Assembly: GCA_947626035.1 (NCBI GenBank) | Contig: CANQQR010000005.1 | Span: forward strand, 1 to 54,770 | Reading direction: 5' to 3' | Length of the DNA: 54,770 bases | From: an uncultured Bacilli bacterium | GTDB taxonomy: Bacteria > Bacillota_I > Bacilli_A > RF39 > UBA660 | Shown here: one piece after another, positions 1-54,770 of the stretch | How positions within the stretch are numbered: position 1 is the stretch's first letter | How the letters are laid out: the number at the start of each line of letters is the position of its first letter | Translations under genes and position numbers: made by a program | Notes under the pieces: generated by a model | Seen by the model: only the letters and a program-made list of their open reading frames with translations | The model's database searches: none | Told to the model about the DNA's origin: nothing

Positions 1-34
1 CTTACATTCTTATTATAATATATTTTTGAAATTT

Positions 35-74
35 AAAAAAGACTGTTTTCAAATTTTTCATTTGTCAACAGTCT
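35..74 (-). terminator. Intrinsic terminator after the lipoprotein gene
   Basis: On the minus strand AGACTGTT pairs with AACAGTCT (positions 67-74 and 40-47) with a further CAAA/TTTG pairing inside. The stem is followed by a run of T. It closes the two-gene operon that starts near 1851. Confidence 0.85.
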
Positions 75-92
75 GAAGTTAGATTATAGATA

Positions 93-809
93 TTAAACTA
101 AATCTAACTTTTTTGCTATGAAAATTATAAATATTACTATGATTGCTAGTATTACGCCTAGTGCTATGTATATTTGTGTAAATATAGACATTCCTTTGCT
201 TTCTTCTTTGTTTTCAATTTGTTTAGTACTTATTGATAAGGTAATGTAATCTTCTATTTCATTACCTATTTTCATTCTATAAGTGTTAGCATCTACTTTA
301 GGTAATGACGTACTTATTATGTTTTTGCCTTTAAATTCTAGTGTTGTTTCGTCTCCATAGTTACATATGAAGTAACCTCCTAATAAAATGTTTATATGAT
401 CGTCTTGTGTTTCTATTTTTGTTTTTTCAAAACATTGGTTTAGTGTAGCTGAATCTATTATGTTATTGTAATTTAGTTCTGCTGTTAAGTCTAAGTGTGT
501 GAATTTATCTGTTTCTTCTAAGTCACTTTTTTTATAAGCGTAATTAAAGTTATCTTTTATAGGAAAATTATCGTTAAATATGAATGTGTATTCTTGTGGT
601 GGTAGTATTGTGTCATTTTCTTTTGGTGTATAATCTTTTACTTTATCTTTTATTCCACTAGGCATGTATATTTCTATTTTTTCATTTATATCATTATTAA
701 AGTCCATTGAGTATTTTATAGATGGAATAGTTAAAGTTTCATTATTATTACATCCTGTTAATAAAACTAGTATATTTAATATTACGAACAATTTTAATAC
801 CTTTTTCAT
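93..809 (-). CDS. Lipoprotein with C-terminal membrane segment, unknown function
   Basis: The product of about 238 residues begins with a lipoprotein signal peptide whose lipobox LLTGC puts the modified cysteine at residue 20. The central part is beta-rich and acidic. A single hydrophobic segment lies near the C terminus (about residues 212-233), followed by a short Lys-containing tail, so the protein would be held in the membrane at both ends. The ATG at 809 is chosen because AGGAGAAAAGT lies just before it; an upstream in-frame start at 872 would lie inside the preceding gene and add a non-signal extension. It is 10 bases downstream of the peptidase gene and probably translated from the same mRNA. 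I do not recognise the family; an accessory or substrate-like role next to the peptidase is inference from position only. Confidence 0.8.
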   Translation of the reverse strand: MKKVLKLFVILNILVLLTGCNNNETLTIPSIKYSMDFNNDINEKIEIYMPSGIKDKVKDYTPKENDTILPPQEYTFIFNDNFPIKDNFNYAYKKSDLEETDKFTHLDLTAELNYNNIIDSATLNQCFEKTKIETQDDHINILLGGYFICNYGDETTLEFKGKNIISTSLPKVDANTYRMKIGNEIEDYITLSISTKQIENKEESKGMSIFTQIYIALGVILAIIVIFIIFIAKKLDLV

Positions 810-819
810 ACTTTTCTCC

Positions 820-1851
820 TTATTTTGCTGTGTACTTATATGCACCTTTCCATTTAGCATTTTTATGAACACTAGAGTCTCTATTGGAAGCTTTTCTAAC
901 GGCTTCTTCTATAGTGGCACAACCCAATTTACTTTCATTTAGTGGTGCTGGGTCATATAGATATACTTCATTTTGTTTACATGAAGAGTTTTGTCCTACA
1001 ACTACATAATGTCCTTCTACATGGAGTATTACACCATATCCTTCTTGAACTGCTTTTAATACTTCTTGTCCTCTGTTATCATCATAATCTACTAAAGTAC
1101 CATTAGTAGTAAAGATTCGTTCTCCACTTATATTAAAATGGTCTAATAATGTTTTATTATCAAGAACCCATTCTCCTATTCCACTTCCGATTGTATAATT
1201 TAATATACTTCTATTATTGCAAATATAATCGGTCATATCTGAAACTTGAATATTCGGATTTGCAAATGTTGCTACCATCATTGTAAGTGATGTTGGTCCA
1301 CAGGCTAGGTCTCTTATTGTATATGATCCACAAAAATTGCCATCAATATATTGAGTACGATATTCTATTTTTGATGCATACTTTGTTCCGCCTGTCCCAT
1401 TATTTTGTTTTTCGTCTTCTAATTTTTGTACTGCTTCTTGGTGTTGTTGTTCTTTTTTTACTTGTTTTTCTAGTTTTTCTTCTTCTCTTCTTTCTTTTAT
1501 GTAGTCCATATTAGCATTAGCAAAAATTCTTGTTAATGTTTCATTACCATCAGTTACTACTAAATCTAAGACCATGTTAACAAAACCTGGGATTAAAAAC
1601 AAAATAACTGCAGCTATTAGTCTTCTATATATTTCTTTTGATAATTTTGATGTATCAGATTCAGAATTTATTACTATTGCCCTTGCGCATTTTATCATTA
1701 ATGATATTATTAATAAAACTGAAGAACCTAATAATATTAATGTTATAATTATTTTTAATATATATAGTAAAAATAAAAAATTTGAACTATTGTATATATT
1801 CATGAATTGTCGAGTGGACAAGTCTCGACTACACCTCTCTTTCATTCTCAA
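820..1851 (-). CDS. Membrane protein with pilin-like N terminus and C39-like cysteine peptidase domain
   Basis: The N-terminal 100 residues hold two hydrophobic segments (about 24-55 and 76-98) in an arrangement like TrbC/VirB2-type small membrane proteins. A charged, probably coiled-coil linker (about 115-150, rich in E, K and Q) leads to a papain-fold domain. Likely catalytic residues are C184 in ACGPTSL, H281 in the VEGHYVVVGQ strand and D300 in LYDP, the order expected for the Peptidase_C39_2 family. The domain should face outside and cut or amidate an unknown substrate. The start is uncertain: ATG at 1851, ATG at 1845, a TTG near 1830 or ATG at 1803 are all possible, and none has a clean Shine-Dalgarno. 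The start region folds into a hairpin (1817-1863). The lipoprotein gene follows in the same operon. Confidence 0.75.
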   Translation of the reverse strand: MRMKERCSRDLSTRQFMNIYNSSNFLFLLYILKIIITLILLGSSVLLIISLMIKCARAIVINSESDTSKLSKEIYRRLIAAVILFLIPGFVNMVLDLVVTDGNETLTRIFANANMDYIKERREEEKLEKQVKKEQQHQEAVQKLEDEKQNNGTGGTKYASKIEYRTQYIDGNFCGSYTIRDLACGPTSLTMMVATFANPNIQVSDMTDYICNNRSILNYTIGSGIGEWVLDNKTLLDHFNISGERIFTTNGTLVDYDDNRGQEVLKAVQEGYGVILHVEGHYVVVGQNSSCKQNEVYLYDPAPLNESKLGCATIEEAVRKASNRDSSVHKNAKWKGAYKYTAK

Positions 1852-1863
1852 TGAGGTCTTGTC
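1817..1863 (-). other. Possible RNA hairpin over the peptidase start region
   Basis: In the transcript GACAAG followed by ACCTC (1863-1853) can pair with GAGGT (1837-1833) and, across a 10-base bulge, CTTGTC (1822-1817). The loop holds the ATG at 1851-1849 and the stem covers the purine-rich GAGAGGTG. A second short stem, GTCGAG/CTCGAC, competes with it. This is visible base pairing only; a role in translation control is inference. Confidence 0.4.
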
Positions 1864-1970
1864 TAGTTACCTCTTAATATATATTTTAAATTGTTTGTTT
1901 TAAAGATATTTACTTAAGGTGTTAAATTCTAAATAAATAATAACATATTTATAGAATTTCTTCAATTGCT

Positions 1971-1997
1971 AAAAAACATTGGGCATGCCAATGTTTT
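1971..1997 (-). terminator. Intrinsic terminator overlapping the end of surface gene A
   Basis: On the minus strand ACATTGG and CCAATGT form a stem around a short GC-containing loop and are followed by a T run. The stem begins at the stop codon of the gene ending at 1996. Confidence 0.8.
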
Positions 1998-4653
1998 AAT
2001 TTTCAGACTTTGCACATTTGCTTTCATTATTTAGTTCTACTACTTCATATGGGTCAGTTGATGCTCCACTTCCTGTTAATTCTACGCATGACTTTAGTGA
2101 GATTACTGGACGCACGACATTACCGACGTTACCTGAATAGGTGATACTGCTGAAACCCAAGCTGCCGGTACCGTTGGAACCGCCAACAACGAACACGTAC
2201 GCACGGCTATCACTACTGTTGAAGGAATATGGACTCATTGTCCACCACCAGTTTGTTCCTGTAGAGCTTTCTCCGGAATCATTCCTGTAGTAATAAACTG
2301 AACCATTTTTAATTTGAAAGAGACTACCTGCATATATTACTTCGTCTGCGGTCATCAAGCCTATTGGTTTATCTAAATCTCCATTTCCACCTGAAGATTC
2401 ACTTACACTAAACATATCTTTCTTTCTCTCTATGTCAGCAGAATTATTGTCTTTTGGATTATCATTTAATTTACCAGAACCATCTACACCACATTTGAAT
2501 GATGGATGGTTCTTTGTATTATTTGATTTATTAGTATTAAATTTTGTATAACCATTATAATACATTTCTCCACTATTTAGCCATTCTGTTTGTGTACTTC
2601 TATCATTACAATATATTGCTGTTTTACTTATATATTTATCATAGTCTTGCAAATTGCTTGCGTACCATGTTTCTAATTCCGTCTTTATTGGACTTGGTTC
2701 TTCATTTCCTCTTATTGCTGAAAGTGTACTTCCTGTACTGTACATATAACCTACATATGCTGTGTTATTAAAGTTATCTTTATTATATGCAAATTTCCCA
2801 TCACTTCCAATGTTTCCACTATTCATTATATATGCAGTTTCGCTTTCTGGGTTTTCTCCTGCATATAATAACCTTAATCCTCCATCTTCGTTTGTACGAA
2901 TTATTCTCCAATATTTATTTGCAAAATGAACCCAGTTATCTGTAGTATTTCCAACCCAATACCATACATTGTTTCCTCCCTCTGTATAATTACCATCTTC
3001 TTTATATACGTTACCATCAGTTACTATACTATTAAAACTATTTCTTTTTCCTGCATTTGCATATTTTGTTTCTCCTAAACTTCCAGCTGTTAATGGACAT
3101 TCTTTGATTACTTTATACGGATTATCTGCTGTTCCACTTCCATCCAAAGTTACACAGCCTTGGAGAGAAATTACTGGACGCACGACGGGAATCCCATTTA
3201 AGACAATTGAGGTATCCAACTCACCCAATTCTTCAGATTCGTAAGAACCAGCCACGGTGTGAACTAATGCGTAACTACCACTGAAATAACTTGGACTCAT
3301 TGTCCACCAATAATTTTCTCCGGTTACACTTTCTCCGCTAATATTTTTGTAATAGTAAACACTTTCATTTGTTCCCCAGCTCATGCCTCCCGCGTACACT
3401 ACTTCGTCTGCGGTCATCAAACCTATTGGTTTTGTTAACTTTCCATTTCCTCCTGAAGCATCACTAACACTAAATTTATCAGCAGTAGCTTGCTCATTTT
3501 CTACTAATTTACCGCTTCCATCTACTCCACATTTAAATGACGGGTGATTTTTTGTATTATCTTCTCCATTTGTATAGAATTTTGTAAAACTATTAAAATA
3601 CATTTCCTCACTTGGTTTCCATCCTGTTTGTGTACTTCTATCATTACAATATATTGCTGTTTGACTTATATACTTATCATAATCTTGCAAATTACTTGTA
3701 TACCATGTTTCTAATTCTGTTTTTATTGGACTACTTATTTCATTTTCTCTTATTGCTGATAATGTATCTCCTGTACTATACATATAGCCTACATATGCTG
3801 TGCTATCATCATTTTCATTATATGGAAATGCACCATCACTTCCAATGTTTCCACTATTCATTATATATGCTGTTTCGCTTTCTGGACTTTCTCCTGCGTA
3901 TAATAGTCTTAGTCCTCCATCTTCGTCTGACCTTATGATTCTCCAGTACTTATCTGCAAAATATACCCAGTTGTCTTCTACGTTTCCGGCAAAATAGTAT
4001 ACCGGTTTACTTCCTTCGGTATAGTTCCCATCTTCCATGTATACACTGCCTTCTGTTACTATGGTAGAGAAATCGTTTCTTTTCTTATTTAACTCTTCTT
4101 TTGTATATTTGGTTGTAAATAAGTCTTGGGCTAGGAATGGTTTATCTCCTTCACCTATAAATAATGTTCCACTTAATGTTGCTCCCATATCTTCACTTTG
4201 GTCTTCTGTTGTTGTTTCATAGATAAATTCTATTGTATATTCTTGTACTTCACTTGGTTCTATTTTTATATTTCCTGTTAAACTAATTTTTTTTGCTGTT
4301 TCTGATTTTGGTAATACTTCAAATTTGTCCATTGTGTAGCCATGTGAACTTGTTATTTTGTATTTTAAATAATCTGTTTTAAATGTATTAATTAGGTCTT
4401 TTATAATAATCTTATATTCATATGTTTCATTTGTTTCACTTGTAACAGTAAATGTTTTTTTATAAGTCCATCCAGGTTCTATGTTATTTGCTTCAATGTT
4501 TCCATTACCATCAAATGTTATTTTTAAGTCTTGTGCTGTTAGGTCTATTGGTGCACCATTACCTTCTATGTAAGCCATCCAGTAACCTAAACTTACACTA
4601 ACTGTTAAAATAAGTATACTTACTACCCCTATAATTAAATATTGTTTCTTCAT
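1996..4653 (-). CDS. Tandem variable surface protein A (TasA-like N terminus, two CLec-like domains)
   Basis: The 885-residue product starts with a signal anchor (about residues 5-25, ILILTVSVSLGYWMA). A beta-rich stretch to about 175 resembles TasA/camelysin-type proteins. Two homologous domains of about 330 residues follow. Each opens with a DNWV.F...YWRIIR..EDGGLRLLYAG block, has a Cys pair (YCNDRS and FKCGVDG), and ends WWTMSP ... VRPVISL, the layout of DUF6273-like C-type-lectin-fold proteins. Between the last two motifs lie variable cassettes at 3184-3291 and 2116-2229. ATG at 4653 is preferred to the ATG at 4680 because GAAGGG lies nine bases before it and paralogue B starts at the same residue. 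There is no LPXTG motif, so attachment would be by the N-terminal anchor. It is probably a ligand-binding adhesin; the ligand is unknown. Confidence 0.85.
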   Translation of the reverse strand: MKKQYLIIGVVSILILTVSVSLGYWMAYIEGNGAPIDLTAQDLKITFDGNGNIEANNIEPGWTYKKTFTVTSETNETYEYKIIIKDLINTFKTDYLKYKITSSHGYTMDKFEVLPKSETAKKISLTGNIKIEPSEVQEYTIEFIYETTTEDQSEDMGATLSGTLFIGEGDKPFLAQDLFTTKYTKEELNKKRNDFSTIVTEGSVYMEDGNYTEGSKPVYYFAGNVEDNWVYFADKYWRIIRSDEDGGLRLLYAGESPESETAYIMNSGNIGSDGAFPYNENDDSTAYVGYMYSTGDTLSAIRENEISSPIKTELETWYTSNLQDYDKYISQTAIYCNDRSTQTGWKPSEEMYFNSFTKFYTNGEDNTKNHPSFKCGVDGSGKLVENEQATADKFSVSDASGGNGKLTKPIGLMTADEVVYAGGMSWGTNESVYYYKNISGESVTGENYWWTMSPSYFSGSYALVHTVAGSYESEELGELDTSIVLNGIPVVRPVISLQGCVTLDGSGTADNPYKVIKECPLTAGSLGETKYANAGKRNSFNSIVTDGNVYKEDGNYTEGGNNVWYWVGNTTDNWVHFANKYWRIIRTNEDGGLRLLYAGENPESETAYIMNSGNIGSDGKFAYNKDNFNNTAYVGYMYSTGSTLSAIRGNEEPSPIKTELETWYASNLQDYDKYISKTAIYCNDRSTQTEWLNSGEMYYNGYTKFNTNKSNNTKNHPSFKCGVDGSGKLNDNPKDNNSADIERKKDMFSVSESSGGNGDLDKPIGLMTADEVIYAGSLFQIKNGSVYYYRNDSGESSTGTNWWWTMSPYSFNSSDSRAYVFVVGGSNGTGSLGFSSITYSGNVGNVVRPVISLKSCVELTGSGASTDPYEVVELNNESKCAKSEN
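2116..2229 (-). other. Hypervariable cassette A2 (C-terminal domain of protein A)
   Basis: The cassette is the 38 codons between the conserved AGT-CCA of WWTMSP and GTG-CGT of VRPVISL. Nineteen of the 38 codons end in C, while the host gene elsewhere strongly prefers A or T in that position (one C-ending codon in the first 35 codons of paralogue B). Flanks are conserved with the other three cassettes while the inside differs. This is the codon pattern left by adenine mutagenesis of AAC codons in diversity-generating retroelement targets. Confidence 0.65.
3184..3291 (-). other. Hypervariable cassette A1 (first domain of protein A)
   Basis: Thirty-six codons separate the same flanking motifs. 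Only 9 of 36 codons end in C, fewer than in the other three cassettes, and the stretch is richer in Glu and Leu. It still differs almost completely from its paralogues. It may be an older or no longer diversifying copy. Confidence 0.5.
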
Positions 4654-4678
4654 AACTTTCTTCCCTTCTTTTAAATGC

Positions 4679-4706
4679 AAAAAAATACATAGAAAAACTC
4701 TATGTA
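4679..4706 (-). terminator. Attenuator-like hairpin upstream of surface gene A
   Basis: In the transcript TACATAG (4706-4700) pairs with CTATGTA (4692-4686) around a 7-base loop and is followed at once by seven T (4685-4679). It sits between the leader ORF and the ribosome binding site of gene A, so termination here would prevent expression of the gene. The copy at 7504-7531 is identical in stem and T run. Confidence 0.7.
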
Positions 4707-4743
4707 CTTTTAATCACAAAAAAACTATAAAGGTTATTTGTAG

Positions 4744-4797
4744 TTAACCCCCCCCGATTTGCAAACTAATGTTTTCGAAAGAGATTATTTTCTTCAT
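4744..4797 (-). CDS. Leader peptide ORF A with G8 tract
   Basis: The ORF encodes 17 residues, MKKIISFENISLQIGGG. AAGGAG (4815-4810) lies 12 bases before the ATG, a somewhat long spacing, and a consensus promoter lies just upstream. The last codons are a run of eight G (4748-4755 as C on the plus strand) directly followed by TAA. With nine G the frame would continue for 15 more codons and stop at TAG (4702-4700) inside the 5' arm of the attenuator hairpin. The same is true of the copy at 7569-7622. The peptide has no recognised function; its role is likely in cis through ribosome position. Confidence 0.55.
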   Translation of the reverse strand: MKKIISFENISLQIGGG

Positions 4798-4826
4798 AGT
4801 TTTCTTATTCTCCTTAATATAATTTA

Positions 4827-4855
4827 ATTATAGTTTATACTTTTGTTACTGTCAA
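4827..4855 (-). promoter_or_regulatory. Consensus sigma-70 promoter of surface gene A
   Basis: TTGACA (4855-4850), a 17-base spacer and TATAAT (4832-4827) match the consensus exactly on the minus strand. Transcription would start near 4820, about 23 bases before the leader ORF. Confidence 0.9.
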
Positions 4856-4876
4856 TTACATTTTTTATCTTCCGCA

Positions 4877-7480
4877 TCAATTATCTTTTGTTGCACATGA
4901 ATCTGAATTACCAATTTCTACTACTTCATATGGGTCATCTGATTTACCGGTACCAGATAACTGAACACAAGATTTCAGAGAAATTACAGGACGCACGGTG
5001 CCACTCGAAGAGCCGACGTAGTTGCTGTCCAAAAAACTAGCGATGCTATAACTCACGTAGAATACGTACGCGTGGTCGAAGAGGCCGAGGAAGCGATACG
5101 GACTCATCGTCCACCATCGGTTTGTACCTGTTGGGCTTCCTCCGGAAGCGTTCCTATAGTAGTAAACAGAGTCGTTATTAGTTTGGTATAATCCTCCAGC
5201 AAATATTACTTCATCTGCGGTCATCAAACCTATTGGCTTTGTTAGTTTTCCATTACCACCAGACGCTTGACTTACACTAAATTTATCTTTTGTTCCCTCT
5301 GCACCTGTCGAATCACTATTTTCCTTTCCTGTTCCATCTACACCACATTTAAATGATGGGTGATTCTTCGAATTATCTAATTTATTTGCATTGAATTTTG
5401 TATAACCATTGTAATCCATTTCTCCACTTGATTTCCATCCTGTTTGTGAACTTCTATCATTACAATATATCGCTGTTTTACTTATGTATTTATCATAACT
5501 TTGCAAATTACTTGTATACCATGTTTCTAATTCAGTCATTATTGGACTTGGTGTTCCATTTCCTCTTATTGCTGATAATGTATCTCCTGTACTATACATA
5601 TAACCTACATAGGCTGTATTATCATAATTATCTTTATTATATTCAAATAGTCCATTACTTCCAATGTTTCCACTGTTCATTATGTATGCTGTTTGACTTT
5701 CTGGACTTTCTCCTGCATACAATAGTCTAAGTCCTCCGTCTTCGTTTGTTCTTATTATTCTCCAATATTTATCAGCAAAATGTACCCAGTTATCGGTAGT
5801 ATTTCCAGCCCAGTACCATACTTTACTTCCATTTTCTGTCCATTTATCATCTTCTGTATATACATTACCATCAGTTACTATACTATCAAAGCTACTTCTC
5901 TTACCTGCACTCGCATATTTTGTTTCTCCTAAACTTCCAGCTGTTAATGGACATTCTTTTATTACTTTATATGGATTATCTGCTGTTCCACTTCCTTCCA
6001 AAGTTACACAGCCTTTTAGGGAGATTACTGGACGCACGACGCCATTCGAAGCGTTGCCGATTGTGCCGAGCAACTGACCTGCGCTGCTAGAACCGCGAAC
6101 AATGAACACGTACGCGCTGCTGCTGAAGTAACACGGACTCATTGTCCACCACGTGTTTGAACCTGTTGAGCTTCCTCCGGAAGCGTTTCTATAGTAGTAA
6201 GCAGAGTCGTTATTAGTTGTAAATAAACCTCCAGCGAATATTACTTCGTCTGCAGTCATCAAGCCTATTGGCTTTGTTAGGGCTCCATTACCACCAGACG
6301 CCTTGCTTACACTAAATTTATCTTTTGTTCCCTCTGCACCTGTTGAATCGCTATTTTCTTTTCCTGTTCCATCGACTCCACATTTGAATGATGGGTGGTT
6401 ACCTGAAGAACTTGTTTTATTTGTGTAGAATTTTGTATAACCATTGTAATACATTGTTCCACTACTTGCCCATCCTGTTTGGGAACTTCTATCATTACAA
6501 TATATCGCAGTTTTACTTATATATTTATCATAACTTTGTAAGTTATTTGCATACCATGTATCTAATTCTGTTTTTATTGGACTAGGTGTTCCATTTCCTC
6601 TTATAGCTGATAATGTATCTCCTGTACTATACATATAACCTACGTATGCTGTGTTATTGCGGTTATCTTTATTATATGCCATTGTACTTATATATGCATC
6701 TTCAGCTGTTGGGCTACTTCCAGCATATAAAAGTCTTAATCCTCCATCTTCGTCTGACCTTATGATTCTCCAGTAGTAGTTTGCAAAATATACCCAGTTG
6801 TCTTCTACGTTTCCTGCAAAGTAGTATACTGGTTTACTTCCTTCGGTGTACGCACCATCTTCCATGTATACACTGCCTTCAGTTACTATTGTAGAGAAGT
6901 CATTTCTTTTCTTATTTAACTCTTCTTTTGTATATTTTGTTGTAAATAAATCTTGTGCTAGGAATGGTTTATCTCCTTCACCTATAAATAATGTTCCACT
7001 TAGTGTTGCTCCCATGTCTTCGCTTTGGTCTTCTGTTGTTGTTTCATAGATAAATTCTATTGTATATTCTTGTACTTCACTTGGTTCTATTTTTATATTT
7101 CCTGTTAAACTAATTTTTTTTGCTGTTTCTGATTTTGGTAATACTTCAAATTTGTCCATTGTGTAGCCATGTGAACTTGTTATTTTGTATTTTAAATAAT
7201 CTGTTTTAAATGTATTAATTAGGTCTTTTATAATAATCTTATATTCATATGTTTCATTTGTTTCACTTGTAACAGTAAATGTTTTTTTATAAGTCCATCC
7301 AGGTTCTATGTTATTTGCTTCAATGTTTCCATTACCATCAAATGTTATTTTTAAGTCTTGTGCTGTTAGGTCTATTGGTGCTCCATTACCTTCTATGTAA
7401 GCCATCCAATAACCTAAACTTACACTTACTGTTAAAATAAGTATACTTACTACCCCTATAATTAAATATTGTTTCTTCAT
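4877..7480 (-). CDS. Tandem variable surface protein B (TasA-like N terminus, two CLec-like domains)
   Basis: This 867-residue paralogue of protein A is nearly identical over the first 175 residues: signal anchor at about 5-25, then the TasA/camelysin-like beta-rich part. Two DUF6273-like domains follow (about 190-515 and 520-867), each with the YWRIIR..EDGGLRLLYAG block, the YCNDRS and FKCGVDG cysteines, the GLMTADEV motif and the WWTMSP ... VRPVISL frame. Cassettes at 6038-6133 and 4997-5098 vary completely between these last motifs. The ATG at 7480 follows GAAGGGAAGAAAGTT. The gene has its own promoter, leader and hairpin (7504-7680), and its 3' end runs into the control region of gene A. 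The expected place is the cell surface with the lectin-like domains outside; ligand unknown. Confidence 0.85.
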   Translation of the reverse strand: MKKQYLIIGVVSILILTVSVSLGYWMAYIEGNGAPIDLTAQDLKITFDGNGNIEANNIEPGWTYKKTFTVTSETNETYEYKIIIKDLINTFKTDYLKYKITSSHGYTMDKFEVLPKSETAKKISLTGNIKIEPSEVQEYTIEFIYETTTEDQSEDMGATLSGTLFIGEGDKPFLAQDLFTTKYTKEELNKKRNDFSTIVTEGSVYMEDGAYTEGSKPVYYFAGNVEDNWVYFANYYWRIIRSDEDGGLRLLYAGSSPTAEDAYISTMAYNKDNRNNTAYVGYMYSTGDTLSAIRGNGTPSPIKTELDTWYANNLQSYDKYISKTAIYCNDRSSQTGWASSGTMYYNGYTKFYTNKTSSSGNHPSFKCGVDGTGKENSDSTGAEGTKDKFSVSKASGGNGALTKPIGLMTADEVIFAGGLFTTNNDSAYYYRNASGGSSTGSNTWWTMSPCYFSSSAYVFIVRGSSSAGQLLGTIGNASNGVVRPVISLKGCVTLEGSGTADNPYKVIKECPLTAGSLGETKYASAGKRSSFDSIVTDGNVYTEDDKWTENGSKVWYWAGNTTDNWVHFADKYWRIIRTNEDGGLRLLYAGESPESQTAYIMNSGNIGSNGLFEYNKDNYDNTAYVGYMYSTGDTLSAIRGNGTPSPIMTELETWYTSNLQSYDKYISKTAIYCNDRSSQTGWKSSGEMDYNGYTKFNANKLDNSKNHPSFKCGVDGTGKENSDSTGAEGTKDKFSVSQASGGNGKLTKPIGLMTADEVIFAGGLYQTNNDSVYYYRNASGGSPTGTNRWWTMSPYRFLGLFDHAYVFYVSYSIASFLDSNYVGSSSGTVRPVISLKSCVQLSGTGKSDDPYEVVEIGNSDSCATKDN
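4997..5098 (-). other. Hypervariable cassette B2 (C-terminal domain of protein B)
   Basis: Of 34 codons, 21 end in C, including a run of eight successive NNC codons (CGC to CAC) right after the first variable codon. Flanking codons are conserved with the other cassettes. It is the clearest of the four NNC signatures and also visibly GC-rich against the AT-rich surroundings. Confidence 0.7.
6038..6133 (-). other. Hypervariable cassette B1 (first domain of protein B)
   Basis: Of 32 codons, 17 end in C. The cassette is two codons shorter than B2 and six shorter than A2, so the four do not descend from one template by substitution alone. Conserved WWTMSP and VRPVISL codons flank it. Confidence 0.65.
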
Positions 7481-7503
7481 AACTTTCTTCCCTTCTTAAA
7501 CGC

Positions 7504-7531
7504 AAAAAAATACATAGAAAAACTCTATGTA
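7504..7531 (-). terminator. Attenuator-like hairpin upstream of surface gene B
   Basis: TACATAG (7531-7525) pairs with CTATGTA (7517-7511), followed by seven T (7510-7504), between leader ORF and the gene B start. Stem, loop and T run equal those of the copy at 4679-4706, although the 30 bases before it have diverged. Confidence 0.7.
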
Positions 7532-7568
7532 CTTATGTGCATTAAAAAACTATAAAGGTTATTTGTTG

Positions 7569-7622
7569 TTAACCCCCCCCGATTTGCAAACTAATGTTTT
7601 CGAAAGAGATTATTTTCTTCAT
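7569..7622 (-). CDS. Leader peptide ORF B with G8 tract
   Basis: It encodes the same 17 residues as the leader at 4744-4797, with the same upstream CTCCTT complement (ribosome site) and the same eight-G run (7573-7580) before TAA. A +1 change would open a 32-codon frame ending at TAG (7527-7525) inside the hairpin. The extended frame differs from copy A at several codons, yet stays open over the same 16 codons after the tract. Confidence 0.55.
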   Translation of the reverse strand: MKKIISFENISLQIGGG

Positions 7623-7651
7623 AGTTTTCTTATTCTCCTTAATATATTTTA

Positions 7652-7680
7652 ATTATAGTTTATACTTTTGTTACTGTCAA
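7652..7680 (-). promoter_or_regulatory. Consensus sigma-70 promoter of surface gene B
   Basis: TTGACA (7680-7675), 17 bases, TATAAT (7657-7652) on the minus strand, identical to the gene A promoter. Confidence 0.9.
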
Positions 7681-7690
7681 TTACATTTTT

Positions 7691-8069
7691 ATATTTCACT
7701 AAATTAAAAAAGGAAAGATCTTCAAAATGAAGTTTAAAACTTTTATTATAAAAATGCGTTGACACGGATTTGTGTAATATTATTTGAAATATTATCATTA
7801 CAATATAAGTCTATTATTCTTTCCTTTATAAACATAATCTTACCATAATTTATTTATATGTACAATAAATTTTTTTTAATTTTTTTCTTATATCAATTTT
7901 AAAAATTGGCATGCTTTTTGTTATACTTTTGTATTTTATTTGGTATAAATGTGTATTATTTTGGTACAATATTAGTGTTCAAAATTAAGATTTGGAATAT
8001 TTGACTTTAGTGGGTTCTTGTGTTAGTCTATTGAATTATGGGGTGTATGTTTGATTGGAGGTGAGGAAT
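7691..8069. other. Gene-free stretch between surface gene B and the small XRE gene
   Basis: About 380 very AT-rich bases. No template repeat resembling the variable cassettes, no RNA gene and no convincing long frame is seen. An 11-codon ORF (7727-7762) follows AGGAAAG but has no other support. A possible extended -10 box (TGG-TACAAT, 7962-7970) with a weak -35 (TTGGTA, 19-base spacer) could drive the gene at 8070. Confidence 0.5.
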
Positions 8070-8288
8070 GTGATTAAGTTAAAGGATTTAAGAGAGAGTA
8101 AAAATTTTAAAGAGGAAGATATTGCTAAAGTACTTGGTGTTAGTACTGAACAATATAATATGTTTGAAACTGGTGTAAAATTTTTGTCTTATGAAGATTT
8201 AATAAAGATTGCTAAATTTTATGATACTAGTATTGATTATATATTAGGTTTAACTAATGAAGTTAAGCCATACCCTAAGACACATTAG
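8070..8288 (+). CDS. Small XRE-family DNA-binding protein
   Basis: The 72-residue product is a single Cro/C1-type helix-turn-helix domain: DIAKVLGVSTEQYNMFETG is the recognition unit and the tail FYDTSIDYILGLTNE is typical of stand-alone XRE repressors. The GTG at 8070 is chosen because GGAGG lies eight bases upstream; an in-frame TTG at 8055 would overlap that site. It is the only plus-strand gene in this part and converges with the MFS gene, overlapping it by 14 bases within a shared terminator. Its target is unknown; the divergent surface-protein locus is the nearest candidate, which is inference. Confidence 0.85.
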   Translation: MIKLKDLRESKNFKEEDIAKVLGVSTEQYNMFETGVKFLSYEDLIKIAKFYDTSIDYILGLTNEVKPYPKTH

Positions 8289-9414
8289 TCAATGTGTCTT
8301 TTTTGTAGCCATATTTTCCATCGTCAAAGCCTATTAATGTGTTTAATAGTGTTCCTATTATGCTTATGATTATTATTTGTTTTAGTGATATATTTGTTAT
8401 GTATATCAATATGAATAGTATTGTTCTTGTCAAGTTACTTATAAATTCTATAAAGCAAATGTATATATCAGGAGAGTAATTTTTTCCGTATGCATATGTG
8501 TTTCTTAGTATTATGGTGTCTAGGCTTGCTTTTATTATTCCATCGGGGAATGTTAGTATTAAAAATAGTTTAGGATCTGTTATTGTTATTTTTAGTGTTA
8601 GTATTACTATATATAATATTAGTGATAGTTTTAGGTAGTCTTTTTTGTTTTTGTCCATTTTTTTACTTATAAAGTATATGTATATGATACTGCCTATTCC
8701 ACATATTATGTTTACAATTCCTAGATAGTTAAATTCTTTTTTTATGTTAAGGTATATGTATAATGGTAAAACTGATAAACCGGTGTATTTTAATTGATCT
8801 ACTACTGTGAATAGATAGTTTCTTTTTGGGTATGTTTGTATTATTGTTTTTAGTTTGGTTTTTATTGTGTTTGTTTTTGTGTCTATTTTTATTAGTGGTA
8901 TTATACTTAGTGTCATTAGGAAAAGTATTATTATTGTTAGTATTTTGTAGCCCATGTGGTTTAGTATTTTTGCACCTAAAAAAGTTCCAAATAGTCCACC
9001 AAGTGTTGTGAATATTTGATATAGTGTTGTGTTGTCTGTTATTTTTTTGTCTTCTATTATTGTTAGTGCATATATGTGTCTACCTATCCAGTAGAATGAT
9101 AAGTATAGTGCGTATATTATTCCTAGTATTATTAGAGAGAGTACATTTCTTTTTAAAAAGTTTATGTATATGTAAGTTATACTGAATAATATGCTACTTA
9201 TAAACATTAGTTTTGTGAATTTATATTTTCTTCCTAGGTATAGTGTCAGTGGTGTAAAGAGTGTACAGAAAAGGTATTTTATTAAAAGAAATAGTGTTAT
9301 TTCTTTTATGGTAAAGCCTTTAGTGTATAGTAGTAATGGAATAAATATTTCAACTAGTAGTTTTGCAAAGCTAGTGATTGTTATAAATATATTATATTTT
9401 TTTAAGTTAGTCAT
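8275..9414 (-). CDS. MFS-type transporter
   Basis: The 379-residue product is almost wholly hydrophobic with about 12 membrane segments and short polar loops. The loop after the second segment carries GRKYKFTKLM, similar to the MFS motif A region, and the family length is usual. The substrate cannot be read. The start ATG overlaps the stop of the upstream small gene as ATGA, so the two are translationally coupled. The 3' end lies in the terminator shared with the convergent XRE gene. Confidence 0.7.
   Translation of the reverse strand: MTNLKKYNIFITITSFAKLLVEIFIPLLLYTKGFTIKEITLFLLIKYLFCTLFTPLTLYLGRKYKFTKLMFISSILFSITYIYINFLKRNVLSLIILGIIYALYLSFYWIGRHIYALTIIEDKKITDNTTLYQIFTTLGGLFGTFLGAKILNHMGYKILTIIILFLMTLSIIPLIKIDTKTNTIKTKLKTIIQTYPKRNYLFTVVDQLKYTGLSVLPLYIYLNIKKEFNYLGIVNIICGIGSIIYIYFISKKMDKNKKDYLKLSLILYIVILTLKITITDPKLFLILTFPDGIIKASLDTIILRNTYAYGKNYSPDIYICFIEFISNLTRTILFILIYITNISLKQIIIISIIGTLLNTLIGFDDGKYGYKKDTLTNVS
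8277..8305. terminator. Bidirectional terminator
   Basis: AAGACACATT (8277-8286) and AATGTGTCTT (8291-8300) form a perfect 10-bp stem with a 4-base loop and a T run on the plus side. It serves the convergent genes ending at 8288 and 8275. Confidence 0.9.
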
Positions 9415-9824
9415 TGTTTAGTTCTTTCTTTTATTTTATTTAATGTTTCATAAGTACAGCTTAGTTCTATTTTTGTTATTTTATAGCCTTTTGCTGTGTA
9501 GTCAGCTAGTAGGTCATATTTTTTTATTGTTTTTAGGTCTTCATATACATATTCGTTTAGTTTTCTTTCTAGGTCAGAAGAGGAACTCCAGTTTAGTTCA
9601 TAGTTTTTTGTGAATAATTCTGTTTCTACTTCTATTTTTATTACTACTGCATATATTCCATTAAAGAGTTTGTTTAAGTTTTTTGAGTTTAGATTATCAA
9701 ATTCTATTATATGGTAGTTTTCTTTATTAATGTCTTCTTTTTTTAGTGTGATTCCATTAAACGGTTTTATATATATAAATAAAGTTATTAAAATAATTGT
9801 AAGTATTGTTATATATTTTTTCAT
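9411..9824 (-). CDS. Small membrane-anchored protein, unknown function
   Basis: The 137-residue product has one N-terminal hydrophobic segment (about 4-21) and a polar, mixed alpha/beta remainder that should be outside the membrane. I do not recognise a family. AGGTGTTAATTT precedes the ATG. The stop overlaps the MFS start by four bases (ATGA), which suggests a joint function or at least joint expression. Confidence 0.75.
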   Translation of the reverse strand: MKKYITILTIILITLFIYIKPFNGITLKKEDINKENYHIIEFDNLNSKNLNKLFNGIYAVVIKIEVETELFTKNYELNWSSSSDLERKLNEYVYEDLKTIKKYDLLADYTAKGYKITKIELSCTYETLNKIKERTKQ

Positions 9825-9890
9825 AAATTAACACCTATTTATAGTATTGATTTTTTTCTTTTATTTAAACTACCAATTATTGTTAATAAC

Positions 9891-10532
9891 TTATTTTTCT
9901 AATAGGCCTATAAGTAAACGATATGTGAGTTTACTATATATTTCCATTACTTTATAATATTTATAAATTATGTTTTGTTTTTCTAAATATGGGTCTTCTT
10001 CCCATGATGCGTCTATTTTTTGGAATATTCCTTCATATATTACGTATTGGTTTAGGTAATTTGATAAGTCTTTTATTGAGCAGTAGTTGTTTATTCCTAA
10101 GTCAAGTTTACAGAAGTGTCTTAGTATGTAGACTGCAAATTCGCAGCAGGTGTATGCATTTTTTATTTTTACTTTTTTATGTAGTGGGTATAGTATTGCT
10201 GAATAGAAGTTATATAGATAGTCATTTTTATGTTTTATTGTGTATTTTAGGTATTTTTTTATTTTTATGTATGTTTTGGGTTTTAGTGGGATTTTGTAGA
10301 TTTTTACTTTTGTTGTTGTGTTGTTTTCTGTGTATCTTAGAGGAGACTCTTTTACTAGTCCAGCATAAAAGGAGGCGTTTTTGTGTTTTCTTGAGAAACT
10401 ATATAATATTTTTAGGTCTTCGTCAAGAGATATTGAGACATGGTTATATTCGAATTTAGTCATTTTTCTTATGAATTTGCCTGTTTTTAGTGGGGTTTTT
10501 GTTAGTAATACATATAGGTTATAAGTTTTCAT
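9891..10532 (-). CDS. Permuted papain-fold amidase/peptidase-like protein
   Basis: The 213-residue product shows the motif order of circularly permuted NlpC/P60-like (YiiX-like) enzymes: a histidine in YNHVSISLD near residue 30 and a cysteine in AYTCCEFAVYIL near residue 127. There is no signal peptide, so it is probably cytoplasmic or acts on membrane lipids or peptides from inside. ATG at 10532 is preferred since AAGGTG lies six bases before it; the GTG at 10541 would overlap that site. It is divergent from the HD-domain gene with only 55 bases between the starts. Substrate unknown. Confidence 0.65.
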   Translation of the reverse strand: MKTYNLYVLLTKTPLKTGKFIRKMTKFEYNHVSISLDEDLKILYSFSRKHKNASFYAGLVKESPLRYTENNTTTKVKIYKIPLKPKTYIKIKKYLKYTIKHKNDYLYNFYSAILYPLHKKVKIKNAYTCCEFAVYILRHFCKLDLGINNYCSIKDLSNYLNQYVIYEGIFQKIDASWEEDPYLEKQNIIYKYYKVMEIYSKLTYRLLIGLLEK

Positions 10533-10552
10533 TAGATACACCTTCTTTCTTT

Positions 10553-10561
10553 TGGTATAAT
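10553..10561 (+). promoter_or_regulatory. Extended -10 promoter for the HD-domain gene
   Basis: TGG followed by TATAAT (10556-10561) forms an extended -10 box. The predicted start near 10568 leaves only about 20 bases before the ATG, without a Shine-Dalgarno. Confidence 0.5.
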
Positions 10562-10587
10562 TTTTGTTATTTTTTATATTTTATAGT

Positions 10588-11262
10588 ATGAGAGAGTATA
10601 TTTTGAGTGAATTTAGTAAGTATAAAATTAGTGAAGAGAAAATTGATTATTTTTTTAGTGTTGTTAGTCCGATATTTATGCATCCTGAGTTTCAGAAAAG
10701 GGTTGATTCTAAGTTTTTGCATCATGGGAAGACTAGTTTAGGTATGCATATTATTAATAATTCTATTTTAACATATATTTTGTGTTTTAAGTTTATTAGT
10801 TTAGGGTATGATATAGATATAGATCTTGCATTAAAGATTTCTATGTTACATGATTTGTATGAGGTTTGTTATAAAGATAAGGAAAGTTGTGTTAAGAAGT
10901 CTAAGGTTATTAATTTGCATGGGTTTGTGCATCCTATAGAAGCGGTTATTAATTCTTTTTGTTGGTATACAGATATTTTTAAGGATGAGGATGAGTATTA
11001 TAAAATTATTGATGGGATTATTCATCATATGTGGCCTTTTCCTGTTAGGTGTGTTAATGATTTTTTAGATACTGAGATTAATAATTATGGTAAGTTAGTT
11101 TTTATTAGTGATAAGGTTAAGTCTTTTATTGTTGAGTCTAGTAATCGTTTTAAGATTTTTAATGTTTCTTTTGGTAAGTGTATTTGTAGTGAGGGGAATA
11201 TTGTTTCTTTAGCTGATAAAATTGTTTCTTTAAAGGAGATTTTTAATTTTAAAAATCCCTAG
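10588..11262 (+). CDS. HD-domain phosphohydrolase-like protein
   Basis: The 224-residue product has the HD metal-binding pattern: HHGKTSLGMHI near residue 45, MLHDLYEV near 91, HGFVHPIEA near 113 and IIHHMWP near 149. HD proteins of this size hydrolyse nucleotides or other phosphoesters; the substrate is not clear. The ATG at 10588 (MREYIL) is preferred to a TTG at 10564. No ribosome binding site is visible before it, so initiation may depend on the very short leader. The gene converges with the minus-strand gene ending at 11274 and shares a terminator with it. Confidence 0.75.
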   Translation: MREYILSEFSKYKISEEKIDYFFSVVSPIFMHPEFQKRVDSKFLHHGKTSLGMHIINNSILTYILCFKFISLGYDIDIDLALKISMLHDLYEVCYKDKESCVKKSKVINLHGFVHPIEAVINSFCWYTDIFKDEDEYYKIIDGIIHHMWPFPVRCVNDFLDTEINNYGKLVFISDKVKSFIVESSNRFKIFNVSFGKCICSEGNIVSLADKIVSLKEIFNFKNP

Positions 11263-11278
11263 TGTACGGGATTTTAGT
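11252..11278. terminator. Bidirectional terminator
   Basis: AAAATCCC (11252-11259) and GGGATTTT (11268-11275) form an 8-bp stem around an 8-base loop, usable on both strands by the convergent genes. Confidence 0.85.
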
Positions 11279-11984
11279 TTATTTTGATATTGTTTATTAG
11301 TGTGTTTTTGATGTAGTCTTCTGTGAAGTAGTTTTGGTTTGTGAATGATAATATGTATCTTTTGTCGTCTTTTAGTATTACTACTTCAGTTGTGTTGTTT
11401 TTTCCTATTAGTATGTAACCTATGTTATCTCCAGTTATTTCTATTATATTAGAAGCATTTGGTAAATTTAATGCCATGTATTCTCTTAATAAGTACTCAC
11501 ATTTTATTTCGTTTATGCTAGTTAGTAGTGTTCTTTTTGGTGTTTTGTTTTCGCTTAGGTATTTTAGTATGTCTAGGTCATTTTTTATGTTATGTTTTTG
11601 GTAAAATTCTTGCATTTCTTCACTATTTAATCTAGACATATAAGTGGTTTCTGTGCCTATTGCAAGAGATGCTTTTGGAGATAATGAGTTGTTTTCTGTG
11701 TATAGGTTATATTTTACATATTCTGTTCCTTTTGAGTCTATTACGAAGTCGTTAAATTCATTTTTTATTTTTATTTTTTGAAATTTTAAATATTCCTTTT
11801 CTTCTAAGTCTTTAGTATTTTGTGTTATTGTTTCTTTAAAGTTTAGACCGTTTATTAGGTTATCATAATTTTCTATTACTTCACTATTTATTCTGTATTC
11901 ATATAGATAGTAGGCTTTATAGGAGATGTAAGCTATAATAGGTATTATTATGATTAGTGATATTATTAATACTTTCTTTTTCAT
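11274..11984 (-). CDS. Membrane-anchored protein, unknown function
   Basis: The 236-residue product has one N-terminal membrane segment (about 4-23) and a long soluble part without signature motifs. The ATG at 11984 (MKKKVL) is chosen since AAGGATGG lies seven bases upstream; the ATG at 11993 overlaps that site. It is the last gene of a possible run with the SDR and the two-segment membrane protein. Confidence 0.7.
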   Translation of the reverse strand: MKKKVLIISLIIIIPIIAYISYKAYYLYEYRINSEVIENYDNLINGLNFKETITQNTKDLEEKEYLKFQKIKIKNEFNDFVIDSKGTEYVKYNLYTENNSLSPKASLAIGTETTYMSRLNSEEMQEFYQKHNIKNDLDILKYLSENKTPKRTLLTSINEIKCEYLLREYMALNLPNASNIIEITGDNIGYILIGKNNTTEVVILKDDKRYILSFTNQNYFTEDYIKNTLINNIKIN

Positions 11985-12011
11985 ATGCGCCATCCTTATA
12001 ATTTTATTATA

Positions 12012-12749
12012 TTAACTTCTTGCACATCCGTCAACAGATAATATTACGCCTGTTATGTAACTTGCTAGATTAGAAGATAGGAATAGAAATGCGTTTGCTA
12101 TGTCAGTTGGTGTGCCTATTCTTCCTAGTGGTATTGTTTTTATTAGTGGTTCTATCATTTCTTTTGGAAGAGATGAGACCATGTCTGTGTTTATTATGCC
12201 TGGTGCGACTGCGTTTACTCTTATGTTATAAGGAGCTAGTTCACGTGCAAGAGATTTTGTAAGGCCATTTACTGCGAATTTGCTTGCAGGGTACCCTACA
12301 CCACTTGGCTGTCCATAGATACTTACCATTGAGCTTGTGTTTAGTATTACACCATTTTGTTGTTTTTTCATGTAAGGTGTTACTGCTTTTATCATGTTAA
12401 ATATTCCTAGTACGTTTATGTCCATTATTTTTTTGAAGTCTTCAGTAGTTGTGTCTTCTATTTTTTTGTTTGCGCTTATTCCTGCGTTGTTTATTAGTAT
12501 GTCAATTTTTCCATATTCATTTATTATTTCTTTTACTGTAGTTTCTACTTCTTTATAGTCTGTTAGGTTTGGATGGTAGCCTTTTGCAGTAAGACCTAGT
12601 TCTTTTAGTTTGTTTATTGATTCTGTAACTGTTTCTTCTTTACTACCAAATAATATGACTTTTGCTTTGTTTTCTAAAAATATTTTTACTGTTTCGTACC
12701 CTATTCCTCTTGTTCCTCCAGTTATTATTGCTACTTTTTCTTCTAACAT
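12012..12749 (-). CDS. fabG: 3-oxoacyl-[ACP] reductase-like SDR
   Basis: The 245-residue product is a classical short-chain dehydrogenase. It shows the cofactor motif TGGTRGIG (about 11-18), NNAG near 87, and the catalytic Ser (TSSMVS), Tyr and Lys (YPASK). Length and the C-terminal SVDGCARS tail fit FabG, which reduces 3-oxoacyl-ACP with NADPH in fatty-acid elongation. No other fatty-acid genes are nearby, so another SDR substrate is possible. AAAGGAGAGAAG precedes the ATG, and only 15 bases separate it from the upstream gene. Confidence 0.85.
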   Translation of the reverse strand: MLEEKVAIITGGTRGIGYETVKIFLENKAKVILFGSKEETVTESINKLKELGLTAKGYHPNLTDYKEVETTVKEIINEYGKIDILINNAGISANKKIEDTTTEDFKKIMDINVLGIFNMIKAVTPYMKKQQNGVILNTSSMVSIYGQPSGVGYPASKFAVNGLTKSLARELAPYNIRVNAVAPGIINTDMVSSLPKEMIEPLIKTIPLGRIGTPTDIANAFLFLSSNLASYITGVILSVDGCARS

Positions 12750-12764
12750 ATTTACTTCTCTCCT

Positions 12765-13226
12765 TTATTTGTTTTCTATTATTTTACTGTTTAATAGTTT
12801 TTTTAATATTTTTCTTTTTATGTTTTCTTCAAAATCTGTGAACATTTGTAGTTCTATTACTTCCCAGATTAATACCCAGCCACCTATTAAGAGTATTTCT
12901 TTAAATATTACGCTGTCTTTTAGTAGTTGGCTTAGTATTAGTAGTATTATTCCTATTAGTAGGTAGAATAGTTTTAAGTATTTGTTTCTTTGATATGTTT
13001 TTAGGCTGTTTTTGTATTCTTTTTCTAGTCCTTCTTTTATTAGGGTTTCATAGTCTATGCTGTTTTTTAGTTCACTTGTGATTATTATTTTTATGTCGTT
13101 ATTGTTTTTTATGTTTCTTGTTTCTTCTAGTATATATTCTATTAATTTTTTTGAGACAAATTTTTTATTATATGTTTCATATAGTGTTTCTTCATTAGAG
13201 ATGCCTATTTCTATTATGTTTTCCAT
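12765..13226 (-). CDS. Two-segment membrane protein, unknown function
   Basis: The 153-residue product has a soluble N-terminal half, two adjacent hydrophobic segments (about 85-125) and a charged C-terminal tail. I recognise no family. The ATG at 13226 (MENIIEIG) is preceded by AAAGGAGTTTAAAA; a start at 13265 would lack a site. It is probably the first gene of a short operon with the SDR. Confidence 0.75.
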   Translation of the reverse strand: MENIIEIGISNEETLYETYNKKFVSKKLIEYILEETRNIKNNNDIKIIITSELKNSIDYETLIKEGLEKEYKNSLKTYQRNKYLKLFYLLIGIILLILSQLLKDSVIFKEILLIGGWVLIWEVIELQMFTDFEENIKRKILKKLLNSKIIENK

Positions 13227-13272
13227 TTTTAAACTCCTTTTATATATTATATCACTTATATACAAGTTTTTG

Positions 13273-13307
13273 GAAAAAAAACACCAAGAGATGTATTACT
13301 TAGTGTT
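13273..13307 (-). terminator. Intrinsic terminator after the cold-shock-like gene
   Basis: AACACTAAG (13307-13299) pairs with CTTGGTGTT (13288-13280), one U-G pair, and is followed by a run of T. Confidence 0.85.
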
Positions 13308-13531
13308 TATTCTTTGTTTAATTCTAGACTTTTTTTATTAGTTACTAAACTTATAAAAAATGCTTTTTTTAGTTCTCCTACTATTTCTCCTCTAAAAGTG
13401 ACGTAATCTCCCTCTTTTAAGGTTTTTCCGTCTTTTATATCTTTAGATAGAAATATGTATTTACCAGTACTACCAACTATTTCTCCATAGTAGCCATCAA
13501 ATTTTACTACTTTTCCTAAATCATAAACCAT
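13307..13531 (-). CDS. Cold-shock-domain-like small protein
   Basis: The 74-residue product matches the layout of a CSD/OB barrel: GKVVKFDGYYGEIV corresponds to strand 1-2, YIFLSKDI to the strand with the second RNP motif, and GKTLKEGDYVTFRGEIVG to the later strands. The aromatic RNP residues are poorly conserved, so nucleic acid binding is likely but not certain. The ATG at 13531 lies within the last codons of the large upstream gene, with GGAGA nine bases before it; an in-frame GTG at 13540 is the alternative. The overlap implies translational coupling. Confidence 0.65.
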   Translation of the reverse strand: MVYDLGKVVKFDGYYGEIVGSTGKYIFLSKDIKDGKTLKEGDYVTFRGEIVGELKKAFFISLVTNKKSLELNKE

Positions 13532-16500
13532 AATTTTCACTCTCCGTCATAAGTTTATTTCTTAATTCTTCTTTTGCTTTTTCCATTTCTTCTTTTGCTC
13601 TTTTATCGATATCTATTAGTCCTTCATGAATGTTGCCAAGTTCATCTAAATATACATAAAAGTCTTGGTTTGCTATTCCATATACAAAGCCATTTTCATA
13701 TTCATTAGGCATTAGTGTTTCTATGTCTATGCCACTTCTTAAAGCATTTATTCCGTTAATTCTATTAATGTAGGAATTAAATTCGTTTGCATTTTCTGTT
13801 TCAATTATTCTTTCACGTGCAACAGGGTACATTATTTCGTTAGTTTTGTCTGTGCTTATAGGTACTAACTCTCCTTTTTTTCCGCTTGAAGCCATTACTA
13901 CACCATAGCTCTTTATATCACTATAAAATGATGGTAATCCTTCTTTTATGTTGATACCATTAAATGATTCTGTTTGCATACCACGAGTAGCAAAAGCTTC
14001 ACTACAGACTACATTTTCAATTGGGTAGCCACTATTTTTTGTTGCTTCTATTAGTTTTTGTGCTATCATTTCACAAGCCATGACTATTTCATCATTACTA
14101 TATAAGTTTGGATTACAACTTTCTCTTAATTGGTTTAAAAATACAGTGTTACCGTTTCTAAATCCTGATACTCTTGATATGTATTCATGAGTTTCTTCGT
14201 CTTCAAATCTTATATGAAATCCATGGTTATCTGTGAGTACAAAGTAAAATAAACTTTCACCAAGTCCGCCTATTCTCATACATGCTCTGGTTCTTTCACC
14301 ATGCGTTAGGTTAGAGGGATGAGTAAAGTTTCCTACTACCACCCTTATTTTTTTACCATTTATGGTTAGCACTTCATTTAATGGTGGAACAGGTGATAAT
14401 TTTCTTTCAAAACATTTTTGAGTTAATTTTGTAGCTTCCTCAAGTCTTTGGTTTCCTTCAGTTTTATTAAGTGCTTGATTGGGTTTAGGATTTCTTTTTA
14501 TTAATGATGCATCTTCTTCGCCTAGGACCATTGTATAAACATTAGATGTCCCTGCTAACATATTAGCATATTGAAGTATGTCTATAAGTGGTAAATCAAG
14601 ATTTTCTCCAGGATTCAATTTTCTAATTTCTTTTCCATAAACTATGTAATAATATACTAAAAATTGTAGTGTATTTATTGCATCAGGTAAATTAATGGTA
14701 GTACTATTTAGCATTTTATTAAATTCTAATGGTATTTTGTGTAGTTTATATTTTATCATTATATTTTTTAATGATTCTAATATTTCGGGGTTATTTAGCA
14801 CTTTACTTCTTAGAACAGTTAGATTTATTTCATTTAGTAATTTGTATATGTCATTTCTTTCAGGAGGGTTAAGATATTCTAGTTTTAGCATTACCCCACT
14901 ATTATGAAGAATTTGTAAATATTCATGCACGTAGTGGTTAGTTTTTTCGTCTCTTAAAGTTTTATTTATTATCTTTATATATTCTACACGTTCTTCTTTA
15001 GTTTTTATAATGCCAGGATCAATATATTCTTCATCTACTAAAAAATGTATTGTATCTAATATTAAAGTTTTATCACATCCTGTATTTTTAATTAATTCTT
15101 CTATTAAAGTTCTGCCTTCAATATTATAATCTTTAAGAGCTTCTTTTAGTATAATTCTTTCGTTACCTTTTATTGGTACAGTGTATAAGCGTAGTTCTTT
15201 TCTATAGTCAAACAATTTTCTATATTCTTCTCTTTTTACTGCAATATAATAATTAGTGATTGTATGTAATTTTTCAAGTAATTCTTCTTTTGTGGAATTT
15301 TCAGTATTTATGTCTATCATTTTGTGATATATTTCCATTAACATTTGGTAGTAATCAGTGCTTATAAGTTGAGGGTATTTACTTTCAAATTTACTATTTA
15401 AATATGGAATTATTTCTTTTTTTATTAAGTCACTATAGGCTTTTTCATTTTTATCTTCAATCGCGTGCATTAGATTATTAAATATTAGTGGTGCTTCACT
15501 AGTTCTATAAAATTCGTATTGTTTTAAAATATCGAATAATCTTTCTATGTCACTTTTTGTATAAGTAACTTTTGGTAATATTTCAAATAGTTTATCTATT
15601 TCTTCACTACTCATGTTTATTATTTTTCTTATGTTATCACTACTTATGTATTTTATAATTTCGCTTCCAAAATAACTTTCAATTTTGTCCATGTTAGTAG
15701 GATTTAATTGGTATTTTCTTATAAGAAAGTCTCTTAATTTTAAATAATTATCATGGTTATAAAAGTGGCTTAAATTTTCATTGTGATTTACTTTATTAAG
15801 TAATATCTCTATAAAATAGTCATCTTTAGTGTATATATCAATTAATTCTTCATTATTTACAATAAATTCATAAGAGTCTTCTAAAAATTGGTAACCAAAT
15901 ACTATATCGTTATTAATTTTTTCTTTTAGTCTATCGTTAATAATGTAAGCGTTTAGGGAATTTTTTTCAAAAAAGTCAATTATCAACGGCGTATAAAAAT
16001 AAGCAATATCTTTATCAAACAAATCATATATTGATATAAAGTCTAGTGTATTTATTCCTTTTATTTCTAATAATTTTGTTACTATAGGAATAGTCATACC
16101 TTCAAACTCAGTTGTGGATTTTATTTTATAATTTTTATATTTATCTTTATTTTCTTCTATTAAAGCAATGATTTCTATATCAGGTAGTTTATTCTTTAGA
16201 GACCATATATCAAGTCCTTGTTTCGCTAGAAGTGAGATTAATTCTTTATCTGTAGTATTTTTTAAACTACTTAAACTAGATAGTTTGCTGCCATGTAATA
16301 AAGCGTTTTTTAATTTATTCATGTTTCCATTTCGTTCTAAAAAGATTTCATAATAATAACCCTTAAAATCTATAAATTCTTTATTTAAACATGTTTCATA
16401 TAATTTTATAGATATTTCCAAGTCACGATTTTCAATACTTGCAATTAAGGATTCCCATAAAATTTTATTTGTAGATGGAATTTCATCAAAGCTATTTAAT

Positions 16501-17147
16501 AGATTAAGTAAATATGTAATATCACTTGTTACAGACGCATATATTAATTCTTCTTCTAAAGATAATTTGCCATTAGTTTCTCTTTTTTTATCTAATAAGT
16601 TAGTAAACTGTTTATAACCGATTGAATAAGGGGGAGCGTAACCCCTAAAATTAGGCCATATATCTATTAATAAATCTATTCTGTTATATGGTACTATATA
16701 ATCGGTCATTAGTTTGTATAATTCAACTGGTGTTTGGATAGAGTTTTTTAAAGTAAAATTTGGATTTAGCATTGCATTTATACATATTTGATCTAGTTCA
16801 TTTTTATGTGGATTTCTCTCTTCTTCTAATTCTTGTTTGGATTTGTATGCATAATTTAAATATACATTTGGTTGTAAGATTATTTTAGACAAAAATTCTT
16901 CTAAGGTTACACCAGTAATTTCTGTAGCTTTTTTTAAATCATTAACTGAATCTTCCGTGTTTATAACACCAAAAATTATGTAACCAACATTTCCAACATT
17001 AAGTAAACTAGTGCCTTTAAATATTTTAGTAAAAATTGCTATTCTAGCTTCTGAGTCACGTTCAAATATGAATATATCTTCTAAAGTAAAGTTTAAGTCA
17101 TTGTTTTCTATTTTTTTAAGTAATTCCTGTTTTTTATTTTGAAACAT
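13521..17147 (-). CDS. Very large mostly helical protein, unknown function
   Basis: The 1208-residue product has no signal peptide or membrane segment. The first 750 residues look like irregular helical repeats. The last 330 residues form a more conserved-looking domain with LTHGERTRACMRIGG, GLGESLFYFVLTDNHGFHIRF, NPNLYSNDEIVMACEMIAQKLIEA and NVVCSEAFATRGMQ, followed by a charged coiled-coil tail. I do not recognise it. ATG at 17147 is chosen because GAAAGGTAGTGG precedes it; an ATG at 17165 has no site. The 3' end overlaps the cold-shock-like gene. A second giant protein at 42756 has a similar repeat style, but carries a zincin motif that this one lacks. Confidence 0.8.
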   Translation of the reverse strand: MFQNKKQELLKKIENNDLNFTLEDIFIFERDSEARIAIFTKIFKGTSLLNVGNVGYIIFGVINTEDSVNDLKKATEITGVTLEEFLSKIILQPNVYLNYAYKSKQELEEERNPHKNELDQICINAMLNPNFTLKNSIQTPVELYKLMTDYIVPYNRIDLLIDIWPNFRGYAPPYSIGYKQFTNLLDKKRETNGKLSLEEELIYASVTSDITYLLNLLNSFDEIPSTNKILWESLIASIENRDLEISIKLYETCLNKEFIDFKGYYYEIFLERNGNMNKLKNALLHGSKLSSLSSLKNTTDKELISLLAKQGLDIWSLKNKLPDIEIIALIEENKDKYKNYKIKSTTEFEGMTIPIVTKLLEIKGINTLDFISIYDLFDKDIAYFYTPLIIDFFEKNSLNAYIINDRLKEKINNDIVFGYQFLEDSYEFIVNNEELIDIYTKDDYFIEILLNKVNHNENLSHFYNHDNYLKLRDFLIRKYQLNPTNMDKIESYFGSEIIKYISSDNIRKIINMSSEEIDKLFEILPKVTYTKSDIERLFDILKQYEFYRTSEAPLIFNNLMHAIEDKNEKAYSDLIKKEIIPYLNSKFESKYPQLISTDYYQMLMEIYHKMIDINTENSTKEELLEKLHTITNYYIAVKREEYRKLFDYRKELRLYTVPIKGNERIILKEALKDYNIEGRTLIEELIKNTGCDKTLILDTIHFLVDEEYIDPGIIKTKEERVEYIKIINKTLRDEKTNHYVHEYLQILHNSGVMLKLEYLNPPERNDIYKLLNEINLTVLRSKVLNNPEILESLKNIMIKYKLHKIPLEFNKMLNSTTINLPDAINTLQFLVYYYIVYGKEIRKLNPGENLDLPLIDILQYANMLAGTSNVYTMVLGEEDASLIKRNPKPNQALNKTEGNQRLEEATKLTQKCFERKLSPVPPLNEVLTINGKKIRVVVGNFTHPSNLTHGERTRACMRIGGLGESLFYFVLTDNHGFHIRFEDEETHEYISRVSGFRNGNTVFLNQLRESCNPNLYSNDEIVMACEMIAQKLIEATKNSGYPIENVVCSEAFATRGMQTESFNGINIKEGLPSFYSDIKSYGVVMASSGKKGELVPISTDKTNEIMYPVARERIIETENANEFNSYINRINGINALRSGIDIETLMPNEYENGFVYGIANQDFYVYLDELGNIHEGLIDIDKRAKEEMEKAKEELRNKLMTESENYGL

Positions 17148-17284
17148 AATTCCACTACCTTTCAATATTATTATACATTTTTATTGTTTCTTATGCAATT
17201 AATGGACGTAAATGGGGCGTAAATTTTATAAATTCATTTATGTTTATTTGGAATTGTTGATAAAAGGTATTATGACCAAAAATA

Positions 17285-17293
17285 TGATATAAT
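17285..17293 (+). promoter_or_regulatory. Extended -10 promoter of the cupin gene
   Basis: TGA-TATAAT (box at 17288-17293) forms an extended -10 element; no good -35 box lies 17 bases upstream. AGGAG follows at 17304-17308. Confidence 0.5.
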
Positions 17294-17321
17294 TATAAAT
17301 AGTTAGGAGACTTAATTTGTG

Positions 17322-18101
17322 ATGGAAAGACAAGAATTTGATAAGTTAAATGTATTTGGATTAGGGGAACGAGATTATGATTTGGCTGAATATTTTAGTG
17401 AACAAAGTTATTTTAATATGTTAGCTAAGACAGATAATGGTACTAGTTTTATAAATGTAACATTTGGATTCGATTGTAGAACTAATTGGCATATTCATGC
17501 TTCTAAATCAGGTGGAGGACAGGTTTTAATTTGTACAGCTGGGTATGGGTATTATCAGTTAGAGGGAAAGCCGGTGCAAAGATTGTCTCCTGGGGATGTT
17601 GTCGTAATTCCAGCTAATGTGAAACATTGGCATGGCGCAAGGCCTGATTCGTGGTTTAGTCATATTGAAGTTGAAATACCAGGAGAAGAAACTGAGAATG
17701 TTTGGTTAGAAGAACCTGTACCAGAAAGAAGAATTATAAATATAAAGAGTAAAAAAGAGAATAAAGAAAAAATGGTAAAAATAATTAAAGATTTAGATTT
17801 AAAAGAAAACCTTTTTATTTATGATGTTTATGAAGATGTTGATAATAATATTTATATTAATATAACGGATTATGATGATTGTGATAATAATGAATATGGA
17901 TTTAGTTTTATAGATAATTATAATTTTGATCAATTTATTAAAGATATTTTGGATGTTGACAAAGAAAATACTACTATTAATGTGGCTTATTTTGGATATG
18001 CAAAAGAAGATTCTGATAATTATTTTTATGAGAATGGGGAGATTGTTTTAAGGTCAACTAGGGAAATGGGCATAAATATAGAAGAAATAGAAAATAAATA
18101 A
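17322..18101 (+). CDS. Cupin protein with acidic C-terminal extension
   Basis: The 259-residue product starts with a cupin of the kind linked to carboxymuconolactone decarboxylases: NWHIHASKSGGGQVL near residue 55, then SPGDVVVIPANVKHWHGA near 90 and WFSHIEVE. The histidines and glutamates of both cupin motifs needed for a metal are present. Such proteins usually end near residue 140. Here an acidic, Asn/Asp/Tyr-rich tail of about 120 residues without recognised family follows. The cupin half has visibly higher GC and different codon use from the tail, which suggests a chimera. ATG at 17322 follows AGGAG by 13 bases; GTG at 17319 is an alternative. Function unknown; small-molecule binding is likely. 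Confidence 0.75.
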   Translation: MERQEFDKLNVFGLGERDYDLAEYFSEQSYFNMLAKTDNGTSFINVTFGFDCRTNWHIHASKSGGGQVLICTAGYGYYQLEGKPVQRLSPGDVVVIPANVKHWHGARPDSWFSHIEVEIPGEETENVWLEEPVPERRIINIKSKKENKEKMVKIIKDLDLKENLFIYDVYEDVDNNIYINITDYDDCDNNEYGFSFIDNYNFDQFIKDILDVDKENTTINVAYFGYAKEDSDNYFYENGEIVLRSTREMGINIEEIENK

Positions 18102-18107
18102 GTATAT

Positions 18108-18139
18108 GAGTAGACTATAATTATAGTTTACTCTTTTTT
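18108..18139 (+). terminator. Intrinsic terminator after the cupin gene
   Basis: GAGTA-G-ACTATA pairs with TATAGT-T-TACTC around a 4-base loop, followed by six T. Confidence 0.85.
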
Positions 18140-18229
18140 GAAGGAGAAAACATTTAGTCTAATAGATTTGGAAAATCAGTTACCTTTTTAACATTTAATT
18201 TTTCTTTCATATTCCTGTTTTATTGCACG

Positions 18230-18252
18230 AAAAAAGACTGATTGTTCAGCCT
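18230..18252 (-). terminator. Intrinsic terminator after the DUF362 gene
   Basis: AGGCTGA (18252-18246) pairs with TCAGTCT (18241-18235), one G-U pair, then a T run on the minus strand. It lies right after the stop at 18254. Confidence 0.75.
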
Positions 18253-18253
18253 T

Positions 18254-19129
18254 TTATAGTTCAATTAGTTCGTATTCTCTTGAACCTATACCTAAGTCAC
18301 TTGCTGCTTCTATTGTGTGAATTCCATGACGAGAGTTAATTCTTTCTAGTAAGTGGTCACGTCCTGGGTCATCTGATTTAGTTACTAGGTCGATACAAGC
18401 TTCGTCAATTGCAACTGGATCTAAACTTGCTAGCATACCAATGTCTTTCATGCATGGGTCTTCTGCTACATTACAGCAGTCACAGTCTACTGACATATTG
18501 CACATTACATTTATATATGCTATTTGTCCTTTAAAGTTTTTGATTACTGAAGCCGCAGCATCTGCCATTGATTCTAAGAATGTGTCTTGGTCTTGATTAA
18601 ACATATCTTCGTAGCTTCCATTTTCTTTACCACAACAGTGAATGTACCTTTTTCCTTTTGATGAAGCTAAGCCTATTGAAAGTTGTTTTAATGCTCCACC
18701 GTAACCGCCCATTGGATGGCCTTTAAAGTGTGATAATACTAACATGTTGTCATAGTTTTCTATGTTTTTTCCAACGTAGTTTTTCTTTAATACTTTTCCT
18801 TCTGGTATTTCATAAATTATGTCGCCAGGTTCGTCTAGTATGTCAACATTATAGTATTTGCTCCATTCGTGTTCTTCTAGTAATTCTTTGTGTTTTTGTG
18901 TTGTGTCTCTAGCACCGTCATATGCAGTGTTACATTCCACTACTGTTCCATTTACATAATCAATTATTGGTTTCATGAATAATGGTCTTAGGTAGTTTTG
19001 GTTTCCTCTTTCTCCTGAATGAACTTTAACTGCTACTTTATTTGTTAGTTTTATTCCAAGTTTGTCATATAGTTTTATGACATTTTCAGGTGTTATTTCT
19101 CTTATAAAATATACTTTTGATTTTTCCAT
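18254..19129 (-). CDS. DUF362-family protein
   Basis: The 291-residue product matches DUF362 proteins: KVHSGERGNQNYLRP near residue 35, SHFKGHPMGGYGGALKQLSIG near 130, and a Cys-rich stretch CNMSVDCDCCNVAEDPCMKD near 210 able to bind metal or an iron-sulfur centre. It is cytoplasmic and common in anaerobes; its reaction is not established. AAAGGAAAATAAAA precedes the ATG. It stands alone between two terminators with its own promoter. Confidence 0.85.
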   Translation of the reverse strand: MEKSKVYFIREITPENVIKLYDKLGIKLTNKVAVKVHSGERGNQNYLRPLFMKPIIDYVNGTVVECNTAYDGARDTTQKHKELLEEHEWSKYYNVDILDEPGDIIYEIPEGKVLKKNYVGKNIENYDNMLVLSHFKGHPMGGYGGALKQLSIGLASSKGKRYIHCCGKENGSYEDMFNQDQDTFLESMADAAASVIKNFKGQIAYINVMCNMSVDCDCCNVAEDPCMKDIGMLASLDPVAIDEACIDLVTKSDDPGRDHLLERINSRHGIHTIEAASDLGIGSREYELIEL

Positions 19130-19155
19130 TTTTATTTTCCTTTCTCTTATATTTT

Positions 19156-19184
19156 ATTATATCAGTTTAATTCTTATTAGTAAA
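19156..19184 (-). promoter_or_regulatory. Promoter of the DUF362 gene
   Basis: TTTACT (19184-19179), 17-base spacer, TATAAT (19161-19156), with TGA in front of the -10 box as an extended element. Confidence 0.65.
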
Positions 19185-19203
19185 TTATGATTTGCTATTG
19201 TCA

Positions 19204-19230
19204 AGAAAAAACAAACCTTAAATGGTCTGT
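19204..19230 (-). terminator. Intrinsic terminator after the ABC transporter operon
   Basis: AACAGACC (19230-19223) pairs with GGTTTGTT (19216-19209), followed by six T. Confidence 0.8.
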
Positions 19231-19250
19231 TTTAGTTAAGACAAGTCCTT

Positions 19251-19952
19251 CTACTTATCTTTTTCTTCTTTAACTTTTTTTAAATCGTATGTTACGTCAA
19301 CTGCATCACATACATTTTGTGAGTGTGTTACGATAATTACACATTTGTTTTCTTCATGGGCTAATTTTTTAAATATTTCTAATATTTCATTTTCTGTTTG
19401 TTTATCTAAGTTTCCAGTTGGTTCGTCTGCAATTATCATTTTAGGGTTATATGATAAACTTCTTGCAATTGCGACTCTTTGTTGTTCTCCACCTGACAAT
19501 CTTAGTACTTTACGATCTTTATATGTTTCTTTTAGTCCAACTTTTTCCATTAGTTCTATGGCTTTTTCTTTTTTATTTTTTATTTTTAAACCACTTACAT
19601 CCATAGAAAGAATTATATTTTCACTAGCTGTCATAAATGGCAATAAGTTGTAGCTTTGAAATACTATACCAATATCACTATTACGATATTTATCTAAGTT
19701 CATATCTTTTAGGCTTTTTCCATCAAATATTATTTCTCCTTCAGTGCATCTTTCAAGTCCGCTTATTAAAGATAATAGTGTAGTTTTTCCTGTGCCACTT
19801 CGACCTTTTATTGCGTAGATTTTTCCACTTTCAAAATCAAAACTTACATCTTTTAATGCATAATCGTCTTCTTCTGCATCACTATATCTATAACTTGCAT
19901 TTTTAATACTTAAAATAATATTCTTTTTGTTATTTTTTTCTATATTTGTCAT
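19251..19952 (-). CDS. ABC transporter ATPase (MacB/LolD type)
   Basis: The 233-residue product has the full ATPase set: Walker A GRSGTGKTTLL near 54, Q-loop VFQSYNLLPF, signature LSGGEQQRVAIARSL, Walker B MIIADEPTGNLD and the switch histidine in VTHSQN. The DEPTGNLD form and the partner permease put it in the MacB/FtsX-type family that moves or extracts envelope substrates rather than importing solutes. Its ATG follows the permease stop by two bases, so the pair is co-translated. The operon begins with the shared regulator site at 21445-21477. Confidence 0.9.
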   Translation of the reverse strand: MTNIEKNNKKNIILSIKNASYRYSDAEEDDYALKDVSFDFESGKIYAIKGRSGTGKTTLLSLISGLERCTEGEIIFDGKSLKDMNLDKYRNSDIGIVFQSYNLLPFMTASENIILSMDVSGLKIKNKKEKAIELMEKVGLKETYKDRKVLRLSGGEQQRVAIARSLSYNPKMIIADEPTGNLDKQTENEILEIFKKLAHEENKCVIIVTHSQNVCDAVDVTYDLKKVKEEKDK

Positions 19953-19954
19953 TA

Positions 19955-21421
19955 TTAAGACCTCTCTTTCAATATTGTTAGTGGTGAAAATCTTTGTATA
20001 CTAATCATTGAAGCAATTGAACTTATTAATACTAGTGAAAGTCCTATTCCAAGTAGTTCTAGTAATACTTTGATATCTACTACTGCATCAATTGAGTCGT
20101 AAGCTTCTATTATTGGCATACCTTTACCATGCATTTCTCCTCTTTCTCCTCCGCGGTCTAACATTCCACCTTTCATGTTTTCTCCGCCAAAGTTTTTACC
20201 TATTTCTTCTGTTCTTTCGTTACTACTGTTTATTTCATTTTCAAGTAAGGAATTACTTATTCCTTTTGATGAGATTGCACCTATTCCTGCTCCAAGTATA
20301 AGGGCAACTAATGAAACTATAACAAGTTCTGATACAAATTGCATTGTTAGTTTTAGTTTGCTAACACCGATTGTTCTTAAAACTCCTATTTCGTATTTTC
20401 TTTCTCTTATGTTTATCATGTTTATTACTAGTAGAACAGTTCCACCTATTATTAGGGTTAAAGTTAAAAATGTTGTGGCAAATGAGCTAATATTTTTGAT
20501 ACTTGATACCCCACTTAATGCTAGTTCTTCATTAGTTTGTAATATGTAATTTTCGTCTAAGCCTTTTTTATAAAATTCTTCTTGAAGTTTTTCTACAGAA
20601 TCATATGAGTCTATTATGAATGTTGGGTAAAGTGTTCCTTTTATGTTTTCGTTATTTGATGTTATGTTAGTGATAGCACTTGCGTTTGTTATTATTTTAT
20701 TTGCTGAATTTGAAAACATTGATAATGGTGCTTCTGTTTCTTCTTCATTTTCTTTGAAGATTCCAATTATTTCAAATTCATAAGTATTACCGTCTTCGCT
20801 TTGTAGTATTATTTTATCGTTTAAATTTAGATTATTATAGCTCGCTAGTTCTTCATTAATAAATGCGTAGTTTCCATCAAATGCTACATCCCAGGCATTA
20901 TCAGTTATTTCACTCATTGTGTAAGTTCCGTTTATAAATTCACTCATGGCGTCTTTGCTGCTGTAGCCAGTTAAAGTAAAATCAGTGTTTGACATGTTGT
21001 TTTCTTTTCCACGACCAAATCCATTTGGCATATTATTTGATTCAATTTCTGCTTTTTCAATATTGTTTCCGTTTAGTCCAATACTATATGTGTAGTAATA
21101 ACTTTCGATATATTTACTATTTGCAAATGATTCTATATCATTTACTGTGTAGCTTGCAATATTGTCAAATTTTTCTTTAGCGTTTTCTCTTCCTTCTGCT
21201 TGCGACGGGTCAAAGCCTTTCATCATGTTAGTTCTATCAAAACTAATTGTTACTTCTTTGTCGTAGGCACTTTTATAGGAATTTATCAAATATGTTGCGG
21301 TGTTTTTAATAGCTAGTGTTATAGTGCAAGCGCTTGCAATAATTAAAATTATTATTCCTATTAGTATGTTCCTTCCTTTGTTTCTTTTAATTGAAATCCA
21401 TGCATTTTTTAGTATATACAT
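19955..21421 (-). CDS. MacB/FtsX-type ABC permease
   Basis: The 488-residue product has one N-terminal membrane segment (about 17-37), a large outer domain, and three C-terminal segments, the normal MacB/FtsX fold. IRERKYEIGVLRTIGVSKLKL is the usual motif after the second segment. The loop between the last two segments is unusual: about 45 residues rich in Gly, Met, Arg and Glu (GENMKGGMLDRGGERGEMHG). It is the first gene of the operon. The upstream region holds the 11-bp direct repeat shared with htrA, the VTC operon and the two-component genes, so control by that system is likely. Substrate unknown; antimicrobial-peptide or lipoprotein handling would fit. Confidence 0.85.
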   Translation of the reverse strand: MYILKNAWISIKRNKGRNILIGIIILIIASACTITLAIKNTATYLINSYKSAYDKEVTISFDRTNMMKGFDPSQAEGRENAKEKFDNIASYTVNDIESFANSKYIESYYYTYSIGLNGNNIEKAEIESNNMPNGFGRGKENNMSNTDFTLTGYSSKDAMSEFINGTYTMSEITDNAWDVAFDGNYAFINEELASYNNLNLNDKIILQSEDGNTYEFEIIGIFKENEEETEAPLSMFSNSANKIITNASAITNITSNNENIKGTLYPTFIIDSYDSVEKLQEEFYKKGLDENYILQTNEELALSGVSSIKNISSFATTFLTLTLIIGGTVLLVINMINIRERKYEIGVLRTIGVSKLKLTMQFVSELVIVSLVALILGAGIGAISSKGISNSLLENEINSSNERTEEIGKNFGGENMKGGMLDRGGERGEMHGKGMPIIEAYDSIDAVVDIKVLLELLGIGLSLVLISSIASMISIQRFSPLTILKERS

Positions 21422-21444
21422 ACTTATTCCTTTAGTACAATTTT

Positions 21445-21477
21445 ATTTTATGATGTAAATATTAAAGAAAGATTAAA
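21445..21477 (-). promoter_or_regulatory. Response-regulator operator and -10 box, ABC operon
   Basis: On the minus strand TTTAAT at 21477-21472 and 21466-21461 form a direct repeat with an 11-base period. Exactly 10 bases separate the second unit from TAAAAT (21450-21445). No -35 box is needed, as in activator-dependent PhoB/OmpR promoters. Confidence 0.7.
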
Positions 21478-21495
21478 AATTTATTAATTTTTTAA

Positions 21496-21526
21496 GAAAA
21501 AAGAAAATGGCATGTTATCCATTTTC
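21496..21526 (-). terminator. Intrinsic terminator after htrA
   Basis: GAAAATGG (21526-21519) pairs with CCATTTTC (21510-21503) and is followed by a run of six T. Confidence 0.85.
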
Positions 21527-21541
21527 ATAAAGTTATGTGTT

Positions 21542-22813
21542 TTATGATAGAGTGACTGTTATATCTTTTTCTTTATATTCTCTATTACTTATATAACTAA
21601 CTGTTAATTTTACTTTATCGCCTTTATTTAGTTTATTTAAAACTTCTTGTAAATCACTTAAACTTGTAACTGTGTTATCTTCTATTTTAGTGATAATATT
21701 ACCTATTTCTAGTTCTGACTCGTCAGCACTACTTCCAGAAGTTATTTTAGAAATGTAAAATCCTGTTGGCATATTATAATAGCGACTGGTACTATCATCA
21801 ATTATGTAACCTTCTATACCTAATGTTACGCCTTCGTCATTTTCTCCATTCATTAGGGTGGTAATTAGTTCACTAACATCGGAAATTGGAATTGCAAAGC
21901 CCATTCCTTCTACGGAGGCAGAAGAGGATGAAGCACTGGAAGAATATTTAGCAGAGTTTATACCAACAACTTCGCCACTACTATTTAGTAATGCACCTCC
22001 ACTATTTCCACCATTTATTGCAGCGTCTAATTGAATCATTTTATTTGTGTAATTATCTATTGAAACTTCTCTATTTAAAGCACTTACTACCCCAGTAGTG
22101 ACGGATTGTCCATAGCCTAAAGCATTACCAATGGCAATAATTCCATTTCCTACTTTTAGTTTATTAGAGTCTCCTAAGGAAGCTATTCTAATTTCGTTTA
22201 GAGTATCGCTATCAATATCATTTAATGAAACAGATATTATAGCTATGTCTTTTCTTTCTGAGGTTCCAACAACTTTAGCATCGTAGCTTTTTTCATTTAT
22301 AAATTGAACAGATAGTTCATTAGCACCTTCTACTACGTGATTATTTGTTAAAATCATAAGTTCTTTGTCTGACTTACTTACGATTATTCCTGAACCAGCA
22401 CCTTCTGAATATTGATCTTCTCTAAAAAAACTTGGTCCAAATCTTCCAGACGAAATTAGGGTTTTACTAGTGATTGCAACAATAGAGGGCATTACATTTT
22501 CTACGACTTCAGATACATCTGTGATATATACACCTTCAATATTAGAACTTGTGGTTTCAGTATATTTTAGTTCTATTTTTTCTTTTGTTTTATTTTCTAA
22601 AGTATCTTTTAATTTTGGATAAATTACACTAATAAAGAAAATAGATAGAATAGCAATAATTAATACTATTATGCTTATAATAGCAAACAAAATTATTTTT
22701 TTATTACTTTTTGATTTATTATCGTTTGTATTTGTTTTATTATATACCGTTATACTTTGGGTAGGTTCTTCTTTTTGGGATTTTTCTTCATTTTCTTTTA
22801 TTTCTTTAGACAT
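21542..22813 (-). CDS. htrA: HtrA/DegP-type membrane-anchored serine protease
   Basis: The 423-residue product has a charged cytoplasmic N terminus, one membrane anchor (about 40-64), a trypsin-like domain and a C-terminal PDZ domain (about 330-420). Catalytic residues are H159 (TNNHVV), D189 (RKDIA) and S271 (GGNSGGALL). It degrades or refolds misfolded proteins outside the membrane; such genes are usually under envelope-stress control. AGGTGATAAT precedes the ATG. The gene is monocistronic and preceded by the same phased direct repeat as its neighbours. Confidence 0.92.
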   Translation of the reverse strand: MSKEIKENEEKSQKEEPTQSITVYNKTNTNDNKSKSNKKIILFAIISIIVLIIAILSIFFISVIYPKLKDTLENKTKEKIELKYTETTSSNIEGVYITDVSEVVENVMPSIVAITSKTLISSGRFGPSFFREDQYSEGAGSGIIVSKSDKELMILTNNHVVEGANELSVQFINEKSYDAKVVGTSERKDIAIISVSLNDIDSDTLNEIRIASLGDSNKLKVGNGIIAIGNALGYGQSVTTGVVSALNREVSIDNYTNKMIQLDAAINGGNSGGALLNSSGEVVGINSAKYSSSASSSSASVEGMGFAIPISDVSELITTLMNGENDEGVTLGIEGYIIDDSTSRYYNMPTGFYISKITSGSSADESELEIGNIITKIEDNTVTSLSDLQEVLNKLNKGDKVKLTVSYISNREYKEKDITVTLS

Positions 22814-22937
22814 ATTATCACCTCATTTTTTATTTTTTAAGTTAAGATTTTTCTTTGACTGTTCTATCTATTATAAGTAACTTTTTTAAGATATAGTAAT
22901 TAATTAGTTTAACATATACCACCTTCTTTATATGTTA

Positions 22938-22970
22938 ATCATAGGGCATGAATATTAAAGAAATATTAAA
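22938..22970 (-). promoter_or_regulatory. Response-regulator operator and -10 box, htrA
   Basis: TTTAAT at 22970-22965 and 22959-22954 (11-base period), then 10 bases, then TATGAT (22943-22938) on the minus strand. Same geometry as at 21445, 26155 and 28167. Confidence 0.7.
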
Positions 22971-22995
22971 AATATTCGATTATTATATTATTTTT

Positions 22996-24696
22996 TTATC
23001 TTCTTCCACCAGGCATGTTCATACCTCCATTGTTTCCAATGTTAGTTGTAATATTTGAAATAGTAAAGCTACTATATTCTTCATCATTTACTAATATTCT
23101 ATAGGTTTCATCTTTTTTTAAATCTGGGGATGCAATGACTAAAGAACTAAAAGTTTTTGAAGAAGAATAAGATGCTATTTCTTTGTTATTACTGTCAATT
23201 ATTTTTATTGTATCGCCATTACTATAGTTTGAATTAAATGTTATGGTAAGATTATAGATTGTTGAAGAACTATTTAAGCCTTGTAACATGCCACTAGCGC
23301 CACCGGCAATTAGTGTTCCTCCAGTTATTTCGCATGTTTGATCGTAATCTAATGCTCCGTTACCATTATTTGTTGGGCCATATACTATGGTATTTCCGCC
23401 GGTAATATAAATAGAACCATTAGCATCTAAGCCGTCGCCTGTTGAATCAACTTTTATAGAGCCACCGTTAATAGTTAATATTCCTCCAGTGGACTCTGAA
23501 AAATTGTTTCTTCCGGGTCTAGCACCTAAACTAGATGAGTCACTTCCACCGGCTACATTAATTCCATCGTCACTAGCTACTACACTAATATTACCATTGT
23601 TGATAGTAATTTTTAATGCTTCTAGTCCTTCATAACTTTTGTCAATATTAATATTTCCACCATCAATTATTAATTCTTCATCTGCATGAATTCCATCATC
23701 GCCTGATAATATTGTAAAATTACCATTTTTAATACCTATGTAATTGTTAGAGTGGATGGCATCATCTGACGAATTTAATTTAAATTCTCCTGATTCTATT
23801 AGAATATTATCTCCAGCTTTTATACCTTTAGCACTATTGTTTGTTGTGTTTCCGCCCCAGTTACCCCATGAAGTAGTAGTGCTTGAATTGGAACTTCCAC
23901 CTCCAGTTGTTATGTCGAAATTTCCATCTTGAATTAATATTTTATTAACTGAATCTATTCCATCATTTTCAGCGTTAATTATAAATGTACCATTTTCAAT
24001 TTTTACAAAGCCTTTTTCAGTATCTGTATCATTAGTTGTTTTAATACCATCCCCTGAGCTTGTGATTGTGTAATTACCATTTATAATGTATACTGAATCT
24101 TTTCCACGAATTCCATCATCTTTAGATTTAATAATGTAAGTTCCTGAAATAAATTTTAAATCGTCTTTGGAAACTATTGCATCTAGGGTATTAGATACTA
24201 CTTCTAAAGTGCCAGACCCTTCAAATGTTAAGTCGTCATGACTAAGTATAGTTCCAGCTTCGTCTTCTTCATTTGCTATGTAATTTGTTCCGTCTTCTAA
24301 ATAATTTTTGCTTCCTTCTTTTAATTCAATGATTACATCGCTAGCATTTTCTATTAATATGGCTGGTCCGTTTGGATTTGTAATATTAACATTATTTAAT
24401 ACCAGTTTAACATTACCTGACGTATTTACAGTAATTAATCCTTCTGTTATTGTTCCTGTTAGATTGTATACCCCTTCTTCAGTGATATTTATACTTTTTG
24501 TTAGTGTGTAACTTGTATTTTTGTAATTATTCCAATCGATTTTTTCATCTCCATCATCAGTATTTAAGTTCATATCTATTCTATTAGTTGTATTACTTGA
24601 TAAATTATCTTTGTTTAAGAATGAATAAATTCCATAACCACCAATTAAGACAATTATAATAGCAGTAATGTATATTAAAATATTTTTATTTTTCAT
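22996..24696 (-). CDS. Extracellular beta-helix carbohydrate-binding-domain protein (DUF4353-like)
   Basis: The 566-residue product has a signal anchor (about 7-27) and a long repetitive outer part. About seven repeats of roughly 25 residues carry a DDGI or GDGI core (SKDDGIRGKD, SSGDGIKTTN, AENDGIDSVN, SGDDGIHADE, ASDDGINVAG, STGDGLDANG), which fits a right-handed beta-helix. Proteins of this type are annotated as carbohydrate-binding and are often neighbours of VTC and DUF4956 genes, as here. The C terminus is Gly/Met/Arg-rich (GGMNMPGGRR). It is the last gene of the three-gene operon, three bases after the DUF4956 stop, and no hairpin terminator is seen before the htrA promoter. Confidence 0.8.
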   Translation of the reverse strand: MKNKNILIYITAIIIVLIGGYGIYSFLNKDNLSSNTTNRIDMNLNTDDGDEKIDWNNYKNTSYTLTKSINITEEGVYNLTGTITEGLITVNTSGNVKLVLNNVNITNPNGPAILIENASDVIIELKEGSKNYLEDGTNYIANEEDEAGTILSHDDLTFEGSGTLEVVSNTLDAIVSKDDLKFISGTYIIKSKDDGIRGKDSVYIINGNYTITSSGDGIKTTNDTDTEKGFVKIENGTFIINAENDGIDSVNKILIQDGNFDITTGGGSSNSSTTTSWGNWGGNTTNNSAKGIKAGDNILIESGEFKLNSSDDAIHSNNYIGIKNGNFTILSGDDGIHADEELIIDGGNINIDKSYEGLEALKITINNGNISVVASDDGINVAGGSDSSSLGARPGRNNFSESTGGILTINGGSIKVDSTGDGLDANGSIYITGGNTIVYGPTNNGNGALDYDQTCEITGGTLIAGGASGMLQGLNSSSTIYNLTITFNSNYSNGDTIKIIDSNNKEIASYSSSKTFSSLVIASPDLKKDETYRILVNDEEYSSFTISNITTNIGNNGGMNMPGGRR

Positions 24697-24699
24697 TAG

Positions 24700-25374
24700 T
24701 TAAAACTCACTTTCGTCTATTTTTTGACTAAGAGATATTTTTAAATTACCATTTTTTACTCTTAGTTCATCGATAAAATCTTTATTGTTTAAGTGTTCAT
24801 TAAATTTAATTTCATAAGTTATTTCAAATAAGCTACCCATATTAACTGTTTTTATGTTTCCTACTTTGTATTGTTTTAAATATTTTTTAAATATATCATC
24901 AAACATATGATTGTAGTCCATGTTATCTGGTACAGTTATTTTTAATATTCTTTCTGATTCGTCTTGATTAAATATACTAGTTTTAGAAAAAATAATCATT
25001 GCGGAAATAACTAAAATTGTTATTATTATTGCGAATGCAATATGGCCCATTCCTGTTGCAAGGCCTATAGTCATTGCAAAAAATACACTTAATATTTCTT
25101 TGGATGTTCCCGGCATGCTTCTAAAGCGCACGAGGCCAAAGGCACCTAAAATTGCTACTGAAGTTCCTAAATTACCATTTACCATGATTATTACTGATTG
25201 GACTAGTACTGGTAAAATAGACAAAGTTACCAAGAAGTTTTTACTGTATCTACTTGTTTTTTTATGAGCATATGATATGAGCAAGCCTAGTATTAATGAA
25301 ACTACTGAACAAATTAAAATTGATGCAAGTGATATGTTACTTGATACTGATTCTTGAAATATACTTTTTAACAT
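24700..25374 (-). CDS. DUF4956 membrane protein
   Basis: The 224-residue product has about four membrane segments in the first 145 residues, with the family hallmark GAFGLVRFRSMPGTSKEI between the second and third. A soluble ferredoxin-like C-terminal domain (about 150-224) lies in the cytoplasm. DUF4956 proteins regularly sit beside VTC-domain polymerases; a joint role in polymer synthesis or transfer is the usual guess. The start overlaps the VTC gene by seven bases. Confidence 0.85.
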   Translation of the reverse strand: MLKSIFQESVSSNISLASILICSVVSLILGLLISYAHKKTSRYSKNFLVTLSILPVLVQSVIIMVNGNLGTSVAILGAFGLVRFRSMPGTSKEILSVFFAMTIGLATGMGHIAFAIIITILVISAMIIFSKTSIFNQDESERILKITVPDNMDYNHMFDDIFKKYLKQYKVGNIKTVNMGSLFEITYEIKFNEHLNNKDFIDELRVKNGNLKISLSQKIDESEF

Positions 25375-26060
25375 AAGTCCGCCTCCAAATCTTTTGTGTA
25401 TATACTACCAATTTTTGAAAAAGATGTTGGGTATATTTTTAAGTCTGATAAGCTATTAACTAGCCATAGTGGTAAAGCTTCTTTATACTTTATTTCCATT
25501 ATGTAAGTGTTATCTTTAAAATAATATTCTCCTTGATCTCCTTCGTTTAGATTTAAATTATTTTTACGACTTCTTAATTTTTCATCTATAGTTATTCTCA
25601 ATTCTTTATTTTCTATTCCATGAAAACTTTTTCGGTCATAAGCCAAAAAATAAGCTGGTTTTAAATTGTAAAATTGAAATAAGTAATCTATTTCTTTCAT
25701 TATTTGATTTTGATGATTAAATTCTTTTGTTTTTAAATAATGATTGAATTCTTGTAAATTTATTTTTGTTCTTCTTTTTGTTACTGTTTGTTTATATTTA
25801 GTTTTGATTTCTAAAAATACATCACTTGTTATTGATGGTACGTTATAGCTTCTAAGTCTTACTTTTTGTTTAAATAATGGCTTTTCTAGTGAATTAATTA
25901 TCATGTCTTTGTTTTCGTTGTCAAAATAAAGGTTGCAAATAATAGCTGAATAAAATTTGTCTTTTTCTATATGTTTTCTTATTTGTTCAAAAAGTTTTGT
26001 ATATTGTGTTTTGTTTATTAAATATTTCTGTTCAATTCTATTGAAATTACTTTCATACAT
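25368..26060 (-). CDS. VTC-domain polyphosphate polymerase-like protein
   Basis: The 230-residue product is a VTC (triphosphate tunnel) domain. Tunnel residues are visible: RIEQKYLI near 8, VRLRSY near 68, FLEIKTK near 83, TKRRTK near 95, AYDRKSF near 141, LRITIDEKL near 155 and YIMEIKYK near 188. The basic and acidic residues needed for nucleotide and metal binding appear intact, so polyphosphate or a related phosphate polymer may be made. It has no membrane segment and probably works with the DUF4956 partner at the membrane. AAGGAAACAAAAAA precedes the ATG. First gene of the operon under the shared regulator site. Confidence 0.85.
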   Translation of the reverse strand: MYESNFNRIEQKYLINKTQYTKLFEQIRKHIEKDKFYSAIICNLYFDNENKDMIINSLEKPLFKQKVRLRSYNVPSITSDVFLEIKTKYKQTVTKRRTKINLQEFNHYLKTKEFNHQNQIMKEIDYLFQFYNLKPAYFLAYDRKSFHGIENKELRITIDEKLRSRKNNLNLNEGDQGEYYFKDNTYIMEIKYKEALPLWLVNSLSDLKIYPTSFSKIGSIYTKDLEADLC

Positions 26061-26154
26061 TTTTTTGTTTCCTTTCTTATATTTATGTTTTTTCTTAGTT
26101 TATGTTTTTTTAATTTTTGTTTTTAGTAATACTAATCACCTCTTACTACCATAG

Positions 26155-26187
26155 ATTATATTCTTTAAATATTAAAGGAATATTAAA
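26155..26187 (-). promoter_or_regulatory. Response-regulator operator and -10 box, VTC operon
   Basis: TTTAAT at 26187-26182 and 26176-26171, 10 bases, then a perfect TATAAT (26160-26155) on the minus strand. The upstream repeat unit overlaps the T run of the kinase-gene terminator. Confidence 0.75.
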
Positions 26188-26213
26188 AAACATTAACTTT
26201 TTTTGTTAATGTT
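26184..26213 (-). terminator. Intrinsic terminator after the histidine kinase gene
   Basis: AACATTAAC (26213-26205) and GTTAATGTT (26197-26189) form a perfect 9-bp stem followed by T. Confidence 0.85.
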
Positions 26214-27435
26214 CATTTATTTTAAGTTTAACTTCAAATGTGGTGTAGCCATCTTTTGAATAGGCTTTTATGTTACCATTATGGGATGATACGATATTTT
26301 TAGCGATTGCTAGGCCTAGGCCATATCTTCCACTTTTACGGTTATGACTTTTGTCATTTCGATAGAATCTTTCAAATATTTTTTCACATTCGTCTGCTTC
26401 TAAAGGGTCGCCTTTATTGATTACTTCTAATTTTATTTCAGATTTATTATTTGTAAGGTTTACCACAATTTTACTGTTTTTTGTTCCGTGACTTATTGCA
26501 TTGTCGATTAAGATAGATACTAGTTCGTCTATGCTTTCTTTGTGACAAAGAATATTTATTTTTTCTGTAATATTTGTTTCTATGGTTATGTTTTTTTCGT
26601 ATGCTAAGCTTTCAAATGTTAGTGCTCTTTTTTCTACTATCATAGAAATGTTGTTTTTGCTAAAATTTTCTTTTTTTAAATATTCAGTTTTAGATAAGTC
26701 AAGTAGTCTTGTTATTAAGTTACTCATTCTATCGGATTCGCTTTTTAAGTTGTTAATCCATTTTTCATTTTTCTTGTTCACATCTAAGCAATCAATACTT
26801 GCCATCATAACTGCGAGTGGTGTTTTTAGTTCATGAGAAGCGTTAGCTACGAATTCTTTTTCTCTATTAAAGCTTTCAAGAACTGGTTTTGTAATCCATT
26901 CTGTTATTTTTTTAGAAATGATGTAGATTATTAATTCGCCGATGCTTATTAATAATAAGGAGATTACAAGGTTAGTGAGTAACATGTTTCTAGTATTAGT
27001 TATGTTTATAATTGTTAAGGAATTACTTTTTTCATAATTATAGGCGTATTTATTCCAGTATAAGCATCCGATTTTTATTTTACTTTTGTTATTACTAGAA
27101 ATAATGTTTTGTACTTTAGTTATAATTTCATCACTGATATTGTTATCACTGTGGCTTATTTTATCAATAATATCGTTATTTTCATTTAAGATGAATGTAT
27201 AGACCTCGTAATCCATGACTTTTCTATTGTGAAGATCGTCGTTTATTGGTTTCATTTCTTTGTCAAATGGTTCGTGTTTTTGAATAATTAAGTTTTTCAT
27301 TCTTGTTAGATTGTTTAATATTCCAGTATATTCTCTTTGGTATGTTTGGAGATTAAAGAAAGCAGCAAAAATAAATGCAAATAAAGAGATTATTATAAAT
27401 ATTGTAAAAAATGTTTTTTTCTTTAAATTTTCCAT
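26206..27435 (-). CDS. Sensor histidine kinase
   Basis: The 409-residue product has membrane segments at about 8-28 and 151-174 enclosing an outer sensor domain of about 120 residues. A HisKA domain follows with H201 in ANASHELKTPLAV, then a HATPase domain with an N box (SILIDNAISHG), YRNDKSHNRKSGRYGLGLAIAK and a G box. No clear HAMP domain is seen. The gene follows its response regulator by three bases. The signal is unknown; the targets next door (protease, polymer synthesis, ABC exporter) suggest envelope state or phosphate. Confidence 0.92.
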   Translation of the reverse strand: MENLKKKTFFTIFIIISLFAFIFAAFFNLQTYQREYTGILNNLTRMKNLIIQKHEPFDKEMKPINDDLHNRKVMDYEVYTFILNENNDIIDKISHSDNNISDEIITKVQNIISSNNKSKIKIGCLYWNKYAYNYEKSNSLTIINITNTRNMLLTNLVISLLLISIGELIIYIISKKITEWITKPVLESFNREKEFVANASHELKTPLAVMMASIDCLDVNKKNEKWINNLKSESDRMSNLITRLLDLSKTEYLKKENFSKNNISMIVEKRALTFESLAYEKNITIETNITEKINILCHKESIDELVSILIDNAISHGTKNSKIVVNLTNNKSEIKLEVINKGDPLEADECEKIFERFYRNDKSHNRKSGRYGLGLAIAKNIVSSHNGNIKAYSKDGYTTFEVKLKINEH

Positions 27436-27438
27436 AAT

Positions 27439-28116
27439 CTAGTCCTCCATTTTGTAACCTAAGTTGCGGACTGCTTTGATGTTTACTTTTGACCCGATTA
27501 TTTTTATTTTTTTTCTTAAAAATGATAAGTATGCTTCTAAATTATTGGATTCATAATCAGTGTCTATTCCCCAAACTTTGTCATAGATTTGTTCTTTTGA
27601 TATAATTTGTTTTTTATTATTCATAAGATATTCAAGTAGTAAGAATTCTCTATAAGGAATATTTATTGATTCATTTGTGTTTTTACAAGTTAGAGTGGAA
27701 GTTCTTATGTTTAATGATAAATCACTATATTCTAGTGTGTCTTTGATTTTGCTTTTACCTTTATTCCTTAATTGGACGTTTACTCGAGCGATTAATTCTT
27801 CTATGTGAAATGGTTTTGTTACATAGTCGTCAGCTCCAGCACCAAATCCTTTTAGTTTGTCGTCTAGTTCAGATTTAGCCGTGAGCATAATGACTTTAGC
27901 GTTTATATCGTTTTCTTTTATTTCTTTTAGTATGTCTAAGCCATTTATTTTAGGTAACATTATGTCAAGTATGATTAAATCATATATATTAGAGTTAGCA
28001 TTATATAATCCATCTTCGCCATTGTAACTTATATCAACTTCATATTTTTCGTGACGTAGTTTAGTTGCAATAATATCTGCAATTGTTTCTTCATCTTCAA
28101 CGACTAATATTCTCAT
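27439..28116 (-). CDS. OmpR/PhoB-family response regulator
   Basis: The 225-residue product has a receiver domain with acidic pocket E7-D8, phospho-acceptor D51 (LILDIMLP), conserved Thr in MLTAKS and Lys in YVTKPF. A winged-helix DNA-binding domain follows (about 130-225, IPYREFLLLEYLMNN, VWGIDTDYESNNLEAYLSFLRKK). OmpR/PhoB proteins bind direct repeats with an 11-base period, and such repeats lie before this gene and three neighbouring operons, so positive autoregulation is likely. AAGGAGGTAAATAAA precedes the ATG. Confidence 0.93.
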   Translation of the reverse strand: MRILVVEDEETIADIIATKLRHEKYEVDISYNGEDGLYNANSNIYDLIILDIMLPKINGLDILKEIKENDINAKVIMLTAKSELDDKLKGFGAGADDYVTKPFHIEELIARVNVQLRNKGKSKIKDTLEYSDLSLNIRTSTLTCKNTNESINIPYREFLLLEYLMNNKKQIISKEQIYDKVWGIDTDYESNNLEAYLSFLRKKIKIIGSKVNIKAVRNLGYKMED

Positions 28117-28166
28117 TTTATTTACCTCCTTGTCTGTGTATAAGTTGTGAATGTTTTGTAAATTTA

Positions 28167-28199
28167 AGTGTACATTATGAAAGTTAAAGAAAGATTAAA
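28167..28199 (-). promoter_or_regulatory. Response-regulator operator and -10 box, two-component operon
   Basis: TTTAAT (28199-28194) and TTTAAC (28188-28183) with an 11-base period, 10 bases, then TACACT (28172-28167), a weaker -10. The geometry equals the other three sites and implies autoregulation. Confidence 0.65.
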
Positions 28200-28228
28200 A
28201 ATGTTAAATTATTGTTAGTTTTTTTCTT

Positions 28229-28696
28229 TTATTTTATAATTAAATATTTATGTTTAAGGTACTCAATGAACTTTATTAAATCTTCATATTTAATTGATAT
28301 TGTTTTTGTGTTTGTATTTGGATGTACTAATAACTTTTTATTTTCTAATTCTTTGTCTATGAGTATTGTAACTAAGTTTTCATTATCGTTTATAATGCCT
28401 AGGGGACTTACACTTCCTAAATCAAGGTTTAATACGTTTTTAAGTTCTTCGATATTTGCAAATGAAAGATGGCTTTTATTAACTGATTTACTAATCTTTT
28501 TTATATCTGCTTTTTTATTATCTTCTATCATGAAAATAAAATATTTACCTTTTTTATCAGTAAGAAATAAGTTTTTACACGCTAGTCCATCTATACTTTT
28601 TTTTATAAATTGTGCTTCTTTAATAGTATAAATTGGAATGTGACTTTTTTCTTCAAATTTAATATTGAGTTTATTTAAAGTTTCATATAAGTCCAT
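28229..28696 (-). CDS. YbaK/ProX-type aminoacyl-tRNA deacylase
   Basis: The 155-residue stand-alone editing domain matches the YbaK/ProX family: KNLFLTDKKGKYFIFMIEDNKKADIKKI contains the invariant Lys region, and LGSVSPLGIINDNEN is the substrate-loop signature of ProX/PrdX proteins. It would hydrolyse mischarged Ala-tRNAPro or a similar tRNA in the cytoplasm. It follows the XRE/DUF2975 gene by 46 bases with its own AAAGGAGGT site and is likely in the same operon. Confidence 0.85.
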   Translation of the reverse strand: MDLYETLNKLNIKFEEKSHIPIYTIKEAQFIKKSIDGLACKNLFLTDKKGKYFIFMIEDNKKADIKKISKSVNKSHLSFANIEELKNVLNLDLGSVSPLGIINDNENLVTILIDKELENKKLLVHPNTNTKTISIKYEDLIKFIEYLKHKYLIIK

Positions 28697-28742
28697 TAGA
28701 AGTTACCTCCTTTATAGTTTTTACTTATCTTCTTTGGTTTTT

Positions 28743-29663
28743 TTATTCATTGCTAGTGCCATACATTTTGCCTTTAGTTTCAAGTCCTAATAGTCTTCCA
28801 TATTCAAATATATATGATAAACTAAATAGGAATAATATTTCTACTAAATCATAAGTTTCAAATTCTATGTTTAAATCTGAGTTTAATAATAATTCGAATA
28901 TACCGCCACCTATATTATTCATTATGATTATTATTATCATTTTCCAAGCAATTTTCTTTATTAAGATTACGTTTTCTAGAGTAAATGGTGTTTCTCCTTT
29001 ATTGATATTGTCAAATAGATTTTCTAAGTGTTTAAATATTATTGATGTTAAAATGATTGTTACTAAAAGAACGGAAAAACCTGTTTCGATATAACCTATT
29101 ATTTTTGCTTTGCTGTTTTTTTCAAATATAGATATTACTTTGGTGTTTAAAAATTCTTTATCAGCGTCTGCTAAAACAAATGCACCAATTTTTAGAACTA
29201 TTTTGTCGTTTTCTTCTGATAGATTGATATTATGATTTGGTAGATTTAATGTTAAGTTATTATCTTTTATTACTACTTTGGATGTTAAATAAGGGGTAGT
29301 TAATAAAATTAGACAAATAAAGGGAATTGCAATATAGCAGAATATTCTTCCTATTTTAGATATTATAGAAATGATTTTGCTTAGAAATTTCATTTTCTTT
29401 TGTTCTTCTTTTTTTAAGCTTACAACTTTGGTTTTAACTTCATTTCCAAGTGAATCGATATCAATTATTCTATCGTTTACTAAATCATTTATTTTGCAGT
29501 GAAAAATTTTACATAGTTCTAATAAATTATTCATTGTTGGGTAAGCATCTCCTGTTTCCCATTTACTTATGGATTGTCTAGATACTTTTACTTTTTCTGC
29601 TAAGTCTTCTTGTGATAGTTTTTTTAAAATTCTAATTTTTTTCAAATTATCTCCAAATTTCAT
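28743..29663 (-). CDS. XRE regulator fused to a DUF2975-like membrane domain
   Basis: The 306-residue product begins with an XRE helix-turn-helix (residues 1-65, QEDLAEKVKVSRQSISKWETG). After a linker come about four membrane segments with a GETPFTLENVILIKKIAWKM loop typical of DUF2975. The protein is thus a membrane-tethered DNA-binding regulator. An inverted repeat over its own promoter (29678-29703) suggests autorepression. GGAGGTACTCTAA precedes the ATG. Confidence 0.8.
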   Translation of the reverse strand: MKFGDNLKKIRILKKLSQEDLAEKVKVSRQSISKWETGDAYPTMNNLLELCKIFHCKINDLVNDRIIDIDSLGNEVKTKVVSLKKEEQKKMKFLSKIISIISKIGRIFCYIAIPFICLILLTTPYLTSKVVIKDNNLTLNLPNHNINLSEENDKIVLKIGAFVLADADKEFLNTKVISIFEKNSKAKIIGYIETGFSVLLVTIILTSIIFKHLENLFDNINKGETPFTLENVILIKKIAWKMIIIIIMNNIGGGIFELLLNSDLNIEFETYDLVEILFLFSLSYIFEYGRLLGLETKGKMYGTSNE

Positions 29664-29677
29664 TTAGAGTACCTCCT

Positions 29678-29703
29678 TTTCACAATAAATTATATATGTG
29701 AAA
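29678..29703 (-). promoter_or_regulatory. Operator palindrome and -10 box of the XRE/DUF2975 gene
   Basis: TTTCACA and TGTGAAA arms (29703-29697 and 29684-29678) are separated by 12 bases that hold a TATAAT-like box. A dimeric helix-turn-helix protein bound here would block RNA polymerase. Confidence 0.6.
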
Positions 29704-29795
29704 GTATTTTTAAACTATCAACTTTTAGTTGCGTTTGGATTTTGTATCAATTATTTAGTTTCCATATTTTATCTTTGCAAAAATAATGCTTGAGT

Positions 29796-30560
29796 TTAGT
29801 ATTTTTCTAATATTTTATTTAGTGATTCTTCGTCTAGTTTTGTTAAATTATAATTTTTTCCATTTATTTCAATTTCAAAATAATTACCTGGATTATATAA
29901 TATTTTAGCTATACTATCATTTTCGTCAAATAGTTCTAATTCATATAAGGGAGATGGTAATGTTGTTGCGCCAGTCCATACTTTTGAATTATTTATTAAT
30001 ATTAATAATTCATTTATTTCCTTTTCTTTTGTAATTGATTTATGATTTTTAATTTGTATAGTTTTAGTTTTAGATATAGTATCTTTTATTATATTTGGTA
30101 ATTCTATTATTCCTTCTTTTTGTAAGGTAAATGTTCCAAAATTATTATCACAATTCATAACAGCTAGTAAGTTTTTTTCTTCGCCTAATTCACAAGTTAT
30201 TTTATTATTATTTTCATTATCTGGTGTTAATATTATTTTATTATTTTCAGTAATTGTGAATTCTCCTTTTATTTGTTTATCATTTTCAAAAAAAGCAAAT
30301 TTATTTTTTCCAGTACCATGGAAGTTAATGAATGCATCTTTAATAAATTCATATTCGCCTTCGTTATTTATTTTAGATAAAAGCCATGCGGTTTGTGTTG
30401 TTTTTAGTAATTCTATGGTATCGCCACACATACAGCCTTTACAGCATTCTTCCATATTGTTTTGTGTTTCATTTTCATTATCTTTAATTTTATTTTTACA
30501 TCCTGTAATGCATAAAACTATACTTATACAGAAAATAATATTTAATATTGTTTTTTTCAC
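29796..30560 (-). CDS. Lipoprotein with N-terminal cysteine cluster
   Basis: The 254-residue product has a lipoprotein signal with lipobox CITGC (Cys 21). A linker rich in Asn, Glu and Lys is followed by an unusual CCKGCMCG cluster near residue 39 that could bind metal. Two beta-rich parts follow, the first like META/lipocalin-style small barrels (WLLSKINNEGEYEF ... GTFTLQKEG). Function unknown. It is the last gene of a three-gene run with the cyclophilin-like and metallo-hydrolase genes, 15 bases after the former. Confidence 0.7.
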   Translation of the reverse strand: MKKTILNIIFCISIVLCITGCKNKIKDNENETQNNMEECCKGCMCGDTIELLKTTQTAWLLSKINNEGEYEFIKDAFINFHGTGKNKFAFFENDKQIKGEFTITENNKIILTPDNENNNKITCELGEEKNLLAVMNCDNNFGTFTLQKEGIIELPNIIKDTISKTKTIQIKNHKSITKEKEINELLILINNSKVWTGATTLPSPLYELELFDENDSIAKILYNPGNYFEIEINGKNYNLTKLDEESLNKILEKY

Positions 30561-30575
30561 TTTAAATTTTCCTTT

Positions 30576-31181
30576 CTATTTTTCAAATTTTATAGTTATG
30601 TCACTAGAGTCTAATTCAGGTAAGTTATCAATGTGGCCTATTTTAGTGTAATTATAGTTTGTGTCAAATGATTTATAGAAGATTACTAAGCAATTGTTAC
30701 CGTATAACATTATATCTCCAGTTTGAATGTGTTTAGGGTTTGTTTCATTTGTTGGTAGTGTTTTAGAGATGTAAATATATTTTTCGTTTCCATTTAGTTC
30801 TTTCATTTCAAATTCTTGTGGTAACAGGTTTATAAGGGCTTTTGCTGTTTCATTGTTTTCAAGTTTTCCAATGTATTTTTTTCCATTTATAGTTATATTA
30901 ATATTTGTAATGTTTTCCATAATTTCGTCTTCTTTCTTTTTTATATTAGTAGGACACGCGTATTTTGTTTTTTTCCATGTTGTTATTTTTTCTTCATTAT
31001 TACAGTGATAGTGATTTACTAATAGTCCTAAGTCAATATAGTCAGTATTTCCTCCATCTAAATTTTTTCTTATTTTTATTATTGGGCTGTTATTTAGTAT
31101 TTTTGCTTGTAATGTGTCAAGTGTTATTATGGTAAGTATTATTCCTAAAATGATTAAAGTTATTTTTAGGCCTTTTTTCAT
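30576..31181 (-). CDS. Membrane-anchored cyclophilin-like-fold protein
   Basis: The 201-residue product has one N-terminal membrane segment (about 4-24) and a C-terminal half of the cyclophilin-like type (Cyclophil_like2): NITINGKKYIGKLENNETAKALINLLP, then a strand with MKELNGNEKYIYISK, then GDIMLYGNNCLVIFYKSF. That family binds small ligands and need not be an isomerase. ATG at 31181 is chosen for GGAGGAACT directly before it; a start at 31214 would overlap the upstream gene. Confidence 0.75.
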   Translation of the reverse strand: MKKGLKITLIILGIILTIITLDTLQAKILNNSPIIKIRKNLDGGNTDYIDLGLLVNHYHCNNEEKITTWKKTKYACPTNIKKKEDEIMENITNINITINGKKYIGKLENNETAKALINLLPQEFEMKELNGNEKYIYISKTLPTNETNPKHIQTGDIMLYGNNCLVIFYKSFDTNYNYTKIGHIDNLPELDSSDITIKFEK

Positions 31182-31195
31182 AGTTCCTCCGTTTT

Positions 31196-32071
31196 TTATT
31201 TTACTTGTTTCCATAGCATTTTGTTTTCTTTAAATTCATAGCTTAGTTTGTTTTCGTCATTTAAATATGATAAATATGATTTTATAGTACTTCCTACTAA
31301 GACGTATTGGTTTATATTCATTGTTAGGTTATATTCGTCAAAAATGTATTTTAAGATGTCTTCAAATGTGGCGCTGGGTTCACATTTTTTATATATTTTA
31401 TTAGAGATTTCTTCTATTTTATTTTTGTTAAGTTTTATTAAATTAGAGATATCAGTAGTGGCTTCACAATGTGATGGTATGTAAAGTTTTCCTTTTAATG
31501 TTGTTAGGTAGTCTAAAGTATTAAGATATTCTTTTACATCATATATAAAGAATAGGTGGTATTTAGTTATAGTTTCTTGGCTAAATAGAGAGTCTGCTAA
31601 AAAATATATGTTATCACTTGTTTTAATTCCTATCATATCAAGGAAATGGCCTTTTAAAGAGAAATATTCTAATCCGTTTGGAAGATTATTGTTTATTAAT
31701 GTTACTTTTGATTCTTTTGCTAATAGAAATTTATTTTTTATATCTTTAAATGGGTATGCACCATAGAGGAAAGAGGGTTCTAGTATTGGGTATTCTGTGA
31801 ATGCTTTTTCTATGTTGTTTGCAAGTATGATACAGTTAGTTCTATCTTGTATTAGTTTGTTTCCTCCTATGTGATCTGCGTTAGAGTGGGTGGTTATTAT
31901 TCCTTTAATTTTCCATCCTTGTTCGTCAATTATTTTTAATATTTTCTTTCCTGCTTCTAAGTCATTTCCTGTATCAATTAAATATATGTTTTCGTTGTCT
32001 ATTTTGTATATGCCAATATTAGTTGCATTTTTTATGTAGTATGTTTTTTCGCCAACTTGTATTAGTTCCAT
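31196..32071 (-). CDS. Metallo-beta-lactamase-fold hydrolase
   Basis: The 291-residue product has the MBL zinc signature THSNADHIGGN near residue 60 (the first histidine position, the Asp-His pair), with later ligands in LKGHFLDMIG near 139, ADSLF near 158 and PSHCEA near 202. It is cytoplasmic, with a helical C-terminal extension. The substrate is unknown; glyoxalase-II-like thioester hydrolysis is one option. It heads the operon running to 29796. Confidence 0.8.
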   Translation of the reverse strand: MELIQVGEKTYYIKNATNIGIYKIDNENIYLIDTGNDLEAGKKILKIIDEQGWKIKGIITTHSNADHIGGNKLIQDRTNCIILANNIEKAFTEYPILEPSFLYGAYPFKDIKNKFLLAKESKVTLINNNLPNGLEYFSLKGHFLDMIGIKTSDNIYFLADSLFSQETITKYHLFFIYDVKEYLNTLDYLTTLKGKLYIPSHCEATTDISNLIKLNKNKIEEISNKIYKKCEPSATFEDILKYIFDEYNLTMNINQYVLVGSTIKSYLSYLNDENKLSYEFKENKMLWKQVK

Positions 32072-32123
32072 ATTAGGCTCCTTTCATTAGTTTTTTGGTG
32101 TTTCTTTTTTTAAATTATAACAT

Positions 32124-32152
32124 GAAAAAAGCAAACTTGATATAGTTTACTT
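32124..32152 (-). terminator. Intrinsic terminator after the XRE gene at 32173
   Basis: AAGTAAACT (32152-32144) pairs with AGTTTGCTT (32137-32129), one U-G pair, then six T. Confidence 0.85.
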
Positions 32153-32172
32153 AATATTGTTTTGTTTAATTT

Positions 32173-32679
32173 TTAAGATAATATGAATGCTATGGTGTTA
32201 CAAATGACAGCAATAAAGAAAAGTATTCCCGCGGTTAAGTCACTTTTGTCTTTTCTTATTTTGTAACGACTTAGAAAAGTTATAGAGTTATAAGCACATA
32301 ATAGACTTACTATAGATATTAAAGAAGTGTTTTTAAGAAATGAAATTAGCATTAGTATGATGGAAAATAGGACCATACCAATTATTCCGTATTTCATAGA
32401 TTTTAAATTTGCTAGTTCTGTTAATTTGATAATATTTTCTTCACTCTTTTTTTCTATGTCTTTGCTTTCGATGTTTTCGCCAGCTAATATATCATTTATG
32501 CTTACGTCTAATATTTTACTAAGGGGCTTTAGTAAGGACATATCCATTAGACATAGTCCTCTTTCCCATTTACTTACAGCATTTTTAGTGATTCCTAATT
32601 TTTCTGCTAGTTCTTCTTGTGTTAAGTCTTTTGCTTTTCTTTGTTTAGCGATAAATTTTCCAATTTTTTCTTGATCCAT
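32173..32679 (-). CDS. XRE regulator with C-terminal membrane segments
   Basis: The 168-residue product has an N-terminal XRE domain (MDQEKIGKFIAKQRKAKDLT, QEELAEKLGITKNAVSKWERG) and three hydrophobic segments in the last 75 residues. Its N terminus is closely alike to those at 34167 and 46619, so these are paralogues. GAAAGGAGCAAAAC precedes the ATG. It stands alone with its own terminator. Target unknown. Confidence 0.85.
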   Translation of the reverse strand: MDQEKIGKFIAKQRKAKDLTQEELAEKLGITKNAVSKWERGLCLMDMSLLKPLSKILDVSINDILAGENIESKDIEKKSEENIIKLTELANLKSMKYGIIGMVLFSIILMLISFLKNTSLISIVSLLCAYNSITFLSRYKIRKDKSDLTAGILFFIAVICNTIAFILS

Positions 32680-32751
32680 GTTTTGCTCCTTTCAAGAAGA
32701 ACTATAATACTTTAGTAATAGTTTTTAAACATACCAAAGGTTTACTTTTTA

Positions 32752-33303
32752 TTATTTAAGTTTTAGACCATCTTTAAATGCGTCTCCAACTCTTTTTGTA
32801 ACTTGGTAATAACCATGAGTGTATGGGTCAAATGCTATTGCTGATACTTTTTCTATATCTATAGTGTCATTAGTCATTACTTGTTCGTCTACTGATGTGT
32901 TTACAACTTTACCTATTAGGCCTTTGTCAGTATATTCTATAAATTCACATTCTAGACATATTGGAAATTCGTTAATGATTGGTGCATCTACTTTTTCAGA
33001 TTTTGTTATAGTTAGTCCACTTTTTTCAAATTTATTAGGTGTGTTGTTTCCTGATACCATTCCAAAATAATCTGCTTCTGTTACGTGGCGACTATCTGCG
33101 ATGCTTATTGTGAATGCTTTTCTTTCTTTAATGTTTTTTACTGTTTTGTGTGTTTCAGTTAAGTTTAGAATTACTTCATCTCTTTCTAGCATTGTTCCCC
33201 ATGCTGCGTTCATGACATTAACAGTTCCGTCTTCGTTGTAAGTTGCTATCATTAAGACTGGCATTGGGAATATTCCTTCAGTTATTTTAATATTTTTTCT
33301 CAT
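32752..33303 (-). CDS. Flavin reductase-like FMN-binding protein
   Basis: The 183-residue product is a flavoredoxin/flavin-reductase-like split barrel: FPMPVLMIATYNEDGTVNVMNAAWGTML at the start, KNIKERKAFTISI near 58, ADYFGMVSGNNTPNKFEKSGLT near 80 and CLECEF near 116. It binds FMN and passes electrons in anaerobes. AAAGGAGGACGATATATT precedes the ATG. Monocistronic. Confidence 0.85.
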   Translation of the reverse strand: MRKNIKITEGIFPMPVLMIATYNEDGTVNVMNAAWGTMLERDEVILNLTETHKTVKNIKERKAFTISIADSRHVTEADYFGMVSGNNTPNKFEKSGLTITKSEKVDAPIINEFPICLECEFIEYTDKGLIGKVVNTSVDEQVMTNDTIDIEKVSAIAFDPYTHGYYQVTKRVGDAFKDGLKLK

Positions 33304-33346
33304 AATATATCGTCCTCCTTTATTATTATATCATATGTAATTTTGT

Positions 33347-34072
33347 TTAGTTACATTCTTCGTTTTTATTACAGGTACCACTAGTTAGATATATTTTACT
33401 AAATGTGTCGTAAAAGTTATCATATAAGTCTTTGTATTGTTTTTCTGTCATTTCTGAATATTTAGTTTCTCCTTCTTCTAATGTTCTACTTATTCCTTTT
33501 GCTTCTACTATACCACTGTTTTTGACTGTTATGAAAAATGGCATGTATATTCTTTTTTCGCCAGTAGAATATGTTTTTCCATTACTATCAGTTAATTCGT
33601 AGTCTCTTAAATAATCTTTTAATTTATCTAATAATTCATAATAACTTTCAGAGCCTTTGTTTATTTGTTTTAATTCATTATTTTGTATTTCATAATTTGA
33701 TTTTTCGTCGTCTAAATTTAAATAATATATTGTTTCTATGTTTAATTTTTTTGCAACATCTAGCATAGGTTCTAACATGTTTCTGCACCATGGACACCAA
33801 GAGGCACCTACATATATTATTGCTTTTTTACTTTCTAATAGTTTTATTGTTTCCTTTACTGTTACATATTTTATAGGGTTATTTTCGTCAATATTCACAT
33901 TGTTGTATTTGGCTCCATCGGATTCTCTTATTGTGTCATTTAATGATTCATATTCATTTTTAAATTTTAATGCATCTTCATTTTGGTTTTTATTAATTAA
34001 AAAGTAACCTCCAATACATAATGCTAATACTAAAACAATTATTATTATGAATGTTAAATGTTTTTTATTCAT
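33347..34072 (-). CDS. Membrane-anchored thioredoxin-like protein
   Basis: The 241-residue product has an N-terminal anchor (about 4-26) and a thioredoxin fold with the redox motif WCPWC near residue 93 (YVGASWCPWCRNMLEPM). An insertion of about 45 residues separates it from the cis-Pro region MPFFITVKNSG. A second Cys pair lies at the very C terminus (TCNKNEEC). It probably works outside the membrane in thiol reduction or disulfide exchange. GAAAGGAGAAAAAATAT precedes the ATG. Confidence 0.85.
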   Translation of the reverse strand: MNKKHLTFIIIIVLVLALCIGGYFLINKNQNEDALKFKNEYESLNDTIRESDGAKYNNVNIDENNPIKYVTVKETIKLLESKKAIIYVGASWCPWCRNMLEPMLDVAKKLNIETIYYLNLDDEKSNYEIQNNELKQINKGSESYYELLDKLKDYLRDYELTDSNGKTYSTGEKRIYMPFFITVKNSGIVEAKGISRTLEEGETKYSEMTEKQYKDLYDNFYDTFSKIYLTSGTCNKNEECN

Positions 34073-34140
34073 ATATTTTTTCTCCTTTCAGTTTTTATTT
34101 TATAGGATTAAAAGAAGAAGTTAAATAACGCAAGAGTTGC

Positions 34141-34164
34141 AAAAACTCAACATTTAGTTGAGTT
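34141..34164 (-). terminator. Intrinsic terminator after the XRE gene at 34167
   Basis: AACTCAAC (34164-34157) pairs with GTTGAGTT (34151-34144), then T. Confidence 0.8.
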
Positions 34165-34166
34165 AG

Positions 34167-34862
34167 TTATTCACAGTCATTTTCAAGTTTTAAAGGAATT
34201 TTATATGAAATTGTTTTTTCGTTTTCGTCTGTTCCTTGTATTTCTAGATATAGACTATCTTGTTTGTATTTTTTACATATTTTTTGGTAATTATCTACTG
34301 TAAATGAGACGTCTTTTAGAAAGTCTTCTAGTGTTGTTTTACTATTTTTGTCATAATCACATGTGTCTATTATTTTGCTAGAGTCATTATTTTTTTCATA
34401 TAGGGTGCAGGTTATGTTATCGTATATTGTTTGGTCGTCTGGTCCACAGTAAGTAATGTCACTTATGTAGATTGAAGACTTTAGATCATTGTATGAGATT
34501 ATTCCAGATATGTTAAAGTTATCACAGCTTGATTTTAGTGTTTTAAATTCAAAACTATTATTGTGTTTATATAGATATAAAATTATTATTATAGTAATTA
34601 TTATTAAAGTGATAGATATGATATAGATGTTTTTTCTGTTTGTGTTTTTTTTACTATATTCTCCATCAAATATGTCGTCAATGCTTATGTTAAAATCTTT
34701 GCTCATTTGTTTTATTAAGGCAGTGTCAGGCATATTTTTCCCAGTTTCCCATTTGCTTACTGCTTGATAGGTTACATTGTATTTGTCTGCTAATTCTTTT
34801 TGTGTTAAGTTATTCTTTTTTCTTATTTCTTTAACAAATTTACCTATTTTTTCTTGGTCCAT
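34167..34862 (-). CDS. XRE regulator with one membrane segment and outer domain
   Basis: The 231-residue product has an XRE domain (MDQEKIGKFVKEIRKKNNLT, QKELADKYNVTYQAVSKWETG), one membrane segment near 76-95 and an outer C-terminal domain of about 130 residues with several Cys. Such a one-component layout could sense an outside signal directly. ATAGGAAGTGAAAT precedes the ATG. Paralogous in its N terminus to 32173 and 46619. Confidence 0.8.
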   Translation of the reverse strand: MDQEKIGKFVKEIRKKNNLTQKELADKYNVTYQAVSKWETGKNMPDTALIKQMSKDFNISIDDIFDGEYSKKNTNRKNIYIISITLIIITIIIILYLYKHNNSFEFKTLKSSCDNFNISGIISYNDLKSSIYISDITYCGPDDQTIYDNITCTLYEKNNDSSKIIDTCDYDKNSKTTLEDFLKDVSFTVDNYQKICKKYKQDSLYLEIQGTDENEKTISYKIPLKLENDCE

Positions 34863-34914
34863 ATTTCACTTCCTATTTTTTAAATCTTTTTATATTATAT
34901 CACTTATAATATTG

Positions 34915-34947
34915 TAAATCAAAATCTTAATTTTTAGTTTTGATTTA
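34915..34947 (-). terminator. Terminator-like hairpin after the MmcQ-like gene
   Basis: TAAATCAAAA (34947-34938) pairs with TTTTGATTTA (34924-34915), a 10-bp AT-rich stem. The T run is poor, so the call is weaker than others. Confidence 0.5.
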
Positions 34948-35977
34948 TATATTCGCTTAGTTCTTTGTTAATATATCTAGGGCCTCGTACTGAGTTTATT
35001 CCAAATTCTTTTATTTTATTTAGTGTTAGTTTATCATTTTTGTATTTTTCTAATAGGCTTAGTTTCATTACTTTTTGCATTTTCAAGTTTTTACTTTTAT
35101 ATTCATATGGTATGTTTATTTCTTCTACTTTCAGTTTGTACATTATTTTTTTATATGGAGCGCCGACATATAGGTAAACTATATCATTTATTTTTATGTT
35201 AGTACTTTGTTTCCATAGTATTTCTTGTTTTTTATCTAGTTCTTTTTCGATGTCAAAATATTTTGGATTGGCTGGTATTAACCATTCGTTATTAGATAAG
35301 TTTTTTGTAGTTATAGTATTAGAGTAACTTTCGTCAATTAGTTTCATTAAGTTACTGTCTGGCACGGTGTTATTTAGTAGGACTGTAATCCAACTTGTTT
35401 TGTTCATGTGATATGCTTTATAAAAGCCTTTTTTGTTTAGTAATTTTTGTATTTTATTCGGGTTTAATTTTAAATTTATTATTTCTACTTCTTTGTTTTT
35501 ATTTGGTTCTAGTTTGTTCATGTTAATGTTCATTATTATAGCGTACCATTTTTGGCTGGTTTTGTTTTTGAAAGTTGCATAGCCAGGGAATTTTTCCCAT
35601 TCAAATTGTGGCCAGTCATTATATTTTATTTTTATTTGTTCTACTATTCTATTTGTTTGTTCATATATAAATGGGATTGGTATAAAGCATTTGTTTTTTA
35701 TGTCTTCTAGTAAATTTTCAAATTCGTCGGCAATAGATCTTGCGAATTTACCTGTAGCATTTTTTATTCTAAAGGATGTATATTCTTCGTTTGCTAATAT
35801 GTCATAAATTTTACCTTGTACTTGGCCTTTTTCATTTATTGTTATTTTTATTTCCATTGTGTTATCTAAAATTAATTTTGTATATTTGTATTGTTTATTT
35901 TCTTTTTTGAATCCATATTCACGTATTTTTTTTATGTCAATTTTTGTTTTTTTAAATATTTCTTTTTCGATTGTCAT
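34934..35977 (-). CDS. MmcQ/YjbR-family protein with EVE-like C-terminal domain
   Basis: The 347-residue product has an N-terminal ferredoxin-like part, a middle MmcQ/YjbR (CyaY-like) domain around residues 115-235 (WPQFEWEKFPGYATFKN, KWYAIIMNINMNKL, FYKAYHMNKTSWITVLL) and a C-terminal EVE/PUA-like part starting at WLIPANPKYFDIEKEL with KINDIVYLYVGAPYKKIMYK. MmcQ/YjbR domains bind DNA; EVE domains often read modified bases. The combination is known in Firmicutes, with no fixed role. ATAGGAGACCAGA precedes the ATG. Confidence 0.75.
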   Translation of the reverse strand: MTIEKEIFKKTKIDIKKIREYGFKKENKQYKYTKLILDNTMEIKITINEKGQVQGKIYDILANEEYTSFRIKNATGKFARSIADEFENLLEDIKNKCFIPIPFIYEQTNRIVEQIKIKYNDWPQFEWEKFPGYATFKNKTSQKWYAIIMNINMNKLEPNKNKEVEIINLKLNPNKIQKLLNKKGFYKAYHMNKTSWITVLLNNTVPDSNLMKLIDESYSNTITTKNLSNNEWLIPANPKYFDIEKELDKKQEILWKQSTNIKINDIVYLYVGAPYKKIMYKLKVEEINIPYEYKSKNLKMQKVMKLSLLEKYKNDKLTLNKIKEFGINSVRGPRYINKELSEYINQN

Positions 35978-36013
35978 TCTGGTCTCCTATTAGTGATTTA
36001 TTTAATAGCATTT

Positions 36014-36041
36014 AAAAATAAATACCTTAGCGTATTTATTT
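36014..36041 (-). terminator. Intrinsic terminator after mscL
   Basis: AAATAAATAC (36041-36032) and GTATTTATTT (36025-36016) form a perfect 10-bp stem with a 6-base loop; T bases follow. Confidence 0.8.
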
Positions 36042-36464
36042 CTTGGTTTGTTTAGGTTTAGTTGTTTTTGTGTTTTTTGTTTTATTTTCTTTTAAAAGAT
36101 CTCTTATTTCTTCTAGTAATATTATATCGTCAGGCTTTTTAGGTGCTTCTTTAGGTGGTTCTGGTTTTTTTCTTTTGAATCTATTTATTGCTTTTATAAA
36201 TACGAATATGCAAAATGCAACTATTAGGAAGTCAACTATGTTTTGTATAAATGTACCATAGTTTATTTTTGCAGTTCCTACTGTTAATGTTAAACCTGTA
36301 AAGTCATGCCCACCTATTATTATTCCAACTAGAGGCATTATTATGTCATTAACTAAACTTGTTACAATTTTTCCAAATGCTGAACCTATTATAACACCTA
36401 CAGCCATGTCTAAAACATTACCTTTTGAAATGAATTCTTTAAATTCGCTTATAAATTTCTTCAT
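36036..36464 (-). CDS. mscL: Large-conductance mechanosensitive channel
   Basis: The 142-residue product is a typical Msc[39 protein letters not shown] (N-terminal helix and TM1), a short outer loop, TM2 around 68-92 and a Lys/Pro-rich linker leading to the cytoplasmic helix [12 protein letters not shown]. It releases solutes on hypo-osmotic shock. Monocistronic, TGAGGAGTGAAAA before the ATG. Confidence 0.97.
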
Positions 36465-36522
36465 TTTTCACTCCTCATACATATTATAAATAATATTTAT
36501 ATATTTTGTCTAGATATTAAGG

Positions 36523-37830
36523 CTATTTTAAATTCTTTTTAAAGTTTTCTATGTTTTTTAGTACTTCTTTGATGTTTTTTTCATTTCCTATGTTTGTTGG
36601 TGTGTAGTATTTTCTTCCTTTTAGTGATGGGGGCATACATTCCATGTTTGTTATGTGACCTTGGTAGTCATGTGCATATTTATAACCATTTCCATAGCCT
36701 ATATCTGAGTCTAATTTAGTTACTGCATTTCTTAAGTGTAATGGTACTTTTTCTCCACTTGTTTTTATTGCGTCTTCTTTTGCTAAGTTATATGCTACTT
36801 CTAGCGAGTTTGATTTTGGACTTACACTAAGATATACTACTGCTTGAGCTAGATTTACGTTACATTCTGGCATACCTAAATAGTGGGATGCATTATATGC
36901 ATTTAAGGCTTGAGTTAGTGCGTTTGTGTTAGCCATTCCTATGTCTTCTGATGCAAATCTTACTAATCGCCTTGCAACATATAAAGGGTTTTCTCCAGCT
37001 TCAAGCATTCTAGCTAGGTAATAAAGTGCTGCATCAGGGTCACTATTTCTCATTGATTTATGTAGTGCTGATATTAGGTTATAGTGTTCTTCTCCATCTT
37101 TATCATATATAAATGTTTTGCTTTGAAGTATTTTTTCTAAGGATTCTTTTGTTATTTTCTTTTTTCCTTTGTTATCTTTTGTTATGTTTATTACATTTTC
37201 TAGTGTGTTAAGCGCTACTCTGGCATCTCCAGAAGCATATGATGAGATTACATTTAGTGCATTATCTTCTACTGTTACATCTTTGTATTCTTTTTCTAAT
37301 GCTCTTTTTAGTATTTTTTTTAAGTCTTCTTCATTTAGGCTTTTTAATACATAAACTTTGCATCTTGATAAAAGGGCTCCATTTACTTCAAATGATGGGT
37401 TTTCTGTAGTTGCGCCTATTAATATTATTGTTCCATTTTCAACATATGGTAAGAAAGCGTCTTGTTGAATTTTATTAAATCTATGTATTTCATCAACAAA
37501 GAGTATTGTTTTTTTGTCATTAGCTTTATTGAATTTTGCTACTTCTATTACTTCTTTTATTTCTTTTATTCCAGATGTTACAGCTGATAATTCATAAATA
37601 GACGAATCTGTTGTGTGTGCGATTATTTTTGCAAGTGTGGTTTTTCCTACACCGGGAGGACCCCAGAATATCATTGAAGAAAAATTTTTGTTTTCTATCA
37701 TTTGTCTTATAGTTGAAGAAGCGCCTACTAAGTCTTCTTGTCCAAAAAAATCTTCTAGTGTTTTTGGTCTCATTTTTTCTGCTAATGGTGTATATTCAAA
37801 TTCTTTTTCTTCACTAAAAAGAGTGTTCAT
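36523..37830 (-). CDS. rarA: Replication-associated recombination ATPase RarA/MgsA
   Basis: The 435-residue product is full length for RarA. It has LAEKMRPKTLEDFFGQEDLVG near 17, Walker A WGPPGVGKTTLA near 55, Walker B ILFVDEIHRFN near 107, sensor 1 IGATTENPSFEVN, and the C-terminal tetramer domain with GENPLYVARRLVRFASEDIG and YKYAHDYQGH. It acts at stalled forks in the cytoplasm. AAAGGAGGAACAAAT precedes the ATG. Confidence 0.96.
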   Translation of the reverse strand: MNTLFSEEKEFEYTPLAEKMRPKTLEDFFGQEDLVGASSTIRQMIENKNFSSMIFWGPPGVGKTTLAKIIAHTTDSSIYELSAVTSGIKEIKEVIEVAKFNKANDKKTILFVDEIHRFNKIQQDAFLPYVENGTIILIGATTENPSFEVNGALLSRCKVYVLKSLNEEDLKKILKRALEKEYKDVTVEDNALNVISSYASGDARVALNTLENVINITKDNKGKKKITKESLEKILQSKTFIYDKDGEEHYNLISALHKSMRNSDPDAALYYLARMLEAGENPLYVARRLVRFASEDIGMANTNALTQALNAYNASHYLGMPECNVNLAQAVVYLSVSPKSNSLEVAYNLAKEDAIKTSGEKVPLHLRNAVTKLDSDIGYGNGYKYAHDYQGHITNMECMPPSLKGRKYYTPTNIGNEKNIKEVLKNIENFKKNLK

Positions 37831-37866
37831 ATTTGTTCCTCCTTTGTTTTTAAATGTTATGTTTTT

Positions 37867-37896
37867 ATTTTATCACACATATATTCGTGTTTTCAA
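37867..37896 (-). promoter_or_regulatory. Promoter of rarA
   Basis: TTGAAA (37896-37891), 18-base spacer ending TGTGA, TAAAAT (37872-37867) on the minus strand. Confidence 0.6.
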
Positions 37897-37905
37897 GTGT
37901 TTTTA

Positions 37906-37943
37906 TAAAAAAATTAAAGGTTACTGTTTTATTAGTAACCCTT
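37906..37943 (-). terminator. Intrinsic terminator after the alcohol dehydrogenase gene
   Basis: AAGGGTTACT (37943-37934) pairs with AGTAACCTTT (37925-37916), then seven T shortly after. Confidence 0.85.
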
Positions 37944-37949
37944 AAATAT

Positions 37950-38975
37950 TTATTTCTTTGGATCTATTAATATTTTTATTTTATCAGTTGTTCCACTTGT
38001 TAATTCTAGGAATGCATTTTGTGTTTCGTCAAGTGAGATTATGTCACTTACAAATGGTTTTACATCAATTATTTTGTTACTCATTAAGTCTATAACTGTT
38101 TCAAATTCTTTTTTTGTATATGCAATAGCGCCTTGGATGTTTATTTCTTTTAGTACTGCTAAGGTTGTTGGTATTGTTATTGCATCTGTTGCAACTCCTA
38201 CAAGTATTACTTTTCCGCCTGGACGACAAGCCATTATTGCGGATGTTACTGCTTTACTGTTACCACAGCACTCTAGTACTACATCGAATCCACCGTTTGT
38301 TTCTTTCATTACTTTTTCCATGAAGTCAGCGCTTGTTGCATCATAAAATTCGTCTACTACTTTTAAATCTAAGGCTTTTATTCCTCTTTGTTTGTTTGTT
38401 TCAGATAGTACTACTTTGCTTGCACCTTCTTTTTTTGCGAATAAAGCACTTACTAATCCTATTATTCCACCGCCTATTACTAGGACTTTTTCTCCTACTT
38501 TTATGTCTGCTAAGTGTACTGCATGAATTCCTACGGCAGTAGGTTCTACCATTGCAACTTCTTCGTCAGTAATGTTGTCTGGAACTTTTATTATTAAGTC
38601 GCCGTCTATTAGTATTTTTTCTTCATATGCTCCGTTTTGGTCTAGTGATAAACCTAAAGCGTGATTCCAAGTTTCAGGGCAATATTGTGGATTGCCTGTT
38701 TCACATGCTTCACAGTGACCACATGGAGAGATAGGTAATGATGTTACTCTGTCTCCTATTTCTAAGTCTTGTTTGTTACCTTTATCTAATACTATTCCAC
38801 AATATTCATGGCCCATTATTAAGCCAGCAGGCATACCTGTTTCCCAGTTATGAATGTCTGAACCACATATTCCAGCTTTTTTTATTTCAATTAATACTTT
38901 TTTTCCATCGCTTTTTGGTTCTTCAACTGTAGTTGTTTCTAGTAATCTTTTATCTTTTATTTTTACACATTTCAT
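37950..38975 (-). CDS. Zinc-dependent medium-chain alcohol/polyol dehydrogenase
   Basis: The 341-residue product is an MDR of the threonine/sorbitol dehydrogenase branch. It has the catalytic-zinc motif GICGSDIHNWE and GHEYCG, structural-zinc cysteines CGHCEACETGNPQYC near 90-105, and the NAD site VLVIGGGIIGLVSALFAKKEG near 168. NAD-dependent oxidation of a secondary alcohol is expected; the exact substrate cannot be read. A weak GGGTGA site precedes the ATG and terminators lie on both sides, so it is monocistronic. Confidence 0.88.
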   Translation of the reverse strand: MKCVKIKDKRLLETTTVEEPKSDGKKVLIEIKKAGICGSDIHNWETGMPAGLIMGHEYCGIVLDKGNKQDLEIGDRVTSLPISPCGHCEACETGNPQYCPETWNHALGLSLDQNGAYEEKILIDGDLIIKVPDNITDEEVAMVEPTAVGIHAVHLADIKVGEKVLVIGGGIIGLVSALFAKKEGASKVVLSETNKQRGIKALDLKVVDEFYDATSADFMEKVMKETNGGFDVVLECCGNSKAVTSAIMACRPGGKVILVGVATDAITIPTTLAVLKEINIQGAIAYTKKEFETVIDLMSNKIIDVKPFVSDIISLDETQNAFLELTSGTTDKIKILIDPKK

Positions 38976-39009
38976 TTAACTAATCACCCTATTTATATTA
39001 TACCATTAT

Positions 39010-39046
39010 AAAAAGCCTTTATTATAGTATTTTAGGCTTTTTTTGA
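39010..39046 (-). terminator. Intrinsic terminator ending the seven-gene operon
   Basis: AAAAAGCCT (39042-39034 region) pairs with AGGCTTTTT (39018-39010), a 9-bp stem with T on both sides. It separates the zinc-ribbon gene from the dehydrogenase gene. Confidence 0.85.
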
Positions 39047-39059
39047 TATTCAATTTACA

Positions 39060-39491
39060 TTATTTTTTCTTTTTAGATATTATTTCTATTTTCTTTTTTC
39101 TTAGTACTAGTAGTGTTAGTCTTTTTTTGCATGTTGGACAAGTGGTATGTTTTATTCCTCTTTTTAAGGGAAGTGGTAGCTTTAGTGTTGTTTTACATTT
39201 TGGACATTTTTTATATATGTGCTCTTTGTCTTTTGGTTTGAATAAATTTAATATTTTATTTTTGATTTTTAAAAATTCTTGATTTTCTTTTTTTCTTTTA
39301 GTTATGTTTTTAGACATTGATCTATATAGTAATGAAAGTATTAGTACCATTTCTATTATTAGTAATATTTTTAGGGAAGAGAATAGGTTAATTATCATTA
39401 ATATTATTGTTAGTCTAAATGTGAAATTATATAGTTCATCTATTCCATATCTACCACACATAAATTTATTTACTTTGTTTATAAATTTCAT
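39060..39491 (-). CDS. Membrane protein with C-terminal zinc ribbon
   Basis: The 143-residue product has two hydrophobic segments (about 25-60), a very basic linker and a zinc ribbon KKCPKCKTTLKLPL ... TTCPTCKKR near 95-125. The tail is Lys-rich. Function unknown; such proteins may bind nucleic acid or partner proteins at the membrane. Last gene of the operon, ten bases after the rubredoxin-fusion gene. Confidence 0.75.
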   Translation of the reverse strand: MKFINKVNKFMCGRYGIDELYNFTFRLTIILMIINLFSSLKILLIIEMVLILSLLYRSMSKNITKRKKENQEFLKIKNKILNLFKPKDKEHIYKKCPKCKTTLKLPLPLKRGIKHTTCPTCKKRLTLLVLRKKKIEIISKKKK

Positions 39492-39501
39492 TTTTCTCCT
39501 T

Positions 39502-40122
39502 TTATTCTATTAGTATGAAGTCTTCTTTACTTCCTCCGCATACTGGACATATAAAGTCTTCTGGTAGTTCTCCATTATATATGTAACCACATATTTTACA
39601 TCTATATTTTTTAGTTCCGTTACTTTTTTCTTTGCTCATTTCTTCTATTACTTTAGGTTTTATTTCTTCTTGGTATTTTTTGTACGTTAGTGCTTCTTTT
39701 TCGCTTAGTAGTTTATATTCAGTTGTGTTAGATATTATTATGTAGTGGGTAGATGCATCTATTACTTCTTTTACTTCACAAATTATATATGCTACTGCGT
39801 TTTCTTTTATTACTGGCATACCAGATATTTCTTCATAATTTATGTTTTCGTATTTGTCTATTTTTGAAGATGTGTTATAGCCAAATTGTTTTATTAGATT
39901 TACAGTTGTTTCTTCACTTAGTACTGTTATTGAAAATTTTTTTGTTTCTAATATTTGTTTTGTTGTGTAGTTGTTTTTGTTTATGCTTATTAATATTAAT
40001 GGATTACTACCACTTGTTATTTGCATTGCTGTGTTTATTATGCATCCTACATTTTTTTCTTTTTTTGTTCCTACTACGTATAAGCCATAGTTTAGGGTTT
40101 TAAATACATTTTCGTCGTTCAT
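39502..40122 (-). CDS. Flavin reductase-rubredoxin fusion
   Basis: The 206-residue product joins a flavin-reductase-like domain (residues 1-150, YGLYVVGTKKEKNVGCIINTAMQITSG) to a C-terminal rubredoxin (about 168-206, YRCKICGYIYNGELPEDFICPVCGGSKEDF) whose four iron ligands are intact. Such high-molecular-weight rubredoxins feed electrons to oxygen or superoxide reductases in anaerobes. No oxygen-detoxifying partner gene is in the window. The start codon shares one base with the stop of the nuclease gene. Confidence 0.92.
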   Translation of the reverse strand: MNDENVFKTLNYGLYVVGTKKEKNVGCIINTAMQITSGSNPLILISINKNNYTTKQILETKKFSITVLSEETTVNLIKQFGYNTSSKIDKYENINYEEISGMPVIKENAVAYIICEVKEVIDASTHYIIISNTTEYKLLSEKEALTYKKYQEEIKPKVIEEMSKEKSNGTKKYRCKICGYIYNGELPEDFICPVCGGSKEDFILIE

Positions 40123-40844
40123 TATTCTTTCTCACTTTCTCCATTTTGGTAATTTATTTTTATTCCATCTTGTACATTATAAATGTATACGTTAAATTCT
40201 AATGATTTACCTTTGTCTTCTACAGAAGAGGCTTCTATTTGAACTCCACTTGCTACTAGGTTGTCGTTTAAAAATTTTGGTGTGACTCTGTATAGTACAT
40301 GGTTAGATGTTTCTTTTATATATTCAGCTACTTTGTTTTCAAATTCTAGCATTACATCTGCGTTCATTTTTCTAGTACAAGTTATTAAATTTTTTTCATT
40401 ATCGTTTTCTCCTGTTAATTGGAAGCCTATAAGGTGGCATCTATTGTATAGATATAATCCATCGATGTTGTCATATTTTATTGTGTGCCAGCCTGATGGT
40501 TTTATGTTTCCTATTCCTTCTCTTTCTTTTGTTGGCATTAGGTCTTTTCCAATGTTTGCAAATGCTACACCACATCTATTTAGGTAATCTAAGTCGCTAT
40601 AGTGTTCGAAAGAGGCGCTAGTATAGTCGCTTTCTTTAAAGTCTGGGACGTTATCGTTTATTATTACGTATGGTGCACCATTATATTCTGGTACTTCGTC
40701 TATGCTATATGATATATATGAGCCTGTTATTTTTAATAGTAGTATTTCTATTTCACTTCTATAGTTATAGCATATGAATAGTATTATGAATGAAAACACT
40801 GATACGATTAGTTTTTTTAGTTCTTTTTTTGTTTTTTTGTTCAT
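40122..40844 (-). CDS. EndA-like DNA/RNA non-specific endonuclease
   Basis: The 240-residue product has an N-terminal membrane anchor (about 11-27) and an EndA/NUC1-type nuclease domain. The active-site stretch is NRCHLIGFQLTGENDNEKNLI; the general-base histidine and the metal-binding Asn region are kept, while the usual Asp-Arg-Gly-His reads Asn-Arg-Cys-His, a form common in clostridial homologues. VASGVQIEASS and LEFNVYIYN are also family marks. It would degrade DNA at the outer face, for nutrition or DNA uptake. Operon member between a membrane protein and the rubredoxin fusion. Confidence 0.88.
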   Translation of the reverse strand: MNKKTKKELKKLIVSVFSFIILFICYNYRSEIEILLLKITGSYISYSIDEVPEYNGAPYVIINDNVPDFKESDYTSASFEHYSDLDYLNRCGVAFANIGKDLMPTKEREGIGNIKPSGWHTIKYDNIDGLYLYNRCHLIGFQLTGENDNEKNLITCTRKMNADVMLEFENKVAEYIKETSNHVLYRVTPKFLNDNLVASGVQIEASSVEDKGKSLEFNVYIYNVQDGIKINYQNGESEKE

Positions 40845-40853
40845 TTTTTTCTC

Positions 40854-42476
40854 CTATATTTTGTAGTAAGTTAGTCCAAATTTAATTATGTTTATAAATT
40901 CTTTTAGGTTAAAGTATAAAAGTATTAGTGATAGTGTTATTATGATTATGTATTTTAAGCGAGCATTTTTTATTAGTTTGTCTATTAGCAAATATATTAG
41001 TATTATGTAAGCCCAGCTAAAGTAAAGTGTGTATAGTATTAGACCGTTTTCTAGTGTTCCCCAGCCTACTAAGCATAAAATTACGAATGAGAAGATTACC
41101 CAGCAAAACGATATTATAGCCATTTTGTTTTTTCTATTTAGTATGAAACTTATTAAGACTAGAACTAGTATTATTATTCCTATTATTGATATTGTTTCTA
41201 TTTGTGGTAAACGATAAGATATTTGGCTAGGTCCTTTTATTATTATACCAGATGGGGCTAGGAAAATGGATCTTACGAAGTATAAAAATTGTTTTAGTCT
41301 ATTTATAAATGGTATATTCTTTCCACCAAACCTTAGTAATGTTATTATTCCGTCTTTACTGTTTATTATTAAGTGAAGTTGACCTGATACTACTGATGTG
41401 AATATAAATGCTATAAAACATTTTAGTACGTTTTTTGTCCATGTTTTTAGTGATTTAAATTTACTTATTAATGGGAATATTATACCTGAGGTTAGCAGGG
41501 TTCCTACTGAAGATATGTAGAAATAATTTGTTTCTAGTAAGTCAAATGTGTATATATAAATTGTTAGTATTAGATAGAATAAAGCAAATATGTATTGTTC
41601 CATTACAAAGCTATATAGTATTAGTCCAAATGTTACATATGTGAATATAAAATATAGTATGGAATCTTTTTTGTTTAGGTTTAGTATTTTGGTTATCATG
41701 TATACAGTAAAAGCAAGTAGTGATATTTGTATTGTGTTTAGAAATACTGCATAGGCATTTGGAATAAATGAGAATATTGTTTTTAGGACGTATGCTACTA
41801 AGGCAAATGGAAGTGCAAATATTGCAAAGAATGGTTGTCTTATATCATTTTCTTCCATATTTATGTTTAGATATGCATCATGGTTATATATGGCCGCGCT
41901 GTCAGTAGAATATATTACGTCATATAGTATAGGTGTTTTTTCATTATGTGCATTATAAAAAATTGTGGTTTTGTTATATAGTATTAGTGAAGCGATAAAG
42001 CCTATTATGGTTATTACTAGCAGTAGTATTTTATCTCTTTTACTCATTTTTGTTAATATTTCTTTTATTATTGGTGTTAGTTTTTCTATTAGTATGTATG
42101 TTATTTCAACTAGTGCGGGTAATATTAGTAGTACTAATAAATAAGTTGTTATGGTGTAATGTAAGTTTAATTTTAGATGTACACTAATGATGCTATTAAA
42201 GTAAGCTGGCATTTTTATAGTGTATTTAAATATTATTTTTACTGCTAATAGAGAAAATACTAAAGACGAGAGTGAGTTTTTGATATTTATTTTTTTAAAT
42301 ATGTTTTTAAATAGTTTAAAGTTTATTATTACTCCAAATATAAATGCAATAATCATGCCTATAAGTATTTCTTTTTTTGTTCCTCTTTCAGATAGTATGA
42401 ATGTTAAACATGGGTAAGAAAAAGTGCATATTATTTTTAATAAAATGTCTATTATTTTTGTTATTTTAGTTTTCAT
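40854..42476 (-). CDS. Polytopic membrane protein, possibly a GT-C-type glycosyltransferase
   Basis: The 540-residue product has about 12-13 membrane segments and few long loops. The loop after the fifth segment (YDVIYSTDSAAIYNHDAYLN) carries acidic residues, as expected for a GT-C-fold polyprenyl-sugar transferase, but no family motif is certain. A flippase-like or unknown membrane role is the alternative. It lies 20 bases after the small gene at 42497 in the operon. Confidence 0.65.
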   Translation of the reverse strand: MKTKITKIIDILLKIICTFSYPCLTFILSERGTKKEILIGMIIAFIFGVIINFKLFKNIFKKINIKNSLSSLVFSLLAVKIIFKYTIKMPAYFNSIISVHLKLNLHYTITTYLLVLLILPALVEITYILIEKLTPIIKEILTKMSKRDKILLLVITIIGFIASLILYNKTTIFYNAHNEKTPILYDVIYSTDSAAIYNHDAYLNINMEENDIRQPFFAIFALPFALVAYVLKTIFSFIPNAYAVFLNTIQISLLAFTVYMITKILNLNKKDSILYFIFTYVTFGLILYSFVMEQYIFALFYLILTIYIYTFDLLETNYFYISSVGTLLTSGIIFPLISKFKSLKTWTKNVLKCFIAFIFTSVVSGQLHLIINSKDGIITLLRFGGKNIPFINRLKQFLYFVRSIFLAPSGIIIKGPSQISYRLPQIETISIIGIIILVLVLISFILNRKNKMAIISFCWVIFSFVILCLVGWGTLENGLILYTLYFSWAYIILIYLLIDKLIKNARLKYIIIITLSLILLYFNLKEFINIIKFGLTYYKI

Positions 42477-42496
42477 TTTGTGTTTTTCCTTTTCTT

Positions 42497-42742
42497 TTAT
42501 TGTTCATTTTTAGAAATATTTTTTTCGTATTTATGTCCTTCTATAAAACTTTCTTGGTAAAGAGTAGTGTCTTCTATTCTTATGTTCTTTTTTAGTGCTT
42601 CTGTTATTATTTCAATTTTTAGTTTATAGTTTTTATTACTGTACCAGTCTAGTGGAAATAGTTTGTCTGTTTCTTCTTTTTTGTGTTCTTTTTTGTATTT
42701 TATTTCTGCTAGTATATATAGGTTTAAGTCTAATTCGTCCAT
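42497..42742 (-). CDS. Small acidic/basic protein, unknown function
   Basis: The 81-residue product has no membrane segment; it looks helical, with an N-terminal MDELDLNLYILAEIKYKKEHK and a Lys/Glu-rich tail. ATG at 42742 is chosen as AAGGAGG lies eight bases upstream; longer forms would overlap the preceding gene. It follows the giant zincin gene by 13 bases. Family not recognised. Confidence 0.75.
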   Translation of the reverse strand: MDELDLNLYILAEIKYKKEHKKEETDKLFPLDWYSNKNYKLKIEIITEALKKNIRIEDTTLYQESFIEGHKYEKNISKNEQ

Positions 42743-42755
42743 TATGTTTTCCTCC

Positions 42756-45700
42756 TTATAATGTTTCATTTCTTTCTGTTTCATATGAATGTATGTTAAG
42801 CATTTCTACAGTATAAAATTCTTCTAGCATGTTTACTAGTTCGTCTCCTACGTAATACCTTAACAAGTCTATCATTTCTTTACTTTTTTTTGATTTTATT
42901 ATTGTTTCATAGTTTGCTATCATTTCTTGAAATCCTGATAATGCATCTCTTGTGTAGTATCTTATTCCATGTCCATAGAAAGGATTAATTGTTTCGTTTT
43001 GTTCAGTTGATAGTAACCCACTTCTAAATTTTCCGTAGGTTATTGCATCTAAAATATCACTTATTGCTGTAAAAGCATCATATTCGTATCTCATTATTAC
43101 ATCGACCATTTCAGCTTGCTCAACTTCTCTTTTTTGTTTTATAAATTCTTCTAGTGTGAATGTGCTAGAGAATATTAGGTCTAGTGTTTCTTCACTGTAG
43201 CCTTTTTCTATGTATTTTCTTTTTTGTTCTTCCTTTGTGCTTTGTAGTAGTGAGTTTATTTCTTCTGTGTTAGTTTGTGCTGCTTCTAAAGATATATATC
43301 TTGTTATTATTTCTCTTGCATTCTTTTTGGCTTCTTCTTTTATTCTTTCTGCATTTTTAGCATATTCTTCTAATTTTTTCATCCAATCTTCAGAAGATGC
43401 AATTCTTGATATTATACTTTCGTATTGTTCTGGAAGTTTATAGTCGGTTAAGAAGAAGTGTAAAGCATGTCCTGTTTCATGATTTAGTGTACTTATAGTT
43501 GTGTCTGATACTACTACGCTTTTCATTCTTGGGTTAAAATAACCTCCGTCTTTTTCTTTTTTGTATGTAAAGTCATTATTTTTTTTCTTTATTTCTATTA
43601 GTAGTTTTAGTTCTTCAATGAATATTGGGTTTACACTAGTAGTATATCTATAGGAAGTAACGAGTGCTTCTATTAGGTCTTTGTCACTTTGGCCATCATT
43701 TAGAAATAGTTCTCTTAGTTCTTGTAGTAAGGGTTCAACAGTAGGTGTAGTTATTATTCCATCACAGTATTTTTCATTTGCTATTGTTCTTGACATTTCG
43801 TCACAGTTAAAGCTTTTGTAGCTTATGTTTATTGGCGTATCAGTTATTCCTAAAAGTTTTAGTTCTGTAAATACGTTAGGATTTGATTTAAGAGTTGTGC
43901 TTAGTATTTTGTTTAGGGTAGTTTCTTTATCTGTTTGAATTAGATAATATAAAAGATTTTTTCTATCTTTGTCTACTTTAAGTAAATCTTTTTCTTCAAG
44001 AGTGTCAAGGCTTTCTTGTAAATCACTTTTTGCCATTTGTATGTATAGCCTAGCTTTTAATTCATTGTCTTCTATTTTACATGATATTTTTTCTAGATGT
44101 ACGTCCATTTTCTTTTTAGTGGCTTCTATTAAGTAACTTAAATAATTTGTTTCTTTATTTGGGTAGTTCATTAGTAGTTCTAATTTAGCTAAAGACACTA
44201 AATCAAATCTATTATATTTCACTAGTATTTCTAGTGTTTTTTGTGAAGTTATACCACCTTTAAATTTTGGTGTAAGGTTTGATTCTAAGAGAGACTCTAA
44301 TACGGTTTTACCGTTACGAACTTTTAGTAGTATTTCTTCGTCAGCGTTTAGTAGTAATTTTTTGTGTCCTTTATCAAAATATTCTAATAGTTTATTTATT
44401 TGTGTTATTTGGTCTAGGTTAACTGCTTCTAAGAATTGGTCGTTGTTTAGGTATTTTTCTAGTTCATTAGGATGCATAAATAGTTCACTTATTATTTTTG
44501 CATTTAAGACGTCATAGCGGTTGTATTTAATACAGTAATCCATTATTCTTAAATCTCTTTTTACAGTTTGATTTATACAAATATTAAATTTTTTGTTTTG
44601 CATTAGTAGGTCTATTAATTTTTGGTTATTTCCTACATCTTTGTATAAAAATTCTTCGTTTGTTCCACTAAATATGTTTTGGTTATATTTTACTAATGTT
44701 AATATTCCATCAAAATATTTACATATGTCATATTGATATGATGGGGTTATGTTATTTTTTATTAAATACTCTAATACTGTTATGTTGCCATCAATTTTTG
44801 ATAGTAATTCTTCTGTGGTTAAGTCTTCTATTTTTATTTGATTGTTTTTTATTTGATTTATTATTGATACTTTTGGAACTAAATATTTTTCTAAGTTATT
44901 TATATCTATTTCTTTTAAGGATGTTACTGGGATGCCATTTATTTGCGCTAGATATTCTTTTAGTTTTTGTTCTATTTCTTTATTATAAAAATATTTTATT
45001 GTTATGTCTTTGTCGATTTCATACATACGTATAAATAAAGGTTTTTCTGGTTTTGAATTTGAAAATATTGAGGTTGAAAATAAATTATAAGATGCAGTTT
45101 TTTCAAATTCTATATTGTTTTTTAGTAGTAATATGTTAGCGGTTGCAACTGCATTGTTGTTTTGATATAAAGTTAAATTTTCAAAATTAATATTTTCTCC
45201 ATTTTTGTATTTTTCTATTAATAAGTTTAAGTAGTTATTATTTTGATTTGGAGAATTTAGTAATAATTCTATGTTCATATTTAATAATTTGTCATATTGT
45301 TTTGTTTTATAAAGTATTTCTGCTATTTTTTCACTGTTTTTTGTTTCATAGTTTAGTCTAAAATTAGGGTATGCTTGTTCTATTGTTTCTAGTAATGTTT
45401 TACCATTTTGTGTGATGTATGTTAAACAATATTCGTTTGCATTTTCCATTAAGTCTAATCTTCCTATTTCACTTAAGCAATTATATAATAGTTGTGGGTC
45501 ATTAACTTTTGGTATGATTTGTGATATGTTTTCGCTTGTTTTTAGTAGTTTTTCTATTAGATATTCGCCATTTTCTTTTTCAAATAGTTTATAAATTGCA
45601 TAAGTTGGTAGTGCTTGTGCACATTTAAATGGGTCTATTTTATATAATTTTTCTATTAAAGTAATACCATTTTCTTTTTGTAATAGTAAGTCAGAATCGT

Positions 45701-45932
45701 AATATTCATTTAAGATATAGTTATGGTTAATTGTGTAAAGAAGTAAGTTATAGTTTCTTGATATATGTTTTAGTATTTTAGTGCTATATATTGTCAATTT
45801 TTCTTGTATTATATATTCAAAATATGTTTGTCCATTTTGATCTTTTAAATATAGGTCTTCTATTTCTATTTCATTTTCAAATATGCTAAGTGTATTTTCT
45901 TTTAATTCTTCTATTCTTTTATAATCATTCAT
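42756..45932 (-). CDS. Giant helical-repeat protein with zincin (HExxH) motif
   Basis: The 1058-residue product begins with about 700 residues of degenerate helical repeats with an ankyrin-like feel (each with phrases such as TILEKLLK, YNRYDVLNAKIISELFMHPNE, GKTVLESLLESN). The C-terminal third holds a metallopeptidase-like site: H818-E819-T-G-H822 in TTISTLNHETGHALHF, preceded by NPRMKSVVVSD and followed by a helical part with a conserved-looking YGHGIRYYTRDALSGFQEMIANYE. There is no signal peptide, so it acts inside unless exported by another route. It heads a seven-gene operon; GAGGTAATGAT precedes the ATG. The substrate is unknown. Confidence 0.8.
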   Translation of the reverse strand: MNDYKRIEELKENTLSIFENEIEIEDLYLKDQNGQTYFEYIIQEKLTIYSTKILKHISRNYNLLLYTINHNYILNEYYDSDLLLQKENGITLIEKLYKIDPFKCAQALPTYAIYKLFEKENGEYLIEKLLKTSENISQIIPKVNDPQLLYNCLSEIGRLDLMENANEYCLTYITQNGKTLLETIEQAYPNFRLNYETKNSEKIAEILYKTKQYDKLLNMNIELLLNSPNQNNNYLNLLIEKYKNGENINFENLTLYQNNNAVATANILLLKNNIEFEKTASYNLFSTSIFSNSKPEKPLFIRMYEIDKDITIKYFYNKEIEQKLKEYLAQINGIPVTSLKEIDINNLEKYLVPKVSIINQIKNNQIKIEDLTTEELLSKIDGNITVLEYLIKNNITPSYQYDICKYFDGILTLVKYNQNIFSGTNEEFLYKDVGNNQKLIDLLMQNKKFNICINQTVKRDLRIMDYCIKYNRYDVLNAKIISELFMHPNELEKYLNNDQFLEAVNLDQITQINKLLEYFDKGHKKLLLNADEEILLKVRNGKTVLESLLESNLTPKFKGGITSQKTLEILVKYNRFDLVSLAKLELLMNYPNKETNYLSYLIEATKKKMDVHLEKISCKIEDNELKARLYIQMAKSDLQESLDTLEEKDLLKVDKDRKNLLYYLIQTDKETTLNKILSTTLKSNPNVFTELKLLGITDTPINISYKSFNCDEMSRTIANEKYCDGIITTPTVEPLLQELRELFLNDGQSDKDLIEALVTSYRYTTSVNPIFIEELKLLIEIKKKNNDFTYKKEKDGGYFNPRMKSVVVSDTTISTLNHETGHALHFFLTDYKLPEQYESIISRIASSEDWMKKLEEYAKNAERIKEEAKKNAREIITRYISLEAAQTNTEEINSLLQSTKEEQKRKYIEKGYSEETLDLIFSSTFTLEEFIKQKREVEQAEMVDVIMRYEYDAFTAISDILDAITYGKFRSGLLSTEQNETINPFYGHGIRYYTRDALSGFQEMIANYETIIKSKKSKEMIDLLRYYVGDELVNMLEEFYTVEMLNIHSYETERNETL

Positions 45933-45963
45933 ATCATTACCTCACTATATTTATTATAGCATA

Positions 45964-46500
45964 TCAAGGTCTTTTTGTAACTTTTTCATTTAATTTAAGG
46001 TCATTATAGTACTTTTTATAGTAGATATAATCTGATTCTTTGTAACAAACAAGTATGATTTTGTCAAAGTTATCTGCATTTTTTAGTGATTCTTCTATAG
46101 AAATTTTAGCACTGACGCTTATTGGTACACAGTATATTCCGGCTCCTAGACAAGGGAATGCAATTCTTTTTAAGTTATTTTCTTTTGCAAGTTTGAATGA
46201 ATTTATGTAACATTTTCTTAGTAGTTCTTCTTTGTTTTTTTCATTTAAATCGTACCATTTTGGGGCTACTGTATGGATTATGTATTTTGCTTTTAAGTTG
46301 TAGCCTTTAGTTATTTTTGCTTCGCCAGTTGCACATCCGTTTAGTTTTTTACATGCTTCACTTAGTTCTTTACCAGCTTTTTGGTGTATAATACCATCTA
46401 CGCCTCCACCGCCCATTAACATATTATTTGCTGCGTTTACTATCGCATCAACTTCAAGATTAGTTATATCTTCTTTTATTATTTCAATTTTATTATTCAT
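45964..46500 (-). CDS. Macrodomain (O-acetyl-ADP-ribose deacetylase-like) protein
   Basis: The 178-residue single macrodomain shows DAIVNAANNMLMGGGGVDGIIHQKAG near residue 18, CATGEAKITKGYNLKAKYIIHTVAPKW near 56 and FPCLGAGIYCVPISVSAKI near 112. These ADP-ribose-binding loops match the MacroD/YmdB branch, which removes acetyl or ADP-ribose groups. AAAGGAGGTTAAAGTAAAC precedes the ATG. Monocistronic with a good promoter. Confidence 0.93.
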   Translation of the reverse strand: MNNKIEIIKEDITNLEVDAIVNAANNMLMGGGGVDGIIHQKAGKELSEACKKLNGCATGEAKITKGYNLKAKYIIHTVAPKWYDLNEKNKEELLRKCYINSFKLAKENNLKRIAFPCLGAGIYCVPISVSAKISIEESLKNADNFDKIILVCYKESDYIYYKKYYNDLKLNEKVTKRP

Positions 46501-46545
46501 GTTTACTTTAACCTCCTTTAACTTTAATACTTCTAATACAATTTC

Positions 46546-46574
46546 ATTGTAGCATACAAATATTCGTTATGCAA
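46546..46574 (-). promoter_or_regulatory. Promoter of the macrodomain gene
   Basis: TTGCAT (46574-46569), 17-base spacer, TACAAT (46551-46546) with TGC in front of the -10 box. Confidence 0.7.
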
Positions 46575-46589
46575 GTATTTTTTTTTAAA

Positions 46590-46625
46590 ATTTTAAAAGG
46601 AATGAAAGCTTAATTTTTTCATTCC
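46590..46625 (-). terminator. Intrinsic terminator after the XRE gene at 46619
   Basis: GGAATGAAA (46625-46617) pairs with TTTCATTCC (46607-46599) and T follows. The stem includes the stop codon of the gene. Confidence 0.8.
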
Positions 46626-47767
46626 ATAAATATGCTTTTGAATGTGTTTTCTATAAAGATGCCATCATTCATTTTGTTTTCTAGGTATTTATTAAAGTTG
46701 TTTTTATTAATTTCATTTTTTACTATATAACTATAGTTAGGGTATAACTCTTCTGTTTGTTTTCTACTTACTGAGTATGTTTGACCACTAAAGTTAAATG
46801 TGATTTGTTCTACGTTACCAATTAAGGCAAATATTGATACAGTATTATATAGAAGTGATTTTTCTAAATATTGATTTTCATTTATATACCAGTCTGTTAT
46901 ATTATAGTTAATTACTAATTCTAAGTTTTCGCTGTTAATCATAAAAATGTAGCTATATTCTGATAGTGGCAAATCGTCTATTAAATGACTTATGTTACTG
47001 TTATTACCAATATATTTATTTTTGTATTTTATTATGTTTTCTATACCTGACTTTTCTCTATTAAATGGGGTTAGTGGTATATTATCTATGTTGTACTCTT
47101 TTTTAGTATCAATTATGTAATACTCATTTTTTGTATTTCTGTTTATTCTATATACGTTACATAGTGGCGACTCATAAAGTATTATGTTGTCTGTAGTTTT
47201 TATTAGGTAAGAAAATCTTGGGGCTACTTTATTTAATACAACATTTGAATAATCAAGTAGTATCATTAGTGTTAGTCCTATTACAAAATAGCTTATTCCT
47301 AGAAGTATTTTTTTTAAAATAGTATTTCTTTTTATATTAATAAAACCTAAAGCTGATAATAATAATCCCATTACTGAAAATATAGAACCCCAGCTACTTT
47401 CGGTAGGAAAAACTGAAAAAGCATTAAAGATTAAAAATATACCTAAAAGCATGATAAATTTGGCTATTTTTCGATTTTTCTCATTGACTATTTTATTTGA
47501 ATAGTTAAAAGTATCTATTATATTTTGTTCTAATTTTTCTTGATATTCTTTTTCTTTAACTTTTTCTCCACTTAATAAATCGTTAACAGTTATTTTTAAT
47601 ATTTTACATAAGTCTAACATTATGGATGCATCAGGTAATCCTTTTCCACATTCCCATTTAGATACTGCTTTGTAAGTTATTCCTAGTTTTTCTGCAAGTT
47701 CTTCTTGTGTTAATTTTTGTTCTTTTCTACATGACGATATAAATTTACCTATTTTTTCTTGGTTCAT
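46619..47767 (-). CDS. XRE regulator with membrane segments and outer domain
   Basis: The 382-residue product has an XRE domain (MNQEKIGKFISSCRKEQKLT, QEELAEKLGITYKAVSKWECG), then three to four membrane segments between about 105 and 190, then an outer domain of about 190 residues with several Tyr/Asn-rich strands. ATG at 47767 follows AAAGGAGCAATAAAT; a start at 47791 has no site. It belongs with 32173 and 34167 to one paralogue group. Signal and target unknown. Confidence 0.83.
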   Translation of the reverse strand: MNQEKIGKFISSCRKEQKLTQEELAEKLGITYKAVSKWECGKGLPDASIMLDLCKILKITVNDLLSGEKVKEKEYQEKLEQNIIDTFNYSNKIVNEKNRKIAKFIMLLGIFLIFNAFSVFPTESSWGSIFSVMGLLLSALGFINIKRNTILKKILLGISYFVIGLTLMILLDYSNVVLNKVAPRFSYLIKTTDNIILYESPLCNVYRINRNTKNEYYIIDTKKEYNIDNIPLTPFNREKSGIENIIKYKNKYIGNNSNISHLIDDLPLSEYSYIFMINSENLELVINYNITDWYINENQYLEKSLLYNTVSIFALIGNVEQITFNFSGQTYSVSRKQTEELYPNYSYIVKNEINKNNFNKYLENKMNDGIFIENTFKSIFME

Positions 47768-47840
47768 ATTTATTGCTCCTTTCGAGAACAACTATATACT
47801 TTTAACACAATTTTTTACACCTACAGTTGGTAGAGTTTGA

Positions 47841-48842
47841 TTATGAGACTTTCTTTCCTGTTATATGTTTCATTCCTTCTCTTAAGTTCACAAATATACC
47901 TACTAATGTAATAATGCCTACAGTAAGTAATGCTAGAAGGGCAGCTTTGTAATATATCGAAATATAAGAAAGAATTGCTATAAGAAAGAAACAAACATAT
48001 ATTGTCACAAAATAAGCTTTGTAAGTATTTTTGTAAGTAACGAGTTGCTCAGATTCATCCGCATTATCAATCAATTTTTTTGCAGATTTTAAATCAAATA
48101 CTGATATATTCGGAATGATATTTGCTTTGATGAAAATTTTATTAGTTTTCGCTATAATTATAATGTATGTAAAGATTGTAATTATTGAAAATAGTAGACT
48201 TAACAATAAAAGTATATTTGTTTTTATATCAGTATTATTTAAATTTGCTTTTTTGATTACATTTGTAATTGCAGCTATAAGGAAGAAAGAAATTATTAAA
48301 ACACTTGAAAAAATAAGAATTAGATAGCCAAATGCTATTTCGACTTTTTCAAAAGTAGCATCGTCTTCTCCATTCCATTTTGAAAGAAGATGTTTTTCTT
48401 TAAAGTAAAGTGGAATACAGACTGTAATAACTATTAAAAAACCTAAAATTAATAACCATGGTGCAACATTTTTACTAAATATTGTGATAATAGTATTTAC
48501 TTTTGCTTTTGTTAAATAATTGTGTAACATATTACTTGTAAAAATAAGGATGCATCCTAAAATCATTCCAATAGACATATAAGTTAACAGGAATTTTAAT
48601 GAAGAAACAGGTTTATTTTCAACTACTTTCTTTACCTTTTTTTCTTCTTTTTGTGAATAGAAGATGTCTTCAACTTTTGCATTACAAACTTCTGCAATTT
48701 TTAGGGCGAGTGTTATTGTGGGTGTGTAGTCTTCTTGTTCTATTAAACATATTGTTCTTCCTGATACACCGCACAAGCGGCCCATTTCTTGCTGTGTCAC
48801 ATTTAGTTTTGTTCTGTATTTTTTTAATCGGTTTTTTAGCAT
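47841..48842 (-). CDS. XRE regulator with six-segment membrane domain
   Basis: The 333-residue product has an N-terminal XRE domain of the short YgzD/YozG kind (NVTQQEMGRLCGVSGRTICLIEQEDYTPTI) and about seven membrane segments in the rest, with VAPWLLILGFLIVITVCIPLYFKEK and ILIFSSVLIISFFLIAAI among them. These proteins resemble regulators with a DUF3796- or ABC-like membrane part; the family is not certain. AAGGAGGTACGTTATA precedes the ATG. A -35/-10 pair and an inverted repeat lie upstream. Confidence 0.78.
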   Translation of the reverse strand: MLKNRLKKYRTKLNVTQQEMGRLCGVSGRTICLIEQEDYTPTITLALKIAEVCNAKVEDIFYSQKEEKKVKKVVENKPVSSLKFLLTYMSIGMILGCILIFTSNMLHNYLTKAKVNTIITIFSKNVAPWLLILGFLIVITVCIPLYFKEKHLLSKWNGEDDATFEKVEIAFGYLILIFSSVLIISFFLIAAITNVIKKANLNNTDIKTNILLLLSLLFSIITIFTYIIIIAKTNKIFIKANIIPNISVFDLKSAKKLIDNADESEQLVTYKNTYKAYFVTIYVCFFLIAILSYISIYYKAALLALLTVGIITLVGIFVNLREGMKHITGKKVS

Positions 48843-48861
48843 TATAACGTACCTCCTTAGG

Positions 48862-48883
48862 ATTATACACTAAGAGTGATAAT
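48862..48883 (-). promoter_or_regulatory. Inverted repeat between promoter and start of the XRE gene at 47841
   Basis: ATTATaCACT (48862-48871, plus strand) and AGTGATAAT (48875-48883) are inverted copies apart from one extra base. The place, between the -10 box and the ribosome site, suits an autorepressor site. Confidence 0.4.
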
Positions 48884-48900
48884 CAATAACTTTTGTTATG

Positions 48901-48929
48901 ATTTTACCCGTTACTTGTTATGTTGTCAA
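48901..48929 (-). promoter_or_regulatory. Promoter of the XRE gene at 47841
   Basis: TTGACA (48929-48924), 17-base spacer, TAAAAT (48906-48901) on the minus strand. Confidence 0.7.
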
Positions 48930-48973
48930 TTGTTTTTAAAATTATTTTTTTGCTTATATTTTTTCTATTTTTG

Positions 48974-49303
48974 TTATAATTTATTTCTTTCGTCATTTAT
49001 GCTTTTAATAATTACCTCATACCTAATCAAAATATTATCTGACAACATCGATTCCATTCCTATTTGTCTATTAGGTATTAATTCGTTTTTTATCTCATCT
49101 AATAAATTATGTATTCTTAATGAATTATCATGAGTAACAATATCTAAGTTTTTATTTTTATAATAATACTTAATCCATTTTAATAATTCATTTAATACTA
49201 TTTCGTAATCTTCTTTTACTTCTTTTAATGAGTCCAAATCAATAGCAATTCTTAAATTACCAATAATATTAGCGAAATCACTTATCAATTTTTGATTAAT
49301 CAT
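48974..49303 (-). CDS. Small helical protein, unknown function
   Basis: The 109-residue product looks wholly helical, without membrane segments (FANIIGNLRIAIDLDSLKEV, YEIVLNELLKWIKYYYKNKN). AAGAGGTAAAT precedes the ATG, and it follows the ABC permease gene by 22 bases, so it is probably the fourth gene of the GntR operon. Family not recognised. Confidence 0.7.
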   Translation of the reverse strand: MINQKLISDFANIIGNLRIAIDLDSLKEVKEDYEIVLNELLKWIKYYYKNKNLDIVTHDNSLRIHNLLDEIKNELIPNRQIGMESMLSDNILIRYEVIIKSINDERNKL

Positions 49304-49325
49304 ATATTTACCTCTTTTTCATTTT

Positions 49326-49958
49326 TTAAAATTCTTTTTTACTAAATATTTTTTCTGATATTTTATATGATATATAGACCATAATAATCATTATTAGAGT
49401 TAAAATTATTATTAAATAGTTTTCTAGGAAAGAGAGTGACTTTGCAATAAATTCTATGTTTATGTAAGAAGATAGTAAAGTAATTAGGAATATAAAACCA
49501 AATACGATTAAAAATATTGCAATTCTAGCTTTTTCTACACCAAGTTTATAAATTATTGGGTATGTGAAACTTAGTACTAGTAGTGTTCCAAATAGTGAGC
49601 CAAACATTGATACTAATGTTTCTTCAAAGTTAATTGTTTTTGTGTTTACGTATGATATTATAAATGATAGTAGTAAAGTTATAATAGTTACTATGATAGT
49701 CATTAGTATTGTTGCTATGTATTTTCCTTTTACATTGTTTTTTCTTCCGTCAGGAAAAGATATACTATATGCATCCCAGTTATTATAAGCGTCATAGCTA
49801 AATGTTGATATCATTACCATTACACTCATAAATGGTAGTATGAAAGATACATCAATTTCGCCCATTAGGCCCATTATGGCATAAACTATAATTAATATTC
49901 CTAGTAATTTAAAGTTACTTTTAATCATTAATAAATCTTTTTTTATAAAACCAATCAT
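49326..49958 (-). CDS. ABC-2-type permease
   Basis: The 210-residue product has six membrane segments and the MIGFIKKDLLMIKSN start common to the ABC-2 permeases of YtrA-type operons. YDAYNNWDAYSISFPDGRKNNVKGKYIATI is the usual cytoplasmic loop. It pairs with the ATPase directly upstream, whose stop shares one base with its start. Substrate unknown, often antimicrobial peptides or cell-envelope compounds. Confidence 0.85.
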   Translation of the reverse strand: MIGFIKKDLLMIKSNFKLLGILIIVYAIMGLMGEIDVSFILPFMSVMVMISTFSYDAYNNWDAYSISFPDGRKNNVKGKYIATILMTIIVTIITLLLSFIISYVNTKTINFEETLVSMFGSLFGTLLVLSFTYPIIYKLGVEKARIAIFLIVFGFIFLITLLSSYINIEFIAKSLSFLENYLIIILTLIMIIMVYISYKISEKIFSKKEF

Positions 49959-50812
49959 TATTCTTCCCCCTTTATCATTAAAATCATGAGATCATCTAAG
50001 GTTATTTTGTCTATTATTTTGATATCATATTTTGTTTTAAATTCTTTTTTGTTTTGGATTAGTACTTCATATTCGTATTTTGTTTTTTTATATTTTACGT
50101 AATCTTGTTTGTTTATTTTGCTAAATTCTTTTTCAGTGCATTTTACTATACCATATTCGTCTAATATTTCGTCTTTTGTTTTAGATAGTATTATTTTTCC
50201 ATCGTTTATAAATGTTATGTAGTCCGCGATGTGTTCTAGGTCAGTTGTGATGTGGCTTGATAATAGAATTGAACAGTCTTCGTTTTCTATAAAGTTTTGA
50301 AATATTTCAATTACTTCTGCACGTGCGATTGGGTCTAGACCGCTAGTGGGTTCGTCTAGTATTAGAAGTTTTGGATGGTGTGATAAGGCTGTTATTATTT
50401 CTAGTTTTTTTCTCATTCCTTTTGAGAATGTTTTTATTTGTTTGTTAGTTAGTAGTGAGAATTGTTTTAAGTAATTATAATAAAGTGATGTGTCCCAGCT
50501 TTTGTATATGCCTTTCATTATTTTGTTTATATCGTTTGGTGTTAGTATTTCTGGAAAGAATATGTCGTCTAGTACTACACCTATTTCTTCTTTTATATTT
50601 TTATCGTTTTTTATGTTTTGATTAAATATTTTTATTTCTCCTGAGTTAGATTTTATGATGTTTAGTATTAGTTTTAGTGTTGTTGTTTTTCCTGCTCCAT
50701 TTTCGCCAATGAAACCCATAATCATACCTTTAGGAAGATTAAAGGTTACGTTTTTTAGTTCAAAGTTATCATATTTTTTGCATAAGTTTTTTATTTCTAA
50801 GACATTTTCCAT
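49958..50812 (-). CDS. ABC transporter ATPase (YtrB/BcrA type)
   Basis: The 284-residue product has Walker A GENGAGKTTTLKL near 37, signature TFSKGMRKKLEI near 131, Walker B LLILDEPTSGLDP near 150 and SSHITTDLEHIADY for the switch region, plus a C-terminal regulatory extension of about 80 residues. It powers the ABC-2 permease encoded next. It starts one base after the GntR stop codon, so the operon is tightly coupled. Confidence 0.92.
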   Translation of the reverse strand: MENVLEIKNLCKKYDNFELKNVTFNLPKGMIMGFIGENGAGKTTTLKLILNIIKSNSGEIKIFNQNIKNDKNIKEEIGVVLDDIFFPEILTPNDINKIMKGIYKSWDTSLYYNYLKQFSLLTNKQIKTFSKGMRKKLEIITALSHHPKLLILDEPTSGLDPIARAEVIEIFQNFIENEDCSILLSSHITTDLEHIADYITFINDGKIILSKTKDEILDEYGIVKCTEKEFSKINKQDYVKYKKTKYEYEVLIQNKKEFKTKYDIKIIDKITLDDLMILMIKGEE

Positions 50813-50813
50813 T

Positions 50814-51188
50814 TTATTTTTCCTCCCATAATATATTTATCATTTCATTTATTGTTTTTTTGTCTATGTTATTTATTTTTGCTATACCTATTATGTTATC
50901 AAGTAAAGTTTCTATTTTGTTTAGTTGTTCTTCATGTGCTAGGGATTTGTTTATTTTTGCAACATAGAAGCCTTTTGATGGAACATTTTTTAGGTAGCCA
51001 TCTTTTACTAGTTCTTCGTAAGCGTTTTTTGTGGTTATTACGCTACATCGTAGGTCTTTTGCTAAGGTTCTTATTGATGGCATTAATTCGTTTTCTTTTA
51101 GTTCGTTTGAAACTATTTTTACTTTTATTTGTTCTTTTATTTGTTCATATATAGGAACACCACTAGAGTTACTTATTATTATTTCCAT
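50814..51188 (-). CDS. GntR-family regulator (YtrA subfamily)
   Basis: The 124-residue product has the GntR winged helix-turn-helix (PIYEQIKEQIKVKIVSNELKENELMPSIRTLAKDLRCS to KGFYVAKI) and only the short two-helix C-terminal part of the YtrA subfamily. These regulators control ABC operons in cis. Inverted and direct repeats of TGTATATA overlap its promoter, which fits autorepression released by a ligand of the transporter. Confidence 0.92.
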   Translation of the reverse strand: MEIIISNSSGVPIYEQIKEQIKVKIVSNELKENELMPSIRTLAKDLRCSVITTKNAYEELVKDGYLKNVPSKGFYVAKINKSLAHEEQLNKIETLLDNIIGIAKINNIDKKTINEMINILWEEK

Positions 51189-51200
51189 TTTCCACCTCTT

Positions 51201-51240
51201 TGTATATATTAATTATATACAGTTTATATACAGTTGTCAA
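51201..51240 (-). promoter_or_regulatory. Consensus promoter with GntR operator
   Basis: TTGACA (51240-51235), 17-base spacer and TATAAT (51217-51212) match consensus. TGTATATA and TATATACA (51201-51208, 51214-51221) form a palindrome over the -10 box, and a third TATATACA lies 11 bases upstream (51225-51232). Binding by the YtrA-type protein would block the promoter. Confidence 0.75.
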
Positions 51241-51253
51241 TGTTTTATTGTAT

Positions 51254-51287
51254 TAAAAAAAGCAAATCACTTTTTTAGCGTTTGCTT
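51254..51287 (-). terminator. Intrinsic terminator after the Alg13-like gene
   Basis: AAGCAAA (51287-51281) pairs with TTTGCTT (51266-51260), followed by T. Confidence 0.75.
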
Positions 51288-51767
51288 CTAGTTTTTGTCT
51301 ATAAAATCTTCAATTAGTTTTACCATGTTTTCTGTATTGCTTTTGTATTTTTTTGGTTTAAATATTTCTGCTTCTTTTAGTGCATTAGCCATTTTTGACG
51401 AATCTTTTAGTGGGATTATATAGCCCATGTTACTCAGTTCTTTTACTATTTGTAGTTGATGGTCGTTTATGTGTTCTTTGTATTTTTTTAGTCTAGGACA
51501 CGCGATTACAACTTTACCTGCATTTAGGCTATCGATTATGGTTCCTACACCTGCATGTGTTATTACTAATCTTGATTTTTTTATTAATTTTGTATATTCT
51601 TCTTTTGTAAAGTAATCTTTTGTTGTCATTAGGTCTGATTTAAATTTAGATACCCCCACTTGGGCGATTACTTCTTCATTTATGTTACCTTTTTTTATTT
51701 GTTTTTCTACTTCTATAAGTAATCTATCAAATGCTACGTCTTGTGTTCCAACTGTTACAAATATCAA
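51288..51767 (-). CDS. Alg13-like glycosyltransferase subunit
   Basis: The 159-residue product is the catalytic half of a two-part UDP-sugar transferase (Alg13/PssE/EpsF type): MIFVTVGTQDVAFDRLLIEVE at the start, VITHAGVGTIIDSLNAGKVVIACPR near 90 with the nucleotide-sugar loop, and NDHQLQIVKELSNMGYI. TTG at 51767 is chosen: the family normally begins MIFVTVGT, the GGGGGGTGG stretch just upstream can act as ribosome site, and TTG overlaps the upstream TGA by the common four-base TTGA coupling. GTG at 51776 is the alternative. It needs an Alg14 membrane partner, which is fused to the gene before it. Confidence 0.85.
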   Translation of the reverse strand: MIFVTVGTQDVAFDRLLIEVEKQIKKGNINEEVIAQVGVSKFKSDLMTTKDYFTKEEYTKLIKKSRLVITHAGVGTIIDSLNAGKVVIACPRLKKYKEHINDHQLQIVKELSNMGYIIPLKDSSKMANALKEAEIFKPKKYKSNTENMVKLIEDFIDKN

Positions 51768-53362
51768 TATATCCACCCCCCGTATGTTGCTTTGTCATAT
51801 AGTTTTAGCATACTTTTCCATTGTACTATGAATAAGTCTGCGAATTTGTATATTATTCTACCTGTCATGGTTTTTGTTTCGCTGTTTGCAAATGACTCTA
51901 TGTATATTACTTTTTTTCTAAATATTTTTGCTATTAAGCACATAGGCCCTGCTGTGTGGGCACCTGTTGTTATTATGAAGTCTGGTTTAAATAATAAGAA
52001 GTAATATAGGCTTTTAAAAGAGTTTATTATTAATTTGAATGGGTATGTCAGCATATGTTTTTTTGTTCCATAGATTAGGTATTTTGTGTATTTTTTTCCA
52101 TATGTTTCTTTTAGGTCTTTGTTTGTTTTTGTGTTTTCTGTTACTAGCATAAATGGGTATTTTTTAAACATGCTTTTTAGCATTAACATTTCGTTTAAGT
52201 GTCCACCTGTGCTAGATATAAATAGTAGTTTTTTGTTTGATCTGTTTTCATTTTCTTTTAGTAATTTTAGCCATTCTTTTTTTATGTTAGTGCTTAGGAA
52301 TTCTTCTCTTTTTTCTAGGGATTTTTTACTTAGTTTTGTTAGTTCTTTTTTATTGTTTAGTAGTTCTATTATAGCACTACTGAATAATGAATTGTCTCTG
52401 TTTTCAATTAGTACACCAACATCTTTTACTAAGTTCCTAGCGCCACTTGACGAGTCAAAGGCTATTATTGGTAGGGATGCATTCATTGCTTCTACTAAGA
52501 CTAAGCCAAAGGATTCAGTGTAACTTGTCATTAGGTATATGGTACTATTTAGCATTTCTTCTTCTATTTCATAACTATTTAAAAATCCTGTTAGTGTTAT
52601 ATTTTTTTCTAGTTTTAAGTCTTTTATTTTTTTGATTATTTTGTTTTTTTCAGGTCCATCTCCGATTAGTGTTAGAGTTATTTCTGGGTCTATTTTTGTT
52701 ACTTCTTTTATTATATCTATTAAATCAGTGAATCCTTTTTCTTTTGAAAATCTACCTACTGCGATTAATTTTTTATTATTTAATTTATTCTTTTTTGGTG
52801 TTACGTCTTCTATAAAGTTATTTATGCATGTTACTTTTTCTCCAATTTCACTTTTGTATATTTCTTCCATTTCTTTAGTTGGTACTACTAGTTTGTCAAA
52901 ATTAGTTATTGATTTTAGTACTTTCTTTTTGTATTTTTTTGTTGGGAAGTTATGTTCAGTACATATTTTTACTATGTTGCTTTTTTTAAGTATTTTGTTT
53001 GCTAGTTTTGTTTCGTATGTTCTTGTTGTTATTAGGTAATCTGTACTTAGAGTTTTTAAAGCTTTTTTTGTTCTTAGTTTTTTTAGTGTTAGTATTTTTA
53101 TGCTTTTCATTAGTTCTTTTATTAGAGATATAAATTTCTTTCTTTTTATGCATTTTCTTATTTCGTCTTTGTTTGGACCACCATTAATTAAGTATTTTAT
53201 GTTTATTTTATTACTTATAGGAAATGATGGATTTTCTTCTAGTTTGTAGGTTATTATAAATTCTATTTCGTAGTCTTCTTCTAGCATTTTTGATAAACCT
53301 GAAATGTATTTTTCTATTCCACCTATTCCTAAATGTAATGAGAATATTGTTATTTTTTTCAT
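51764..53362 (-). CDS. GT4 glycosyltransferase fused to Alg14-like subunit
   Basis: The 532-residue product has two parts. Residues 1-360 are a GT-B, GT4-family transferase (LHLGIGGIEKYISGL, VGRFSKEKGFTDLI near 205, ESFGLVLVEAMNASLPIIAFDS near 285). Residues 375-532 are Alg14-like (LLFISSTGGHLNEMLMLKSM, DFIITTGAHTAGPMCLIAK, KVIYIESFAN), the membrane-bound acceptor-side half that recruits Alg13. Together with the next gene it should add two sugars in a row to a lipid-linked glycan. ATG at 53362 is preceded by GAGG five bases away. The last codons contain a six-G run. Confidence 0.85.
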   Translation of the reverse strand: MKKITIFSLHLGIGGIEKYISGLSKMLEEDYEIEFIITYKLEENPSFPISNKINIKYLINGGPNKDEIRKCIKRKKFISLIKELMKSIKILTLKKLRTKKALKTLSTDYLITTRTYETKLANKILKKSNIVKICTEHNFPTKKYKKKVLKSITNFDKLVVPTKEMEEIYKSEIGEKVTCINNFIEDVTPKKNKLNNKKLIAVGRFSKEKGFTDLIDIIKEVTKIDPEITLTLIGDGPEKNKIIKKIKDLKLEKNITLTGFLNSYEIEEEMLNSTIYLMTSYTESFGLVLVEAMNASLPIIAFDSSSGARNLVKDVGVLIENRDNSLFSSAIIELLNNKKELTKLSKKSLEKREEFLSTNIKKEWLKLLKENENRSNKKLLFISSTGGHLNEMLMLKSMFKKYPFMLVTENTKTNKDLKETYGKKYTKYLIYGTKKHMLTYPFKLIINSFKSLYYFLLFKPDFIITTGAHTAGPMCLIAKIFRKKVIYIESFANSETKTMTGRIIYKFADLFIVQWKSMLKLYDKATYGGWIY

Positions 53363-53385
53363 AGGCACCTCACTTGTTAATAAGT

Positions 53386-53391
53386 ATTATA
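53386..53391 (-). promoter_or_regulatory. Extended -10 box of the glycosyltransferase operon
   Basis: TGC-TATAAT on the minus strand, 24 bases before the ATG at 53362. No good -35 box is present. Confidence 0.5.
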
Positions 53392-53439
53392 GCATATTTA
53401 TGTAAATAAGTCTTTTAATTTTTATTTTGTAATAGATTT

Positions 53440-53445
53440 TATAAT
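53440..53445 (+). promoter_or_regulatory. -10 box of the GH25 gene
   Basis: TATAAT lies 31 bases before the ATG at 53477; the -35 region is weak (TTTTAA-type). It is divergent from the glycosyltransferase promoter. Confidence 0.45.
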
Positions 53446-53476
53446 GCTTATTTGATAGAATATAGGCGTGATGTTT

Positions 53477-54679
53477 ATGAAAAAAGTTTTTTATTTAGCT
53501 TTGTTTTGTTTATTAGTTAGCGGATGTGGAAAAGATAAACCTGAGTATGTTAATGTTTCAGAACAAGATTATATTTCTTTAGAGCAAAGTACTATACCTG
53601 TTTTTAGTAAGGTTATGCTTAGTGATATTATTAAGGTAGAAGATGGTGTTACTTTGGTTACAGAAGATTTTCTTATCGATACTAATAAGGTAGGAAAGCA
53701 AGATATTGAAATTAAGTATGAAGTTGATGATAAAAAGTATTTATATAAAGATAAGATAGAAATTAAAGATACAGAGCCTCCATTTGTTTTTAGTGATACT
53801 TATAGATATGTAAGTTTAGGTTATACAGGTAATTTATGTGATTTAATTTTATATGGCGATAATTATTCTGGCGAAGTTAGATGTGATATTGAGGGAACTT
53901 ATGACTTAAATACACCAGGAGAGTATACTCTTAATTATAAGTTAAGTGATGAAAATGAGAATGTTACTAATGAAAGTGCTACTATTAATGTGATAGACCC
54001 GAATGCTTCTAGTGGGGATGAGGATGATTCTTATTATACAAGTGAACCTACATATTTTACTGATGTGTATAATAAATTTAAAAATGATAATACTGAAATT
54101 GGTGTTGATATTTCAGAGTGGCAAGAAAATGTGGACTTTAATAAGGTTAAGAATGCTGGAGCGTCTTTTGTTATTTTGAGAATTGCTTTACAGGGTACTG
54201 AGTCAAGAAATTTATATGAGGATGCAACTTTTAAAGAGTATATTAAGCTTGCTAAGGAAGCTGGGCTAAAGGTTGGTGTGTATTTTTATACTGTTGCTAC
54301 TTCTAAAAAGGAAGCTAAGAGTCAAGCAGAGTATGTTTTGGATTTACTTGATGGAGAAAAGTTAGATTTACCTATTGTGTTTGACTGGGAAAATTGGGTA
54401 GATTGGAATTCATATAAGATTAGTTTTCATGAATTAGACCAAATTGCTAATACTTTTATTAAGAGAGTTGAAAAAGATGGGTATGTTGGTATGCTTTATG
54501 GAAGTAAATATTATTTAGAAAATATTTGGGAAAATAGCGAAGAAGCTCCAGTTTGGCTTGCGCATTATACTGATCAAACTAGTTATAAAGGCGAGTATGA
54601 TATTTGGCAATTATGTAATGATGGTGTTATTGATGGAATTAATGGGTATGCTGACTTCAATGTTTTATATAAAAAGTAA
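53477..54679 (+). CDS. GH25 lysozyme lipoprotein with Ig-like domains
   Basis: The 400-residue product has a lipoprotein signal (LFCLLVSGC), two Ig-like beta domains (about 25-100 and 101-175, the second ending YTLNYKLSDENENVTNESATINVID), a Ser/Asp/Glu linker and a C-terminal GH25 muramidase (about 200-400). Catalytic features are IGVDISEWQENVDFNKVKNA at its start and VFDWENW with the Asp-x-Glu pair. It would cleave the MurNAc-GlcNAc bond of peptidoglycan from the outer leaflet of the membrane. ATG at 53477 follows AGGCG by nine bases; ATG at 53471 is an alternative. Confidence 0.9.
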   Translation: MKKVFYLALFCLLVSGCGKDKPEYVNVSEQDYISLEQSTIPVFSKVMLSDIIKVEDGVTLVTEDFLIDTNKVGKQDIEIKYEVDDKKYLYKDKIEIKDTEPPFVFSDTYRYVSLGYTGNLCDLILYGDNYSGEVRCDIEGTYDLNTPGEYTLNYKLSDENENVTNESATINVIDPNASSGDEDDSYYTSEPTYFTDVYNKFKNDNTEIGVDISEWQENVDFNKVKNAGASFVILRIALQGTESRNLYEDATFKEYIKLAKEAGLKVGVYFYTVATSKKEAKSQAEYVLDLLDGEKLDLPIVFDWENWVDWNSYKISFHELDQIANTFIKRVEKDGYVGMLYGSKYYLENIWENSEEAPVWLAHYTDQTSYKGEYDIWQLCNDGVIDGINGYADFNVLYKK

Positions 54680-54696
54680 CTTTTGTTGCTTTTTTA
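54671..54696 (+). terminator. Intrinsic terminator after the GH25 gene
   Basis: AAAAAGTAAC (54671-54680) pairs with GTTGCTTTTT (54685-54694), one G-U pair, and T follows. It overlaps the stop codon. Confidence 0.75.
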
Positions 54697-54730
54697 TTTT
54701 TATGTTGAACTTTTAGTTATGTTGAACTTT

Positions 54731-54761
54731 ATAAAAGAAGCCTCAAAAATAAAGACTTCTT
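54731..54761 (-). terminator. Probable terminator of a minus-strand gene beyond the window
   Basis: AAGAAG (54761-54756) pairs with CTTCTT (54740-54735) around a 15-base loop, followed by TTTAT on the minus strand. A convergent gene outside the right edge is implied. Confidence 0.45.
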
Positions 54762-54770
54762 AATAAAAAA

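Follow-up and report, generated by a model that had tools for sequence, protein, structure and literature searches.

Gene A, which encodes a predicted exported protein, is preceded by a short leader that probably acts as a slippage-driven phase switch, in which translation across a G tract would control a transcription attenuator. The window, i.e. the whole stretch of 54,770 nt from contig CANQQR010000005.1 that was analysed, contains two G8 tracts versus 0.07 expected, and both lie inside such leaders (copies A and B). All elements of the gene A switch are encoded on the minus strand, in the interval separating gene B (4877..7480) from gene A (1996..4653):

4827..4855, minus strand: promoter of copy A, with TTGACA at 4855-4850, a 17-nt spacer and TATAAT at 4832-4827; 12/12 consensus, conserved in copy B
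4809..4815, minus strand: leader ribosome-binding site AAGGAGA, from the sequence
4744..4797, minus strand: leader ORF MKKIISFENISLQIGGG, 17 codons in the G8 form, with ATG at 4797-4795 and TAA at 4746-4744; frame conserved in diverged copies
4748..4755, minus strand: G8 tract, 42 nt 3' of the leader ATG
4700..4743, minus strand: extension that is in frame for the G9 and G6 forms only; its stop, TAG at 4702-4700, lies in the 5' arm of the hairpin
4792..4803, minus strand: 5' arm of helix P1, including the leader ATG, from a duplex and cross-pairing test
4721..4732, minus strand: 3' arm of helix P1, from the same test
about 4679..4710, minus strand: terminator-like hairpin with U-run, from folding (-11.6 kcal/mol); stem kept elsewhere with paired changes
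1996..4653, minus strand: gene A, start ATG at 4653; predicted exported protein of 885 aa that has two variable regions

The coordinates and most parts agree with the original prediction, which had named a perfect TTGACA-17-TATAAT promoter (confirmed at 4855-4827) and a terminator-like hairpin between leader and gene. The latter is supported by both sequence and folding, with termination itself being predicted; it is absent from a generic terminator scan because its stem has fewer than three G-C pairs. The leader was also said to end in eight Gs directly followed by TAA. The tract is indeed at the leader end, which reads GGG GGG GGT TAA, so that a single T separates the two. When the frames were recomputed, nine or six Gs added 15 codons to the copy A leader and placed the stop at the TAG in the 5' arm of the hairpin, as had been proposed, while the G7 form stops 11 nt past the tract.

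Copy B precedes gene B and is 95% identical to copy A over 177 nt:

7500..7680, minus strand: whole switch of copy B, from sequence comparison with copy A
7680-7652, 7622, 7580-7573, 7571-7569 and 7527-7525, minus strand: respectively the promoter, ATG, G8 tract, TAA and ON stop TAG of copy B
4877..7480, minus strand: gene B, predicted exported protein of 867 aa; alignment with gene A gives 79% identity

According to the proposed mechanism, RNA polymerase would initiate from the consensus promoter, with a ribosome translating the leader. With G8 (the OFF state), the ribosome would stop 37 nt 5' of the hairpin, which would then form and presumably end transcription. When the tract sets the third frame (the ON state, given here by G9 or G6), the ribosome would enter the 5' arm of the hairpin, where the ON stop lies, and hold it open; in some copies it would run fully through the hairpin. 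The surface gene would be transcribed once translation of the leader keeps the hairpin open in this way, a step which we infer. Replication slippage in the G tract would flip each copy at random and independently, the tract presumably changing length within the population. When the ribosome was mimicked by a mask during folding, the probability of the terminator stem was 0.99 at the OFF stop and 0.00 at the ON stop, a value that is forced by the mask alone, so this result illustrates the geometry.

Next, the leader was followed through the genus, in which G000 denotes the genome of the window and the other G-numbers further genomes of the same genus. A BLAST search matched the leader at 13 places in G000, some of them cut by contig ends, and a pattern search added a copy on contig C3 (G000:C3) with a leader sequence unrelated to the others. 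Leader tracts number 12 in G000, i.e. 12 of the 16 G8 tracts of that genome, and the total over six genomes of the genus, G000 included, is 47. Across 386 genomes of the family, the tract-plus-hairpin pattern gave matches in this genus only, and the reversed control gave none. An incidental G tract was rejected, given the 12 leader tracts in one genome and the conservation of the frame. A search of viral contigs and phages with the leader gave no match, and a contig scan with protein A retrieved one distant relative in a genome of an uncultured Bacilli bacterium. Identity among most G000 copies is 84-95%, and several contig breaks fall within a copy. The promoter and upstream sequence vary among copies; the leader and hairpin are kept, and so is, in nearly all copies of the genus, the GGAGA core of the ribosome-binding site.

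Based on the assemblies, which give a single length per locus, 43 of the 47 tracts are G8 (12/12 in G000), two are G7 (G004:C18 and C89) and two are G9 (G002:C30 and C77). Paralogues and species thus differ in tract length. The constancy of G8 (43/47) nevertheless counts against the switch model. In its strict form, as an argument that the tract does not switch, it was dropped in view of the G7 and G9 paralogues and of copies that are already in the ON frame.

The reading frames provide further support. In the main type of leader, the distance from ATG to tract is 36, 42 or 48 nt and that from the tract to the hairpin TAG is 36, 42 or 45 nt; all are multiples of three, indicating that indels on both sides of the tract kept the frame. 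For complete copies of the main type in G000, G002 and G004, a stop closes the G8 and G7 frames within 17 nt, and the frame given by G9 is open as far as ACA TAG (or GCA TAG) in the 5' arm of the hairpin. In G005 and G008 the open frame crosses the hairpin, with several G008 copies reaching or passing the start of the next gene. Seven of eight dissimilar post-tract sequences have one frame open to the hairpin and the other two closed within 17 nt, a pattern found in 6-23% of shuffled controls for each. Since the copies share ancestry and the tests are not independent, these statistics are to be taken as support and do not give a clean probability.

Of the assembled copies, four have the ON frame. 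Two of these are the G9 paralogues of G002, C30 and C77; the leader of the latter is matched from an AATCTCT motif to the tract by that of G002:C61, a G8 copy at a different locus. In the other two, G000:C3 and G008:C20, the ATG lies at a different distance from the tract, so that G8 already gives the ON frame. In G000:C3, with its unrelated leader, 38 nt precede the G8 tract and the stop is at the hairpin TAG. As this distance varies among the G008 copies, the ON length would be 7, 8 or 9 Gs depending on the copy (the case needing nine, G008:C140, was read by eye), and the extension frame (YYRLNKSFIFLHTRTHS and kin) is constant despite these differing ON lengths. The same plan is kept by other leaders of unrelated sequence (G008:C1, G008:C6, G002:C1). 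One exception is G000:C14, where the first leader ORF ends before the tract. The parts, their frames, the conservation across the genus and the differences in tract length between paralogues are thus evident in the sequence. Attenuation by tract length, as originally proposed, is the best-supported reading, to which the frame-keeping indels, the one-open, two-closed frames, the G7 and G9 paralogues and the ON-frame copies can now be added. What had been missed is a second conserved helix, P1.

P1 pairs the leader start region, including the ATG, with the RNA just 3' of the tract. The leader RNA folds better than 200 of 200 shuffled sequences (z about -5), and folding indicates that the G8 tract is able to pair with UCUCUUUC. 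RNAalifold applied to the leader set gave only this G8:UCUCUUUC helix because the leader lengths differ. A test of duplexes between the arms showed that other lineages rebuild P1 from different sequences. The cognate arms of G000:C3 reach -13.2 kcal/mol, versus -5.6 to -10.3 kcal/mol for its 5' arm with the 3' arms of other leaders, and the cross-pairing result is clear for G000:C3 and for G002 versus G000/G004. The P1 arms of G008, G001 and G005 pair equally well or better with some non-cognate arms, and the co-variation is not clean in every lineage. As a guess, P1 could restrain repeated initiation on the leader while the switch is OFF; it is the least explained part, and its role, which the switch model leaves unexplained, counts against that model.

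The strongest rival explanation, although rather unlikely, is non-genetic slippage on a fixed G8 tract, either by RNA polymerase or as a -1 shift of the ribosome at GGG GGG GGT. A fixed fraction of events would then enter the ON frame and set a low level of expression. This would fit the tract length of eight in 43/47 copies, and an open extension frame would be expected here too. However, paralogues with G7 or G9 are found, no slippage is required for G000:C3 and G008:C20 to be in the ON frame, the G008 copies need different lengths, and further G8 tracts are located in promoter spacers, independent of any reading frame. The ON-frame copies and the G8-G9 tracts in promoter spacers would therefore speak for slippage at the DNA level. 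The leader and its gene might also serve as recombination cassettes, in which identical leaders allow gene exchange or conversion and the tract is simply carried along. The high identity of most G000 copies and the contig breaks within them are in line with this. Yet promoters and upstream sequences differ where leader and hairpin are kept, and the frames persist in copies too diverged for recombination, making it very unlikely indeed as the main function, even if it is compatible with the switch model.

Two further explanations assign the tract a role in sensing. A structured leader RNA responding to a protein or ligand, with G8 serving structure or binding and an ORF that is incidental, would account for the strong folding, the re-formation of P1 with different sequences and the pairing of G8 with UCUCUUUC. 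It is very unlikely, since the ORF frame survives indels, unrelated leaders lose UCUCUUUC but keep G8 and the frame, and the terminator stem shares no arm with P1 or the G8 helix. Moreover, no match at the gathering level of Rfam was found in the window, the snoRNA matches being at chance level only, and a riboswitch or known RNA family was rejected on this basis. Classical amino-acid attenuation, in which the ribosome stalls on three Gly codons when charged glycine tRNA is scarce, is suggested by the Gly-Gly-Gly end of the leader (GGG GGG GGT), but a ribosome stalled there leaves the hairpin, 37 nt off, free to form. Folding gave no antiterminator sharing the terminator arms, and it is for want of such a competing helix that this explanation was rejected. 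In addition, the downstream genes mostly encode surface proteins rather than glycine metabolism, and some copies (G000:C3, G008) have just two full Gly codons, so glycine sensing must be regarded as extremely unlikely.

Switching by slippage in the DNA might not be limited to the leaders. Other G8-G9 tracts of the genus lie within promoter spacers of about 18 nt (TTGACA-N10-G8-TATAAT and similar). The promoter spacer is a classic site of slippage switching, and, placed as they are before other genes, many of which encode exported proteins, these tracts resemble classic phase variation by spacer length. A family-wide search for such spacers gave one match outside the genus. The promoter spacers with poly-G are:

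G004: C3:18198 and 19179 (L210), C9:588 (L211), C22:7862 and 9718 (L212, L213), C94:2889 (L214)
G008: C70, C99, C106, C118 (L217-L220)
G002 and G005: G002:C12, C17, C24 (L222-L224); G005:C4 (L226)
G007: C4, C6, C23, C121 (L230-L232, L234)

Poly-G tracts of G8 to G10 were also observed in coding sequences, at G006:C14:13347 (L229), G005:C90:2802 (L228), G004:C1:29136 (L209) and G000:C14:19125 (L208). At the G006 tract (G9), the frame breaks soon after and another frame is open for more than 700 nt, as might be seen in a coding-tract switch in its OFF state.

Regarding mismatch repair, no full match to MutS1 was found in the genome of the window, an absence that is uncertain as this genome is 92.5% complete; a partial match at G000:C49:3579-4394 is perhaps MutS2. 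A full MutS is encoded by five relatives, including G004, G008 and G001, which carry the same leaders, so missing mismatch repair is no general explanation. MutS in these relatives would keep slippage of a tract as short as G8 low, and this counts against the switch model.

The genes downstream of the leaders mostly encode proteins with an N-terminal membrane segment that are predicted to be exported. At their C-terminal end, many of these carry one or two variable regions of the type WWTMSP...VRPVISL, and proteins A and B have two such hypervariable regions each. The genome of the window has about 25 copies of the variable repeat, which differ strongly from one another at fixed codons. It also encodes a reverse transcriptase of the diversity-generating retroelement (DGR) type (LPIGNMTSQ, with the IGNMTSQ motif), adjoining an Avd match (E value 5.6e-8) that falls short of the curated cut-off of the Avd model. 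In G004, the same RT/Avd cassette adjoins a leader-driven target. Loci listed with a variable-region or DGR observation are L178 (G000:C71) and L169 (G004:C9). No DGR template repeat was found in the stretches inspected, nor did a pattern search match one, and action of the DGR on genes A and B is for this reason put no higher than likely.

The only ON-frame copy of the window's genome, G000:C3, precedes an ORF whose product has no N-terminal membrane segment:

G000:C3:74300-76200 (L155): 593-aa ORF (MKELEYPFNSDYII...)

Another G8 tract (G000:C3:73428) lies about 0.9 kb upstream of this copy, within a long ORF. The chances are about even that the genus as a whole runs many independent poly-G attenuators, each of them gating its own exported protein with a retroelement-rewritten binding face, and that P1 adds an undescribed layer of control. 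Which protein is displayed and which target it binds would in that case be randomised by two separate DNA mechanisms.

Poly-G slippage is known to switch surface genes in Neisseria, Bordetella and Campylobacter, where the tract lies either within the gene or in the spacer of a promoter; here it is part of a separate leader ORF and would act through a terminator. In attenuators of the trp/his type, the position of the ribosome on a short leader decides whether the terminator forms, and tRNA charging is sensed via competing hairpins, whereas in the present leaders the position of the ribosome would be set by the reading frame in the DNA. In Bacillus subtilis pyrG, poly-G in the leader RNA is tied to attenuation, as low CTP causes extra Gs to be incorporated at the 5' end of the transcript; the tract described here is DNA-encoded within an ORF.

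The original prediction knew of no described system of this kind. This did not hold: according to Danne et al. (2014; PMC3894217), the same design operates in Streptococcus gallolyticus pil1 and pil3 with GCAGA repeats in the leader ORF, whose number sets the frame and the leader end. There, 39 bp (pil1) or 33 bp (pil3) separate the end of the OFF leader from the terminator, compared to 37 nt here, and longer leaders let transcription pass, as proven by mutants and sorted variants (PMC3894217). This precedent lends weight to the switch model for the present leaders. The two systems also share a short leader ORF that lies between promoter and gene and has a ribosome-binding site of its own, an ON leader ending in or after the hairpin, a regulated surface structure and an OFF state at most loci. 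They differ in the repeat, a pentamer (22 and 13 repeats) versus a single G tract, in the number of loci, two versus about a dozen per genome, in P1, for which no counterpart is reported in the available text, and in the evidence, experimental there and from sequence alone here. In the searched literature, with most subscription papers outside coverage, there was no second example of phase variation by leader peptide and terminator. The working principle is therefore already known from S. gallolyticus; new here are the homopolymer tract, the deployment in many copies throughout a genus of uncultured Bacilli, the conserved helix P1 and the hypervariable DGR-type targets.

If the switch model is true, this would be the second case of leader-peptide/terminator phase variation, in a distant lineage and with the simplest possible repeat. 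It would show that the leader-attenuator design can be copied genome-wide as a standard switch for a family of surface proteins, and it would become testable how random on/off switching of genes can follow from the position of the ribosome alone. It would also link two ways of generating surface diversity in uncultured bacteria.
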